Part shown: in pieces, positions 1-51,339 of the stretch
Position numbering within the stretch: the first letter of the stretch is position 1
How the letters are laid out: every line of letters begins with the position of its first letter
Source: an uncultured Hyphomicrobiales bacterium
GTDB taxonomy: Bacteria > Pseudomonadota > Alphaproteobacteria > Rhizobiales > Xanthobacteraceae
DNA: 51,339 nucleotides
Assembly: GCA_903885555.1 (NCBI GenBank)
Contig: CAISIV010000190.1
Span: 1 to 51,339 of the forward strand
Reading direction: 5' to 3'
Program-made: the position numbers and the translations under genes
Notes under the pieces: generated by a model
Databases searched by the model: none
The model's input: the letters and a program-made list of their open reading frames with translations, nothing else
What the model was told of the DNA's origin: nothing

Positions 1-570
1 CGCGCCGAGCTGGCCGAAGACTTCACCAATTAGCGCCAGATTGGGCCTGAAGCCCCATTCCAGACCTACACCCCAAGTCCCGTAGTGCCCCAAAGTCTGC
101 CGGTCGTAGAGGTAGCCGCCGTTCAGGTTCAGCCGCAGGTTTTTGCCGAGATCGAAGCTGACCGGGACGTTGATGTTGCCGCCGTTACTGGCGCCCGTGA
201 TCAGATCTCAGTCGAGTTCGCCAGACAGCCCGATGCCGATACCCTTGTTCATGCGGACCAAAGTGACTTTACCGCTGGCAGCACCCTGCGTCTTCCATAC
301 GTCGCCCTCACGGCTGCGCTGATATTCGACGCCGAGTTCGACCGGCGACTTGCCGATGGCCACCACGCAGGACGGCGACGTTGCCGCCATGAAGTCCTTG
401 TTGCTCGCGAAGGATACCCAACTCTCCACGCTGCACGAGCCGACGTCGCCGACTTCGAAATCGTCGACGTAAAAGCCGGCATAGGCCGCGGTCGCCGGCA
501 ATAGCGCAAAGGCTGCCAGCAGCAGAACACCGAATTTCTGGAAACAAAGCCTGCAAATCGCAGCGCGCAC
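1..570 (-). pseudogene. outer-membrane beta-barrel-like protein, interrupted by in-frame stop; runs off window
   Basis: The reading starts at a GTG at 570 and opens with a clear signal peptide (hydrophobic LLLAAFALLPATAAYA, cleavage after about residue 31). It continues to a TGA at 208-210. Beyond that stop the same frame stays open to the window edge and reads as the same kind of protein: alternating polar/hydrophobic strands rich in G, N and aromatic residues, for example NINVPVSFDLGKNLRLNLNG and WGVGLEWGFRPNLALIGEVF. This is typical of a beta-barrel outer-membrane protein. The stop lies between residues GELD and DLITG. A single base change (TGG or CGA to TGA) would explain it, as would a sequencing error. 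I do not recognise the family. The gene is incomplete at its 3' end because the window begins there. Confidence 0.6.
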
Positions 571-628
571 GGGTGATTCGCCCTTGTGCTGACTGCCTCG
601 TTATCGAGCCGTCATGGTGAACAATGTG

Positions 629-644
629 TTAAGAAAGACCTAAC
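629..644. promoter_or_regulatory. possible CtrA-like box (TTAA-N7-CTAAC)
   Basis: TTAA at 629-632, seven bases, then CTAAC at 640-644. This is one mismatch from the alphaproteobacterial CtrA consensus TTAA-N7-TTAAC. It lies about 60 bp upstream of the interrupted outer-membrane gene and directly after the DUF4337 gene. Such short matches arise by chance, so this is only a candidate. Confidence 0.25.
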
Positions 645-645
645 G

Positions 646-1212
646 TCAGGTGCCGAGAAACTGCGCCAGCCATTCCGGCCGAAAGCCCAATCCGGAAAAG
701 CCGCAGATACCGAAAAACATGCCGATCGTGCCCGAGCCCCAGGCGATATAGAGCAGCGTGAAACTGTCGACCAAAGCCGCCACGGCGGACACCGCGACGG
801 CGATCGACAGGAAAGCCTCCGACATGTCGAACTGGTCGTCGCGGAAATTCAGCCGGTCATATTCCTTCTCGAAGCCCTCCGCTTTGGCGCGCGTCTCCTT
901 GGAGCGCTCCTCGTATTTCTTGATGTCGGACTCGTAGTCCGCCGCCTGCTTGGCGGCGAGCGCCTTGTCGAAATTGCCCGCGGTCTCCAGCAGCCGCAAC
1001 TGCGCCAGCCCGTTCTCGTCGACATGCAGCTTGAGCCTCGAGGCCTGATATTCCGACCAGGAATCGACCGCGTCCGCCTTGGCCTTGGCCTGGCCGATGT
1101 TGTTGTCCTTGATGTTGCAGACGGCCATGAAGACCGAGAGGATCACGACCGTGACGGCAACCAGGTTGTTGAGTTTCTTGTCGTCGCCTTCAGATTTGAC
1201 GTCGGTATCCAT
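646..1212 (-). CDS. DUF4337 family membrane protein
   Basis: 188 aa. An N-terminal transmembrane helix (about residues 17-34, NLVAVTVVILSVFMAVCNI) is followed by a long charged helical stretch (about 40-125, rich in K/E/D/A with KYEERSKETRAKAEGFEKEY, coiled-coil-like), then two C-terminal hydrophobic segments (about 134-175). The NNIGQAKAKADAVDSWSEYQASRLK block is the recognisable DUF4337 signature: a helix leaving the membrane and carrying W and Y. The function of the family is unknown. The gene is divergent from the ABC importer at 1251 with only 38 bp between starts, so the two promoters must overlap or one gene must use a promoter within its neighbour. Confidence 0.75.
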   Translation of the reverse strand: MDTDVKSEGDDKKLNNLVAVTVVILSVFMAVCNIKDNNIGQAKAKADAVDSWSEYQASRLKLHVDENGLAQLRLLETAGNFDKALAAKQAADYESDIKKYEERSKETRAKAEGFEKEYDRLNFRDDQFDMSEAFLSIAVAVSAVAALVDSFTLLYIAWGSGTIGMFFGICGFSGLGFRPEWLAQFLGT

Positions 1213-1250
1213 CTTGTCCCCTCGGGTACTAATTGCGGTAATGTAGCCGA

Positions 1251-2267
1251 ATGCGCTCCGATTTCAGCTATCCAGTCCTCGGGAATACCCTCTGTACGGC
1301 TCTGCTGCTGTGGTTATTCACGGCATTTTCCGCCCAGGCGCTCGATGCCGTCCGCTTCGGCACCAATTGGGTGGCGGAAGCCGAGCACGGCGGCTTCTAT
1401 CAGGCGGTCGCCGACGGCACCTATGCCAAATACGGCCTCGACGTCACCATCGTGCCGGGCGGGCCGAGCGTGAACAACCGCATCCTGCTGCCGGTGGGCA
1501 AGCTCGACTTCTTCATGAGCGCCAACAACCTGCAATCCTTCGACGCAGTCGCCAATAACATCCCGACGGTGGCGGTGGCGGCGAGCTTCCAGAAAGACCC
1601 GCAGGTGCTGGTCGCGTATCCGGACGTGCAGAAATTCGAGGATCTCAAGACGCGGACCTTGTTCGTGTCGCAGGAAGGCATGGCGAGCTATTTCCAGTGG
1701 CTGAAGGCCGACTTCGGCTTCGACGAGAAGAAAGTGAAGCCTTACACTTTCAACCCGCAGCCCTTCCTCGCCGACAAGAACTCCGCAATGCAGGGCTACG
1801 TCACGTCCGAGCCGTTCACAGTCGAAACGCAAGGCGGTTTCAAGCCGAAGGTCTTCCTGCTCGCCGACGAGGGCTTCAACGCCTACTCGACCTTGATCGA
1901 GACGCGGCGCGATCTGGTTGAGAAGCGGCCCGATCTGGTGCAGCGCTTCGTCGATGCCTCGGCGATCGGCTGGTATCACTACATCTACGGCGACAACGGC
2001 CCGGGCAATGCGCTGATCAAGAAACACAATCCGGAAATGACCGACGCGCTGCTGGCTTTTTCCATCGCCACAATGAAGGCCAACGGCATCGTCGACTCCG
2101 GCGATTCGGTCACGCTCGGCATCGGCGCCATGACCGACGCGCGCATGAAAAGCTTTTTCGACAAGATGGTGCGTGCCGGCGTTGTGAAGCCCAATATCGA
2201 CGTCACGCGCGCCTACACGCTGCAATTCATCAACAAACGCGTCGGCGTCGAGCTGCGGCCGAAATGA
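1251..2267 (+). CDS. ABC importer substrate-binding protein, NitT/TauT (NMT1/THI5-like) type
   Basis: 338 aa, with an N-terminal signal segment (about 1-31, LLLWLFTAFSAQALD). The mature part has the NMT1/SsuA fold signatures: an opening strand VRFGTNWVAEAEHGGFYQAVADG, then YAKYGLDVTIVPGG, a LDFFMSAN motif and the hinge-region EGMASYFQW. This group binds small organic substrates such as pyrimidine precursors, taurine, sulfonates or riboflavin-like compounds. The substrate cannot be told from sequence. It is the first gene of a three-gene importer operon and its stop overlaps the ATPase start by 4 bp. Confidence 0.85.
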   Translation: MRSDFSYPVLGNTLCTALLLWLFTAFSAQALDAVRFGTNWVAEAEHGGFYQAVADGTYAKYGLDVTIVPGGPSVNNRILLPVGKLDFFMSANNLQSFDAVANNIPTVAVAASFQKDPQVLVAYPDVQKFEDLKTRTLFVSQEGMASYFQWLKADFGFDEKKVKPYTFNPQPFLADKNSAMQGYVTSEPFTVETQGGFKPKVFLLADEGFNAYSTLIETRRDLVEKRPDLVQRFVDASAIGWYHYIYGDNGPGNALIKKHNPEMTDALLAFSIATMKANGIVDSGDSVTLGIGAMTDARMKSFFDKMVRAGVVKPNIDVTRAYTLQFINKRVGVELRPK

Positions 2268-3019
2268 CCGCGGCTGGCCCCGCCATCGTTTCCCTTCGTA
2301 ACGTCTCAAAGGCCTATGAGAGCGGCACGCTCGCGCTGAGCGATTTCCATCTCGACGTGCGTGCCGGCGAATTCGTCTCGCTGCTCGGTCCCTCGGGCTG
2401 CGGCAAATCAACGGCACTGCGCATCGTCGCGGGGTTGAGCCGCGCCAGCGCCGGCACGGTCGATGCGCCGGATGGCGGCACCGGCTTCGTGTTTCAGGAG
2501 CCGACCTTGATGCCGTGGGCGAGCGTGGCCGACAATGTGCGGCTGCCGCTCAAGCTTACGCATGCCGATGAGGCGCGGTCACGCGCCGCCGTGACGCAGG
2601 CGCTGGAACGTGTCGGCCTCGCCGAATTCGCGCAAAGCTATCCCCGCGAACTGTCGGGCGGCATGAAGATGCGTGCCTCGATAGCGCGGGCGCTGGTGAC
2701 CGAGCCGCAACTGCTGCTGATGGACGAGCCTTTCGCCGCGCTCGACGAGATCAACCGTTTCAAGCTCAACAACGATCTGCTCAGGGTGTGGCAGGAACTG
2801 CAACGCACCGTGATCTTCGTCACGCATTCGGTGTTCGAGTCGGTCTATCTGTCGCAGCGCATCGTGGTGATGACGCCACGGCCGGGCCGCGTGTTTGCCG
2901 AGATCGCGATCGACGCGCCTTATCCGCGCGACGAGCGCTTCCGTACCTCGGCTGAGTACGCGGCCAGCTGCCGCAAGGTCGCCGAAACGCTTGCCCAGGC
3001 AATGGGAGAGGCGCCATGA
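2264..3019 (+). CDS. ABC importer ATP-binding protein, NitT/TauT type
   Basis: 251 aa nucleotide-binding subunit. Walker A GPSGCGKST lies at residues 42-50, the Q-loop is FVFQEPTLMPWASV, the signature is ELSGGMKMRASIARAL, and Walker B is LLLMDEPFAALDEI with the H-loop in FVTHSVFE. The SVFESVYLSQRIVVM stretch after the H-loop is typical of the SsuB/TauB/NrtD group. It overlaps both neighbours by 4 bp (ATGA), indicating translational coupling with the binding protein (1251) and permease (3016). Confidence 0.9.
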   Translation: MTAAGPAIVSLRNVSKAYESGTLALSDFHLDVRAGEFVSLLGPSGCGKSTALRIVAGLSRASAGTVDAPDGGTGFVFQEPTLMPWASVADNVRLPLKLTHADEARSRAAVTQALERVGLAEFAQSYPRELSGGMKMRASIARALVTEPQLLLMDEPFAALDEINRFKLNNDLLRVWQELQRTVIFVTHSVFESVYLSQRIVVMTPRPGRVFAEIAIDAPYPRDERFRTSAEYAASCRKVAETLAQAMGEAP

Positions 3020-3798
3020 GCCCGCGCATTCTCCGCATCGCGCTGCCGCTGCTGGTGCTTGCCGCTGTTGTCCTTGTCTGGGATCTGACGGTCAGGCTGT
3101 TCGCCATTCCGCCGTATGTGTTGCCCGGGCCGGAATTGGTGCTGTCGACTCTTTTTGCCGACGCCGCGTTGCTGTCGCAATCGCTGCTGGTGACGCTCGC
3201 CATCACCTTGGAAGGTTTTTTGCTGGCGGCGTTCGGCGGCATCGCGCTCGCCGTTGTCTTCAATCAATGGCGGCTGATCGAGAGCGCCTTCTACCCTTAT
3301 GCCGTCATTTTGCAGGTGACGCCGGTGGTCGCCATCGCGCCGCTGCTGCTGATCTATCTGCCGCAGCCTTTGGCGGTGCTCGCCTGCGCCTGGATCGTGG
3401 CGTTCTTTCCGGTGCTGGCCAATACCACGCTCGGTCTTAACTCGGTTGACCACAATCTGATCGCCTTGTTCGATCTCTACAAAGCCTCGCGCTGGCAGGT
3501 TCTGTGGAATCTGAAACTGCCGGCGGCGTTGCCGCAGATGCTGGCCGGCCTGCGCATTGCCGGCGGCCTGTCGTTGATCGGCGCGGTGGTGGCCGAAATC
3601 GCCGCGGGTTCGGCTGGTGCCGGTTCGGGGCTGGCCTATCGCATCGTCGAGTCCGGTTATCGGCTCAACATCCCGCGCATGTTCGCGGCGCTGCTGTTGC
3701 TGTCACTGGCCGGCATTGCGATTTTCTTCGTGCTGTCGGCGCTGTCGAATATCCTGCTCGGCCGCTGGCACGAGAGCGCGGTGACGCGCGAGCGCTGA
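3016..3798 (+). CDS. ABC importer permease, NitT/TauT type
   Basis: 260 aa, about six membrane helices starting at residue 6. The binding-protein-dependent permease EAA loop lies around LYKASRWQVLWNLKLPAALPQMLAGLRIAGG, matching the SsuC/TauC consensus (ASxxxxxxxxxLPxAxPxIxxGLRxxxG). It forms the membrane channel for the ATPase at 2264 and the binding protein at 1251. It is the last gene of the operon; the next gene (3800) is convergent and begins 1 bp after its stop. Confidence 0.9.
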   Translation: MSPRILRIALPLLVLAAVVLVWDLTVRLFAIPPYVLPGPELVLSTLFADAALLSQSLLVTLAITLEGFLLAAFGGIALAVVFNQWRLIESAFYPYAVILQVTPVVAIAPLLLIYLPQPLAVLACAWIVAFFPVLANTTLGLNSVDHNLIALFDLYKASRWQVLWNLKLPAALPQMLAGLRIAGGLSLIGAVVAEIAAGSAGAGSGLAYRIVESGYRLNIPRMFAALLLLSLAGIAIFFVLSALSNILLGRWHESAVTRER

Positions 3799-3799
3799 G

Positions 3800-4171
3800 C
3801 TAGAAGAGCCGGGTTATGCTGAAGGTGGCGAGAAACGCCAGAAACAGAACGCTGACTCCAAAGTTGACGGCGAACGTGCTCCAGTTGATCCAGGCCGGGA
3901 TACGCAGACCGCAGAGCGCACAGGCCGAGAGTACAAAAGTCACCAGGGCGTAGACCGTCAAGGCCAGCGGTGCGGTGTCAACATATTCCAGCATGATGCC
4001 GAGATGATCGGCGTTGTACGCAAGGACGACGGCTGACAGCACAAGGTTGACGACCAGCACGGGTGTCATGCCCCTGCGCAAGATCTTCGACCAAGCCAAA
4101 GCCGCGATATGCGCGAGCACGATCGCCCACGCCACGCCAACGCCCATTAACTGGTCGATGAACGTCCTCAT
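3800..4171 (-). CDS. small multi-spanning membrane protein, unknown function
   Basis: 123 aa when started at the ATG at 4171 (a TTG two codons upstream is the alternative; the ATG has a GGAAATGAG-like ribosome site). Four hydrophobic helices are visible: about 8-26, 36-54, 67-90 and 97-118. No family motif is recognised. It follows the chromate genes on the same strand 28 bp downstream of chrA's stop, so it may be the last gene of that operon, but nothing in the protein links it to chromate. Confidence 0.6.
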   Translation of the reverse strand: MRTFIDQLMGVGVAWAIVLAHIAALAWSKILRRGMTPVLVVNLVLSAVVLAYNADHLGIMLEYVDTAPLALTVYALVTFVLSACALCGLRIPAWINWSTFAVNFGVSVLFLAFLATFSITRLF

Positions 4172-4199
4172 GCGCAACTCATTTCCAAAATAAGAGCAA

Positions 4200-5522
4200 T
4201 CAGAATTTAAAGTGCGTGATCATGCCCAGCGCCGCCATGACGCAGACGACTTCGATCAGGCTGCGGTGAAAGCGGAAGGTGAGGATGGCGGCGGTGACCG
4301 CAAGCACAGCGACCTGCTTGTCGAGCCCGGCGGGATCGAAGGCGAACCAGCGCAGCGGCCCCGCATGCTTTTCCGTCACGGTGCCAAACAGCACATGCAG
4401 CGCGAACCAGACCGACAGATTGAGAATGACGCCGACCACGGCTGCGGTGATCGCGGCCAGCGCGCCGGACAGTTGCCGGTTGGCGCGCAACCGTTCGACG
4501 AAGGGCGCGCCGGCGAAAATCCACAGCATCGACGGCACGAAAGTCACCCAGGTCGTCATCGCGGCGCCGAGCATGCCGGCCATGATCGGTGAAAACGGTT
4601 CGGCCGCGCGGAAGGCACCGAGAAAGCCGACGAACTGCGTCACCAGGATCAACGGGCCCGGCGTGGTTTCGGCAAGGCCGAGGCCGTCGACCATTTCCGG
4701 CGCCGTCATCCAGCCGTAGGTCTCGACCGCCTGTTGCGCCATGTAAGCGAGCAAAGCGTAAGCGCCACCGAAGCTGACGACCGCGAGCTTGGAGAAGAAC
4801 AGTCCGATGCTGACCAGTACGTGCTGCGGCCCGAAGACGAGGGCGGCGAGCGCGATCGGCGCCCACCACACCAGCACGCCGACGATCGAAGCCGTCGCGA
4901 ACTGCCGCCAGCGGTCCTTCGCCGGCGGCGGCACGTTGTCATTGAGCGCCGCGACGCCGAGTTGTTCGGGTTTGCTGCGCGACACCAGATAGCCAATGAG
5001 CGCCGCCGCGGCGACGATCAGCGGAAACGGCAGCGCCAGAAAAAAGATGCCGATGAAGGCGGCCGCCGCGATGCCGAGCAGCAGGTTGGTCTTGAGCGCG
5101 CGTTTGCCGATGCGGACCAGCGCCTCGACGACGATCACCAGCACGGCCGCCTTGATGCCGTAGAGCGCGCCGTCGATCAGCGGCACGCCGCGCCCGAGCG
5201 CGTACAGCAGGCTCAGGCCCAGCATCACCAACGCGCCGGGTATGACGAACAGGATGCCGGCGGCGAGTCCGCCGCGCACGCCATGCAGCAGCCAGCCCAG
5301 ATAGGTCGCGAGCTTTTGCGCCTCGGGGCCTGGCAGCAGCATGCAGAAATTCAGCGCGTGCAGGAACCGCGATTCCTCGACCCATTTCTTTTCGTCGACG
5401 ACGACGCGATGCATCAGTGCGATTTGCGCCGCCGGTCCGCCGAAATTGATGCAGCCGATCTTGAGCCAGACCTTGAAGGCTTCGGCGAAGCTTGGCTTCG
5501 TCTCTGTGGCTTGTTCGCTCAT
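4200..5522 (-). CDS. chrA: chromate transporter ChrA, two-domain form
   Basis: 440 aa inner-membrane protein of the CHR superfamily with the duplicated arrangement. The N-terminal domain (about 10-185) carries FKVWLKIGCINFGGPAAQIALMH and MLLPGPEAQKLATYLGW. The C-terminal domain (about 230-425) carries FFSKLAVVSFGGAYALLAYM and GLGLAETTPGPLILVTQFVGF. The FGGP/FGGAY and PGP motifs are the family hallmarks. Two-domain ChrA proteins export chromate from the cytoplasm. Its start abuts the stop of the ChrB-like gene upstream, so the two are co-transcribed. Confidence 0.9.
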   Translation of the reverse strand: MSEQATETKPSFAEAFKVWLKIGCINFGGPAAQIALMHRVVVDEKKWVEESRFLHALNFCMLLPGPEAQKLATYLGWLLHGVRGGLAAGILFVIPGALVMLGLSLLYALGRGVPLIDGALYGIKAAVLVIVVEALVRIGKRALKTNLLLGIAAAAFIGIFFLALPFPLIVAAAALIGYLVSRSKPEQLGVAALNDNVPPPAKDRWRQFATASIVGVLVWWAPIALAALVFGPQHVLVSIGLFFSKLAVVSFGGAYALLAYMAQQAVETYGWMTAPEMVDGLGLAETTPGPLILVTQFVGFLGAFRAAEPFSPIMAGMLGAAMTTWVTFVPSMLWIFAGAPFVERLRANRQLSGALAAITAAVVGVILNLSVWFALHVLFGTVTEKHAGPLRWFAFDPAGLDKQVAVLAVTAAILTFRFHRSLIEVVCVMAALGMITHFKF

Positions 5523-5523
5523 C

Positions 5524-6348
5524 TCATGCTGCCTTCACGGGCCAATTATGCCGTTCGTCGGCGGCAAAGCGCAGCCAGGCGAACAGCGCATCGTAGACCA
5601 TGAAACCGCGTTCGAGCAGCCCGTGGTCGTCGTCCCCCGCTAATTGCGACAGGCCCAGCGAGATCGCATGCAGCCCGGCCGCTTCCGGCGCGATATCCGG
5701 TCGTGCCGTGTCGGCGCCGCGCACGATCAGCGCCAGCCGGGCGAGCGACGGCTCGCTCTCAAGCCCGAACAGCTTGAGCATGGTGTCGAACGAGCAGCGC
5801 TCGCCCTCGTGGGAAATCTCGACATTGGCGATGTCGAACGGAATGCCGCCGAACTCTTTTGCTGAGGCTTCAACCCAGTCCGGGTCAACGAACATGATCT
5901 TGGCGTCGGGGTCGATGAAACGCCGGATCAGCCAAGGGCAGGCGATGCGGTCGATCTTCGGCCGCCGCCGTGTCACCCACACGCTGGGCCGCTGCGGCGC
6001 AAAGCGGGTGAGCGTCGCGCGGTCGACCGTCGGCAGGCCGGCATCGCTCCAGGCGAAACTGCCGCCCTCCAGCATCGAGGCATCGTAACCGGCGCCGCGC
6101 AGTTCGGCGGTAATGAACTGGCTCAATTCCTTGCCAGCTTTACAGGCAACGACAATAGGCCGCGCCGGATCGAGCGACGGAATCCAGCGCGCATATTCCG
6201 TCGGCTCTTGCCAGATCGAAGTTGGCAGCACGCCCGGCGTCGACTCGTAGATGTCGCGCCGTCGCACGTCGATGAGCTGCGGCGCGTTTTCCGTGCCGAT
6301 CAAATGCCAGAGTTGTGTCGGTGAGATCGCGTAGCTCGGAGACAGCAT
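5524..6348 (-). CDS. chrB: rhodanese-ChrB fusion, chromate resistance protein
   Basis: 274 aa. Residues about 8-115 form a rhodanese domain with IDVRR and the active-site loop VACKAGKELS (Cys69), so the sulfur-accepting cysteine is present. Residues about 125-265 match the ChrB C-terminal domain, with the signature RRPKIDRIACPWLIRRFIDP followed by FVDPDWV and a conserved FDxxxVEISHEGERCSFDTM block. ChrB proteins govern chromate resistance and regulate chrA in several alpha- and betaproteobacteria. In this form a rhodanese replaces the usual ChrB N-terminus. It is translated just ahead of chrA with 1 bp between them. See the leader at 6349-6440. Confidence 0.85.
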   Translation of the reverse strand: MLSPSYAISPTQLWHLIGTENAPQLIDVRRRDIYESTPGVLPTSIWQEPTEYARWIPSLDPARPIVVACKAGKELSQFITAELRGAGYDASMLEGGSFAWSDAGLPTVDRATLTRFAPQRPSVWVTRRRPKIDRIACPWLIRRFIDPDAKIMFVDPDWVEASAKEFGGIPFDIANVEISHEGERCSFDTMLKLFGLESEPSLARLALIVRGADTARPDIAPEAAGLHAISLGLSQLAGDDDHGLLERGFMVYDALFAWLRFAADERHNWPVKAA

Positions 6349-6440
6349 GGGTCCCCTCCGTGAACGAAGGAGACGGTGCTTGGGCTCCTGAGCCTGAAGG
6401 GGCGACCGCCGTTGGCCCCACGAGTCAAAGCTAGCGCTTT
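6349..6440 (-). promoter_or_regulatory. GC-rich structured leader of the chrB-chrA operon
   Basis: The 92 bp upstream of the chrB start can fold on the minus-strand RNA into consecutive stem-loops: GGGGC/GCCCC, GGCTC-AG-GAGCC, and CTCC/GGAG. The 3' arm of the last overlaps the ribosome site GGAGGGG at 6353-6359. This resembles an attenuator or a translation-controlling leader, but I cannot match it to a named riboswitch class. It could equally be GC-rich noise. Confidence 0.3.
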
Positions 6441-6453
6441 CAATCGGCGCCGG

Positions 6454-7194
6454 TCAACGCAAGAACGCCGGCACCACGAGCGAACATCCGGAAATCAGCA
6501 GCAAAATGAGAATGACCTTGCGGAATGCCGCGTCGTCGAGTTTGCCGTAAAGTTTGACGCCGACCCACAGTCCCAGCAGCAGCGCCGGCAAGCCCATGAA
6601 GAAAAGTTTGATGATGTCGGCGTTGAAGAGATGGCCGGCCGACGCAAACGTCAGCGTCGCCATCGTCATGGTGATGAACAGCACCGGCTGGAATATCGCG
6701 CGCTGGGCATCTTTCGGTCCGCCGCCGAGCTGGACCCAGATCGTGCTGATGACGCCGCCGAGGCCGGTGAGGCCACCGAGCAGGCCGTTCAAAACGCCGA
6801 TGCCTGTATCGATCGCCCCATTGGATTTGACCGGCGCTATGGCGGGCCGCGCCAGATTGTAGACGCTGTAGATAATCAGCAGCGCGCCGACGCCGATGCG
6901 GACGTAACCCGGATTGAGATACGTCACGAGATAGGCGCCGAGCGGAACGCCGACCGCGCCGCCGATGACGAACGGCAATATGCGCCGCCACTGCAGTGCG
7001 TTGCGGACTTTCCAGATGCCGTAAGACTGGTTGACCACGCCGTAGGCGGCGATCAACACCGCCGTTTGCAGTGGCGTGATGATGTGCAGCCAGATGCCCG
7101 ACACAACGAGACCGGCCGCAAAGCCCGTCAGGCCGCTGGTAAAACCGCCGAGAAATGTCGCGAGAAGAAAGAGCCCGATAACCGTGCTGTCCAT
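6454..7194 (-). CDS. sulfite exporter TauE/SafE family protein (copy 1)
   Basis: 246 aa, about eight membrane helices. TauE/SafE signatures are present: the N-terminal GGFTSGLTGFAAGLV, a mid-protein turn GVLNGLLGGLTGLGGV and the C-terminal LWVGVKLYGKLDDAAFRKVILILLLISG. Family members export sulfite, sulfoacetate or other organosulfur anions, and the substrate here is unknown. It is a paralogue of the next upstream gene (7312-8052): the same length, and motifs aligned throughout. It lies on the same strand as and upstream of the chromate genes. Confidence 0.85.
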   Translation of the reverse strand: MDSTVIGLFLLATFLGGFTSGLTGFAAGLVVSGIWLHIITPLQTAVLIAAYGVVNQSYGIWKVRNALQWRRILPFVIGGAVGVPLGAYLVTYLNPGYVRIGVGALLIIYSVYNLARPAIAPVKSNGAIDTGIGVLNGLLGGLTGLGGVISTIWVQLGGGPKDAQRAIFQPVLFITMTMATLTFASAGHLFNADIIKLFFMGLPALLLGLWVGVKLYGKLDDAAFRKVILILLLISGCSLVVPAFLR

Positions 7195-7203
7195 GTGGAT
7201 GCC

Positions 7204-7228
7204 CCAAGCGAAAACAATCAGCGCTTGG
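7204..7228. promoter_or_regulatory. inverted repeat upstream of TauE/SafE copy 1
   Basis: Perfect 7-bp arms CCAAGCG (7204-7210) and CGCTTGG (7222-7228) with an 11-bp spacer. It ends 10 bp before the start codon at 7194. It could be an operator, or a hairpin in the 5' leader. Confidence 0.3.
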
Positions 7229-7311
7229 ATGGACGACGGTCACATCTGACGGGGAGGCTGCGAAAACCCCGTGCGACTCATTTACCGCGCCGTCTTGGTC
7301 CCGGCAAGGTC

Positions 7312-8052
7312 TCAGCCGAACCAGGAGAACGGCACCACCAGCGACGCGCCGGACACCAGCAGCAGCGCCAGTACAACTTTGCGAAACGCCTCGTCGTCGA
7401 GCTTGCCGTAGAGCTTCAGCCCGACCCAGGTGCCGGCGATCATGCAGGGCAGGCCGAGCAGATAGAGTTTGATGGTCTCCGGCGTCATGGCGCCGGCCAC
7501 CGTCAGCGACGCGGTCGCCATCAGGATCGTGCCCATCAGCACCGGCTGGAAAATGCCGCGCTGCACATCCTTCGGCCAGCTTCGCAACTGGCACCAGATC
7601 ACGATGATGATGCCGCTCAGGCCGGTGAGTCCGCCGAGAAGTCCGTTGAGCGTGCCGACGCCGATATCGATTGAGACGTTTTCATGCGCGACCTTCACCG
7701 ACGGCCGGCTGAGGCCCCAGATGCTGTAGAGCGTGAGCATGGCGCCGATCGCGATGCGCAAGGCGTCGGGATCGATATAGGTGAGCAGCCCGGTACCGAT
7801 CGGCACGCCGATGGCGCCGCCGGCGATAAAGGGCGCAGCGCCCCGCCAGCTCACCGTGTCGTGGAACTTCCAGATCGCGTAGCCCTGCGTCACAAAGCCG
7901 TAGCCGGCGATCAGCGTCGCGGTCTGCAACGGCGTGAGGATATGCAGGCACACGCCTGATACCACCAGGCCCATGGCGAAACCGGCGACGCCGGAGGTCA
8001 AGCCGCCGAAAAACGTTGCCAGCAGGAACAGGATGAGCGCCGTCGTGGTCAT
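7312..8052 (-). CDS. sulfite exporter TauE/SafE family protein (copy 2)
   Basis: 246 aa from the ATG at 8052. I chose this start because MTTTALILFLLATFFGG then aligns with the copy-1 N-terminus MDSTVIGLFLLATFLGG and gives an identical length; an upstream GC-rich extension is possible but unlike the family. Motifs are GGLTSGVAGFAMGLV, GTLNGLLGGLTGLSG and WVGLKLYGKLDDEAFRKVVLALLLVSG. About eight helices. The two copies are a tandem duplication that has since diverged. No cytoplasmic partner gene is adjacent, so the transported anion is unknown. Confidence 0.85.
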   Translation of the reverse strand: MTTTALILFLLATFFGGLTSGVAGFAMGLVVSGVCLHILTPLQTATLIAGYGFVTQGYAIWKFHDTVSWRGAAPFIAGGAIGVPIGTGLLTYIDPDALRIAIGAMLTLYSIWGLSRPSVKVAHENVSIDIGVGTLNGLLGGLTGLSGIIIVIWCQLRSWPKDVQRGIFQPVLMGTILMATASLTVAGAMTPETIKLYLLGLPCMIAGTWVGLKLYGKLDDEAFRKVVLALLLVSGASLVVPFSWFG

Positions 8053-8065
8053 GGGGCGCTTCCAT

Positions 8066-8087
8066 ACCAGACCCGGCGGCGTCTGGT
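8066..8087. promoter_or_regulatory. inverted repeat in divergent promoter region (TauE/SafE copy 2 and DMT transporter)
   Basis: Perfect 7-bp arms ACCAGAC (8066-8072) and GTCTGGT (8081-8087) with an 8-bp spacer. It sits 14 bp upstream of the start at 8052, in the 158-bp divergent gap. A dimeric repressor site is a reasonable guess. Confidence 0.3.
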
Positions 8088-8210
8088 GCAAAACGCGAAT
8101 GGATGGCTGCTATCTCGCCGCAAGGCTGCCATTTGCGCGGCGAACGCTCTATAGATTCCCGTTCAATCCGGCCGGCCATTTGCCGGCGATTCCCACCGAA
8201 CAAGAACGTA

Positions 8211-9128
8211 ATGAATCCGGCACCCGATATCGCACTTGTGCGCCGCCAGCGCCTGATCGGCATCGGATTGATGTGTCTGACGGTGGCCTTTTTCGCCTGT
8301 CTTGACACCTCGGCGAAATATCTCGGTAACCTGATGGATCCGCTGGAAGTGGCCTGGGCGCGCTACACCAGCGCCTTCGTACTGACGCTGTTCGTGTCGA
8401 ACCCGGTCACGCAGCCCGGCCTCATGAGGACCAGTCGTCCTGTGCTTCAGGTCGTGCGCGCGTCGCTGCTGGTGACCTCGACCGTGCTGAACTTCTTTGC
8501 GCTGCGCTGGCTGCAGCTCGACGAGGCGCTGTCGATTATTTTCACTTATCCCTTCATCGTCGCCATCGTGTCCGGCCCGATCCTCGGTGAGTGGCTGGGC
8601 TGGCGGCGCTGGACCGCGATCGGCGTCGGCTTCTGCGGCGTGCTGCTGATTACGCGGCCCGGCCTCGGCGGCTTCAATCCCGGCGCCGTGCTCTCGCTGG
8701 CCTCGGTGATCTGCTACGGCTTCTATGCGGTGCTGACGCGGGTGGCGTCGCGCACCGACTCCAACCAGACGTCACTGTTCTACAACAACGCGGTCGGTGC
8801 GCTGGTGATGCTGCCGGTCATCCCGTTTGTCTGGACCGCGCCGGCGAACTGGAAAATCGCGGCCCTGCTGGTCGGTATCGGCGCGCTGGGCAGCATCGGC
8901 CACTTTTTCATGATTTCGGCGCACAAACTGGCGCCGGCCTCGGTGCTGTCACCCTTCATCTATACGCAGCTCGTCTGGGTGGTGATCCTGGGCTATCTGG
9001 TGTTCGACCACGTGCCCAACGAACTGACGATGGTGGGCGCGGCCATCGTTATCGGTTCCGGCCTCTACCTGCTCTACCGGGAGCGCCGGGTGGGCAAAAG
9101 CACAACCAGCGAGGCCATCATCGACTAG
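8211..9128 (+). CDS. DMT superfamily (EamA) transporter
   Basis: 305 aa with two EamA repeats of about five helices each. The first begins GIGLMCLTVAFFACLDTSAKYL; the second spans about residues 150-290, with LSLASVICYGFYAVLTRVASR and the closing PFIYTQLVWVVILGYLVFDHVP. I prefer the ATG at 8211, because the 36 upstream codons of the open frame are Arg/Pro-rich and unlike the family. These proteins export metabolites or amino acids; the substrate is not predictable. Divergent from TauE/SafE copy 2. Confidence 0.85.
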   Translation: MNPAPDIALVRRQRLIGIGLMCLTVAFFACLDTSAKYLGNLMDPLEVAWARYTSAFVLTLFVSNPVTQPGLMRTSRPVLQVVRASLLVTSTVLNFFALRWLQLDEALSIIFTYPFIVAIVSGPILGEWLGWRRWTAIGVGFCGVLLITRPGLGGFNPGAVLSLASVICYGFYAVLTRVASRTDSNQTSLFYNNAVGALVMLPVIPFVWTAPANWKIAALLVGIGALGSIGHFFMISAHKLAPASVLSPFIYTQLVWVVILGYLVFDHVPNELTMVGAAIVIGSGLYLLYRERRVGKSTTSEAIID

Positions 9129-9229
9129 CGCATGACCTCGCAAAATCGGGGCCCAGCGACGAAATAAGATCATGTGCAATGAAGGTTGCGGGGGCTTCGG
9201 CATCAAGGCTAAGTTCCCGGCCACAAACA

Positions 9230-9245
9230 GAAACCCGCAGGTTTC
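9230..9245. promoter_or_regulatory. inverted repeat upstream of the E1-alpha operon
   Basis: GAAACC-CGCA-GGTTTC, perfect 6-bp arms, centred 26 bp upstream of the ATG at 9264. It may be an operator for the operon. The rest of the 135-bp gap shows no clear promoter. Confidence 0.3.
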
Positions 9246-9263
9246 GAGACTTCGAGGAAACGC

Positions 9264-10292
9264 ATGTCGACAGCGAAAGACCGGGTGCCGGCCGGTTCCG
9301 GTTTGAACGACGATATCGGCGAGAAAAAGCGTCTGGAGCTCTACCGTTCGCAGGTCCGCCTGCGCGAAGCCGAGCAGCGTGCCTTTGACCTGTTCCTGCA
9401 GAACCTGGTCAAGGGCACCAGCCATCTGTCGCTGGGTCAGGAAGCCATCGCCGCCGGCTTTGCCGAAGCCATGGTCAAGGGCGATCTGTCCTTCTGCACC
9501 TACCGCGGTCATGCCCATACGCTGGCGCGTGGCGTGCCGGTCGAGAAGGTGCTCGGCGAACTCATGCAGCGCGACAATGGCCTGATGCGCGGCAAGGGCG
9601 GCTCGATGCATCTGACGTCGGAAGAGCACGGCGTCATGGGTTCCTACGCCATCATCGGCGCGCATCTGCCGATCGCCTGCGGCGCCGCCTGGCGCGCGCA
9701 GTACAGAGGCGACAAGGACGTGTCGGTCTGCTTCTTCGGCGACGGCACCACGAACATCGGCGCGTTCCACGAGGCGCTGAACTTCGCCGCGGTCTGGAAG
9801 CTGCCGGTCGTGTTCGTCTGCGAAAACAATCTCTACATGGAATACACGCCGATCAAGGATGTCATCCCGATCCCGCAACCGGCCGCGGATCGCGCGTCGG
9901 CCTACGGTCTCGAGCGCATCCTTATCGACGGCAACGACGCCGACATTGTCTATCGCACCGCGCAAAAGGCGTTTGCCCGCGCGCGGGCAGGCGAGGGGCC
10001 ATCATTGATCGAGTGCCTGACCTATCGTCACAGCGGCCACTCGCGTGCCGATCCGGCCAAGTATCGCCCCGAGGGCGAACTTGAAGAGTGGAAGAAGCAC
10101 GATCCGGTCAATGTCTACCGCGAACGTCTCAAGCAGTTCGGCGTGAAAGACGATGTGATCGCAGAGATCGACGCCAGCGTGCGCAAGGAAGTGGACGACG
10201 CCACCGAAGCCTGCAAGGCCGCCGCGCCACCGTCGCTCGATATCATTTTCACCGATGTCTATGCCGACGGCGGCTGGGCATGGCGGAATTAG
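9264..10292 (+). CDS. thiamine-diphosphate-dependent 2-oxo-acid dehydrogenase E1, alpha subunit (PDH/acetoin dehydrogenase type)
   Basis: 342 aa. The diphosphate/Mg-binding motif is FFGDGTTNIGAFHEALNFAA with ENNLYMEYTP downstream (GDG...N). Further family marks are RGHAHTLARGVP, GKGGSMHLTS, IGAHLPIACGAAW and the phosphorylation-loop-like TYRHSGHSRADPAKYR. With the beta subunit at 10353 it decarboxylates a 2-oxo acid (or cleaves acetoin) and passes the acyl group to the lipoyl arm of the E2 at 12950. The sequence alone cannot separate pyruvate from acetoin or another substrate. It is the first gene of an operon that also encodes an aldehyde dehydrogenase and a D-2-hydroxyacid dehydrogenase. 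Confidence 0.88.
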   Translation: MSTAKDRVPAGSGLNDDIGEKKRLELYRSQVRLREAEQRAFDLFLQNLVKGTSHLSLGQEAIAAGFAEAMVKGDLSFCTYRGHAHTLARGVPVEKVLGELMQRDNGLMRGKGGSMHLTSEEHGVMGSYAIIGAHLPIACGAAWRAQYRGDKDVSVCFFGDGTTNIGAFHEALNFAAVWKLPVVFVCENNLYMEYTPIKDVIPIPQPAADRASAYGLERILIDGNDADIVYRTAQKAFARARAGEGPSLIECLTYRHSGHSRADPAKYRPEGELEEWKKHDPVNVYRERLKQFGVKDDVIAEIDASVRKEVDDATEACKAAAPPSLDIIFTDVYADGGWAWRN

Positions 10293-10351
10293 AATCGGCG
10301 GAATTAAAATTAGCGAAACTAGAATTCTCGAAATTGACTGTGAGAAACTGA
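10280..10351 (+). CDS. mini-ORF with pentapeptide-like repeats, overlapping end of E1-alpha
   Basis: A 23-codon frame begins at ATG 10280 inside the E1-alpha 3' end and stops with TGA at 10349-10351, one base before the E1-beta ATG at 10353. It reads M, then AELES, AELKL, AKLEF, SKLTV, then RN: four five-residue units with Leu in the third position. It uses TTA three times, a rare codon in this GC-rich region. E1-beta has only a weak ribosome site of its own, so ribosomes finishing this frame could re-initiate on E1-beta. Whether it is translated is unknown; it could also be a chance by-product of the tandem DNA repeat. Confidence 0.3.
   Translation: MAELESAELKLAKLEFSKLTVRN
10283..10342 (+). 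repeat. four-copy degenerate 15-nt tandem repeat
   Basis: Units begin at 10283 (gcggaattagaatcg), 10298 (gcggaattaaaatta), 10313 (gcgaaactagaattc) and 10328 (tcgaaattgactgtg). The exact 15-nt period and low GC stand out against the surrounding GC-rich sequence. It spans the E1-alpha stop codon and most of the E1-alpha/E1-beta gap. Confidence 0.7.
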
Positions 10352-10352
10352 C

Positions 10353-11333
10353 ATGGCCGAAATCAGCTATCGCGACGCGGTGACCCGCGGCATCGCGCAG
10401 GAAATGTCGCGCGATCCCGACGTCGTGTTTCTCGGCGAGGACGTCGCCAAGCCGGGCGGCTGCTTCAAGGCGACCGTCGGCCTCTATGAACAGTTCGGCG
10501 GCGTTCGCGTGCGCGATACGCCAATCTCCGAGCAGGCCATCCTCGGCGCCGCCATGGGCGCGGCGATGACGGGCCTCAAGCCGATCGCGGAAATCATGTT
10601 CTCGGACTTCATCGCGGTGTGTTTCGACTACATTGCCAATGAATTTCCCAAGAGCCGTTACATGTCGAACGGGCAGACCAAGTGCCCGCTGGTTGTGCGC
10701 ACCGCCAATGGCGCCGGCTCGCGCTTCGGCGCGCAGCACAGTCAGTCGGTCGAGAACTGGTGCATGATGATCCCCGGCCTCAAGGTCGTGGCGCCATCCT
10801 CGCCCATCGATGTGATCGGTCTGATGGCGGCCGCAGTGCGCGATCCGGATCCGGTGATCTTTTTCGAGCACAAGTCGCTGTATAATTCGAAGGGCGAAGT
10901 ACCCGACGGCGAGATCGTCGATACGCTCGGCACCGCCAAGATCCTGCGTGCCGGCAAGGACTGCACCATCGTCGCACTCGCCTTGATGGTGCCGCGCGCC
11001 CTTGAAGCAGCCGAGCGTCTGCGCATCGACTACGGCATCGACTGCGAAGTCGTCGACGTGCGCTCGCTGGTGCCGCTCGACACCAAGACCATTCTCGGCT
11101 CCGTCGCCAAGACGCATCGGTTGTTCACGGTCGAAGAAAATCCGCGGCTGTGCGGCTGGGGCGCGGAAATCGTCTCGATCGTCGCCGATGAAGCTTTCTA
11201 CGATCTCGACGGCCCGCCGGTGCGCATCACGACGCCGCATATCCCACTGCCGGCCGCCGACATCATGGAAGATATCGTGCTGCCGACGCCGCAGCGGATC
11301 GTCGATACGATCCGCCGGAGTTTGGGAAGCTAA
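10353..11333 (+). CDS. 2-oxo-acid dehydrogenase E1, beta subunit
   Basis: 326 aa. Transketolase-like pyrimidine-binding domain (about 4-180) with FLGEDVAKPGGCFKAT, DTPISEQAILGAAMGAAMTG and AEIMFSDFIAVCFDYIANE, followed by the C-terminal transketolase domain (about 195-315) with CEVVDVRSLVPLDTKTI and FTVEENPRLCGWGAEI. The Glu in DTPISE contacts the thiamine ring in this family. It partners the alpha subunit upstream. The ribosome site is weak (gtgagaa); see the mini-ORF at 10280. It is followed by a pair of palindromic repeats before the aldehyde dehydrogenase. Confidence 0.88.
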   Translation: MAEISYRDAVTRGIAQEMSRDPDVVFLGEDVAKPGGCFKATVGLYEQFGGVRVRDTPISEQAILGAAMGAAMTGLKPIAEIMFSDFIAVCFDYIANEFPKSRYMSNGQTKCPLVVRTANGAGSRFGAQHSQSVENWCMMIPGLKVVAPSSPIDVIGLMAAAVRDPDPVIFFEHKSLYNSKGEVPDGEIVDTLGTAKILRAGKDCTIVALALMVPRALEAAERLRIDYGIDCEVVDVRSLVPLDTKTILGSVAKTHRLFTVEENPRLCGWGAEIVSIVADEAFYDLDGPPVRITTPHIPLPAADIMEDIVLPTPQRIVDTIRRSLGS

Positions 11334-11339
11334 GCTTTT

Positions 11340-11451
11340 CCCGGACGCGGCGCGCCACCGCTTGGTGGTGCGCTGCAGACCCGGGATCGTTACAGGTTGA
11401 GAAGGTCCCGGTTCTGCAACGCACCGCTTCGCGCTGCGTCGCGCCCGGGAC
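11340..11451. repeat. family A palindromic repeat, inverted pair
   Basis: Two imperfect palindromes in opposite orientation between E1-beta and the aldehyde dehydrogenase. The first (11340-11385) pairs CCCGG with CCGGG around an inner stem GCGC-g-CCACC/GGTGG-t-GCGC. The second (11405-11451) pairs GTCCCGG with CCGGGAC around ACGCA/TGCGT. Related copies are at 29715-29835 and 33702-33748. Shared core: CCCGG, then TCTGCA, then a CGCACC-type inner stem. Confidence 0.8.
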
Positions 11452-11473
11452 AAGAAGTAAGGGAGCTGCGTTC

Positions 11474-12925
11474 ATGTACGAAAATCTCCTCGCCAATGTT
11501 CCGACCGATCTCTGGATTGGCGGCAAGTGGTGCAAGTCATCCGACAATCAGCGCTTCGACGTCATCGATCCGGCGACCGAAAAGGTCATCGCTTCGGTGG
11601 CGAGCGCCACGGTTGAGGACGCCAAGCGCGCCGTCGACGCCGCGCAGGAAGCGTTCCCGGCCTGGGCCGCCAAGAAGCCGCGCGAGCGCGCTGAAATTCT
11701 GCGCAAGGCCTTCGAGATCATCATGCGCGACGCCGAGCGTTTTGCGAAATTGATCACGCTGGAGAACGGCAAGGCGTTGTCGGATTCGCGCGGCGAAATC
11801 GCCTATGCCGCCGAGTTCTTCCGCTGGTACGCCGAGGAAGCCGTCCGTAATATCGGTCACATCTCGATGGCGCCGGCGACCGGCGCGCGCATCGTCGCGC
11901 AGCACAAGCCCGCGGGCATTGCCGTGCTGGTGACGCCGTGGAATTTCCCCGCCGCGATGGCGACCCGCAAGATCGGCCCCGCATTGGCTGCCGGCTGTCC
12001 GGTGGTGCTCAAGCCCGCCTCCGATACGCCGCTCACGATGCTGGCGCTGATGCCGGCGCTGGAAGAGGCTGGCGTGCCGCCCGGCGTCGTCAATGTCGTG
12101 CCGTCGCGCCGCTCCGGCCCGGTGGTCAGCGCCATGCTGCACGATCCGCGCGTGCGCGTGCTGTCGTTTACCGGCTCGACCGAAGTCGGCCGCAAGCTGC
12201 TGCACGAAGCCGCCGACAACATCATCAAGCCGTCGATGGAATTGGGTGGCAACGCGCCGTTCATCGTGTTCGAGGACGCCGATATCGATGCGGCGGTCGA
12301 CGGCGCCATGATCGCGAAAATGCGCAACATGGGCGAGGCCTGCACCGCGGCCAACCGTTTCTACGTGCACGACAAGGTGCACGACGAATTCGCCAAGAAG
12401 CTCACCGGCAAGATGGCCGCGCTCAAGGTCGGCAACGGCCTCGACGACGGCGTCAGCGTCGGTCCGCTCGTCAACAAGGAAGGCCGCGACAAGGTCATTG
12501 AACTGGTCGACGACGCCGTCGCCAAGGGCGCCAAGGTGCTGACCGGTGGCAAGACGCCGACGGGCCCTGGCTACTTCTATCCGGCGACCGTCATCACCAA
12601 CGTGTCCAACGACGCCAAGATGCTGAACGAGGAAATCTTTGGGCCGGTGGCGTCGATCCAGACCTTCAAGACCGAAGACGAGGCAATCACACGCGCCAAC
12701 GACACCGAATACGGTCTCGTGGCCTATCTCTATACGAAGGACCTGTCGCGCGGCATGCGCGTGTCGGAGAAACTCGACTTCGGCATGATCGGTCTCAATC
12801 GCGGTCTGGTGTCGGACCCGGCGGCGCCGTTCGGCGGCACCAAGCAGTCCGGCCTCGGGCGCGAAGGCGCGCAAGAGGGCATGAAGGAATTCCAAGAAAC
12901 GCAATACGTGTCGGTGATCTGGTAG
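11474..12925 (+). CDS. NAD(P)-dependent aldehyde dehydrogenase, succinate-semialdehyde dehydrogenase-like
   Basis: 483 aa, full length for the ALDH family. Motifs: VTPWNFPAAMATRKIGPALAAG (Rossmann entry), LKPASDTPL (cofactor lysine), FTGSTEVGRKL, SMELGGNAPFIV with the general base Glu256, and MGEACTAANRF with the catalytic Cys290. Overall it resembles GabD (succinate-semialdehyde dehydrogenase) more than betaine-aldehyde enzymes, but the natural aldehyde is unknown. It lies between the E1 and E2 genes of the same operon, suggesting it oxidises an aldehyde made in, or feeding, that pathway. Palindromic repeats sit just upstream. Confidence 0.88.
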   Translation: MYENLLANVPTDLWIGGKWCKSSDNQRFDVIDPATEKVIASVASATVEDAKRAVDAAQEAFPAWAAKKPRERAEILRKAFEIIMRDAERFAKLITLENGKALSDSRGEIAYAAEFFRWYAEEAVRNIGHISMAPATGARIVAQHKPAGIAVLVTPWNFPAAMATRKIGPALAAGCPVVLKPASDTPLTMLALMPALEEAGVPPGVVNVVPSRRSGPVVSAMLHDPRVRVLSFTGSTEVGRKLLHEAADNIIKPSMELGGNAPFIVFEDADIDAAVDGAMIAKMRNMGEACTAANRFYVHDKVHDEFAKKLTGKMAALKVGNGLDDGVSVGPLVNKEGRDKVIELVDDAVAKGAKVLTGGKTPTGPGYFYPATVITNVSNDAKMLNEEIFGPVASIQTFKTEDEAITRANDTEYGLVAYLYTKDLSRGMRVSEKLDFGMIGLNRGLVSDPAAPFGGTKQSGLGREGAQEGMKEFQETQYVSVIW

Positions 12926-12949
12926 ACGCCGGACGATAAGGGGAAGCGC

Positions 12950-14260
12950 GTGGACGTATTGATGCCGCAACTCGGCGAAACGGTCGCCGAGGGTAAGATC
13001 GTAAAATGGTTCAAGGCTGCCGGCGACGCGGTGAAGCCGGGCGACAACCTGTTCGAGATCGAAACCGACAAGACGTCGATGGAAGTGCCGGCAACGTTTG
13101 GCGGCACGCTAGCGGCGATCGCTTTCGGCGTTGGCGAGACGGCGAAAGTGGGCGCCGTGGTGGCGCAGATTCTGGCCGCGGGCGAGACCGCGTCGGCAGT
13201 GGCGCCGAAAGCCACCGCATCTGCAGCGCCGCAAGCCGCTGTTGCCAAGCCTGCTGCGCCGGCGGCCGCTCCTGTTGCTGCTGCCGTCGCTTCCGCGCCA
13301 GTCAAGATGGACCCGTGGCAGGAAGTGCGTTCGCCCGCGCGTAACTTCGGGCCTGCCAAAATGGCGAGCGGCACCTTCATCACGCCGCTGGCGCGCCGTC
13401 TGGCATCCGAACGCGGCATCGATCTGTCGCGCGTATCTGGCTCCGGTCCGCACGGCCGCGTTGTTGCCAGCGATATCGAAAACGCTGCGCCGCCCGCCGC
13501 CAGCATGGCGACCGGCGCCAGCGCCGCGCAGGTCAAGGCGCTCTATGATGGCATCGCCTACGAGGAAGTGCCGCTCGACGGCATGCGCGCGACCATCGCC
13601 AAGCGGCTCATCGAAGCCAAGCAGACCGTTCCGCATTTCTATCTGACCGGCGACATCGAAATTGGCCGGTTGATGGCGATGCGCGAGGAAGCCAATGCCG
13701 CCGCGCCGAAAGGCAAAGACGGCACGCCGGCCTTCAAGCTGTCGCTCAACGACTTCATCATCAAGGCCTGGGCCGCGGCCTTGCAGCGCATTCCCGCCGC
13801 CAACGCGGTGTGGGCGGGCGACCGTATCCTGCGCTTCAAGAGCTCGGATATCGGCGTTGCCGTGGCGCTCGAGGGTGGCCTGATCACGCCGGTGATCCGA
13901 AACGCCGAATCCAAATCGCTGACCGCCATCTCGTCGGAAATCCGCGATCTGGCCGACCGCGCCCGCGCCAAGAAGCTCAAGGCCAATGAATATCAGGGCG
14001 GCGCCAGCGCCATCTCGAACCTCGGCATGTACGGCGTGCGCGAATTCGCCGCCATCATCAATCCGCCGCACGCCACCATCCTCGCGGTTGGCGCCTCGCG
14101 CCGCGCTCCGGTCGAGGCAGCCGACGGCAGCGTCAAGTTCGTGAGCATGATGACTGTCACAGTGTCGTGCGACCATCGCGTCGTCGACGGCGCGCTTGGC
14201 GCCGAACTGCTGGCGGCCTTCAAGAGTTTTGTCGAAGCGCCGGTCACCGCATTGCTTTAA
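12950..14260 (+). CDS. dihydrolipoamide acyltransferase (E2) of the 2-oxo-acid dehydrogenase complex
   Basis: 436 aa from a GTG start that places the first beta-strand VDVLMPQLGETVAEG exactly as in lipoyl domains. One lipoyl domain (about 1-78) has ETDKTSMEV, so Lys41 carries lipoate. An Ala/Pro linker follows, then the peripheral-subunit-binding domain (about 140-175, TPLARRLASERGIDLSRVSG) and the catalytic acyltransferase domain (about 205-436) ending with SCDHRVVDGA, where His409 and Asp413 are catalytic. It accepts the acyl group from E1 (9264/10353) and transfers it to CoA. No dihydrolipoamide dehydrogenase (E3) gene is present nearby, so E3 must be supplied from another locus. Confidence 0.9.
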   Translation: MDVLMPQLGETVAEGKIVKWFKAAGDAVKPGDNLFEIETDKTSMEVPATFGGTLAAIAFGVGETAKVGAVVAQILAAGETASAVAPKATASAAPQAAVAKPAAPAAAPVAAAVASAPVKMDPWQEVRSPARNFGPAKMASGTFITPLARRLASERGIDLSRVSGSGPHGRVVASDIENAAPPAASMATGASAAQVKALYDGIAYEEVPLDGMRATIAKRLIEAKQTVPHFYLTGDIEIGRLMAMREEANAAAPKGKDGTPAFKLSLNDFIIKAWAAALQRIPAANAVWAGDRILRFKSSDIGVAVALEGGLITPVIRNAESKSLTAISSEIRDLADRARAKKLKANEYQGGASAISNLGMYGVREFAAIINPPHATILAVGASRRAPVEAADGSVKFVSMMTVTVSCDHRVVDGALGAELLAAFKSFVEAPVTALL

Positions 14261-14273
14261 AGGGAGATTGATC

Positions 14274-15248
14274 ATGGCTGGCGAAAAGCCGGACGTCCTG
14301 CTGGTAGGGGCGCGCAAGCCGGTGCTGCTTAACGGGCTCGAGCCCAAGGTCAATCTGCACGATTATCTCGGCGCCAAGGACAAGGACGCCTTTGTCGCGT
14401 CGGTGGCCGATAAAATCCGCGCCATCGCTATCGCCTATACGGCGAACAAGGTCGATGCCGCTTTCATGCAGAAGTTCCCCAAGCTCGAGCAGATCTCGAG
14501 CTTCGGCGTCGGTTACGATCACATCGACGCCAAATGGGCCGGCGAGAACGGCATCATCGTCACCAACACGCCGGAAGTTCTGAACGAGGAAGTGGCCGAC
14601 ACCGCGCTTGGCCTGCTGCTCTGCACCGTGCGCGAATTCCCGCAGGCCGACCGCTATCTGCGCGCCGGCAAGTGGGTCAGCGCGCAATATCCGCTCGCCA
14701 AGGCGACGCTGCGCAACCGCACCGTCGGCATTGTCGGCATGGGCCGTATCGGCAAGGCCATCGCCAAGCGCCTCGACGCTTTTGGCGTGCCGGTCGTCTA
14801 CCACAGCCGCAATCCGCAATCGGTCGAGTATCAGTATTATCCGAAGCTCATCGACATGGCGCGCGATGTCGACACGCTGATGGTCATCGTGCCGGGCGGC
14901 GCCTCGACCAAGAATCTGATCAATGCCGAGATACTCAAGGCGCTCGGGCCACAGGGCATCGTCATAAACATGGCGCGCGGTTCTGTGATCGACGAGCCGG
15001 CTTTGATCGAAGCGCTGAAGAACCGCACCATCTATTCCGCCGGCCTCGACGTCTTCGTCAAGGAACCGGAAGTGCCGAAGGAACTGATGGAGATGGACCA
15101 CGTCGTACTGTTCCCGCATCTCGGTTCCTCGACCGAGGTGACGCGCGCGGCGATGGATCAGCTTGTCGTCGACAACATCCTGGCCTGGGCGGCCGGCAAG
15201 GCGCCTTTAACGCCGGTTCCTGAAACGCCTTACCCGCCGAAGCGTTAG
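14274..15248 (+). CDS. D-isomer-specific 2-hydroxyacid dehydrogenase
   Basis: 324 aa from the ATG at 14274, preceded by AAAGGGAG. N- and C-terminal catalytic halves flank a Rossmann domain with VGIVGMGRIGKAIAKRLDAF. The family's catalytic residues are visible: Arg in NMARGSVIDEPAL, Glu in the DVFVKEPEVP region and His in FPHLGSSTEV. The closest flavour is glyoxylate/hydroxypyruvate reductase, which reduces 2-oxo acids with NAD(P)H. In this operon it may interconvert a 2-hydroxy acid and the 2-oxo acid used by the E1/E2 complex. Only 13 bp follow the E2 stop. Confidence 0.87.
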   Translation: MAGEKPDVLLVGARKPVLLNGLEPKVNLHDYLGAKDKDAFVASVADKIRAIAIAYTANKVDAAFMQKFPKLEQISSFGVGYDHIDAKWAGENGIIVTNTPEVLNEEVADTALGLLLCTVREFPQADRYLRAGKWVSAQYPLAKATLRNRTVGIVGMGRIGKAIAKRLDAFGVPVVYHSRNPQSVEYQYYPKLIDMARDVDTLMVIVPGGASTKNLINAEILKALGPQGIVINMARGSVIDEPALIEALKNRTIYSAGLDVFVKEPEVPKELMEMDHVVLFPHLGSSTEVTRAAMDQLVVDNILAWAAGKAPLTPVPETPYPPKR

Positions 15249-15253
15249 TCTGC

Positions 15254-15682
15254 ATGCGATATGGAATTGTGCTGATCGCCTTGGCCGCTTGCCTGACAAG
15301 TCCGGCTCACGCCTATGATTTCGAACCGGTGAAGCCGCTCGATACCAAAGACGTCGAGCCCTCGATGATGGACGACGTCTACGGCGCCTGGGAAATCCGC
15401 GACAAAAGCGGCAAGAAGCGTTGCCGGATTACGCTGTCGAAGGAACTGACCATCGGCGGCAGCCAGATCGACATCGCGCCGGGTTGCGACAAAACGTTCC
15501 CGATCATGGCCGATATTTCGGCATGGCGTTTGCTGGAAGGTTGGGGGATCGATCTGGTCGACCCGTTGCGCAAGATACGTATCCGGTTCACCACGCCGGA
15601 CAACCGCTACGTCGCGTTCGGCGATAAAAAGGACATCGGCGCCATCGACGAATTGCTCAAGGTTCAGGACAAGAAGAAATGA
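15254..15682 (+). CDS. exported AprI/Inh (Omp19-like) family protein
   Basis: 142 aa with a signal peptide (about 1-20, ending SPAHA). The rest is a single Inh-type eight-stranded barrel: YGAWEIRDKSGKKRCRITL, a second conserved Cys in IAPGCDKTF, and the closing WRLLEGWGIDLVDP. Two cysteines placed this way form the disulfide of the Inh metalloprotease inhibitors and Brucella Omp19. There is no lipobox, so it is probably periplasmic. It starts 5 bp after the hydroxyacid dehydrogenase stop and overlaps the next, related gene by 4 bp. Confidence 0.75.
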   Translation: MRYGIVLIALAACLTSPAHAYDFEPVKPLDTKDVEPSMMDDVYGAWEIRDKSGKKRCRITLSKELTIGGSQIDIAPGCDKTFPIMADISAWRLLEGWGIDLVDPLRKIRIRFTTPDNRYVAFGDKKDIGAIDELLKVQDKKK

Positions 15683-16362
15683 GCTTTGCCCGCATCATCG
15701 CCTGTGTAGTGGCCGCGTTCATCGCCGGCCCGGCGATGGCGCAGACTGCCATGAGCGATTCCGGCAAGGCGCTGCTCGGCACCTGGGAATTCTCCAACGC
15801 CGACCGCGACAAGATCTGCCAGGCGACCTTCAAGCCCGACGCCACCAAAGTTGGCTTCAAGGTCGAGTTCGACGCCGATTGCGCCGGTAAGTTCTCGCTG
15901 GTCAACGACGTCGCCGGCTGGACTTTCCCCGAAGGCGATCTGCTGCGGCTGGTCGATCCGCAGGGCAAGACACTGGTCGAGTTCAGCGAAGTCGAAAGCG
16001 GTATCTATGAAGCGCCGACGCCCGGCGTCGGTGTGCTGTTCCTGCAGAATGCCGCGGCCGTTGGCCCGCCGCCGAAACCGATGGAGCAGGTCGCCGGGGA
16101 GTGGTCTCTCATGCGCCGCGGCGCGCCGGTTTGCGGCCTGACGCTGTCGGCGTCGCCTGCCAAAGACGGTTTCACCCTGATCGTGAAGCCCGGCTGCGAT
16201 GCAGCGATCACGCGGCTTAATTTCACGCAATGGCGGCTCGATCGCGACGAGCTGACGCTGGTACCGGCGCGCGGTAATCCATGGCGTTTCGAGGAGGGCG
16301 ACGCAGGGACTTGGCGCCGCACGCCGGAGACCGCCGATCAATTCATGCTGGTCAAGCAGTAG
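15679..16362 (+). CDS. exported protein with two AprI/Inh domains
   Basis: 227 aa, signal peptide about 1-21 (ending GPAMA). Two Inh domains follow. Domain 1 (about 33-125) has LLGTWEFSNADRDKICQATF, a second Cys in DADCAGKFSL and GWTFPEGDLLRLVDP. Domain 2 (about 135-227) has VAGEWSLMRRGAPVCGLTL, KPGCDAAITRLN and WRLDRDELTLV. Each keeps the cysteine pair. Such proteins inhibit metalloproteases or act as periplasmic/outer-membrane shields; no target protease is encoded nearby. ATGA overlap with the single-domain gene before it suggests the two are made together and arose by duplication. Confidence 0.75.
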   Translation: MSFARIIACVVAAFIAGPAMAQTAMSDSGKALLGTWEFSNADRDKICQATFKPDATKVGFKVEFDADCAGKFSLVNDVAGWTFPEGDLLRLVDPQGKTLVEFSEVESGIYEAPTPGVGVLFLQNAAAVGPPPKPMEQVAGEWSLMRRGAPVCGLTLSASPAKDGFTLIVKPGCDAAITRLNFTQWRLDRDELTLVPARGNPWRFEEGDAGTWRRTPETADQFMLVKQ

Positions 16363-16381
16363 CATGCGGTCAGGGGTCGTG

Positions 16382-16960
16382 ATGCAGAAGGAACGGCTCA
16401 ACGCCTTCAGCGACGGCGTGCTGGCCATCATCATCACCATCATGGTGCTTGAGTTGAAGGTGCCGCACGGCGCCGACTGGGCGGCGCTCACGGGGTTGCT
16501 CCCGGTGTTTCTCAGTTACGTCCTGAGTTTCGTCTACGTCGGCATCTACTGGAACAATCACCATCACCTGCTTCATGCCAGTCACGGCATCAACGGCGCC
16601 ATCATGTGGGCCAACATGCATCTGCTGTTCTGGCTGTCACTCATTCCCTTCGCCACCGGCTGGATGGGCGAGAACCACTTTGCCGAACTGCCGGTCGCCG
16701 TTTACGGCGTGTCGCTGCTGATGCCGGCGCTGGCCTATTATATTCTTCAGCTTTGCATCGTTCGTGCGAACGGAGCCGACAAGACACTGGCCAATGCGCT
16801 CGGCCGCGACATCAAAGGCAAACTGTCGCCGCTGTTCTACATCGCCGGCATCGGACTTGCCTTCGTCGATCCGCGCATTTCCAGCGCGCTCTACATCGCG
16901 GTGGCGCTGATGTGGCTGGTGCCGGACCGCCGTATCGAAAAGACCGTTGGGCACTCCTGA
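16382..16960 (+). CDS. TMEM175-like (DUF1211) membrane protein, putative potassium channel
   Basis: 192 aa from the ATG at 16382 (MQKERLNAFSDG). The FSDG motif at the head of the first helix is the diagnostic of the TMEM175 family. It is followed by AIIITIMVLELKVP, a YWNNHHHL segment and about six helices in all, the usual bacterial single-repeat length. Bacterial members form tetrameric K+-permeable channels. It lies 20 bp after the two-domain Inh gene, so it may be the last gene of the long plus-strand operon. Confidence 0.8.
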   Translation: MQKERLNAFSDGVLAIIITIMVLELKVPHGADWAALTGLLPVFLSYVLSFVYVGIYWNNHHHLLHASHGINGAIMWANMHLLFWLSLIPFATGWMGENHFAELPVAVYGVSLLMPALAYYILQLCIVRANGADKTLANALGRDIKGKLSPLFYIAGIGLAFVDPRISSALYIAVALMWLVPDRRIEKTVGHS

Positions 16961-16988
16961 ATTCGGCAGTTTGATCGCGCTTTCCTTG

Positions 16989-17006
16989 CACGATGCTTGC
17001 ATCGTG
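16989..17006. promoter_or_regulatory. perfect 18-bp palindrome upstream of the ArsR gene (candidate operator)
   Basis: CACGATGC-TT-GCATCGTG, perfect 8-bp arms, ending 14 bp before the regulator's ATG at 17021. Its position fits an autoregulatory operator. Confidence 0.5.
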
Positions 17007-17020
17007 ACTATTTGTTGATC

Positions 17021-17311
17021 ATGGCAACGTCCAAAACCCAGCTCACCGACAAGCAGTTCGCGCGCATCTCCCGCGCGCTGGCCGAGCCGCGCCGCTACGA
17101 GATTCTCCAGCAGATCGGCGCGGCTAAACAGCCTTGTGCTTGTAGTGCTCTGCACGAGACGCAGGACATCACCGCCGCGACTTTGTCGCACCATATCAAG
17201 GAACTGGAGACCGCCGGGCTCATCGAGATCGAGCGCGCCGGCAAGTTCATGAATCTTGTGCTCCAGCGCGACGTGATGCGCGCCTACCTCGACCGCCTGT
17301 CCCAGATCTAA
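17021..17311 (+). CDS. ArsR-family winged-helix regulator with a CxC motif
   Basis: 96 aa from the ATG at 17021. The winged helix is complete: [18 protein letters not shown], recognition helix [20 protein letters not shown], wing [13 protein letters not shown]. Cys39 and Cys41 lie in QPCACSAL, the position of the CVC metal-binding motif at the start of the DNA-binding helix in E. coli ArsR, so a thiol- or metal-based switch is plausible. It is followed by an SDR enzyme whose promoter carries a large inverted repeat; the regulator probably represses it. Confidence 0.85.
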
Positions 17312-17347
17312 CCCGCCATCGTCCTGGATATCTCCCTGGGGGTACCC

Positions 17348-17385
17348 TTGACTTCGATAGTTCGACAATTATCTAACTGTCGAAG
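17348..17385 (+). promoter_or_regulatory. promoter with overlapping inverted repeats upstream of the SDR gene
   Basis: TTGACT (17348-17353) and TATCTA (17370-17375) form a candidate -35/-10 pair with a 16-bp spacer. Over it lies CTTCGATAGTT (17352-17362) facing AACTGTCGAAG (17375-17385), matching at 10 of 11 positions. Inside is a perfect pair TTCGACA (17361-17367) and TGTCGAA (17378-17384). A repressor bound here would block the promoter; the ArsR protein encoded 40 bp upstream is the obvious candidate. Confidence 0.5.
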
Positions 17386-17418
17386 CGATACGGCTTCGTC
17401 AAGATTTGGAGAGCGAAA

Positions 17419-18168
17419 ATGAGCGATTTAAAGGGGAAAGTGGCGGTCGTGACCGGCGCATCGAAGGGCATCGGCGCCGGTATAGCCAAGAGTTTTGCCG
17501 CTGCCGGCGCTTCGGTGGTGGTCAATTACGCATCGAGCAAGGAAGGCGCCGATCGCGTCGTCAAGGAGATCACGGCGAGCGGCGGCAAGGCTATTGCGGT
17601 TCAGGGCGACGTCGCCAAGGCCGCTGACGTGAAGCGCCTGTTCGCCGAAACTAGAAAAAACTTCGGCAAGCTCGATGTGCTGGTGAACAACGCCGGCATT
17701 TATAATTTCGCGCCGCTGGAAAGCGTCAGCGAGTCCGAGTTTCACCGCCAGTTCAACACCAACGTTCTGGGCCCGATTCTGACCACGCAGGAAGCACTCA
17801 ACCATTTCGGCAACAGCGGCGGCAGCGTCATTAACATCAGTTCGGTCGCCAGCGTCAGCAGCATGCCGACGACGGTCGTCTACTCGGCAACCAAAAGCGC
17901 GCTCGATTCGATCACGCGCGTTTTGTCCAACGAGCTCGCGGCCAAGAAAATTCGTGTCAACACCATTGCCCCCGGCGGTGTCGAAACCGAAGGCACGCAT
18001 ACGGCGGGTGTCATCGGCAGCGATCTCGAAAAGCAGATGATCGCTGGCACGCCGCTCGGCCGTCTCGGCCAGCCCAATGACATCGCGCAGGTCGCGGTGT
18101 TTCTGGCCTCCGAGGATTCCGGCTGGCTCACCGGCGAACGCATCACAGCGGCTGGCGGGTATCGGTAG
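17419..18168 (+). CDS. short-chain dehydrogenase/reductase, FabG-like
   Basis: 249 aa classical SDR. Cofactor motif TGASKGIGAGIAKSF, NNAG in VLVNNAGIYNF, catalytic Ser in NISSVASV, and the active-site pair Tyr155 and Lys159 in YSATKSALDSI. The C-terminus WLTGERITAAGGYR is typical of the family. Such enzymes reduce or oxidise carbonyl/alcohol substrates with NAD(P)H; the natural substrate is unknown. Pairing with an ArsR regulator suggests induction by a reactive compound such as an aldehyde or quinone rather than a role in fatty-acid synthesis. Confidence 0.87.
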   Translation: MSDLKGKVAVVTGASKGIGAGIAKSFAAAGASVVVNYASSKEGADRVVKEITASGGKAIAVQGDVAKAADVKRLFAETRKNFGKLDVLVNNAGIYNFAPLESVSESEFHRQFNTNVLGPILTTQEALNHFGNSGGSVINISSVASVSSMPTTVVYSATKSALDSITRVLSNELAAKKIRVNTIAPGGVETEGTHTAGVIGSDLEKQMIAGTPLGRLGQPNDIAQVAVFLASEDSGWLTGERITAAGGYR

Positions 18169-18178
18169 TTTGTCATTA

Positions 18179-18206
18179 CGGGGCCGGCGCACAGCGTCGC
18201 GCCCCG
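18179..18206. repeat. GC-rich palindrome between convergent SDR and radC genes
   Basis: CGGGGC (18179-18184) pairs with GCCCCG (18201-18206) around a short inner stem. No U-tract follows on either strand, so it looks more like a single REP-type palindrome than an intrinsic terminator, though it could stall convergent transcripts. Confidence 0.35.
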
Positions 18207-18210
18207 GTGA

Positions 18211-18933
18211 CTAAATCAGCTTCAACCCCTTGAAACTCGCATGGCCTTCCTTGCCGACGATGATGTGATCGTGCACAGCGATGCCGAGCGGCCTGGCGAC
18301 GTCGATGATCGACTGCGTCATCTGGATGTCGGCGCGCGAAGGCGTCGGGTCGCCCGACGGGTGGTTGTGCACCAGGATCAACGCGGTCGCCGACAATTCG
18401 AGCGCGCGCTTGACCACCTCACGCGGATAGACCGGTGTGTGATCGACAGTGCCGACCTGCTGCACTTCATCGGCGATGAGTTGATTGCGCTTGTCGAGGA
18501 ATAGCAGCCGGAACTGTTCCTTGTCGGCATAGGCCATCGCGGTGCGGCAGTAGTCGATCACGCTCGACCAGGATGACAGCACTGGCCGTTTCTGCACTTG
18601 TCCGCGCGCCAGGCGGCTCGCCGCCGCCTGCACGATCTTGAGTTCGGTCACCGCGGCATCGCCCATGCCTTTGACTTCGGCGAGCCGCGCGGGGGCCGCC
18701 GCGACCACTTCGGCGAACGAGCCAAATTTGGCGATCAGTTCCTTGGCGAGCGGTTTGATGTCGCGTTGAGGAATGGCGCGGAACAGCACCAGTTCGAGCA
18801 GTTCGTAATCGCTCACTGCTTCGGCGCCGGCGTCGCGGAAACGGCTACGCAGCCGCTCGCGGTGACCGTGGTAATGCGGCACGCCTTCCGAAAGGCCCGC
18901 CTGCAGTTCGTTTTTGTCCGGGATGCCTGTCAT
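18211..18933 (-). CDS. radC: RadC family (JAB/MPN domain) protein
   Basis: 240 aa from the ATG at 18933 ([10 protein letters not shown]); the open frame extends 35 codons upstream but overlaps map and is not family-like. An N-terminal helix-hairpin-helix region (about 30-100, [26 protein letters not shown], then [16 protein letters not shown]) precedes the JAB metalloprotease-like domain with the metal-binding motif [16 protein letters not shown]. Despite the name, a direct repair role is doubtful; the family's function is unsettled. It lies just downstream of map on the same strand. Confidence 0.9.
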
Positions 18934-19024
18934 CGTCCGCGCCCGTTTCCGGACCGGAGTGTAGTGCAACCAGATACAACCTTCGAGTGTAGTTTTCGCC
19001 TGGGCGGCGGAATTCGCCGGAATT

Positions 19025-19858
19025 TTATACGGCGGCAATCTTGTAAGGCGGCTTGTCGAGCCCGGCCGGCGAGAAAGTGAAGACCTCGACGCCTTTGTCG
19101 GTCACGCCTACCGTGTGCTCGAACTGGGCCGACAGCGAGCGGTCGCGCGTCACGGCGGTCCAGCCGTCGGAGAGAACCTTCACGTGCGGGCGGCCGAGAT
19201 TGATCATCGGCTCGACCGTGAAGAACATGCCCGGCTTGAGCACGATGCCTTCGCCGGCGCGGCCGACGTGGACGATGTTGGGCTCGTCATGGAACAGCCG
19301 GCCAAGGCCGTGGCCGCAGAAATCGCGCACCACGCTCATGTGCTGGGCTTCGACATAGCTCTGGATCGCGGCGCCGATGTCGCCGGTGGTCGAGCCCGGC
19401 TTGATGGTGGCGATGCCGCGCATCATGGCTTCGTGGGTCACCTCGATCAGCCGCTCGGCGCGGCGCGGGATCTCGCCGATCGCGTACATGCGGCTGGTGT
19501 CGCCGTGCCAGCCATCAAGAATAAGCGTTACGTCGACATTGACGATGTCGCCTTCCTTCATCGGCTTGTCGGACGGAATGCCGTGACAGACGACGTGGTT
19601 GAGCGAGGTGCATGTCGACTTCTTGTAGCCGCGGTACATCAGCGTCGCCGGCAGCGCGTCATGGTCCATCGCGAAGTCGTAGACGAGCTTATCGAGTCTG
19701 TCGGTCGGCACGCCCGGTTTGATGTGCTCGGTCAGCATATCGAGACAACGCGCCACCAACTGCCCAGCCTTGCGCATCCCGGCAAAAGCGGCGGGTCCGT
19801 GGATCTTGATCTGGCCGGTTTTGCGGAGGGGAGCAACGGCTGCGTCGACGTAGGTCAT
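19025..19858 (-). CDS. map: type I methionine aminopeptidase
   Basis: 277 aa. Removes the initiator Met from nascent proteins in the cytoplasm. All five metal ligands are visible: Asp in [13 protein letters not shown] (two Asp), His in [14 protein letters not shown], Glu in [10 protein letters not shown] and Glu in [12 protein letters not shown]. The substrate-binding His appears in NHVVCHGIP. An N-terminal extension of about 25 residues precedes the core, as in many alphaproteobacteria. Its 3' end overlaps only the untranslated region of radC. Confidence 0.93.
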
Positions 19859-19902
19859 GGTCCCAATTTAGGGATTGAGGCCGGGCCGGGCAAGCGCCTG
19901 AA

Positions 19903-20883
19903 TTACGCGATTTTACCGCCTAATTCGTCGTCGATATGCGCCTTAATGATCTCGTCGAAGTTCGCTTCGGCCGTGAACCCCAGCTCGGCGGCACGCTTGG
20001 CGTCGAAGCGTTCCGACCAGCCGCTGACAATTCGCACGATCAGTTCGTCCGGCTCGCGGCGGATGCGCGCGGCGACCTTGGGCCCGGCGATCCGGGTGAG
20101 GGATTCGATCTGCTCGGCGACGGTGCAGCACACGCCGGGCATAGCGAGATTGATGCGCGGGCCCAGCTGCTCGCGACTCAGCCCTGCAGCATGAATGAGA
20201 AAGCCGACCGCCGACCGCGGGCTGGCATGCGTATGACGGACCGTATCGGCGACCGGCAGGATCGCTTCCATACCCGCCAGCGGCTCACGGATGATGCCGG
20301 AGAAGAAACCCGACGCCGCCTTGTTGGGTTTGCCCGGGCGTACGCAGATGGTCGGCAGGCGAATGCCGACGCCCTCGAGAAAGCCGCGCCGCGTGTAATC
20401 GGCCAGCAGCAATTCGCTGATCGCCTTCTGCGTGCCGTAGGAGGTGAGTGGCGTCAGATGGAAATCGTCAGGGATCGCGTAGGGAAACGGCGCGCCGTAG
20501 ACCGCGATCGACGAGGTGAAAATCACCTTGGGCTTGTAACCGCCGCCGGCCAGACGGATGGCTTCGAGCAGCGCGCGCGTGCCGTCGAGATTGACGCGAT
20601 AGCCCTTGTCGAAATCGGTCTCCGCTTCGCCCGACACGACGCCGGCGAGATGGAAGATGACATCCGGCCGTTCCGAGATCGCCTTCTCGGCGACGCCGGG
20701 CCCGGCGAGATCGCCTGCGCGGGTTTTGACGTGATCGGAAAAACCGGCGGGCCTCGCCGGCTGCACGATATCGACCAGCGTCAGCTTCTCGATGATGTGG
20801 TCGCCGAGCGCGCGGTCGATAATCAACCGATCCGTCAGCTTGCGGCCGATCATGCCGGCGGCACCGGTGATCAGAATATGCAT
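19903..20883 (-). CDS. denD: NAD-dependent epimerase/dehydratase-type dehydrogenase, D-erythronate dehydrogenase (DenD)-like
   Basis: 326 aa extended SDR. Cofactor motif ITGAAGMIGRKLTD at the N-terminus, DVIFHLAGVVSGEAE, catalytic SYGTQKAISELLL (YxxxK) and ICVRPGKPNKAASGFFSGII. The last segment and HASPRSAVGFLIHAA are characteristic of the DenD group, which oxidises D-erythronate (or related tetronates/pentonates) to 2-oxo-acids. The usual DenD partners, an OtnK-type kinase and aldolase, are absent here, so the assignment rests on sequence pattern only. It follows the MFS transporter by 33 bp on the same strand and may share its transcript. Confidence 0.75.
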   Translation of the reverse strand: MHILITGAAGMIGRKLTDRLIIDRALGDHIIEKLTLVDIVQPARPAGFSDHVKTRAGDLAGPGVAEKAISERPDVIFHLAGVVSGEAETDFDKGYRVNLDGTRALLEAIRLAGGGYKPKVIFTSSIAVYGAPFPYAIPDDFHLTPLTSYGTQKAISELLLADYTRRGFLEGVGIRLPTICVRPGKPNKAASGFFSGIIREPLAGMEAILPVADTVRHTHASPRSAVGFLIHAAGLSREQLGPRINLAMPGVCCTVAEQIESLTRIAGPKVAARIRREPDELIVRIVSGWSERFDAKRAAELGFTAEANFDEIIKAHIDDELGGKIA

Positions 20884-20916
20884 TGGCGTCTCCCTGTGGT
20901 GCGCGCGATTTCGAGA

Positions 20917-22155
20917 TCACGCGTCCTTCTTGACGTCCGCCGGTTCGAACCGATCGACCTTGCGCAGTGCCGGAAACAGACCCATCCAGACGGCGGCAAC
21001 CAGCAACGAGCCGGCCCCGCCGATCACCACCGAGGCTACCGCGCCGAACCATGACGCGACCAGCCCGGATTCGAACTCGCCCAAGGTATTGGAGGAGCCC
21101 ACTAGGAGGTAATTGATGGCGCTGACGCGGCCGCGCTTTTCGTCGGGGGTCTCGATCTGCACGATCGAGAAGCGGATCACGACGCTCAGCGCATCGGCGG
21201 CGCCAAGGCAGGCCAATGCGACCAGCGACAACGGAAACCAGGTCGACAGCCCGAATACGATGGTCAGCGCGCCGTAAATCGCGACCACGGCGAACATCTT
21301 GGCGCCGATATGGCGCTCGACCGGGTAGTAGGACAGCCACAGCGCGGTCAGCAGCGCGCCGACGGCCGGCGCCGAGCGCAGCAGCCCGAGCCCGATCGGC
21401 CCGACCTGGAGAATGTCCCTGGCAAAGACCGGCAGCAGCGCCGTGGAACCGGCCAGCAGCATCACGAACAGATCGAGGGTGATGACGCCCAGCAGCCGCG
21501 GCCGGGTCCAGACATATTCGAATCCCGCCAGCACCGATGCAAAGGTCGGCGGATCGCGTTTGGCCGGCGGGCCCTTGATCTGCACGAAACTGATCAGCGT
21601 GATCGATGTGACGAAGAACACCAGGCAGGTCATGCTGACCAGCACGGGGCTGATCGTATAGATCAGGCCGCCCAACGCCGGGCCGCAGATGACCGCGGTC
21701 TGGTTGGCCGAGGTCCAGGCGGCGATGGCGCGCGAAATCATCGAGGTCGGCACCAACGTCGATGCCAGCGTGTGCGCGGTCGGCATCTCGAAAGCCCGTG
21801 CGCAGCCGATCAGGAATACGGCCGCGAACAACAGTTCGCGTGTCACCATGCCGGTGCTGAAGGCGTAGGTCAGAATGACCGCGACCAGCACATAGATGCT
21901 TTGCGCCCCGCGCACGATCATTCGGCGGTCGTATCGGTCGGCGGCATGGCCGATCAGCAAAGTCAGCACAACCGACGGAATAAACTGGATGAGGCCGATG
22001 AACCCGAGATCGAGCGCGCTGCTGGTGAGCGCGTACATCTGCCAGCCAATGGTGATGGCCAGCATATGATAGCCCATGGTCGCGCTCAGGCGGGCCAGCC
22101 AGAACAGCACGAAGGGCCGCTGCTTGAGCAGGCTTCTCTCGGCGGGCTCGCTCAT
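20917..22155 (-). CDS. MFS transporter, EntS/MFS_3-like
   Basis: 412 aa from the ATG at 22155 (MSEPAERSLL), which overlaps the GNAT stop by 4 bp; a longer open frame upstream lies within the GNAT gene. Twelve helices are expected. MFS signatures: FLIGCARAFEMPTAHTLASTLVP, and a loop-2 GHAADRYDRRMIVRG (G-x-x-x-D-R-x-x-R). The pattern is that of the EntS-type exporters (siderophore or drug efflux). Substrate unknown. Part of an apparent operon ICL/PEPM - GNAT - MFS - DenD. Confidence 0.83.
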   Translation of the reverse strand: MSEPAERSLLKQRPFVLFWLARLSATMGYHMLAITIGWQMYALTSSALDLGFIGLIQFIPSVVLTLLIGHAADRYDRRMIVRGAQSIYVLVAVILTYAFSTGMVTRELLFAAVFLIGCARAFEMPTAHTLASTLVPTSMISRAIAAWTSANQTAVICGPALGGLIYTISPVLVSMTCLVFFVTSITLISFVQIKGPPAKRDPPTFASVLAGFEYVWTRPRLLGVITLDLFVMLLAGSTALLPVFARDILQVGPIGLGLLRSAPAVGALLTALWLSYYPVERHIGAKMFAVVAIYGALTIVFGLSTWFPLSLVALACLGAADALSVVIRFSIVQIETPDEKRGRVSAINYLLVGSSNTLGEFESGLVASWFGAVASVVIGGAGSLLVAAVWMGLFPALRKVDRFEPADVKKDA

Positions 22156-22859
22156 GCCGGCGGGCCGTTCAGTTCGCGCAGGCTGACAATCTGCTTGCCG
22201 TCCGCCGTGAAATTCTCCGGCGCCAGCCAGCGTTCGAAGTTTGCTTTGCGCAAAGGCCACTCGCTGTCGAGCATGGAGAAGTAGGCGTTGTCGCGGTTGC
22301 GGCCCTTGGCGATCAAATGCTGCCGCAGGACGCCCTCATGGACGAAGCCGTAGCGTAACGCCGCGCGCCATGACGGCGCATTCAGCGCGTTGCATTTCCA
22401 CTCGTAGCGGCGATAGCCGAGCGTCTCAAAGGCGTAACGCGCCAGCAGATATTGCGCTTCGGTGCCGAGCAGCGTGCGCTGGAGCGAGGGTGAATACAGC
22501 ACGTGGCCGACCTCGATCACGCGCATCGCAGGCCGGATTTCCATCAGTGTGAAATAGCCGACGGCTTGGCCGGAGGTGTCGACGATTGCATAGGCATAAG
22601 GGTCCGGCATCGCCGCGCGCTTGGCGATAAACGAGGAGAAATCGGCCTCGTTCGAGAAAGGCCCGTCGGTCGAGATGTAGGTCCAGACGGCGTCGTGCCC
22701 CGCGAAGACCTTCCAGAGCGCCGGCGCATGCGCGGCGGTGAGCTTCTCGATGTGGCCATAACGGCCTTGCAGCGTGACAGGGCCTGGAAGCTGCGCCGGC
22801 GTCGTATCGACCGGTGCGCCGACCGGCTGTCCTGTGAGGGGATCGCTATATTCACTCAC
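22152..22859 (-). CDS. GNAT family N-acetyltransferase, RimJ/RimL type
   Basis: 235 aa from a GTG start that overlaps the upstream stop (GTGA). Acetyl-CoA fold: VGYFTLMEIRPAMRVIEVGHVLYSPSLQRTLLGTEAQYLL, then LGYRRYEWKCNALNAPSWRAALRYGFVHEGVLRQHLI. The R-x-x-x-W-K-C-N-A-x-N-x-x-S block is typical of the proteins related to RimJ. It acetylates an amine, either a protein N-terminus or a small molecule. An N-terminal PVGAPVDTTPAQLPGP leader matches the family subgroup. Coupled on both sides to ICL/PEPM and MFS genes. Confidence 0.83.
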   Translation of the reverse strand: MSEYSDPLTGQPVGAPVDTTPAQLPGPVTLQGRYGHIEKLTAAHAPALWKVFAGHDAVWTYISTDGPFSNEADFSSFIAKRAAMPDPYAYAIVDTSGQAVGYFTLMEIRPAMRVIEVGHVLYSPSLQRTLLGTEAQYLLARYAFETLGYRRYEWKCNALNAPSWRAALRYGFVHEGVLRQHLIAKGRNRDNAYFSMLDSEWPLRKANFERWLAPENFTADGKQIVSLRELNGPPA

Positions 22860-23716
22860 GTCGGCTTCGGTCCTGCTGCATCATCGAAAAACGCGTTGAG
22901 CTCGGCGTTCGATATCACATCGGCAAAGCTGCCGAACGTTCCGGCCTCCGCGATCTCGCGCGCCGATTTGATGAAGGCATTCATCGCCACGCGCGCGAAT
23001 GTGCCGCCGACGCTGATGCGGCGCACGCCCAGCGCGGCAAGGCCTTTGACGGTGAAACCGAACGCGCCGCTGTTGAGAAAATTGACCGGCTTGGGATCGA
23101 CGGCATCCACAGTGGCCTCGATCTGCTCCGGCGTCTTGATACCGGGCGAATAGAGGCAATCTGCGCCGGCATCGGCAAAGGCTTTCAGCCGCCGGACCGT
23201 CTCGTCGAGGTCGGGCCGGCCGCGGATGAAGCCTTCGGTGCGCGCGGTCAGCAAGACCTTGCTGCCGGTCTGGTCGATCGCCTTGCGCGCCACCTTTACG
23301 CGCGCCACCGCCGTGTCGAAATCGTAGAGCGGATGGGCGTCGTCGCCGGTGGCATCCTCGATCGACAGACCGGCGACGCCGGTGGTGACGCAGCGCGCGA
23401 CGTTCTCGGCCAGTTGCACGAGGTCGTCCGCATATCCGTTTTCGAAATCGGCGTTCACAGGGAGGTCGGTGGCGGCGGCGATGTCGCGGAAATGCGCGAG
23501 CACTTCGGCGCAGGTGTGCGCGCCATCCGGCAGCCCCTGCGAATGTGCGTATCCCGAACTGGTGGTCGCCAGCGCCTTGAAGCCGAGACCTTCGAGATAG
23601 CGCGCGCTGCCGATATTCCACGGATTGGGAATAACGAAACAGCCGCTCTCATGCAGGGCACGGAACGTGCGGCATTTATCGGCGGTCGTGGGGCGAGGCA
23701 AAGCTTTTAGAGTCAT
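22856..23716 (-). CDS. isocitrate lyase / PEP mutase superfamily protein
   Basis: 286 aa TIM barrel. Family marks: CFVIPNPWNIGSARYLEGLGFKALATTSSG, VNADFENGYADD (metal/substrate-binding acid residues), GLSIEDATGDDAHPLYDF and LLTARTEGFIRGRPDL. This is the wide uncharacterised group of the superfamily often annotated as carboxyvinyl-phosphonate mutase-like, and the reaction (C-C or P-C bond cleavage of a small oxo acid) is not known. First gene of a minus-strand operon; divergent from the FMN hydroxy-acid oxidase at 23885, with a palindrome in the shared gap. Confidence 0.8.
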   Translation of the reverse strand: MTLKALPRPTTADKCRTFRALHESGCFVIPNPWNIGSARYLEGLGFKALATTSSGYAHSQGLPDGAHTCAEVLAHFRDIAAATDLPVNADFENGYADDLVQLAENVARCVTTGVAGLSIEDATGDDAHPLYDFDTAVARVKVARKAIDQTGSKVLLTARTEGFIRGRPDLDETVRRLKAFADAGADCLYSPGIKTPEQIEATVDAVDPKPVNFLNSGAFGFTVKGLAALGVRRISVGGTFARVAMNAFIKSAREIAEAGTFGSFADVISNAELNAFFDDAAGPKPT

Positions 23717-23801
23717 GATTTTTTAGTCCCGGGCAGCGGCGGACGAAGGTGCCATGTTTGAGCGCGGCAGGACAATGCCATTCCTTGATACAAAACATGT
23801 C

Positions 23802-23819
23802 CTTCGGTCATGACCGAAG
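23802..23819. promoter_or_regulatory. perfect 18-bp palindrome in divergent promoter region
   Basis: CTTCGGTCATGACCGAAG. It lies between the ICL/PEP-mutase gene (start 23716) and the hydroxy-acid oxidase (start 23885). An ATG inside it is in frame with the oxidase, but using it would put an operator-like palindrome in the coding region, which favours the downstream GTG. Confidence 0.5.
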
Positions 23820-23884
23820 CGCTGGCGGTCGGCCCCGGTCTGCGGCAATGTCCGCCGCAATACGAACCGAGCCGGAGGAATGCC

Positions 23885-24940
23885 GTGGACAGTGTCGATT
23901 TCGATGCCCTGGAACATCAAGCCCACGCGAAAATGCCGCCGGCCTCGTTCGCATTTTGTGCCGCGGGAGCGGACGACGAAATCAGCGTTGCAGAGAATAT
24001 TTCGGACTGGCGGCGCTTGCGGCTGCGGCCGCGCGTGCTGCGTAGCGTCGAGAACGTCGACACCAGCGTGACGCTGCTGGGTCAGAAAATGTCGACACCG
24101 ATCATGGTGGCGCCGACCGGCCGTCACAAACTGTTTCACCCGCAGGGCGAAGCCGCCACCGCGCGCGGTGCCACGATGGCTGGCATGCCGTATTGCATGG
24201 CGAGCAATTCGAACATTCTGATCGAGGATGTCGCCGCCGAACGCAAAGCCGCGCCGCAATGGTTCCAGCTCTATTATTGGCCGAACCGCGCCGAGGTCGA
24301 GGCGCTGATCGACCGGCTACACGCCAACGGCTTCACCGCGCTGGTGTTGACGGTCGATGCGCCGGTCGGCGGCTGGTCGCCGCGTGCCGCGCGCGAGCAG
24401 CACGAACCGTCGCCCGATATTCTCAACATCAACATGCCGGGCTCGCCGATGGCGCGCACCGCCTATCATCCCGATTTTGCCGGCAAGGTTCTGTTTCCGG
24501 CCACTTGGCGCGAACTGGAATGGCTGGTGAAGCGCTCGCCGATGCCGGTGCTGGTCAAAGGCGTGCTGCGCGCCGACGACGCAGTGGCCTGCGCCGAGCA
24601 CGGCGCGAAGGCCGTCATCGTTTCCAATCATGGTGGCCGTCATCTCGACACGACGGTGACAACGGCCGCCGCGGTCGAGGAGATTGCGTCGGCTCTGGCC
24701 GGCAAGGCGGAAGTTTATGTCGATGGCGGCATCAGGCGTGGCACCGATATTCTGAAAGCCCTGGCGCTGGGCGCGCGTGCCGTGCTGATCGGCCGGCCGG
24801 CAATCTGGGGCCTGACCATGAATGGCGCCGATGGCGTGCGCGATGTGCTCGAGCATTTCCGTGTCGAACTGGTGCGCGCGATGCAGCTCACCGGCTGTGC
24901 CAGCCTCAAGGACATCACGCGGGACTTGGTGGCCGATTAA
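23885..24940 (+). CDS. FMN-dependent alpha-hydroxy-acid oxidising enzyme
   Basis: 351 aa from the GTG at 23885, which has GGAGG at 23874-23878, six bases upstream. An in-frame ATG at 23810 would add 25 non-family residues and lies in a palindrome. TIM-barrel FMN motifs: PIMVAPTGRHKLFHPQGE, WFQLYYWPNR, LVLTVDAP, VLVKGVLRADDA, the catalytic His and substrate Arg in IVSNHGGRHLDT, and VYVDGGIRRGTDILKAL. Compared with glycolate oxidase, the substrate-binding Tyr of YDYY is Phe here (FAFC) and the Arg after TVDTP is Val, so the preferred hydroxy acid probably differs. Whether it is an oxidase or a quinone-linked dehydrogenase is open. Confidence 0.85.
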   Translation: MDSVDFDALEHQAHAKMPPASFAFCAAGADDEISVAENISDWRRLRLRPRVLRSVENVDTSVTLLGQKMSTPIMVAPTGRHKLFHPQGEAATARGATMAGMPYCMASNSNILIEDVAAERKAAPQWFQLYYWPNRAEVEALIDRLHANGFTALVLTVDAPVGGWSPRAAREQHEPSPDILNINMPGSPMARTAYHPDFAGKVLFPATWRELEWLVKRSPMPVLVKGVLRADDAVACAEHGAKAVIVSNHGGRHLDTTVTTAAAVEEIASALAGKAEVYVDGGIRRGTDILKALALGARAVLIGRPAIWGLTMNGADGVRDVLEHFRVELVRAMQLTGCASLKDITRDLVAD

Positions 24941-25060
24941 CCCTCCGCTACCCCGCGCGTGCCCGATTATTCCGACACCGACTTGTGATCGCCGGGGCCG
25001 TCTTCGCCCTTGTGCCGCCCTGCCATTGGACTACGTCAGGGTCATCACAAGGAGGCCATC

Positions 25061-25318
25061 ATGCCGTCACTCACATTGAAGCTTCTCGCTGGCGTCGTTG
25101 TATTCGCCTTCATCGTTCCGGCGCAGGCCGAGACCGTGCGCAAGCACAAGAAGATCGCCGGCGTTCACGCAATGGCGCAGTCGCAAGAACGCGGCACCGA
25201 TAAATTCCGGTCAGGCCCCATCTATGACGGCCGCACCTATCTTGGCGATGACCCGGACCCGTTCATCCGCTCGCAACTGGCGCGCGACGTCAACGCGATT
25301 TACGGCGGCAACAACTAG
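25061..25318 (+). CDS. small exported protein of unknown function
   Basis: 85 aa, ATG at 25061 with a strong ribosome site AAGGAGG ending 5 bases before it. A signal peptide covers about residues 1-23 (LLAGVVVFAFIVPAQAE). The mature part is short, basic at first (RKHKKIAG), then RSGPIYDGRTYLGDDPDPFIRSQLARD. No family is recognised; similar small periplasmic proteins with a YDGRxYLGxDPDP motif occur in rhizobial relatives as far as I recall. It stands alone between the oxidase and the aminotransferase. Confidence 0.65.
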   Translation: MPSLTLKLLAGVVVFAFIVPAQAETVRKHKKIAGVHAMAQSQERGTDKFRSGPIYDGRTYLGDDPDPFIRSQLARDVNAIYGGNN

Positions 25319-25337
25319 CTCGCCTCTCATTGATTTT

Positions 25338-25401
25338 CCCCGGCCAATCGGGTGAACTGCGCCGCAAAACAATGCGCGGCGCAGAGCGCCGGTTGCCGGG
25401 G
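25338..25401 (+). ncRNA. 64-nt hairpin leader of the aminotransferase gene, burying its ribosome site
   Basis: The outer stem pairs CCCCGGC (25338-25344) with GCCGGGG (25395-25401) and extends by six more pairs past one bulged C. After a small internal loop, the inner stem pairs CTGCGCCGC (25357-25365) with GCGGCGCAG (25376-25384), loop AAAACAATGC. That is about 22 pairs. The Shine-Dalgarno GGGGAG (25398-25403) lies largely in the 3' arm, six bases from the ATG at 25410. The arrangement suggests control of translation initiation, though a REP-type palindrome that happens to sit here is the alternative. Confidence 0.5.
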
Positions 25402-25409
25402 AGAATTCA

Positions 25410-26591
25410 ATGCTCAAGACCATCGCGGCCTTCGACCGCATCGGCGAGGAAAATGCTTTCGCGGTACTCGCCCGCGCCAATGCGCTGATCGCGCAAGGCC
25501 GCGACGTCATTAACCTCGGTATCGGCCAGCCTGATTTCCGCACGCCGGAATTCATCGTCGAGGCGGCGATCAAGGCGCTGCGCGACGGCCATCACGGCTA
25601 TACCGCGGCCAACGGCATCGTGCCGCTGCGCGAGGCGGTCGCCGCCGATCTGCACAAGCGCTACGGCGTCGAAGTCTCGCCGGATGCCGTGATGATCATG
25701 CCCGGCGGCAAGCCCACCATGTTCATGTCGATCCTGATGTTCGGCGAGCCGGGTGCCGAGATCATGTATCCCGATCCGGGTTTCCCGATCTATCGCTCGA
25801 TGATCGAGTTCACCGGTGCGACGCCGGTGCCGGTGCCGATCCGCGAGGAAAACGGCTTTGCCTTCTCGGCGGAGGAAACGCTCAAGCTGATCACACCGAA
25901 AACCCGGCTCATCATTCTCAATTCGCCGGCCAATCCGACCGGCGGCGTCACCGGCAAGGCCGAAGTCGACAAGCTGATCGACGGTCTGGAGAAGTGGCCC
26001 GACGTCGCCATCATGTCGGACGAGATCTACGACCAGATGACTTATGACGGCGAGAAGCACGTCTGCCTGCTGTCGTATCCGTCGATCCGCGACCGGCTGA
26101 TTCTGCTCAATGGCTGGTCGAAAACCTACGCGATGACAGGCTGGCGACTCGGCTACGCCGTGTTTCCGCCGAAGCTTTACGACTATGCGCGCAAGCTCGC
26201 GGTCAATCTGCATTCCTGCGTCAACGCCTCGGCGCAATATGCCGGCCTCGCGGCGCTCAAAGGCCCGCAGGACGAAGTGCGCGCGATGGTCGCCGAGTTC
26301 GACAAGCGCCGCAAAGTCATGGTCGAGGGTCTGAACAAGTTGCCCGGAGTTTCTTGCGCAACACCAAAAGGTGCGTTCTACGCGTACCCCAACATCAAGC
26401 GCACCGGCTGGAAGGCCAAGGCGCTGGCCTCGTCGCTCTTGGAAGATGCCGGCGTCGCCATCATCGGCGGTCCGGACTTCGGCATTCTCGGCGAAGGCTA
26501 TGTGCGCCTGAGCTACGCCAACTCGACCGAGAACATCCTCAAGGCGCTCGGCCGCATGAACGAGTTTTTGTCGACCAGGAAGGCAGCTTAG
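25410..26591 (+). CDS. PLP-dependent aminotransferase, class I/II
   Basis: 393 aa, fold-type I. Motifs: LGIGQPDFRTPEFIVEAA, GYTAANGIVPLREAVA, ILNSPANPTGGV, SDEIYDQMTY, and the PLP lysine Lys238 in NGWSKTYAMTGWRLGY; the substrate-carboxylate Arg is in YVRLSYANSTENI. This matches the aspartate aminotransferase Ib-like subgroup, which often acts on aromatic or branched amino acids or alanine. Substrate unknown. The ATG at 25410 follows a long hairpin that overlaps the ribosome site (see 25338). The gene is followed by a palindromic repeat pair enclosing a nuclease remnant. Confidence 0.88.
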   Translation: MLKTIAAFDRIGEENAFAVLARANALIAQGRDVINLGIGQPDFRTPEFIVEAAIKALRDGHHGYTAANGIVPLREAVAADLHKRYGVEVSPDAVMIMPGGKPTMFMSILMFGEPGAEIMYPDPGFPIYRSMIEFTGATPVPVPIREENGFAFSAEETLKLITPKTRLIILNSPANPTGGVTGKAEVDKLIDGLEKWPDVAIMSDEIYDQMTYDGEKHVCLLSYPSIRDRLILLNGWSKTYAMTGWRLGYAVFPPKLYDYARKLAVNLHSCVNASAQYAGLAALKGPQDEVRAMVAEFDKRRKVMVEGLNKLPGVSCATPKGAFYAYPNIKRTGWKAKALASSLLEDAGVAIIGGPDFGILGEGYVRLSYANSTENILKALGRMNEFLSTRKAA

Positions 26592-26601
26592 TTTCTTTCT
26601 T

Positions 26602-26660
26602 ACCCTCTCCCCGTTGGGGGAGAGGGTGGTCCGGCCGAAGGCCGGACCGGGTGCGGGGGC
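26602..26660 (+). repeat. family B palindromic repeat, left copy
   Basis: Two adjacent hairpins and a tail. ACCCTCTCCCC (26602-26612) pairs with GGGGAGAGGGT (26617-26627). GGTCCGGCC (26628-26636) pairs with GGCCGGACC (26640-26648) around GAA. The tail is GGGTGCGGGGGC (26649-26660). It starts 10 bp after the aminotransferase stop. The same architecture recurs inverted at 26867-26934 and twice at 47557-47672. Confidence 0.85.
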
Positions 26661-26661
26661 A

Positions 26662-26946
26662 ATGGTCAAGTACGAGCGTCCACCTCGCGCGACGGCGAAC
26701 GCCCGCACGATGCGCCGCGAGCAGACCGACGCCGAACGCGATCAATGGCTGACAAACGAAGGCTATGTTGTCGTGCGCTACAGCAACGTCGACATTCTCA
26801 AGAACCCCGACGGTGTGTTGTCGGACCTTTCAAGCCAACTTGAAGAGAGGCGCAGGGTTTTAGATCGCTCCCCCTCACCCGGTCTCGGCTCGCAAGGCTC
26901 GCCTCGACCACCCTCTCCCCCAGAGGGGAGAGGGAAAGAGGTCTAG
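26662..26946 (+). pseudogene. remnant of a DUF559 (Vsr-like endonuclease family) gene, catalytic core deleted
   Basis: The frame starts at ATG 26662, two bases after the left repeat. Residues 1-23 carry the DUF559 N-terminus (ARTMRREQTDAE: A-R-x-[ML]-R-R-x-x-T-[DE]-A-E). The text then jumps directly to the family C-terminus, RDQWLTNEGYVVVRYSNVDI, then LKNPDGVLSDL. The middle of roughly 60 residues that normally holds the nuclease motifs (family pattern FRRQ...DF.C...E.DG..H) is absent, as by one in-frame deletion. The reading then runs through the right repeat (SPSPGLGSQG..., PPSPPEGRGKE) to a TAG at 26944. It cannot be a working nuclease. Its terminus overlaps the end of the convergent MscS gene. 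Confidence 0.7.
26867..26934 (-). repeat. family B palindromic repeat, right copy (inverted)
   Basis: Read on the minus strand it has the same order as the left copy: CCCTCTCCCC (from 26934) and GGGGAGAGGGT (to 26910) form a hairpin, then GGTC...GACC (26909-26881) with a different, longer inner stem, then GGGTGAGGGGGAGC (26880-26867). The central stem sequences differ between copies while the ability to pair is retained in part, so structure rather than sequence is conserved. Confidence 0.85.
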
Positions 26947-28334
26947 CTCTTAAACGGCCCCTTGCCTGCGTCGGCGGGCATCGGCGAAGCCGGATCGTCC
27001 TTGCCGGGATCAGGCTCGTCCTCGTGCGCAATGGGATGCGCTATTTCGTAAATAACCCGCGCCGGTCCCGGCTTGGCAAGGTGGGCGCCCTGCTTGTCGA
27101 GCGTGTCCCACAGCGCCAGCAGTACGTCGCTTTTGACGTTGGCGACGCCGGCGGCCGGATCGGTGATCCAGAACCACAATTCGAATTCGAGCGCGCTTGA
27201 GCCGAACGCCGACAACATGCAGCTCGGCGCCGGCTTCTTCGCGACACGCTCGATGCTCTGCGCGGCCGAGACGGCCGCTTCCTGAACCTTGCGCGGATCG
27301 CTGTCATAGGTGGTGTTGAACTTCACCGACAGGCGAACCAAGTCGCTCGAATAGGTCCAGTTGGCGACGCGCTGCGTGATGAAGTCTTCGTTCGGGATCA
27401 GATATTCACGGCCGTCACGGGTATCGACCGAGGTGTAGCGCGCGCCCATGTTGCCGACACGGCCGAAATGATCGCCGACCGAGATGACGTCGCCGGGTTT
27501 GATCGACTTGTCGGCCAACAGAATTATGCCGCTGACGAGGTTCGACACGATCTTCTGCAAACCGAAGCCCAAGCCGACGCCGACCGCGCCAGAAAACAAG
27601 GCGAGTACAGATAAGTCGATGCCCATCGAATTGAGCACGATCACGACAGCCAGAATGATCAGCACGATGCGGATCAGCTTGGCGATCAGTACCTGGATCG
27701 ATGGCGTGAGATCCGTGAAGCTCTGCACCCGCTTGTCGAGGAAGTTGCCGAGCGCATTGGCGCCCCACAATGTGATCAGCAGCAGCGCGGTGGTCTTGAG
27801 CAGCAGCAGTGGCGACAGCCGCAGACCGCCGACCATCAGCGAGACCGAGGGCGCGTCGAGGCTCGCCATCACCGGATCGAGCAGGCGCAGGATACTCAGC
27901 GCCGCGATAGTCCATGCCGTGACCGTGACCACGCGGTTGACGAAGCGGTTATGGATGACGCCGGCGGCGATGTTGATGATCACCCAGGCGGTGGTCAGGC
28001 TGATGGCGACGCCGAGCAAATACGTGCGCGGATTGATGACGTCGGCGCGCAACGCGGCGCGGATTGCCATGACCACCAGAATGAAGGCAATCGGCTTGAG
28101 ATAGTCGACCAGCGTCCGCACGACCATGCGCAGATAAGGCGGCCAGCCCATCGTCAGCGACACCAGGTCGACGCGCCTGCGGACCGAGACGGCGATGCCG
28201 AGCGCCATGAGGACCGCCAGACCGATCAGGCCCAACTGGATCGGCAGCCAGACAGACGTCAGTTCGGTGCGCAGCGTGTGCCGCGCCGCGTCGAGCAGGG
28301 TGGTCCAGGCATCGTGAAAATCGGAAAATTCCAT
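26943..28334 (-). CDS. mechanosensitive ion channel, MscS family
   Basis: 463 aa. About five or six N-terminal helices (from residue 32) precede the MscS pore helix and beta domain: LFSGAVGVGLGFGLQKIVSN (Gly/Ala-rich pore helix), then SGIILLADKSIKPGDVISVG, VGNMGARYTSVDTRDGREYL and PNEDFITQRVANWTYSS. This is the mid-sized class with extra membrane helices. It opens under membrane tension to release solutes on hypo-osmotic shock. The C-terminal tail is Asp/Pro/Ala-rich. Its stop overlaps the DUF559 remnant reading on the other strand by 3 bp. Confidence 0.9.
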   Translation of the reverse strand: MEFSDFHDAWTTLLDAARHTLRTELTSVWLPIQLGLIGLAVLMALGIAVSVRRRVDLVSLTMGWPPYLRMVVRTLVDYLKPIAFILVVMAIRAALRADVINPRTYLLGVAISLTTAWVIINIAAGVIHNRFVNRVVTVTAWTIAALSILRLLDPVMASLDAPSVSLMVGGLRLSPLLLLKTTALLLITLWGANALGNFLDKRVQSFTDLTPSIQVLIAKLIRIVLIILAVVIVLNSMGIDLSVLALFSGAVGVGLGFGLQKIVSNLVSGIILLADKSIKPGDVISVGDHFGRVGNMGARYTSVDTRDGREYLIPNEDFITQRVANWTYSSDLVRLSVKFNTTYDSDPRKVQEAAVSAAQSIERVAKKPAPSCMLSAFGSSALEFELWFWITDPAAGVANVKSDVLLALWDTLDKQGAHLAKPGPARVIYEIAHPIAHEDEPDPGKDDPASPMPADAGKGPFKS

Positions 28335-28378
28335 GCGTTATTCCACTCGTCGAACCGGGCCGCATATGACTATGATTC

Positions 28379-28400
28379 GGGGCGCAAAGGCACGCGCCCC
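28379..28400. repeat. GC-rich hairpin in the MscS/acyl-CoA dehydrogenase divergent gap
   Basis: GGGGCGC (28379-28385) pairs with GCGCCCC (28394-28400) around AAAGGCAC. Role unknown. Confidence 0.3.
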
Positions 28401-28445
28401 ACAGAGCGGGCGAGGGTTTGGTGAGGGCGCAATGAGGCAACGAGA

Positions 28446-28461
28446 AGGCCATTAATGGCCT
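28446..28461. promoter_or_regulatory. perfect 16-bp palindrome upstream of acyl-CoA dehydrogenase
   Basis: AGGCCATTAATGGCCT, fully self-complementary, ending 20 bp before the ATG at 28482. It suits a dimeric repressor binding site. Confidence 0.45.
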
Positions 28462-28481
28462 GAACTGGGAAGGAACGCGGG

Positions 28482-29708
28482 ATGGCTCAGCTTTCGGAAG
28501 AACAACGCATGATGCGGCAGAGCTGCCGCGATTTTGTCGACGACGTGGTGCTGCCCTTCGTCAAAAAGAACTGGAAGCAGGAATGGTCGATGGAGCCGGA
28601 GGACCGGCTGCCGGCGAGCATACTGGAAAGCGCCGACAAGGTCGGCATCCGCACACTCGGCGTGCCGGAAGAGTTCGGCGGCATCGAGCTGGAAAAAGGC
28701 ACCGAGGTGTCGACCTTCGCCATGATCTCCGAGGAGATCGCGCGCGGCGATTCTGGCCTGTCCGACAAGCTGGTGCAGAACTGGAAAGTGTCGGTGCTGC
28801 TCCGCCAACTGGCGCCGCGGCATCTGCAGGAGAAGTGGTTCAAGCGCCTGGTCGACGATCCGCAATTCCTGCTGGCGCACTGTCTTACCGAGCCGCGCGG
28901 CGCGTCCGACCGCTGGCTGCCTTACAACGTGCCGGAAGCGGCGATGCAGACCAAGGCGGTCAAGACCAACGGTGGCTGGGTCATCAATGGCCGCAAGCAG
29001 TTCATCTCCAACGGTTACGACGCCGGGCTTTACGTCGTCTACGCCAACACCAATCCCAAGGTCGGCATGCTGCAGGGCACGTCGTCCTTCCTGGTGCCGC
29101 GCGAGACCAAAGGCTTTTCGGTAGCGCGCTGCAACGAAACGCTGGGCTGCCGCTACATGAACAACGGCGAAGTGGCGTTCGACGACATGTTCGTGCCGGA
29201 CGATCATGTGCTCGCAGAGGGTGATGCGCTCGGCAAGGCCGGCGTCTATTTCCGGCCCGGCAAGATCATCCAGGCGGCCAAAAATCTCGGCGTCGGCGTG
29301 CGCGCTTTCGAGGCGACGTCGGAGTATGTGCAAAACTACGTGCAGGGCGGTCGCATTCTGATCAAGCATCAGGCGGTGGCATTACGCATTGCCGACATGG
29401 CGGTGCGCATCGAAGCGGTGCGCTCGCTGCTGGAACGAGCGTCGGCGGCGGTCGATGCCGAGGCGCCGGATGCCGAAGTGCTTTGCAACATGGCCAAGGT
29501 GTTCGCGTCGGAAGAAATCATGAAGGTGGCGCAACATGCGGTCGAACTGCATGGCGGCAACGGCATGATGCTGGACTTCGGCATCGAGAAGCTGTTCCGC
29601 GACGCCGCAATCTTCCTGCACATGGATGCGACGGTCGACATCTCGAAGATGAAGATCGTCAAGAACCTGTTCCCGCAGACGGCGGGCAAGTACGCGGGGC
29701 CAGAGTGA
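28482..29708 (+). CDS. acyl-CoA dehydrogenase
   Basis: 408 aa FAD flavoprotein. N-terminal helical domain, then the middle beta domain with LAHCLTEPRGASDRWLPYN (FAD/substrate signature, C-L-T-E-P), GWVINGRKQFISNG and FLVPRETKGFSVARC, then the C-terminal helical domain with HQAVALRIADMAVRIEAVRSL, VELHGGNGMMLDF and the terminal DATVDISKMKIVKN. It introduces a 2,3-double bond into an acyl-CoA. A catalytic Glu cannot be placed with certainty by eye. Chain-length or branched substrate unknown. It stands alone, with a palindrome upstream. Confidence 0.88.
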   Translation: MAQLSEEQRMMRQSCRDFVDDVVLPFVKKNWKQEWSMEPEDRLPASILESADKVGIRTLGVPEEFGGIELEKGTEVSTFAMISEEIARGDSGLSDKLVQNWKVSVLLRQLAPRHLQEKWFKRLVDDPQFLLAHCLTEPRGASDRWLPYNVPEAAMQTKAVKTNGGWVINGRKQFISNGYDAGLYVVYANTNPKVGMLQGTSSFLVPRETKGFSVARCNETLGCRYMNNGEVAFDDMFVPDDHVLAEGDALGKAGVYFRPGKIIQAAKNLGVGVRAFEATSEYVQNYVQGGRILIKHQAVALRIADMAVRIEAVRSLLERASAAVDAEAPDAEVLCNMAKVFASEEIMKVAQHAVELHGGNGMMLDFGIEKLFRDAAIFLHMDATVDISKMKIVKNLFPQTAGKYAGPE

Positions 29709-29714
29709 CGACTT

Positions 29715-29835
29715 GCCCCGGACGCGGTGCAGCGCGCTTGCGGTGCACCACAGATCCGGGGCCTTACCAAATTTCGAATTCTCTGACGGTCCCGGTTCTG
29801 CAGCACATCACTTCGTGCTGCGCTGCGCCCGGGAC
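29715..29835. repeat. family A palindromic repeat, inverted pair
   Basis: The first copy (29715-29762) pairs GCCCCGGA with TCCGGGGC around an inner GGTGCA/TGCACC stem. The second (29789-29835) pairs GTCCCGG with CCGGGAC around AGCAC/GTGCT. It fills the gap between the convergent acyl-CoA dehydrogenase and DMT transporter genes and could serve as a bidirectional transcript end. Confidence 0.8.
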
Positions 29836-29840
29836 AAGGC

Positions 29841-30740
29841 TCACTTCACCACAAACCTGAATCCAACGACCACGATGACCATGCCGATGATCTGCGCGAT
29901 ACTCGGCACGATACCGAGCGCGACGTAGCCGATCACCAGCGCGAAGCCGGGCACCAGAGCCGGGAAGGTCGCCGCACGGCCGCCGCCCAGCAGCATCACC
30001 GAGCGCGCGAACAAAAAGATCGGTCCGGCGCCGGCCATGATGCCCTGCACCAGCGCCTGCAACAGGTTTTCGGCAAAGCCCATGCGGATCATGTTGTCGA
30101 AGCCGGCGAAGATGACGAACAGCGGCGCGAATACGAAGATAGACAGCGCGGCGACGACATTGGCCGCCGCCATGCCCGGCACGCGCCACATGCGCAGCAC
30201 GGTGCCGAAGGCCGCCCAGAACACGCCGGCCGCGGCGAACAGCAGATCGCCGCCGACGCCATGCGTGCCGATCGTCGTCAGCGATTCCACGCCGAACACG
30301 AGCAGACCGACGATGATGATGACGCCGCCGACGATGCGCGTCATCGTGGGCCGTTCGCCCAGCACCAAGGTCGCCAGAATGAGGCCGGCGAGCGCGGCGC
30401 ACGCAGGCTGGATGGTCGTGCCGTGGCCGAGCGGCACCAGGATGAAGCCGGTATAGGCCATCAGCGCCTGCGGCGGCCCCGCCACGAAGGTCATCACGGC
30501 GCTGCGGCCCCAGCCGATGCCGCCGAGTTTGAAAAAGCCCGCACGCAGCGCCAGTGGCATCAACACGAGGCCGGACCAGAAAAAGCGGTGAAAGGCGAGG
30601 TCGGCGGGTGTAAAGCCGATATTGACACCGTGTTTTGCCGTGGCGAAACCCGCTGCCCACCCGAACGCCGCGGCAATGCCGCAGAGTGTACCGACCAGCA
30701 GGCCAGATACCGCGGCGGGTTGAGGTTTCTCGTCCGGCAC
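29841..30740 (-). CDS. DMT superfamily (EamA) transporter
   Basis: 299 aa, ten predicted helices in two EamA repeats: first GTLCGIAAAFGWAAGFATAKHG (about 15-36) through LVLGERPTMTRIVGGVIII; second from about 165, GGDLLFAAAGVFWAAFGTVLRM to the closing LVIGYVALGIVPSIAQIIGMVIVVVGFRFV. It probably exports a small metabolite. It is divergent from the BKACE enzyme at 30850. Confidence 0.82.
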   Translation of the reverse strand: MPDEKPQPAAVSGLLVGTLCGIAAAFGWAAGFATAKHGVNIGFTPADLAFHRFFWSGLVLMPLALRAGFFKLGGIGWGRSAVMTFVAGPPQALMAYTGFILVPLGHGTTIQPACAALAGLILATLVLGERPTMTRIVGGVIIIVGLLVFGVESLTTIGTHGVGGDLLFAAAGVFWAAFGTVLRMWRVPGMAAANVVAALSIFVFAPLFVIFAGFDNMIRMGFAENLLQALVQGIMAGAGPIFLFARSVMLLGGGRAATFPALVPGFALVIGYVALGIVPSIAQIIGMVIVVVGFRFVVK

Positions 30741-30769
30741 GTCAGCTCAGCTCCAGTCGCAGGTGACTT

Positions 30770-30786
30770 GAGTATGGCTGATACTC
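30770..30786. promoter_or_regulatory. inverted repeat upstream of the BKACE gene
   Basis: GAGTAT-GGCTG-ATACTC, perfect 6-bp arms with a 5-bp centre, 63 bp upstream of the ATG at 30850 and 29 bp upstream of the divergent DMT start. The GTAT/ATAC halves resemble GntR/FadR-type operators. Confidence 0.4.
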
Positions 30787-30849
30787 TAGGATCGCTTCCT
30801 AAGTCCAACAACGAAACGTCAACGCAATTATCACCGGGATGGATAGCTC

Positions 30850-31785
30850 ATGGCGAAGCCGCGTAAAGTCATCATTACCTGCGCCGTAACCGGCGCAATT
30901 CACACGCCGTCGATGTCGCCGCATCTGCCGATCACCGCCCAGGAGATCGCCGATGCCGCCATTGGCGCCGCCGAGGCCGGCGCCGCCGTCGTCCATCTGC
31001 ATGCGCGCAACCCGCAGGACGGCCGGCCCGACCAGACGCCGGAAGCCTTCCTTCCCTTCGTCAAGGTGATCAAGCAGCGCTCCAACGTCGTCATCAATCT
31101 CACCTCCGGCGGTTCGCCGACCATGATGGTGGAAGAGCGAGTGCAGCCGGCCGCGGTACTTAAGCCGGAGGTCGCCTCGCTCAACATGGGCACGATGAAC
31201 TTCGGGCTCTACCCGATGATCCCGCGCTACAAAGGCAAGTTCAAGTTCGACTGGGAAGAGCCGTATCTCGAGAATTCCAAGAAGGGTATGTTCAAGAACA
31301 CGCTCGCCGACATCGAATTCATTCTCAAGACCTGCGCCGAGAACGGAACCCGCTTTGAGGTCGAATGCTACGACATCGGCCATCTCTACACGCTCAAGCA
31401 TTTCCTCGACCGCGGCCTGATCCAGGCGCCGCTGTTCATCCAGTCGGTGTTCGGCATTCTCGGCGGCATCGGCACGCATCCCGAAGACGTCATCATGATG
31501 AAGCGCACCGCCGACCGGCTGTTCGGTGACAACTATCACTGGTCGGTGCTCGGCGCCGGCGGCGCCCAGATGCGGGTCGCCGCCATGGCGGCGACGATGG
31601 GCGGCAACGTGCGTGTCGGTCTTGAGGACTCATTGTGGATCGGCGCCGGCAAGCTGGCCGAATCCAATGCCCAGCAGGTCACCCAGGTGCGCAAGATTCT
31701 CGAAGGCCTCGGCCTCGAGATTGCCACGCCCGACGACGCCCGCGAGATTCTCTCGCTCAAGGGCGGCGACAAGGTGAACTTCTAG
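30850..31785 (+). CDS. BKACE family (DUF849) 3-keto-acid cleavage enzyme
   Basis: 311 aa Zn-dependent TIM barrel. N-terminal KVIITCAVTGAIHTPSMSPHLPITAQEIADAA, then the metal-binding VVHLHARNPQDGRP (H-x-H), VVINLTSGG, and C-terminal VLGAGGAQMRVAAMAATMGGNVRVGLEDSLWIG, GKLAESNAQQVTQVRKILEGLG. Family members condense a beta-keto acid with acetyl-CoA, yielding acetoacetate and a new CoA ester. The lysine-fermentation enzyme Kce (3-keto-5-aminohexanoate) is the founder. The keto acid used here is unknown; carnitine-derived dehydrocarnitine is another common substrate. Confidence 0.9.
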   Translation: MAKPRKVIITCAVTGAIHTPSMSPHLPITAQEIADAAIGAAEAGAAVVHLHARNPQDGRPDQTPEAFLPFVKVIKQRSNVVINLTSGGSPTMMVEERVQPAAVLKPEVASLNMGTMNFGLYPMIPRYKGKFKFDWEEPYLENSKKGMFKNTLADIEFILKTCAENGTRFEVECYDIGHLYTLKHFLDRGLIQAPLFIQSVFGILGGIGTHPEDVIMMKRTADRLFGDNYHWSVLGAGGAQMRVAAMAATMGGNVRVGLEDSLWIGAGKLAESNAQQVTQVRKILEGLGLEIATPDDAREILSLKGGDKVNF

Positions 31786-31801
31786 GTTCTCGTCGTGCAT
31801 G

Positions 31802-31831
31802 CGCCGGGCCGCGATTTGTCGCGGTCCGGCG
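31802..31831. terminator. 13-bp stem-loop after the BKACE gene
   Basis: CGCCGGGCCGCGA (31802-31814) pairs with TCGCGGTCCGGCG (31819-31831), one G-U pair, loop TTTG. It begins 16 bp after the BKACE stop. No run of T follows, so if it ends transcription it does so without the classical U-tract. Confidence 0.45.
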
Positions 31832-31917
31832 GTGACCATTCCGACACCAGCGACAACGTTTCTCGTTGATATTCCGGCCTCGAATCCGTCCTATTGCGAT
31901 GGGAGATTCGTGCGCCG

Positions 31918-33696
31918 ATGGCCTCACTCGACACCGTCAGTATCGCGATTTTGCTGGGCAGCTTGCTGGTTCTGGCCGGCATTCTGTCGAGTCTGGTGGC
32001 GTTGCGGTTCGGCGCGCCCTTGCTGCTGGTGTTCCTGCTGGTCGGCATGCTGGCGGGCGAAGGCGGCCCGGGCGGGGTAAAATTCGACGACGTCCGCACC
32101 GCCTATACGGTCGGTTCGATCGCGCTGGCGCTGATCCTGTTCGACGGCGGCCTGCGCACCAAACTCGCCACCTTCCGCAACGTGCTGGCGCCCTCGGTGC
32201 TGCTGGCGACCGCCGGCGTTCTGATCACCACGCTGTTGACCGCGCCGGTGGCCAAGCTCGTGCTCGGCGTCGGCTGGATTCAGGCGCTGCTGGTCGGCGC
32301 GGTGGTGGCCTCGACCGACGCCGCGGCGGTGTTCCTGCTGATCAACTCCGGCGGCCTGCGCCTGCGCTCGCGCGTGCGCGCCACTCTCGAAGTCGAATCC
32401 GGCACCAACGACCCCTTCGCGGTATTCCTGGTGCTGCTGCTGGTCGAAATCCTGCTGGCCGGGGATTCAAGCTGGTCGCATATCGCGGTCGTTTTGGTCC
32501 GCGACATCGTGCTCGGCTGCATCATCGGAATCGGCGGCGGCCGGGTTATTACCTGGGTGCTGAACCGCGTGACACTGGCGCAAGGCCTGCACGCGCCGTT
32601 CGTCGCGGTTAGCGCCGTGGTGGTGTTTGCGTTCGGCAACGCTGTGCACACCTCCGGCTTTCTCGCGGTTTATCTCGCCGGTCTCGTCGTCGGCAACCGC
32701 CAGACCCGCGCGCATAATTCGGTGATCGTGTTCCTCGACGCGGTGACCTGGCTGGCGCAGATCGTCATGTTCGTGCTGCTCGGACTCTTGGTTTGGCCGG
32801 AGCGGCTTATCGGCAGCTTGATCGGCGCCGTAGCTGTGGCGCTGGTGCTGATGTTCATTGCCCGCCCAGTCGCGGTGTTCCTGTGCCTTACGCCGTTTAA
32901 ATATCCGTGGCGCGAGAAAGTTTTCATCTCGTGGGTCGGCCTGCGCGGCGCGGTCGGCATCTTCCTCGCCTCGATCCCGATGCTGGTCGGGCTTCCCGCG
33001 GCCTATATGTTTTTCGACGTCGCCTTCGTCGTGGTGCTGCTGTCGCTGTTGGTGCAAGGCTGGACCGTGGCCTTTGCCGCGCGCAAGCTCGACATCTCAT
33101 TCAGCCGCAACGATCCGGTGCCGCGCCGAATCGAGCTGGATCTGCCGGGGCAGCTGGCGCGCGAGATCGTCGGCTATCCGGTGCCGGCCAACAGCCCGTT
33201 CTTGCGCCGCGGCCTGATCCCGACCTGGGCGCGGCCGACTTTGGTCATCCGCAAAGAGGAAATCCTGACGCCGGCAGAAGCCGAGCCGGTGCAGGAGGGC
33301 GATTACGTCTATCTGCTGGCGCCGCCGGAAAAAGCGCAGGCGCTCGACCGTTTCTTCGTCAACATGCCGCCGCCGGCCAAGCCCGACCCGGCGCTGCTCG
33401 GCGACTTCTTTGTCAACGGCACGGCGACGCTCGGCGCGCTGGCCGACATTTACGGCCTTCAAGTTGCCGCGGATCACACCGAGGTGTCGCTCGCAGAATT
33501 CTTCACGGAAAATCTGGGCCGCCGCGCCAAGGCAGGCGACATTGTTCAGCTAGGGCCCATCGCGCTGCTCGCGCATAAAGTCGAGAAGGGCCACGTCACC
33601 ACCGTCGGCCTGCGTCTGGCCGAGCCGGAAGAAGCGGCCGATATGCTCGGCCGGATCAAATCGCTGTGGAAGCGGCTGACGAAGTGGGTGGGGTAA
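31918..33696 (+). CDS. potassium/proton antiporter, CvrA/NhaP2 type
   Basis: 592 aa from the ATG at 31918. The N-terminal Na+/H+-exchanger domain (about 10-390, 12 or more helices) has LLVFLLVGMLAGEGGPGG, ALILFDGGLRTKL, VVASTDAAAVFLLIN (TDAA ion-site motif), LEVESGTNDPFAVFL (NDP ion-site motif) and FISWVGLRGAVGIFLA. The soluble tail has a TrkA-C domain (about 405-480, LAREIVGYPVPANSP...EEILTPAEAEPVQEGDYVYL) and a CorC/HlyC-type domain (about 490-590). It expels K+ for H+ in pH or osmotic balance. A TTG eight codons upstream is an alternative start. Confidence 0.88.
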   Translation: MASLDTVSIAILLGSLLVLAGILSSLVALRFGAPLLLVFLLVGMLAGEGGPGGVKFDDVRTAYTVGSIALALILFDGGLRTKLATFRNVLAPSVLLATAGVLITTLLTAPVAKLVLGVGWIQALLVGAVVASTDAAAVFLLINSGGLRLRSRVRATLEVESGTNDPFAVFLVLLLVEILLAGDSSWSHIAVVLVRDIVLGCIIGIGGGRVITWVLNRVTLAQGLHAPFVAVSAVVVFAFGNAVHTSGFLAVYLAGLVVGNRQTRAHNSVIVFLDAVTWLAQIVMFVLLGLLVWPERLIGSLIGAVAVALVLMFIARPVAVFLCLTPFKYPWREKVFISWVGLRGAVGIFLASIPMLVGLPAAYMFFDVAFVVVLLSLLVQGWTVAFAARKLDISFSRNDPVPRRIELDLPGQLAREIVGYPVPANSPFLRRGLIPTWARPTLVIRKEEILTPAEAEPVQEGDYVYLLAPPEKAQALDRFFVNMPPPAKPDPALLGDFFVNGTATLGALADIYGLQVAADHTEVSLAEFFTENLGRRAKAGDIVQLGPIALLAHKVEKGHVTTVGLRLAEPEEAADMLGRIKSLWKRLTKWVG

Positions 33697-33701
33697 GTCC
33701 T

Positions 33702-33748
33702 GTCCCGGGCGCAGCGCACCACAAAGCGGTGCGCTGCAGAACCGGGAC
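33702..33748. repeat. family A palindromic repeat, single copy
   Basis: GTCCCGG (33702-33708) pairs with CCGGGAC (33742-33748); the inner stem CAGCGCACC (33712-33720) pairs perfectly with GGTGCGCTG (33728-33736). It lies between the convergent antiporter and DUF6580-like genes. The cleanest copy of the family. Confidence 0.8.
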
Positions 33749-33780
33749 CGTTACAAACTCGGAATGTGGGGCAAGCGCGC

Positions 33781-34326
33781 TTAGTGCGCGCGGCGCAACA
33801 GCGACGGGCCGTGCTGCACCAGCCAGAAGCCGCCGAACAGCGCGCCGGTCCAGAACAGATCGCCCATCATGGTCTTCTCGAGGAACGGCAGCGCCAGGAC
33901 GTAGCACTGCGTCAGGCCCTGAAGGTCGAGCGGGTACATGCCGCTGAAGGCCCAGACGGCGCCGTTCGACAGCAGGAAGAACAGGGTCGAGGAACCGATC
34001 ACGGTGGCGATCGTCGGCAGCACGCTGTTCCAGCGGCGCGTGGCGATGCCGGCGATGGCCGGAATGGCGATGGCGGCGAAACCAACCGCCTGAATGCGCC
34101 AGTCTTCGCCCGGCAGGAAGGCGTCGCTCAGGATCATGGCGAGCACTGGCACGACAATGGCGAGAGCGGGGATGCGCAGGACGCGGGCGGCGAACAGGCC
34201 GCTGGCGGCAACTGGCAGGAAGCCCGGCGCGTGCGGCAGCAGGCGGGCGACGACGCAGAGAACGACCAGGAAAGCCACCAAGGCGAGATCCATCCAAAGG
34301 TCGTTGCGGGTGTTGGTCGGCTGCAT
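33781..34326 (-). CDS. multi-spanning membrane protein, DUF6580-like
   Basis: 181 aa from the ATG at 34326 (MQPTNTRND); a start 13 codons upstream is less likely. Five or so helices: WMDLALVAFLVVLCVVARLL, GLFAARVLRIPALAIVVPVLAMILSDAFLPG, IQAVGFAAIAIPAIAGIATR, the segment around SVLPTIATVIGSSTLFFLLSNG, and LPFLEKTMMGDLFWTGALFGGFWLV. The A-R-L-L-P-H-x-P-G-F-x-P-V opening and LSDxFLP are like DUF6580/ECF-S-type small membrane proteins. No experimental function is known to me. Confidence 0.6.
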   Translation of the reverse strand: MQPTNTRNDLWMDLALVAFLVVLCVVARLLPHAPGFLPVAASGLFAARVLRIPALAIVVPVLAMILSDAFLPGEDWRIQAVGFAAIAIPAIAGIATRRWNSVLPTIATVIGSSTLFFLLSNGAVWAFSGMYPLDLQGLTQCYVLALPFLEKTMMGDLFWTGALFGGFWLVQHGPSLLRRAH

Positions 34327-34411
34327 CGCGGTCAGTCCTTCTGGGTCCAGATTTGAATTGTGCATAGCACACCGGCGGGCGGGTTTCTATCGCCGCCGGA
34401 CCGCCTTTTCG

Positions 34412-35212
34412 TCAGGAATTTGGCGGATTTTCCGCCCATCCGGCGATGATCCGGGCGATCTGGTCGAGCCCATCGGTCAACGCCGCCGGGCCGGGCTGGA
34501 GAATCACGGTCGATTTGACCTCGCGCAGCCAGTCATTGGCGACTGCCGGGATGGCCGCAAATCCCGGCCGGGCGGCGACCTTGCCCGGCACGAATTTCTT
34601 GCCGCACCAGGAGCCGATGATGATGTCGGGCGCCGCCTCGATCACCTGCGCACCGGAGACGATGCGGTCCTTGGCGTTCTTGCGCGACGCCAGTTCCGGA
34701 AACACCTCGATGCCGCCGGCGGCCGCGATCAGGTCCGACACCCAGCCGAGGCCGGAGATCATCGGCTCGTCCCATTCCTCGAAATAGACGCGCGGGCGGC
34801 GTGGCAACGCCTTGGCGTGCTCGCGCACGGCATCGACGTGCGCCGCGAGCGTGCGCGCCAGAGCCTCGGCTTTCCCGGGCACGCCGACCAATGCGCCGAG
34901 CGTGCGGATCATGTCGAAGATGCCGGCGATGTCGCGCTGGTTGAAGGCATGCACCGCGACATTGGCGCGGACCAGATCGGCGACGATGTCGGCCTGCAGA
35001 TCGGAAAACGTCAGCACCAGATCCGGCTTGAGCGCCAGAATCTTCGGCACGTCGGCTGAGATGAAGGCCGAGACGCGCGGCTTTTCCTTGCGCACCTGAG
35101 GCGGCCGCACGGCGTAGCCGGAGACGCCGACGATGCGGACGTCTTCACCGAGGAGATACAGAGTCTCGACGGTTTCTTCGGTCAGGCAGACGATTCGGCT
35201 GGGCGGGAACAT
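34412..35212 (-). CDS. BtuF-like periplasmic-binding-fold protein without a visible signal peptide
   Basis: 266 aa. Opens RIVCLTEETVETLYLLGEDVRIVGVSGYAVRPP, then KILALKPDLVLTFSDLQADI and a long connecting helix, then PRVYFEEWDEPMISGLGWVSDLIAAAGG and GAQVIEAAPDIIIGSWCGKKF. This is the type III binding-protein fold of cobalamin and Fe-siderophore importers. It begins directly with the first strand and has no signal sequence, so as read it stays in the cytoplasm. It follows modC by 16 bp on the same strand. No BtuC/BtuD partner is present. Confidence 0.8.
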   Translation of the reverse strand: MFPPSRIVCLTEETVETLYLLGEDVRIVGVSGYAVRPPQVRKEKPRVSAFISADVPKILALKPDLVLTFSDLQADIVADLVRANVAVHAFNQRDIAGIFDMIRTLGALVGVPGKAEALARTLAAHVDAVREHAKALPRRPRVYFEEWDEPMISGLGWVSDLIAAAGGIEVFPELASRKNAKDRIVSGAQVIEAAPDIIIGSWCGKKFVPGKVAARPGFAAIPAVANDWLREVKSTVILQPGPAALTDGLDQIARIIAGWAENPPNS

Positions 35213-35228
35213 GCCGCATCATACACGT

Positions 35229-35900
35229 TCAGACGCCGAGCAACTCCGGTCCGCCGGTCGCGACGACCTGGCCGGCCTCAAGCCTGACCACCCGCGTGGC
35301 AATGCGTTTTACTTCCGCCGGATCGTGGCTGACATAAATCATCGGCACTTTGGCCTCATCCCGCAGCCGTTCCAGATAGGGCAGGATGTCGTCCTTGCGG
35401 CCGGCGTCGAGCGAGGCCAGTGGCTCATCGAGAAGAAGAAGACGCGGCTTCATCAGCAGCGCCCGCCCGACCGCGACGCGCTGGCGCTCCCCGCCCGACA
35501 ATTTGCCGGGCCGCCGGTCGAGCAGGTGACCGATGTCGAGCAGTTCGACCGCATGCACGAAGGCAGCCGGATCGTCAGGATATCCGCCCATCCAGCGCCC
35601 GTAAGTGAGATTATGCTTGATCGACAAATGCGGAAACAGCCGGCCTTCCTGAAACACATAACCGACGCGACGCTGCCACACCGGCATCTCGATGCGCTTG
35701 TCGGTATCGAATAAAACATCACCGTCGAGCACGATCTTGCCGCGGTCTGGATTCAGCAGACCGGCAATCATGTTGATGATGCTGGTCTTGCCGGCGCCCG
35801 AGGGCCCGAACAGAACGGTCGCACCGGCCTCGCTGGCGAATAGTGCGTTGACAGAGAATTCGCCGAGCTTCTTTTCGACTTCGACCACAAGCATTGTCAT
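35229..35900 (-). CDS. modC: molybdate ABC transporter ATP-binding protein, short form
   Basis: 223 aa. Walker A FGPSGAGKTS (residues about 31-40), VGYVFQEGRLFPHLSIKHN, signature KLSGGERQRVAVGRAL, Walker B LLLLDEPLASLD, H-loop YVSHDPAEVKRIA. Classical ModC has a C-terminal MOP (molybdate-binding) domain of about 130 residues; this protein ends at the nucleotide-binding domain. The stop precedes the BtuF-like gene by 16 bp with no MOP-like remnant visible, so this is a short form rather than a truncation by frameshift. Overlaps modB by 4 bp. Confidence 0.85.
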   Translation of the reverse strand: MTMLVVEVEKKLGEFSVNALFASEAGATVLFGPSGAGKTSIINMIAGLLNPDRGKIVLDGDVLFDTDKRIEMPVWQRRVGYVFQEGRLFPHLSIKHNLTYGRWMGGYPDDPAAFVHAVELLDIGHLLDRRPGKLSGGERQRVAVGRALLMKPRLLLLDEPLASLDAGRKDDILPYLERLRDEAKVPMIYVSHDPAEVKRIATRVVRLEAGQVVATGGPELLGV

Positions 35901-36592
35901 ATGCCGTGTATCCGTGCGCTGGCGCGGCGCGCGAGCAACTCCGACGCCATCAGCGCCGCGACCGAGATGACGATGGAGACGATGACGAGTTGCATCGCGG
36001 CGCGATCGCCGTCCGGCACCTGCGTCAGCGTGTAGATCGCCGCAGAAATCGTCTGCGTCTCGCCGGGAATGTTGGAAACGAAGGTAATGGTGGCGCCGAA
36101 TTCGCCGAGCGCCTTGGCAAAGCCGAGCATCGCGCCGGCGATAATGCCGGGCAGTGCCAGCGGCAGCGTCACCGATGCGAACACCCAGAAGCCATTGGCA
36201 CCGAGCGTGGCGGAGGCATCTTCCAGCCGCCGGTCGATGGCCTCGATCGACAGCCGGATCGGGCGCACCACCAGCGGAAATGCCATCACGCCGCAGGCCA
36301 GCGCCGCGCCGGTCCAGCGGAACGAGAAGACGATGCCGAGATGATCGGCGAGCCAGGCGCCGACCGGCGCGCGGCGGCCGAGCGTGATCAGCAGCAGATA
36401 GCCGGTGACCACCGGCGGCAGCACCAAAGGCAGATGCACCAGCGCATCGAGCAGAGATTTGCCCCAGAAGTCCATGCGCGCCAGCACATAAGCGATGGCA
36501 ATGCCGAACGGCAGCGACACTGCGGTCGCGACCAGCGCGATCCGCAGCGATAACTGAACGGCAACCCAGTCCTGGGGTGAGAGGTCGAACAC
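35897..36592 (-). CDS. modB: molybdate ABC transporter permease
   Basis: 231 aa. Helices from residue 10; LIDALVHLPLVLPPVVTGYLLL-type segment (DALVHLPLVLPPVVTGYLL) and the EAA loop LEDASATLGANGFWVFASVTLPLALPGIIAGAMLGFAKALGEFGATI are diagnostic of ModB. It forms the membrane channel for molybdate (possibly tungstate) import with ModA and ModC. 11 bp after modA's stop and overlapping modC. Confidence 0.92.
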   Translation of the reverse strand: MFDLSPQDWVAVQLSLRIALVATAVSLPFGIAIAYVLARMDFWGKSLLDALVHLPLVLPPVVTGYLLLITLGRRAPVGAWLADHLGIVFSFRWTGAALACGVMAFPLVVRPIRLSIEAIDRRLEDASATLGANGFWVFASVTLPLALPGIIAGAMLGFAKALGEFGATITFVSNIPGETQTISAAIYTLTQVPDGDRAAMQLVIVSIVISVAALMASELLARRASARIHGI

Positions 36593-36603
36593 GCGCTACG
36601 TTA

Positions 36604-37377
36604 CTACGACACCGGCTTGATCAGGAAACTGAAGCCATACTTCTCGAAGATCGCCTTCGATTCAGTGCCGCGCAGGAAGTTCAGATACTTTGTCGCGTCG
36701 GCCTTCGCGGTCGACGTCGCGGCGATCGGATAGACCACTGGCGAGTGCGAGCCGTCAGGAAATACGCCGACGATCTTCACTTTCGGTTCGACCTTGGCGT
36801 CGGTCTCGTAGACGATGCCGAGCGGCGTTTCGCCGCGTGCGACGAAGGACAAAGTGGCGCGTACGTTCTCGGCCATGGCCAGTTTCGGCTCCGCCGCTGC
36901 CCAGCCGCCGAGCTTTTCCAGCGCCGCCTTGGCGTAGAGCCCGGCCGGCACAGCCTTGACGTCGGCCACGGCGATGCGTCCGTCACCGGCGAGCTTGGCG
37001 ATGTCGAAACCCTGGGTAATGACGACCTTGTCGAGCTTGGAGTCGGTGGGCGCGATCAGCACCAGTTTGTTGCCCAGCAGATTGACGCGGCTGTCGGTCT
37101 TGATGAGCTTCTTGTCGGCGACGTAGTCCATCCACTGCAGATCGGCGGATATGAAGACGTCCGCAGGCGCGCCGCTCTCGATCTGCTTGGCCAGCGCCGA
37201 GCTCGCGGCGTAGCTGGCGACGGCCTTGACGCCGCTCGCCTTGGTGAAGGCGGCATTGGCGTCGTCGAGCGCGTTTTTCATCGACGCGGCGGCAAAGATC
37301 GTCAGCGTGTCCTGCGCGGCAGCGATCTGCGGCGCGCTGGCCAACAAGGTTAAAATGAACAGAAGGCGAGCGAACAT
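36604..37377 (-). CDS. modA: molybdate-binding periplasmic protein
   Basis: 257 aa from the ATG at 37377, which has GAGGAGA upstream; a longer frame of ten codons is less likely. Signal peptide about 1-21 (LLFILTLLASAPQIAAAQ). ModA motifs: LTIFAAASMKNALDDANAAF, VKAVASYAASSALAKQIESGAPADVFISADLQWMDY, and GRIAVADVKAVPAGLYAKAALEKLGGW. The Ser and Tyr/Ser positions that hold the oxyanion are in AAASMK and YAASSA. First gene of modABC, which supplies Mo for cofactor synthesis. Confidence 0.92.
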   Translation of the reverse strand: MFARLLFILTLLASAPQIAAAQDTLTIFAAASMKNALDDANAAFTKASGVKAVASYAASSALAKQIESGAPADVFISADLQWMDYVADKKLIKTDSRVNLLGNKLVLIAPTDSKLDKVVITQGFDIAKLAGDGRIAVADVKAVPAGLYAKAALEKLGGWAAAEPKLAMAENVRATLSFVARGETPLGIVYETDAKVEPKVKIVGVFPDGSHSPVVYPIAATSTAKADATKYLNFLRGTESKAIFEKYGFSFLIKPVS

Positions 37378-37460
37378 GGCGGTTCTCCTCAGGCGCAAGG
37401 GTTGCACCCGCGTGTGACAGGATCATGTGAAAATCGCTGGAACCGCCGTTCCGCGTAAAT

Positions 37461-37483
37461 GCAGCGCACGCACGGTGTGCTGC
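37461..37483. repeat. stem-loop in the modA/GMC divergent gap
   Basis: GCAGCGCAC (37461-37469) pairs with GTGTGCTGC (37475-37483) with one G-U pair, loop GCACG. The 167-bp gap shows nothing else convincing; no ModE-type or Moco riboswitch pattern is evident. Confidence 0.35.
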
Positions 37484-37544
37484 AACGCCCACAGCCTAGC
37501 AAGTCCTGTGGACCAAGGTAAAGTCCGGCCGGGGAGACCAAGGC

Positions 37545-39173
37545 ATGGTGGAAGCAGCGCCGATCGAAGGCGAGTTCGACTACATCGTGGTGGGCGCTGG
37601 CTCGGCCGGCTGCGTGCTGGCGAACCGGCTGTCGGCGGATCCGGGCAAACGTGTGCTGCTGCTGGAAGCTGGTGGCAATGACAACTGGATCTGGTTTCAC
37701 ATTCCGGTGGGCTACCTGTTTGCCATCGGCAATCCGCGTGCCGACTGGATGTTCAAGACCGAGCCGGAGCCGGGCCTCAACGGCCGCTCGCTCAATTATC
37801 CGCGGGGCAAGGTGATTGGCGGTTCGTCGGCCATCAATGGCATGATCTACATGCTGGGCCAGGCGACCGATTACGACCAATGGCGTCAGCTTGGACTGCC
37901 GGGATGGTCGTGGGACGATGTCCGGCCTTTCTTCCGCCGGCACGTCGATCATTTTCTCAAGAGCGAGCATCACGCGCAGGGCGGCGAGTGGCGCGTCGAG
38001 CAGCCGCGGCTGTCGTGGGAAATTCTCGATGCGTTCCGTGAGGCCGCCAATCAATACGGCATTCCGACGGTGCCGGACTTCAACACCGGCGACAACGAAG
38101 GCATCTGCTATTTCCACGTCAACCAGAAGATGGGCCGGCGCTGGTCCGCCGCGCGCGGGTTTCTCAAGCCAGTGCTGAATCGGAAAAATCTCCGGCTTGA
38201 ATCGGGCTGTTTCGCCGAAGGCATCGACTTCACGGGAAAACGCGCGACCGGCGTGCGCTGGCGGCAGAACGGCGAACTGCGCAGCGCCAAATGCCGCGGC
38301 GAAGTGATTTTGTCGGCTGGCGCGATCGGCTCGCCGCAACTCTTGATGCTGTCGGGCGTCGGCCCCGCCGCGCATCTGTCGCAGCACGGCATCGCGACGT
38401 TGCTCGACAAACCCGGCGTCGGCCAGAATTTGCAGGATCATTTGCAGTTACGAACGATCTTCAAGGTTTCGGGCGTCAAGACGCTGAACGCGATGAACGC
38501 CTCGCTGATCGGCAAGGCCGGCATCGCGCTCGATTATCTCTTCCGCCGCCGCGGGCCGATGACCATGGCGCCGTCGCAGCTCGGCGCCTTTACCCGCTCC
38601 GATCCGACGCAGGACCGTGCCAATATCCAGTATCATGTGCAGCCTTTGTCGCTCGGCAAGTTCGGCGAGCCGCTGCACAGCTTCCCGGCTTTCACGGCGA
38701 GCGTTGCCAACGTGCGGCCGACCTCGCGCGGCGCCATTACGCTGAAGTCCGCCGATCCTTCGCAGGCGCCAGCGATTGCGCCGAATTATCTGTCGACACC
38801 GGAAGACCGCCGTGTCGCCGCCGACTCCATCCGTGTCACGCGTAGGATCGTGGCGCAGCCGGCACTGCAACAATATTCACCGGAAGAATATTTGCCGGGC
38901 GAAGCCGTGCGCAGCGACGACGAGGCGGCGCTGGAAAAGGCCGCCGGCGATATCGGCACCACGATTTTCCATCCGGTCGGCACGGCGAAGATGGGCCGCG
39001 ACGACGACGCCCGCGCGGTGGTCGATGCGCGGCTGCGTGTGATCGGTTTTGAGGGCCTGCGTGTCATCGATGCCTCGGTGATGCCGTCGATCACCTCGGG
39101 CAACACCAATTCGCCGACCATGATGATCGCCGAGAAAGGCGCGGCGATGATTATCGAAGACGCAAAGCGCTAA
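37545..39173 (+). CDS. GMC family FAD-dependent oxidoreductase (choline dehydrogenase-like)
   Basis: 542 aa. FAD motif DYIVVGAGSAGCVLANRLSA followed by VLLLEAGG, NYPRGKVIGGSSAINGMIYM (GMC signature 1), VILSAGAIGSPQLLMLSGVGP (signature 2), and the C-terminal active-site block IFHPVGTAKMG ... DASVMPSITSGNTNSPTMMIAEKGA, where His of HPVGT and the Asn of GNTNSP are the usual catalytic pair. It oxidises an alcohol; substrate unknown. Its 3' end overlaps the convergent E1 gene by 4 bp. Confidence 0.87.
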   Translation: MVEAAPIEGEFDYIVVGAGSAGCVLANRLSADPGKRVLLLEAGGNDNWIWFHIPVGYLFAIGNPRADWMFKTEPEPGLNGRSLNYPRGKVIGGSSAINGMIYMLGQATDYDQWRQLGLPGWSWDDVRPFFRRHVDHFLKSEHHAQGGEWRVEQPRLSWEILDAFREAANQYGIPTVPDFNTGDNEGICYFHVNQKMGRRWSAARGFLKPVLNRKNLRLESGCFAEGIDFTGKRATGVRWRQNGELRSAKCRGEVILSAGAIGSPQLLMLSGVGPAAHLSQHGIATLLDKPGVGQNLQDHLQLRTIFKVSGVKTLNAMNASLIGKAGIALDYLFRRRGPMTMAPSQLGAFTRSDPTQDRANIQYHVQPLSLGKFGEPLHSFPAFTASVANVRPTSRGAITLKSADPSQAPAIAPNYLSTPEDRRVAADSIRVTRRIVAQPALQQYSPEEYLPGEAVRSDDEAALEKAAGDIGTTIFHPVGTAKMGRDDDARAVVDARLRVIGFEGLRVIDASVMPSITSGNTNSPTMMIAEKGAAMIIEDAKR

Positions 39174-41569
39174 GGCAGCGCTTTGAGATGCCTGATCGGC
39201 CGGCCCGGTGCGATGGCCTGCGCGGCGGCGACGATCGAATTCGCGTCGATGCCGTAGTGCCGGTACAGCTCGGCGAGCGAGCCGGTCTGGCCGAAATGCT
39301 CGACGCCCAGCGCGCGGGTGCGGTTGCCGTTGACCGAGCCGAGCCAGGCCAAGGTTGCCGGATGCGCGTCGACCACGGTGACGATGCCGCAACCCTGCGG
39401 CACGTCCTCGAACAATCGTTCGATGTGCGAGCGCGCATGAACGAGGCCGCGTTCGCGGGCGCGCTGCGCCGCGGTCCAGCCGGCATTGAGGCGGTCCGCT
39501 GACGTCACCGCGAGCAAACCGACGTCGCGGCGGTCTTCCGCCATCAGGCCGATGGCTTCGATGGCTTCGGGCGCAATCGCGCCACTATAGGCGACGATCA
39601 CCTGCGCGTTCGGCCCCGGCTTGCGCAGCCAGTAGGCACCATCGACGATTTCCTGCCGCAGCTCCGGCGTCATCTCGCGCTGGATCTGTTCGACCGGCCG
39701 CGTCGACAGCCGCAGATAAACCGAACCGCCGGTTTCCTCGCGCAGCCAGTCCTGCTCAGCGCCCGTTTCCTTGCCGTCCTTCTGGATGTAGGCGAAGGCC
39801 CAGGCCATGATGGCGGCGAGTTCGTCGACAAAGGCCGGTTCGAAACTGGCGAGCCCGTCCTGCGCCAGTCCGATCAGCGGCTCGGCGATCGACTGATGCG
39901 CGCCGCCTTCGCCGGCCAGCGTGATGCCGGACGGCGTCGCCACCGCGATGAAGCGAGCGTCCTGGTAGCAGGCGTAATTCAGTGCATCGAGACCGCGCGC
40001 GATGAAGGGATCGTACAGCGTGCCGACCGGCAACAGCCGTTCGCCATTGATGGAGTGCGACAGGCCCAGCGCCGACAACATGATAAACAGGTTCATCTCG
40101 GCGATGCCGAGCTCGATATGCTGGCCCTGCGGCGAGAACTCCCAGTTGAAGGTCGAGGGAATGCGCTCACTCTTGAAAGTGTCCTTCATCTCCTCGAGTG
40201 CGAACAGGCCTCGCCGGTTCACCCAGGGGCCGAGATTGGTGGACACCGTCACGTCCGGCGAGGTGGTGACAATGCGGCGCGCCAGTTCGCTGTTGTCGCG
40301 GCCGATCTCGTTGAGCAGCGCGCCGAAGCCGAACTGCGTCGACATCGTCGGCTGCATTGTGATCTTCAGCGTTTCCGGCACGTCGACCTTCGGCGCCGTG
40401 AGGCGGCGGTTCTTGTCGGCGGCAAACGGCACCTTGTCGAGGAACGCCTGAAGCGCGCTCTCCGGCAGCGCGACGCCTTCGAACTTGTCCCATTCGTGGC
40501 CCGGCCGCACGCCCATTGCGCTCTGGAAAACTTCCATCTGCGCCGGCGTCATCAGGCCGGCGTGGTTGTCCTTGTGGCCGGCCATGGGCAGGCCGAAGCC
40601 CTTCACCGTGTAACAGATGAAGCAGGTTGGCTTGCTCGGATGCGCGCCGTGCATGGCCTCAAGCACCGCCGGCAAATCGTGGCCGCCGAGATTGTTCATC
40701 AGCGCGGCGAGTTCGTCGTCGCTGCGCTTTTCGATCAGCTTAGACACGTCGCCCTGATCGCCGATCTCGTCGGTGAGGCGCTTGCGCCAGGCCGCGCCGC
40801 CGGCAAACACCAGCGCCGAGTAGAGCTGGTTCGGGCAATTGTCGATCCAGGCTTTCAGCTTGTCGCCGCCGGGCTCCTTGAACGCCGCCTGCTGCAGCGA
40901 GCCGTATTTGATGATGACGACGTCCCAGCCGAAATTCTTGAACAGTTGTTCGTAGCGCTCCCACAGCCCTTCGCGCACGACGGCGTCGAGGCTCTGACGG
41001 TTGTAGTCGATCACCCACCAGCAATTGCGCAGGCCGTGCTTCCAGCCTTCGAGCAGTGCTTCGAAGATGTTGCCTTCATCCAATTCCGCATCGCCAACGA
41101 GCGCAATGGTGCGGCCTTCGGGACGGTCGAGACCCCAGCCGTGCGCACGCACGTAGTCCTGCACCAGCGACGAGAACAAGGTCTGCGCGACGCCGAGGCC
41201 GACCGAGCCGGTCGAGAAATCGACGTCGTCGGTGTCCTTGGTGCGCGACGGATAGCTCTGCGCGCCTTTGTAGCCGCGGAAGTTTTCGAGCTTGTCGCGT
41301 GTCTGCTTGCTGAACAGATACTGGATGGCGTGATAGATCGGCGAAGCGTGCGGCTTGACCGCGACGCGGTCCTGCGGCCGCAGTACGTCGAAATACAGTG
41401 CCGTCATGATGGTCGCGAGCGAGGCGGACGAGGCCTGATGGCCGCCGACTTTGAGGCCGTCATTGTTTTCGCGAATGTGGTTGGCGTTGTGAATCATCCA
41501 GCTCGCGAGCCACAGGACTTTGCGCTCGAGCGCGGCGAGGGTGGTGATTTTGGCGTCGTTGTCCGGCAT
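39170..41569 (-). CDS. single-chain thiamine-dependent 2-oxo-acid dehydrogenase E1, AceE/MdeB-like
   Basis: 799 aa from the ATG at 41569. AceE-type motifs: LKVGGHQASSASLATIMTALYF, VKPHASPIYHAIQYLF, SYPSRTKDTDDVDFSTGSVGLGVAQT, the diphosphate-binding LVGDAELDEGNIFEALLEGW with CWWVIDYNRQSLDAVV, and the central FNWEFSPQGQHIELGIAEMN. Shorter than AceE (about 887 aa). The size and the divergent Lrp-type regulator recall the Pseudomonas putida MdeB/MdeR pair, where MdeB is a 2-oxobutyrate dehydrogenase linked to methionine breakdown. Often annotated as transketolase. No E2 or methionine lyase gene is adjacent, so the substrate is an inference. Confidence 0.82.
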   Translation of the reverse strand: MPDNDAKITTLAALERKVLWLASWMIHNANHIRENNDGLKVGGHQASSASLATIMTALYFDVLRPQDRVAVKPHASPIYHAIQYLFSKQTRDKLENFRGYKGAQSYPSRTKDTDDVDFSTGSVGLGVAQTLFSSLVQDYVRAHGWGLDRPEGRTIALVGDAELDEGNIFEALLEGWKHGLRNCWWVIDYNRQSLDAVVREGLWERYEQLFKNFGWDVVIIKYGSLQQAAFKEPGGDKLKAWIDNCPNQLYSALVFAGGAAWRKRLTDEIGDQGDVSKLIEKRSDDELAALMNNLGGHDLPAVLEAMHGAHPSKPTCFICYTVKGFGLPMAGHKDNHAGLMTPAQMEVFQSAMGVRPGHEWDKFEGVALPESALQAFLDKVPFAADKNRRLTAPKVDVPETLKITMQPTMSTQFGFGALLNEIGRDNSELARRIVTTSPDVTVSTNLGPWVNRRGLFALEEMKDTFKSERIPSTFNWEFSPQGQHIELGIAEMNLFIMLSALGLSHSINGERLLPVGTLYDPFIARGLDALNYACYQDARFIAVATPSGITLAGEGGAHQSIAEPLIGLAQDGLASFEPAFVDELAAIMAWAFAYIQKDGKETGAEQDWLREETGGSVYLRLSTRPVEQIQREMTPELRQEIVDGAYWLRKPGPNAQVIVAYSGAIAPEAIEAIGLMAEDRRDVGLLAVTSADRLNAGWTAAQRARERGLVHARSHIERLFEDVPQGCGIVTVVDAHPATLAWLGSVNGNRTRALGVEHFGQTGSLAELYRHYGIDANSIVAAAQAIAPGRPIRHLKALP

Positions 41570-41575
41570 GACATT

Positions 41576-41673
41576 TTGGCCCAATTGCGGTGTGTTTAAT
41601 ATGAGCGTTTGGGCGTGGCGAAACTTGCCAAATCAGGCTATCTTATGCGCAGCGATTGGCTGGTTCTGCCAAT
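41576..41673. promoter_or_regulatory. three phased TTGG/CCAA inverted-repeat sites, candidate Lrp/AsnC operators
   Basis: TTGG-C-CCAA at 41576-41584, TTTGG-N15-CCAAA at 41608-41632 and ATTGGC-N7-GCCAAT at 41655-41673. Their centres are 40 and 44 bp apart, close to four helical turns. They occupy the gap between the E1 gene and the divergent regulator. Lrp-family octamers wrap DNA over such phased sites. Confidence 0.5.
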
Positions 41674-41696
41674 TAATACACACAAACAGGCGTATC

Positions 41697-42167
41697 ATGC
41701 CAAATATCACCCTCGATGCGGTCGACCTGAAAATCCTGCGCAATCTGCAGGACGACGGCCGCATGAGCCTTGCCGATCTGGCCGGCAAGGTCGGCCTGTC
41801 GCCGTCGCCCTGTCTGCGGCGCGTGCGCATTCTGGAAAAGTCCGGCGTCATCACGCGCTATGTCGCGGTGCTCGATCAGCGCGCCGTCGGCCTGCCGGTG
41901 AGTGTGTTCATTTCGGTGAAGCTGGAAAAGCAGAAGGAAGATCTGCTCGACAAGTTTGCCAAGACCATCGCGCGCTGGCCGGAGGTTCTGGAATGCTACT
42001 TGATGACCGGGCCGCGCGATTACTGGCTGCGCGTGGTGGTGCCGGATCTCGCCGCTTACGAGCGCTTCCTCAAGACGAAACTGACGCGGCTCGAAGGCAT
42101 TGCCTCGATCGAGTCGAGTTTCGCGCTGGAGCAGGTGAAGTATACGAACGTCTTGCCGGTGGCGTAA
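41697..42167 (+). CDS. Lrp/AsnC family transcriptional regulator
   Basis: 156 aa from the ATG at 41697. N-terminal helix-turn-helix: LDAVDLKILRNLQDDGRMSLADLAGKVGLSPSPCLRRVRILEKSGVI. C-terminal RAM (ligand-binding) domain: VFISVKLEKQKEDLLDKFAKTIARWPEVLECYLMTGPRDYWLRVVVPDLAAYERF. It is divergent from the AceE/MdeB-like E1 and probably senses an amino or oxo acid to control it. Its 3' end abuts the convergent MepA gene with no spacer. Confidence 0.9.
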   Translation: MPNITLDAVDLKILRNLQDDGRMSLADLAGKVGLSPSPCLRRVRILEKSGVITRYVAVLDQRAVGLPVSVFISVKLEKQKEDLLDKFAKTIARWPEVLECYLMTGPRDYWLRVVVPDLAAYERFLKTKLTRLEGIASIESSFALEQVKYTNVLPVA

Positions 42168-43349
42168 TTAGTTCGTCTTGGTTGCCTGCTTGGCCGGCGC
42201 GTCGAGCACGTTTTTGCAGGCCGGTGGCATGTCGGCAAGCGTGACCGGCTTCGGTGGCTTGACCGGTGTGGTCGGTGGCGCTTTCGCGGGACGCAACACC
42301 TTGTCCGAAAACCAGTAGGCCAAAGCCTTGTCGCTGCAACCATCGTCGCCGGTGACCGGTGGCTGCTTGCGGCAACTCGGCGAGTCGGCCGGGCAGGCAA
42401 GCCGCACGTGGATGTGGTCGTGGTGGCCGTACCAGGGCCGCACTTTCTCCAGCCAGCTCGCCTTGGGATCGGCGCGGCAAAGTTCTTTCTTGATCACCGC
42501 ATTGACCAGCACGCGCTCGACATTGGGTTGCTCGGCCGCGGTCTTGATGAAGGCGATATGCTGCGGCGTCCAGGTTGCCGGATTGAGGTGCTTCCAGTCG
42601 TCGGCGACCAGATTGCTGGCGGAGGTCTTCTCGCGCTCTTCCGGCGTCAAAGTGTGGTTCGGCATCGGCATGAACCAGACGTCGACGTCGAGCCCGATCT
42701 GATGGCTGAGATGGCCGAACGGCAGCGGACCGCCACGCGGCTGCGCCATGTCGCCGATCAGGATGCCTTTCCAGCCGGTGACCTTGGCGGCGGCCGGCGC
42801 GAATTTTTCCAGGAAGTTGACCAGGCTGGGGTGGCCCCAGTTGCGGTTGCGTGAGAGCCGCATCACCTGCCAGGTCGGCCCGTTGACCGGCAGTTCGACG
42901 CCGCCTTGCAGACAACCGCGGGGGTAATAGCCGATCGCCATCGCCTTGCCCAAGGTCGGCAGCTTCTGCGCCGCGAACAGTAGCTTGGCGGCGATGGAAT
43001 CTTTCTTGTCGGCGACGGCCGGCTTTGCCGCCGGCGCCGGCGTTTCAACCGGAGGCGCGGCAACGACAGGCGGCGTTGTCTCGGCCGGCGGCGCATTGAC
43101 GAGAGGCGTCGGATTTTCCGGCAGCGGATTTTCGACCGTAGGTGTGAGAGGCATCGCGGGCGCGGTCGGCGCGGTCACATCCGGCGGCGGACTGGCGTCC
43201 GGCTGCGCCGGCTCGGCCTGCGGAGCAGCGGGCGTTACTGAGATCCCGGGCGCCTGCGCCTGCGCATTCTTGACGTGCTGCACGACGGCAACGCCGCCGA
43301 CGACAAAGGCCGCGGTCAAACCCAGAAGTGTTGCGTAGCGCAGGATCAT
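42168..43349 (-). CDS. mepA: penicillin-insensitive murein endopeptidase MepA-like
   Basis: 393 aa. A single N-terminal helix (about 7-25, signal or anchor), a long Pro/Ala/Val-rich low-complexity linker (about 30-125), then the MepA domain: RGCLQGGVELPVNGPTWQVMRLSRNRNWGHP, GDMAQPRGGPLPFGHLSHQIGLDVDVWFMP (metal His and Asp) and HHDHIHVRLACP (metal His). MepA is a LAS-type metalloenzyme that cuts D-Ala-mDAP cross-links in peptidoglycan. Four Cys near the C-terminus (CRADP, CPADSPSCRK, GCSD) may pair in the periplasm. The Pro-rich linker is longer than in E. coli MepA. Confidence 0.88.
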   Translation of the reverse strand: MILRYATLLGLTAAFVVGGVAVVQHVKNAQAQAPGISVTPAAPQAEPAQPDASPPPDVTAPTAPAMPLTPTVENPLPENPTPLVNAPPAETTPPVVAAPPVETPAPAAKPAVADKKDSIAAKLLFAAQKLPTLGKAMAIGYYPRGCLQGGVELPVNGPTWQVMRLSRNRNWGHPSLVNFLEKFAPAAAKVTGWKGILIGDMAQPRGGPLPFGHLSHQIGLDVDVWFMPMPNHTLTPEEREKTSASNLVADDWKHLNPATWTPQHIAFIKTAAEQPNVERVLVNAVIKKELCRADPKASWLEKVRPWYGHHDHIHVRLACPADSPSCRKQPPVTGDDGCSDKALAYWFSDKVLRPAKAPPTTPVKPPKPVTLADMPPACKNVLDAPAKQATKTN

Positions 43350-43477
43350 GGCCCGTCCGATTTAGCGAGTCTGACCCCGCCTGTCAGGTTAAATGCGCGC
43401 CATGGTTTAAGCCGCAGTTTCACGCGCCCCGGCGGCACCGATCACGAAAATTCGAGGTCTGCCAACGGCTTTTATGG

Positions 43478-43493
43478 TTAACAAAGTCTTTAC
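43478..43493. promoter_or_regulatory. possible CtrA-like box (TTAA-N7-TTTAC)
   Basis: TTAA at 43478-43481 and TTTAC at 43489-43493, one mismatch from TTAA-N7-TTAAC, 70 bp upstream of the first L,D-transpeptidase. A cell-cycle role would suit a cell-wall enzyme, but the match is short. The remainder of the 213-bp divergent gap shows no other clear signal. Confidence 0.25.
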
Positions 43494-43562
43494 AAGGCTG
43501 CGTCCGGCAAGCGATGCTGATGGAACCGGGCAGTCCGGCCGGACGAATTTGGGGTCTGACGT

Positions 43563-44303
43563 ATGCGTCGTATCGCTGTCGCAGCTTTTGCGCTGCTGGG
43601 CTTCCAGCTCTCCCTGGCGGCGCCCGCCCAAGCCGACCTTCTGGTCAACATCAGCAAATCGCAGCAGCGTATCTCGGTCATGGTCGACGGCACCGAAGCC
43701 TATCGCTGGGCGGTGTCAACCGGCCGCCGCGGCTACGACACACCGGCTGGCAATTTCCGCCCGGCTCGGCTCGAGCGCCATTGGTATTCGCGCCAGTACG
43801 AACTGACGCCGATGCCATGGGCGGTGTTCTTCCATCGCGGCTACGCCATGCATGCAACGAACGAGATCGGCAATCTCGGCCACGTCGCGTCGCACGGCTG
43901 CGTGCGGCTGCGGCCCGACAACGCCGCGACTTTGTATTCGCTGGTGCGCCGCCAGGGCATGGCCAACACCAAGATCGTGGTGCTGAACGGCGCCCTGCCG
44001 CCGATGGCGCCAATCGCGCCGCCCGCGCCCGGCGTGAAGCCGCAGGGGCCCGGCATGGCTGAAGACGATGCGGCACAGTCATTCGCCAAGGCCGAAGGTG
44101 GCGAAGAACTGGCCGCCAAAACGCATGGCTTCGATTCGACCGGCCCTGTTGAGGACGCCGACGATTCGGCGACGCGGCGCGCGGCGAAATTTGCCCGCAC
44201 CGTTTCCTATCGCGTCTCGGTCAGCAGCAACGAAGCCCAGATCCTGCGCGAGCGTCAGGACTGGCTGCGCAGCCTCGATCGCAAGTACGGCATCACGCGG
44301 TAA
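43563..44303 (+). CDS. L,D-transpeptidase (YkuD domain), copy 1
   Basis: 246 aa. Signal peptide about 1-24 (LLGFQLSLAAPAQA). YkuD domain about 25-140: VSTGRRGYDTPAGNFRP, MPWAVFFHRGYAMHATNEIGNLG and the catalytic SHGCVRLRPDNAATL with Cys113 and His111. The family makes 3-3 peptidoglycan cross-links or anchors outer-membrane proteins to peptidoglycan in the periplasm. The C-terminal 100 residues are polar and low in complexity (PAPGVKPQGPGMAEDDAAQS...). Followed 74 bp later by a paralogue. Confidence 0.88.
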   Translation: MRRIAVAAFALLGFQLSLAAPAQADLLVNISKSQQRISVMVDGTEAYRWAVSTGRRGYDTPAGNFRPARLERHWYSRQYELTPMPWAVFFHRGYAMHATNEIGNLGHVASHGCVRLRPDNAATLYSLVRRQGMANTKIVVLNGALPPMAPIAPPAPGVKPQGPGMAEDDAAQSFAKAEGGEELAAKTHGFDSTGPVEDADDSATRRAAKFARTVSYRVSVSSNEAQILRERQDWLRSLDRKYGITR

Positions 44304-44377
44304 CCGTAAGGACGGGTTTCGACCGGCAAGTCATTAACGAAGGCGGTTCTGGTGTAAATTGCTGCGTTGGGGGATTT

Positions 44378-45040
44378 ATGTCGCGTTTCCTTGGTGCCAC
44401 CGCTGCCATTGCCTTGCTTGCCAGTTTCTCGTCCGCATCGGCCGGCGTCGTCGTCACCGTCGATAAAACCGCGCAGCATCTGTCGGTCAGCGTGGACGGC
44501 CGGTCGCGTTACGAATGGCCGGTGTCGACCGCGCGCATCGGCTATCGCACGCCGGTCGGCACCTATCGGCCGGAACGGCTCGAGCGTCAGTGGTTCTCGC
44601 GCAAGTACGATTGGTCGCCGATGCCGCATTCGATTTTCTTCAGCGGCGGCTACGCCATTCACGGCAGCAACGAAGTGTCGCGGCTGGGCCGGCCGGCGTC
44701 GCATGGCTGCATCCGCCTGCATCCGAGCAACGCCGCGACTTTGTTTGCGCTGGTGAAGGCGAACTACAACGATACGCGGATCGTCATTACCGGCGGCGAT
44801 GGGCCGCTAAAAATCCCACAAGAGATGGCGTCGCGGCGCAGCCGCACACGCTACTCAACCGCCGAGGATTACGACACGCGGGCCGCGCGAGCAGGCCGCG
44901 TCACCTACGAAAGTTACGAAACACGACCCTCGCGCAGTTACGAAACCCGCAGTTACGAAACGCGCGGCTATGAGACGCGCAGCAACGGCCGGCGCTCAGG
45001 CGGCTTCGAGGATATTTTCGAAGAACCGCGCCGGCGCTGA
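44378..45040 (+). CDS. L,D-transpeptidase (YkuD domain), copy 2, with Y-E-T-R repeat tail
   Basis: 220 aa. Signal peptide about 1-22. YkuD domain about 24-140: VSTARIGYRTPVGTYRPERL, MPHSIFFSGGYAIHGSNEV and the catalytic SHGCIRLHPSNAATL with Cys111. It aligns with copy 1 across the domain, indicating tandem duplication. The C-terminal tail is unusual: YETR occurs four times within about 30 residues (SYETRPS, SYETRS, YETRG, YETRSN), a short Arg/Tyr-rich repeat that could bind the anionic cell wall or outer-membrane lipids. It is convergent with the binding protein at 45049. Confidence 0.88.
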   Translation: MSRFLGATAAIALLASFSSASAGVVVTVDKTAQHLSVSVDGRSRYEWPVSTARIGYRTPVGTYRPERLERQWFSRKYDWSPMPHSIFFSGGYAIHGSNEVSRLGRPASHGCIRLHPSNAATLFALVKANYNDTRIVITGGDGPLKIPQEMASRRSRTRYSTAEDYDTRAARAGRVTYESYETRPSRSYETRSYETRGYETRSNGRRSGGFEDIFEEPRRR

Positions 45041-45048
45041 TCGCGCCG

Positions 45049-45840
45049 CTACTTCTTCGGCATCGGCTTCAAGCCCGCCTTGGTGATGACTGGCGCTGCC
45101 TTTTCCGATGACAGGAACTTCAACAGCGCGACCGCCGCTTCCGGCTGCTTGGAATTGACGGGCAGCATGCCGACGAAGAAAGCCGGCGGCTGGATCTCGG
45201 CCGGCACGGTGCCGACGAAATCGGCGCCCGGCACGTTGATCAGTTCGGCGACCTGCTGAAAGCCGATGTCGGCGCCGCCCTTCGAGACGAAGGAGGCCAC
45301 CGACTCGCCCGACGGCGGCCCACGCACCTTCTTCGACTTGCCGGCAACCTGCTCGGCGATGCCGAGCTTCTTGAAGCCGACGTTCGACAGATACGTGCCG
45401 CTGCCGCTGTCGGAATAGGCAATGGACTTGGCCTCCAGCAGCGTCTTGCGCAACGCGTCGACTGTGCTGATGTCGGGTTTGGGCAGGCCGGCGCGCACCA
45501 CCATGCCGAAGGTCGATTCCGCGAGCATCAGCTTGCTGTCGGCGCCGGCCAGTTTGTGCGAGACGAGAAAATCGACGCCGGAGCCGTCCATGATGAGAAC
45601 GTCGGCTTCCTCGCCGCGCGTCAGCCGCGCCGGAATCGCTTCCGGTGAGTCGCCGACCGAAGGGCCGCGCGTGGTGATGAGCTTGTGACCGGTCGCTTTC
45701 TCGAAGGCCGGGCCGAGTTCCGAATAGCCGTGGACGAAGCCCGACGAGATGAACACGCGGATGTCGGCGGCCTTGGCGGCACCGGCCGCGAAGACAAAGG
45801 CAAGAACGGCGAACAGGCGAAGGATGGAGCGTAGCTGCAT
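45049..45840 (-). CDS. orphan ModA-like periplasmic binding protein (SBP_bac_11 type)
   Basis: 263 aa from the ATG at 45840; the open frame runs 38 codons further upstream but lacks a signal peptide there. Signal segment about 1-24 (LFAVLAFVFAAGAAKA). Binding-protein marks: IRVFISSGFVHGYSELGPAFEKATGH, GEEADVLIMDGSGVDFLV, KSIAYSDSGSGTYLSNVGFKKLGI and GGADIGFQQVAELINVPGADFVG. This is the molybdate/sulfate-like class II fold, but the oxyanion contact residues of ModA are not clearly matched. There are no permease or ATPase genes beside it. Confidence 0.8.
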   Translation of the reverse strand: MQLRSILRLFAVLAFVFAAGAAKAADIRVFISSGFVHGYSELGPAFEKATGHKLITTRGPSVGDSPEAIPARLTRGEEADVLIMDGSGVDFLVSHKLAGADSKLMLAESTFGMVVRAGLPKPDISTVDALRKTLLEAKSIAYSDSGSGTYLSNVGFKKLGIAEQVAGKSKKVRGPPSGESVASFVSKGGADIGFQQVAELINVPGADFVGTVPAEIQPPAFFVGMLPVNSKQPEAAVALLKFLSSEKAAPVITKAGLKPMPKK

Positions 45841-46050
45841 GACGTGGACCCCGGCGCGATTGAATTGGCGCGGGATACTCCGCCGAAATTCTGCGCCGGT
45901 CCAGCCGGGTCGCTGTTTTTTATGATGGTGCTTGTTGCAGTGCGGCGTCAGCATCTCAGTTCAGCGTCGCGATGATCTCGCCGCCGATAGCGTCAAGGAC
46001 GCAGGCAGGATGTGCGAACAGGTGAGAGGCTGATCGTTGCAGTAAACGGA

Positions 46051-46437
46051 TCACGTCAATTTAAAAAGGATCCATCCGCAGAGCCCCAGCATGAACCCTA
46101 CAAGCGCGCCACAGGCGCCGCCGAACATCCGACGGCTGCGCCAGAGCCAGGCGCCGGCGGCGGCGCAGAGCACGAGGGCGGGCCATGTCCGCATCAGGGC
46201 AGCGGCGATGACTTCGGTGGCGCTCATGCTCACCGACAGGGCGGTGTGCTCATAGATGTCCCAGAATTCGACGCTGAGGCCGGCGCCCGCTAGCGCGCCG
46301 AGTGCCGCGCCGAAGATCCGGTGCCTCCGCCAGGCGAAAGCGCCGAAGACGAGACCAAGCAGCAGCCCAGGCCCGTACATGATGATCATGAACGTTACTA
46401 ATGCGGCCCGAGGAAAGACGAAAGAAATGTCGGACAT
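46051..46437 (-). CDS. small membrane protein of unknown function
   Basis: 128 aa with four hydrophobic segments (about 11-33, 41-57, 78-96 and 103-123). Two internal sections look like a repeat: WRRHRIFGAALGALAGAGLSVEFW and WRSRRMFGGACGALVGFMLGLCGW, suggesting an ancient two-helix duplication. No family is recognised. The 210-bp gap between it and the binding protein at 45840 holds no convincing gene or signal. Confidence 0.55.
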   Translation of the reverse strand: MSDISFVFPRAALVTFMIIMYGPGLLLGLVFGAFAWRRHRIFGAALGALAGAGLSVEFWDIYEHTALSVSMSATEVIAAALMRTWPALVLCAAAGAWLWRSRRMFGGACGALVGFMLGLCGWILFKLT

Positions 46438-46552
46438 GGCACATCATAATACACGGCTGCGTCAGGAATTCGCGGTTCCGCCGGTTTCGGATCCGCGCTA
46501 GGCTTGCATCAAAACAATAAGGTCGAACGACAATATCCTGGGAGGATATCGA

Positions 46553-47530
46553 ATGAAGACGCTACCGACATATACTTTCGCAAGTCTGGCGGTCGCTGTG
46601 GCGATGACCGTCTCTCCGGCGCATGCGCAGAACTGGCCGACCAAGCCGGTCACGGTGATCGTGCCGTTTGCGGCCGGCGGAAACACAGATGTTGCCGCGC
46701 GCATTTTCACCGACCGCCTGTCGCAGCGTCTGGGCCAGCCGTTTATCGTCGAAAACAAGAGCGGCGCGGGCGGCAGTATCGGTATCTCGGCGATGGCGAA
46801 AGCGCAGCCGGACGGCTACACGATGGGCATCGTCACCGCCGGTACGCTGTTCATCCTGCCGCACATCTACAAGGACAAGCTCGGTTACGACGGCCGTAAA
46901 GACATTCGCCCCGTCGCGATGGTCGGCACGCAGCCCAACTTGCTGATCGTGCATCCGAGCGTTCCGGCGAAGACCGTTCCGGAGTTCATCGCCTACCTCA
47001 AGGCCAATCCCGACAAGCTCAGCTACGGCTCATCCGGTATCGGCACCTCGCAGCATCTGTGCATGGAGCTGATCGTGCAGCACACCGGCGCCAAGATCGC
47101 GCATGTGCCTTATCGGGCTTCCAATCAGATCATTCAGGATCTGCTTGGCGGACAGATCCAGATGACCTGCGACCAGTTTTCGACCGCTTACCCGCAGGTT
47201 CAGGGCGGCAAGGCGAAGGCCATCGCGGTGTCGTCGCTCGATCGCTATGGCTTCGACAATTCGATTCCGACTCTGGCGGAGAGCATTCCGGGGCTGGAAG
47301 TGACCTGGTCGGCCGTCTTCATTACGCCGGCCAGTGTGCCGGAAAATATCCGCAAAAAGCTGGCCGACGAACTGGTAGCGATCACCAAGGAGCCGGCCAT
47401 CGTCGAGCGGTTGAAGGCGCTGAGCGTGACGCCGGCGAGCCTGTCAGGCGCGGACCTGGAGAAGAACATCCTCGCCGACTATGACAAGTGGCAGCCGATC
47501 GTCGAGCGGGCAAAGATTCCGCAGCCGTGA
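46553..47530 (+). CDS. Bug/TctC-type tripartite tricarboxylate transporter substrate-binding protein
   Basis: 325 aa. Signal peptide about 1-25 (ASLAVAVAMTVSPAHAQ). Bug motifs: WPTKPVTVIVPFAAGGNTDVAARIF, FIVENKSGAGGSIGISAMAKAQPDGYTMGI, PNLLIVHPSVPAKTVPEFIAYLK, LSYGSSGIGTSQHLCMELI and IAHVPYRASNQIIQDLLGGQIQM. These bind carboxylates such as citrate, glutamate or aromatic acids. The TctA/TctB membrane genes are not adjacent, which is common for the very expanded Bug family. Upstream there is a GGGAGG ribosome site about 10 bp before the start. Confidence 0.9.
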   Translation: MKTLPTYTFASLAVAVAMTVSPAHAQNWPTKPVTVIVPFAAGGNTDVAARIFTDRLSQRLGQPFIVENKSGAGGSIGISAMAKAQPDGYTMGIVTAGTLFILPHIYKDKLGYDGRKDIRPVAMVGTQPNLLIVHPSVPAKTVPEFIAYLKANPDKLSYGSSGIGTSQHLCMELIVQHTGAKIAHVPYRASNQIIQDLLGGQIQMTCDQFSTAYPQVQGGKAKAIAVSSLDRYGFDNSIPTLAESIPGLEVTWSAVFITPASVPENIRKKLADELVAITKEPAIVERLKALSVTPASLSGADLEKNILADYDKWQPIVERAKIPQP

Positions 47531-47556
47531 GGCTCGAGCTGTCGGCTACGGCTTAT

Positions 47557-47672
47557 CCCTCCCCGGTCACGGGGAGGGTGGACGCGAAGCGTCCGGGTGG
47601 GGCGATGTGCAACGGATGGACAACCCCACCCCCGTCGCTTCGCGACGGTTCTCTCCCCTTTCAGGGGAGGGG
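47557..47672. repeat. family B palindromic repeat, inverted pair without cargo
   Basis: Left copy: CCCTCCCCG (47557-47565) pairs with CGGGGAGGG (47570-47578); GGACGC (47580-47585) pairs with GCGTCC (47589-47594) around GAA; tail GGGTGGGG. Right copy, inverted: CCCCACCC, then CCGTCGC (47632-47638) with GCGACGG (47642-47648) around TTC, then CTCCCC (47653-47658) with GGGGAG (47664-47669). About 20 bp separate the copies. Same design as the pair at 26602-26934, but with nothing between. It lies in the convergent gap between the Bug gene and lepA. Confidence 0.85.
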
Positions 47673-47677
47673 TAAGA

Positions 47678-49489
<1,812 letters not shown>

Positions 49490-49591
49490 GGGGGCGAGAT
49501 AACACTCGAATCCGGCACCATCAAGCGATGCCCGGCCTATTCCCGCGCCACATGGACGAATCCGGCGTCTCCATGCGATAGAGGCCGGTAA

Positions 49592-51097
49592 ATGCGCCTC
49601 ATCAGCCCCATTACCGCCGCCGGCCGCTACCGCGCCGTGCTGACCGACCCCGCAGGCGCCGGCCGTGCCGTGCTGCTGTCGCTGGTGCTCTACACCATCC
49701 TGTGGGCGGTCTACGCCACCATCGCCAAAGGCAGCCAGGGCCTGCACTACGATATGACCGAGGTGCTCGCCTGGTCGCGCGATCTGCAGTTCGGCTACCT
49801 CAAGCATCCGCCGCTCGCCGCCGCTATTGCCTGGCTGTGGTTCAGCGTGTTGCCGCTGGGCGAATTCCAGTTCTATTTGCTGGCGATGACCATGCCGTCG
49901 ATCGCGCTGTGGTTTTCCTGGCAACTGTCGGCGGACTATCTCGACCTCGAAAAGCGCGTCATCGGCCTCGCGCTGCTGATGCTGGTGCCGTTCTTTCACT
50001 TCCATGCGCTGAAGTTCAACGTCAATACGGTGTTGATGCCGCTGTGGGCGGCGACGACCTACTGGTTTCTGCGTTCGTATGAAACGCGCAGCAAGATCTA
50101 CGCCGCGCTCGCCGGCATCGGCGCGGCCGGCTGCATGCTCGGCAAGTACTGGTCGATCTTTCTGCTCGTGGGTCTGGTGCTGGCGGCATTGATCGACCGG
50201 CGGCGCCTGCAATATTTCTTTTCCGCCGCGCCGTGGATCACCGTGGCGGCAGGCGCCGTCGTGCTGGCGCCGCACATCGTCTGGCTGGTGCAGAACGATT
50301 TCGCGCCGTTCGGCTACGCCATGTATATCCACGGCGCCAAGCCGTTCGGCGCGACGGCGATTGCCGCGCTCGGTTATTTCGCCGGCTCGATCGGCTATGC
50401 CGCGCTTCCCGTCATCATCGTGCTGGCGATCGCGCGGCCGAGCCGCGCGGCGCTCGCCGACATCGTCTGGCCGCAGGACGACAAACGCCGGCTCGCGGCG
50501 GCGGCCTTCTGGCTGCCCTTCGTGCTGCCGGGGATCGGCGCGGTCGTGAGCGGCACCGAGATCACGTCGCTGTGGTCGATGCCGGCCTGGACCTTGCTGC
50601 CGGTGCTGCTGCTGTCGTCACCGGCGGTGACAATCCGCGCGATCGACACCAGCCGCGTTTTGATGGCCGCGGTTGTCGTGCCGGTCATCATGCTGATCGC
50701 GGCTCCGGCGATTGCCGTCATGGTTCATCGCAGCGGACCGCGGCCGGGGGCGGCGCAGGGTCAATTGCTGGCGGCGCAGGTCGAACGCGTCTGGACTCAA
50801 GCGACGCAACAGCCGCTGCGTTTTGTCGGCGGCGATGCCGATATCGCCTATAGCGTCGCCGCTTACGCCTACGATCGGCCGCTCGCTTTGCCGGGGATGC
50901 CGGCGCCGGACGCAACACTGCTGCGGCATAGCGGCATGGTGCTGCTGTGCTTTGCCGAGGACGTCAGTTGTGTGAGTCTGGCGCGCGCCCACAATCCGGA
51001 CGGCGGCGTGATGACCACCGAAATCTGGCGGCACTATTGGGGCATGCCGGGCAAGCCGCAGCGCTACAACATCGTGATCGTGCCGCCGCGGCAATAA
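49592..51097 (+). CDS. GT39-type (PMT/ArnT-like) membrane glycosyltransferase
   Basis: 501 aa with about 10-12 helices. After the first helix comes [29 protein letters not shown], the GT-C family block with the acidic residue in the first luminal loop and the KHPP motif. [28 protein letters not shown] and [20 protein letters not shown] follow. These enzymes transfer a sugar from a polyprenyl phosphate to lipid A, protein or another acceptor in the periplasm; donor and acceptor cannot be told. It is divergent from lepA and ends in the terminator at 51099. Confidence 0.8.
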
Positions 51098-51098
51098 A

Positions 51099-51128
51099 AA
51101 ATGGCCGGGCATCGCTGCCCGGCCATTT
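51099..51128. terminator. strong intrinsic terminator between GT39 and ahcY genes
   Basis: AAATGGCCGGGCA (51099-51111) and TGCCCGGCCATTT (51116-51128) form a perfect 13-bp stem with loop TCGC. On the minus strand it is followed by TTTTTT (to 51095), so it best terminates ahcY. On the plus strand the T tail is only three bases, giving weaker termination of the GT39 gene, whose stop it follows closely. Confidence 0.85.
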
Positions 51129-51150
51129 CGCAATCTCGGTGCGCTCGATC

Positions 51151-51339
51151 CTAGTAGCGGTAGTGATCGCTCTTGAACGGGCCTTCCTGTTTCACGCCGA
51201 TGTAGTCGGCCTGGTCCTTGCGCAGCTCGGTGAGCTTCACGCCGATCTTGGCGAGATGCAGGCGCGCGACCTTCTCGTCGAGCGACTTCGGCAGCACGTA
51301 GACTTCCTTCTTGTACTTGCCGTCCTTGTTGTTGGCGTA
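51151..51339 (-). CDS. ahcY: S-adenosylhomocysteine hydrolase, C-terminal part
   Basis: The last 62 residues plus the stop codon TAG at 51151-51153; the rest lies beyond the window. The text matches the AhcY C-terminus: [20 protein letters not shown], then [18 protein letters not shown] and the family-terminal FKSDHYRY, which supplies the Lys and Tyr that complete the NAD site of the neighbouring subunit. AhcY splits S-adenosylhomocysteine to adenosine and homocysteine, sustaining methylation. It is followed by a strong terminator at 51099. Confidence 0.95.

Follow-up and report, generated by a model that had tools for sequence, protein, structure and literature searches.

Upstream of a class I/II aminotransferase gene in the window (the whole 51,339-nucleotide stretch of DNA that was analysed), a conserved sequence element overlaps the 5' arm and extends into the loop of a long hairpin, the 3' arm of which holds the Shine-Dalgarno-like site of the gene. 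This element is probably the promoter of the aminotransferase unit, possibly with an overlapping operator, and the sequence comparisons below point to a role as DNA and not as folded RNA. Only the window and its nearest relative (G066) have the hairpin in a strong form; in a second locus (L046) it is weaker, and it is not conserved along with the element. We lean slightly towards a joint reading, in which a promoter in the 5' arm is combined with a fold-back by the complementary leader, the promoter part carrying most of this confidence. A functional fold-back of read-through RNA, which would be limited to one lineage, is possible when taken by itself, with the balance tipping somewhat against it. 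The features concerned are the following:

23810-24940, + strand: FMN-dependent dehydrogenase-like gene, from which read-through might come.
25061-25318, + strand: small gene (85 aa) with a signal-like start, ending 11 nt before the element.
25328-25365 and 25376-25412, + strand: arms of the long hairpin (34 pairs, from RNA folding), with the loop at 25366-25375.
25330-25369, + strand: conserved promoter-like element, TTGATTTT-N9-AT-N4-TGAANT-GC-N5/6-AAA, from a 51-copy information profile and a 50-copy alignment.
25330-25335, + strand: putative -35-like hexamer TTGATT, the TTG being present in 51 of 51 copies, though the search pattern demanded TTG.
25353-25358, + strand: putative -10-like hexamer TGAACT, separated by 17 nt from the -35-like hexamer.
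25366-25367, + strand: predicted transcription start in an A-rich block, at the first loop bases.
25376-25412, + strand: 3' arm, i.e., the 5' leader expected in transcripts from the gene's own promoter (from folding and leader comparison).
25398-25403, + strand: Shine-Dalgarno-like GGGGAG, inside the 3' arm.
25410-26591, + strand: class I/II aminotransferase (Aminotran_1_2, 393 aa; Pfam 1.4e-61).

The initial annotation had described a hairpin of about 22 bp over 64 nt that hides the ribosome site of the aminotransferase, with GGGGAG in the closing arm and an ATG six bases further on. These letters and coordinates are correct (the ATG is at 25410), and the hairpin is real but more extensive, with the 34 pairs given above. 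Folded as RNA, positions 25320-25430 reached -58.5 kcal/mol, a stability that none of 200 dinucleotide shuffles attained (-37.4 ± 4.06 kcal/mol; z = -5.2), and 25327-25413 folded alone gave -55.9 kcal/mol. An 85-nt frame slid along the 51-kb window gave 10,251 stretches (mean -29.0, sd 6.3); of those that do not overlap, 25326-25410 ranked third in stability, the top one being a palindromic repeat at 26601. When 25327-25365 was kept fixed and the remaining leader was shuffled with its dinucleotides kept (100 shuffles), the z value was -8.0, so that composition alone does not account for the complementarity of the arms. In RNA with both arms the ribosome site, measured on its six-base core GGGAGA, had a mean pairing probability of 1.00, so that it is indeed hidden there, and all three bases of the start codon were paired in the hairpin. 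In RNA starting at 25366 the same site had a pairing probability of 0.49, i.e., it was still about half paired, and the fold of 25366-25430 was no better than that of its shuffles (z = +0.38).

A REP element or other dispersed palindrome, which according to the initial annotation would refute its reading, is not supported: the hairpin is present as a single copy in its own genome (4.27 Mb, 320 contigs; self match 1.7e-44, next match E 0.10 over 17 bases), while a 32-nt, 91% second copy of the neighbouring palindromic repeat was detected by the same kind of search. This very stable repeat, of the CCCTCTCCCC...GGGGAGAGGG type, lies at 26600-26670 with a partial second copy at 26906-26937, and its copies flank a short DUF559 frame (26614-26946). 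A further stable palindrome was observed at 47551-47635.

Of 67 NCBIfam models matched by the aminotransferase, 25 were shown, and it scored below the cut-off of each of these; its sequence relatives of solved structure include aspartate and aromatic aminotransferases. For the small upstream protein, neither Pfam nor NCBIfam gave a match. At least a dozen relatives had a homologue of the dehydrogenase in their loci, and several had a relative of the small protein. In the scanned interval 24900-25500, the + strand showed no terminator-like site and the - strand showed one (25391-25377); a consensus promoter scan of this interval reported no promoter.

The region upstream of the gene was compared in 110 aminotransferase loci (the best 30 of one search's matches and the best 80 of 569), which yielded 93 distinct leaders in a sample that leans to close relatives. 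The element was present within 1 kb upstream in 51 of the 93 leaders, and in 43 of these it lay at most 140 nt from the start codon. Counted from its TTG (25330), it consists of TTGATTTT, about nine free bases, AT at positions 18-19, G at 22, TGAAnT at 24-29, GC at 30-31 and an A-rich patch at 37-40, with A in 29 of 51 copies at position 37 and in 41 of 51 at position 38. As TTG..TT and AA are demanded by the search pattern, which permits three spacings, these positions are conserved partly by construction. The spacing constraint was removed by a count in which 4 to 25 free bases were allowed between the two boxes, and here 43 of the 93 leaders had exactly 16 free bases, two had 7 and none had any other number. 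Two boxes 17 or 18 nt apart and then an A-rich patch are arranged like the -35 box, -10 box and start site of a promoter. Both TTGATT and the 17-18 nt spacing would fit an RpoD (sigma-70) promoter, while the -10-like TGAACT is non-canonical, far from the consensus and a poor match; in some orthologues CTAAAG or CTAATG stands in its place. As the strength of the motif and its gene specificity exceed those of an ordinary promoter, another factor may be involved. Information in the leader profile was near zero upstream of the element and low beyond about position 44, so that conservation extends over the 5' arm into the loop but not to the 3' arm, for which no general conservation was seen beyond close relatives.

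The element is tied to the aminotransferase across genomes. A strict pattern was found in 7 of 60 genomes, at one site each and with 0 control matches, and five of the seven sites were directly upstream of the aminotransferase (the window, G017, G021, G027 and G031). Of the other two, one was 556 nt upstream (G022) and one was parted from the gene by an assembly gap (G034). This gap of 18 N (L119, 1480-1497) lies between the element and about residue 37 of the aminotransferase, and for this reason the L119 leader cannot be judged. With a sequence-only model of the element, a single strong match was obtained in the own genome (7.2e-9; next 0.28). In a set of 40 genomes, 16 had a match at E up to 1.3e-4, of which 15 were on the contig of the aminotransferase and one, in G005, followed a dehydrogenase gene on a different contig; the remaining 24 had no strong match (best E 0.0088 or weaker, or none). 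Matches at the loci from which the model was derived are circular, and this does not apply to the absence of strong matches elsewhere or to the matches in further genomes. Among 149 genomes of the family, 31 matched at E ≤ 0.01, 29 of them at the aminotransferase unit: in 27 the aminotransferase followed at 16 to 1,605 nt from the element on the same contig, and in two (G065, G119) it was directly downstream of the element, though unlisted by the protein search at its cut-off. Weak matches located elsewhere than the aminotransferase were the only ones in G087 and G102 (0.008-0.009), and one of the 27 genomes (G078) had a second weak match elsewhere (0.005). In the sample searched, the 29 genomes represent 13 genera of one family, and since the aminotransferase was found at the cut-off used in 86 of the 149, the element is not universal. 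The initial annotation had considered the hairpin specific to the aminotransferase; the conserved 5'-arm sequence is indeed tied to this unit, and the hairpin itself is absent in most orthologues examined.

The position of the element relative to the gene varies. In one leader (L082) it reaches the ATG itself, as in a leaderless message. Where a gene for a small membrane protein intervenes (L012, L022, L042, L058, L066, L079, L187 and L188), the element precedes that gene, lying 544-833 nt from the aminotransferase in the first six and farther in L187 and L188. The intervening protein carries ALGYGD or ALGYGE in these loci, a motif which we take to be potassium-channel-like. L060 is an exception, with the element 232 nt upstream and no channel gene between, and counts against the explanation preferred below, as do the 24 of 40 relatives without a strong model match. 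A promoter-like TTGAC site precedes the aminotransferase after the channel-like gene in L012, L022, L042, L058 and L066, and L199 duplicates the sequence of L079 at the element. In the 49 leaders without the element directly upstream (L076 was not counted, its leader being shorter than 110 nt), TTGAC was present at the same interval in 19 compared with 2.2 expected, and a pair of TTGAY and a -10-like box in 12 compared with 0.11 expected; both patterns were picked after the leaders had been read. This excess suggests that the interval tends to hold promoters even without the element.

Upstream of most orthologues the hairpin is not conserved, as became apparent when 43 leaders (L082 left out, L157 added) were folded with the element fixed and the rest shuffled. 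Next to the window's -8.0, the z value was -3.4 in its nearest relative (L157, from G066) and -1.8 in L046, and the other 40 leaders had a mean of +0.19, only L081 (-3.05) and L085 (-2.97) falling below -2. When contact between element and leader was considered alone, 8 of 43 leaders reached about -2 or lower (window -8.5, L157 -4.5, L085 -3.4, L046 -3.2, L096 -2.7, L018 -2.5, L014 -2.2 and L019 -2.0), and the ribosome site paired with the element at a probability of at least 0.80 in 5 of 43 (window, L018, L046, L085 and L096), a count that does not include L157. Covariation across orthologous leaders, proposed earlier as a check, was absent between the inverted ends of the element over 50 copies and marginal when the window structure was imposed on six close leaders: 46, 50, 23, 54 and 28 of 500 shuffles reached the five measures, a comparison in which the gap placement of L010 is doubtful and in which slid controls favour the window structure, from which the structure was taken. 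An inner stem CTGCG/CGCAG, considered as a conserved part, is present in the window, L157, L046, L018 and L106, but was set aside, covariation of the whole hairpin being only marginal. In the tree of the aminotransferase, which includes L157 as a partial gene of 259 nt, the window and L157 are sisters and L046 stands apart. The leader and the dehydrogenase (87%) of L046 resemble those of the window while its aminotransferase is on another branch, which suggests a recombinant locus or a chimaeric assembly.

The explanation that we prefer joins these observations. In this lineage the 5' leader is nearly complementary to the probable promoter, so that the two together form the long hairpin. Transcription would start near 25366, at the hairpin loop, and the gene's own messages would be devoid of the 5' arm and have a more accessible GGGGAG. 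As the 5' arm lies upstream of this predicted start, the hairpin would be formed only in read-through RNA: transcripts coming from the small upstream gene or the FMN-dehydrogenase gene would be the only ones to hold both arms, to fold and to be translated poorly, the net effect being an aminotransferase insulated from upstream transcription. The computed differences between long and short RNA (1.00 vs. 0.49 in ribosome-site pairing, z of -5.2 vs. +0.38) count for this layout, and the missing terminator-like site on the + strand would be only permissive for read-through. Against the fold-back count its support from two or three leaders and the case of L010, in which the protein is 96% identical and the element is present without the hairpin.

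The same case of L010, the weak or absent hairpin in all leaders other than those of the window and G066, including the mean z of the 40 remaining leaders, and the marginal covariation among the six close leaders favour an alternative in which the promoter does lie in the 5' arm and the hairpin is an incidental quasi-palindrome without regulatory role, made or perfected by mutation, e.g., by template switching at an inverted repeat. This alternative fits less well with the extreme z value of the window and with the pairing of the ribosome site, which is kept in the window, L157 and L046 despite differing spacer and 3'-arm bases, and we regard it as rather unlikely, although it fares best among the rivals.

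Two further alternatives place the function in RNA. The element could act as mostly unpaired RNA, such as a protein or small-RNA binding site in the leader, and its high conservation over about 40 nt, its gene specificity and its T-rich and A-rich ends would agree with this. The -35/-10-like geometry at one fixed spacing, the extension of the element up to the ATG in L082, the hundreds of bases that part it from the aminotransferase in loci with an intervening gene and the free variation of the remaining leader argue against it and make it improbable. No pair was predicted by RNAalifold in the 50 aligned copies of the element (L049, a poor match, was left out). A conserved RNA stem between the TTTGATTT and AAATCAA ends was also considered and rejected, as it is perfect or nearly so in few loci (e.g., L081, L084, L087 and L092), paired in 57.5% compared with 58.5% in shuffles, and showed no covariation over the 50 copies. 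A cis-acting translational switch responding to an amino acid or to temperature (riboswitch, RNA thermometer or leader attenuator), as proposed in the initial annotation, would account for the fully buried ribosome site in RNA with both arms and for the gene-specific placement, but is very improbable given the promoter-like sequence of the 5' arm, the lack of a consensus fold, the lack of excess structure in most orthologues and the absence of Rfam matches at the leader (whole window at gathering scores) and in ten loci at E up to 5. In the window, Rfam placed a chrB-b RNA (RF03086; 42.3 bits, above the gathering score) at 7218-7271 on the - strand, which is unrelated to the hairpin.

The element and the leader, which are complementary by chance or through evolution, are thus most likely a promoter and its leader and not a sensor. 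We put forward only tentatively that a single-gene promoter/operator is served by a dedicated regulator and that one lineage has evolved a fold-back insulator from the promoter DNA; the promoter DNA itself would then be the strand that silences the read-through mRNA of a chromosomal metabolic gene. The gene-tied element is the more interesting part of these results and was absent from the initial annotation. Independently of the fold-back, it offers a testable regulatory site of the aminotransferase unit in Pseudolabrys and related bacteria, and no paper joining Pseudolabrys, aminotransferase and promoter was found in a literature search. A caution also follows for the interpretation of such structures: a ribosome-hiding hairpin seen in DNA may be absent from the normal mRNA if a promoter lies in one of its arms.

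Among known systems, the transposase genes of IS10 and IS50 are subject to fold-back inhibition of external transcripts. As proposed for the aminotransferase, incoming transcripts would hide the ribosome site and those from the own promoter would not, whereas no mobile element was seen here and the hairpin is single-copy. A literature search did not retrieve the fold-back inhibition of IS10, nor was it found by a term search of PMC5006887 or in passages of PMC8450116.

RpoD-like promoters of Bradyrhizobium, likewise an alphaproteobacterium, are given as TTG-N16-18-TATA in PMC4842269, which also reports 192 start sites exactly on the start codon. The element shares with these promoters the TTG, a -10-like box at 17-18 nt and an A-rich start, and differs from them by TGAA or CTAA in place of TATA, by much extra conservation and by its tie to one gene.

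The closest layout is that of gene e (lysozyme) of phage T4, and also of T4 soc, 49 and I-TevI, where the ribosome site is buried in a helix as it is here. According to PMC3014915, the long early transcripts of gene e fold and are blocked about 100-fold, while its late promoters are located within the DNA coding for the 5' strand of the helix, so that their messages are without that strand. For gene e the structure, the 5' ends and the 100-fold effect are reported, while for the aminotransferase the start site and the read-through are inferred. The present gene is moreover chromosomal and metabolic, and its promoter is not of the T4 late type. If the fold-back is true, it would represent a chromosomal, metabolic example of the layout documented in phage T4.
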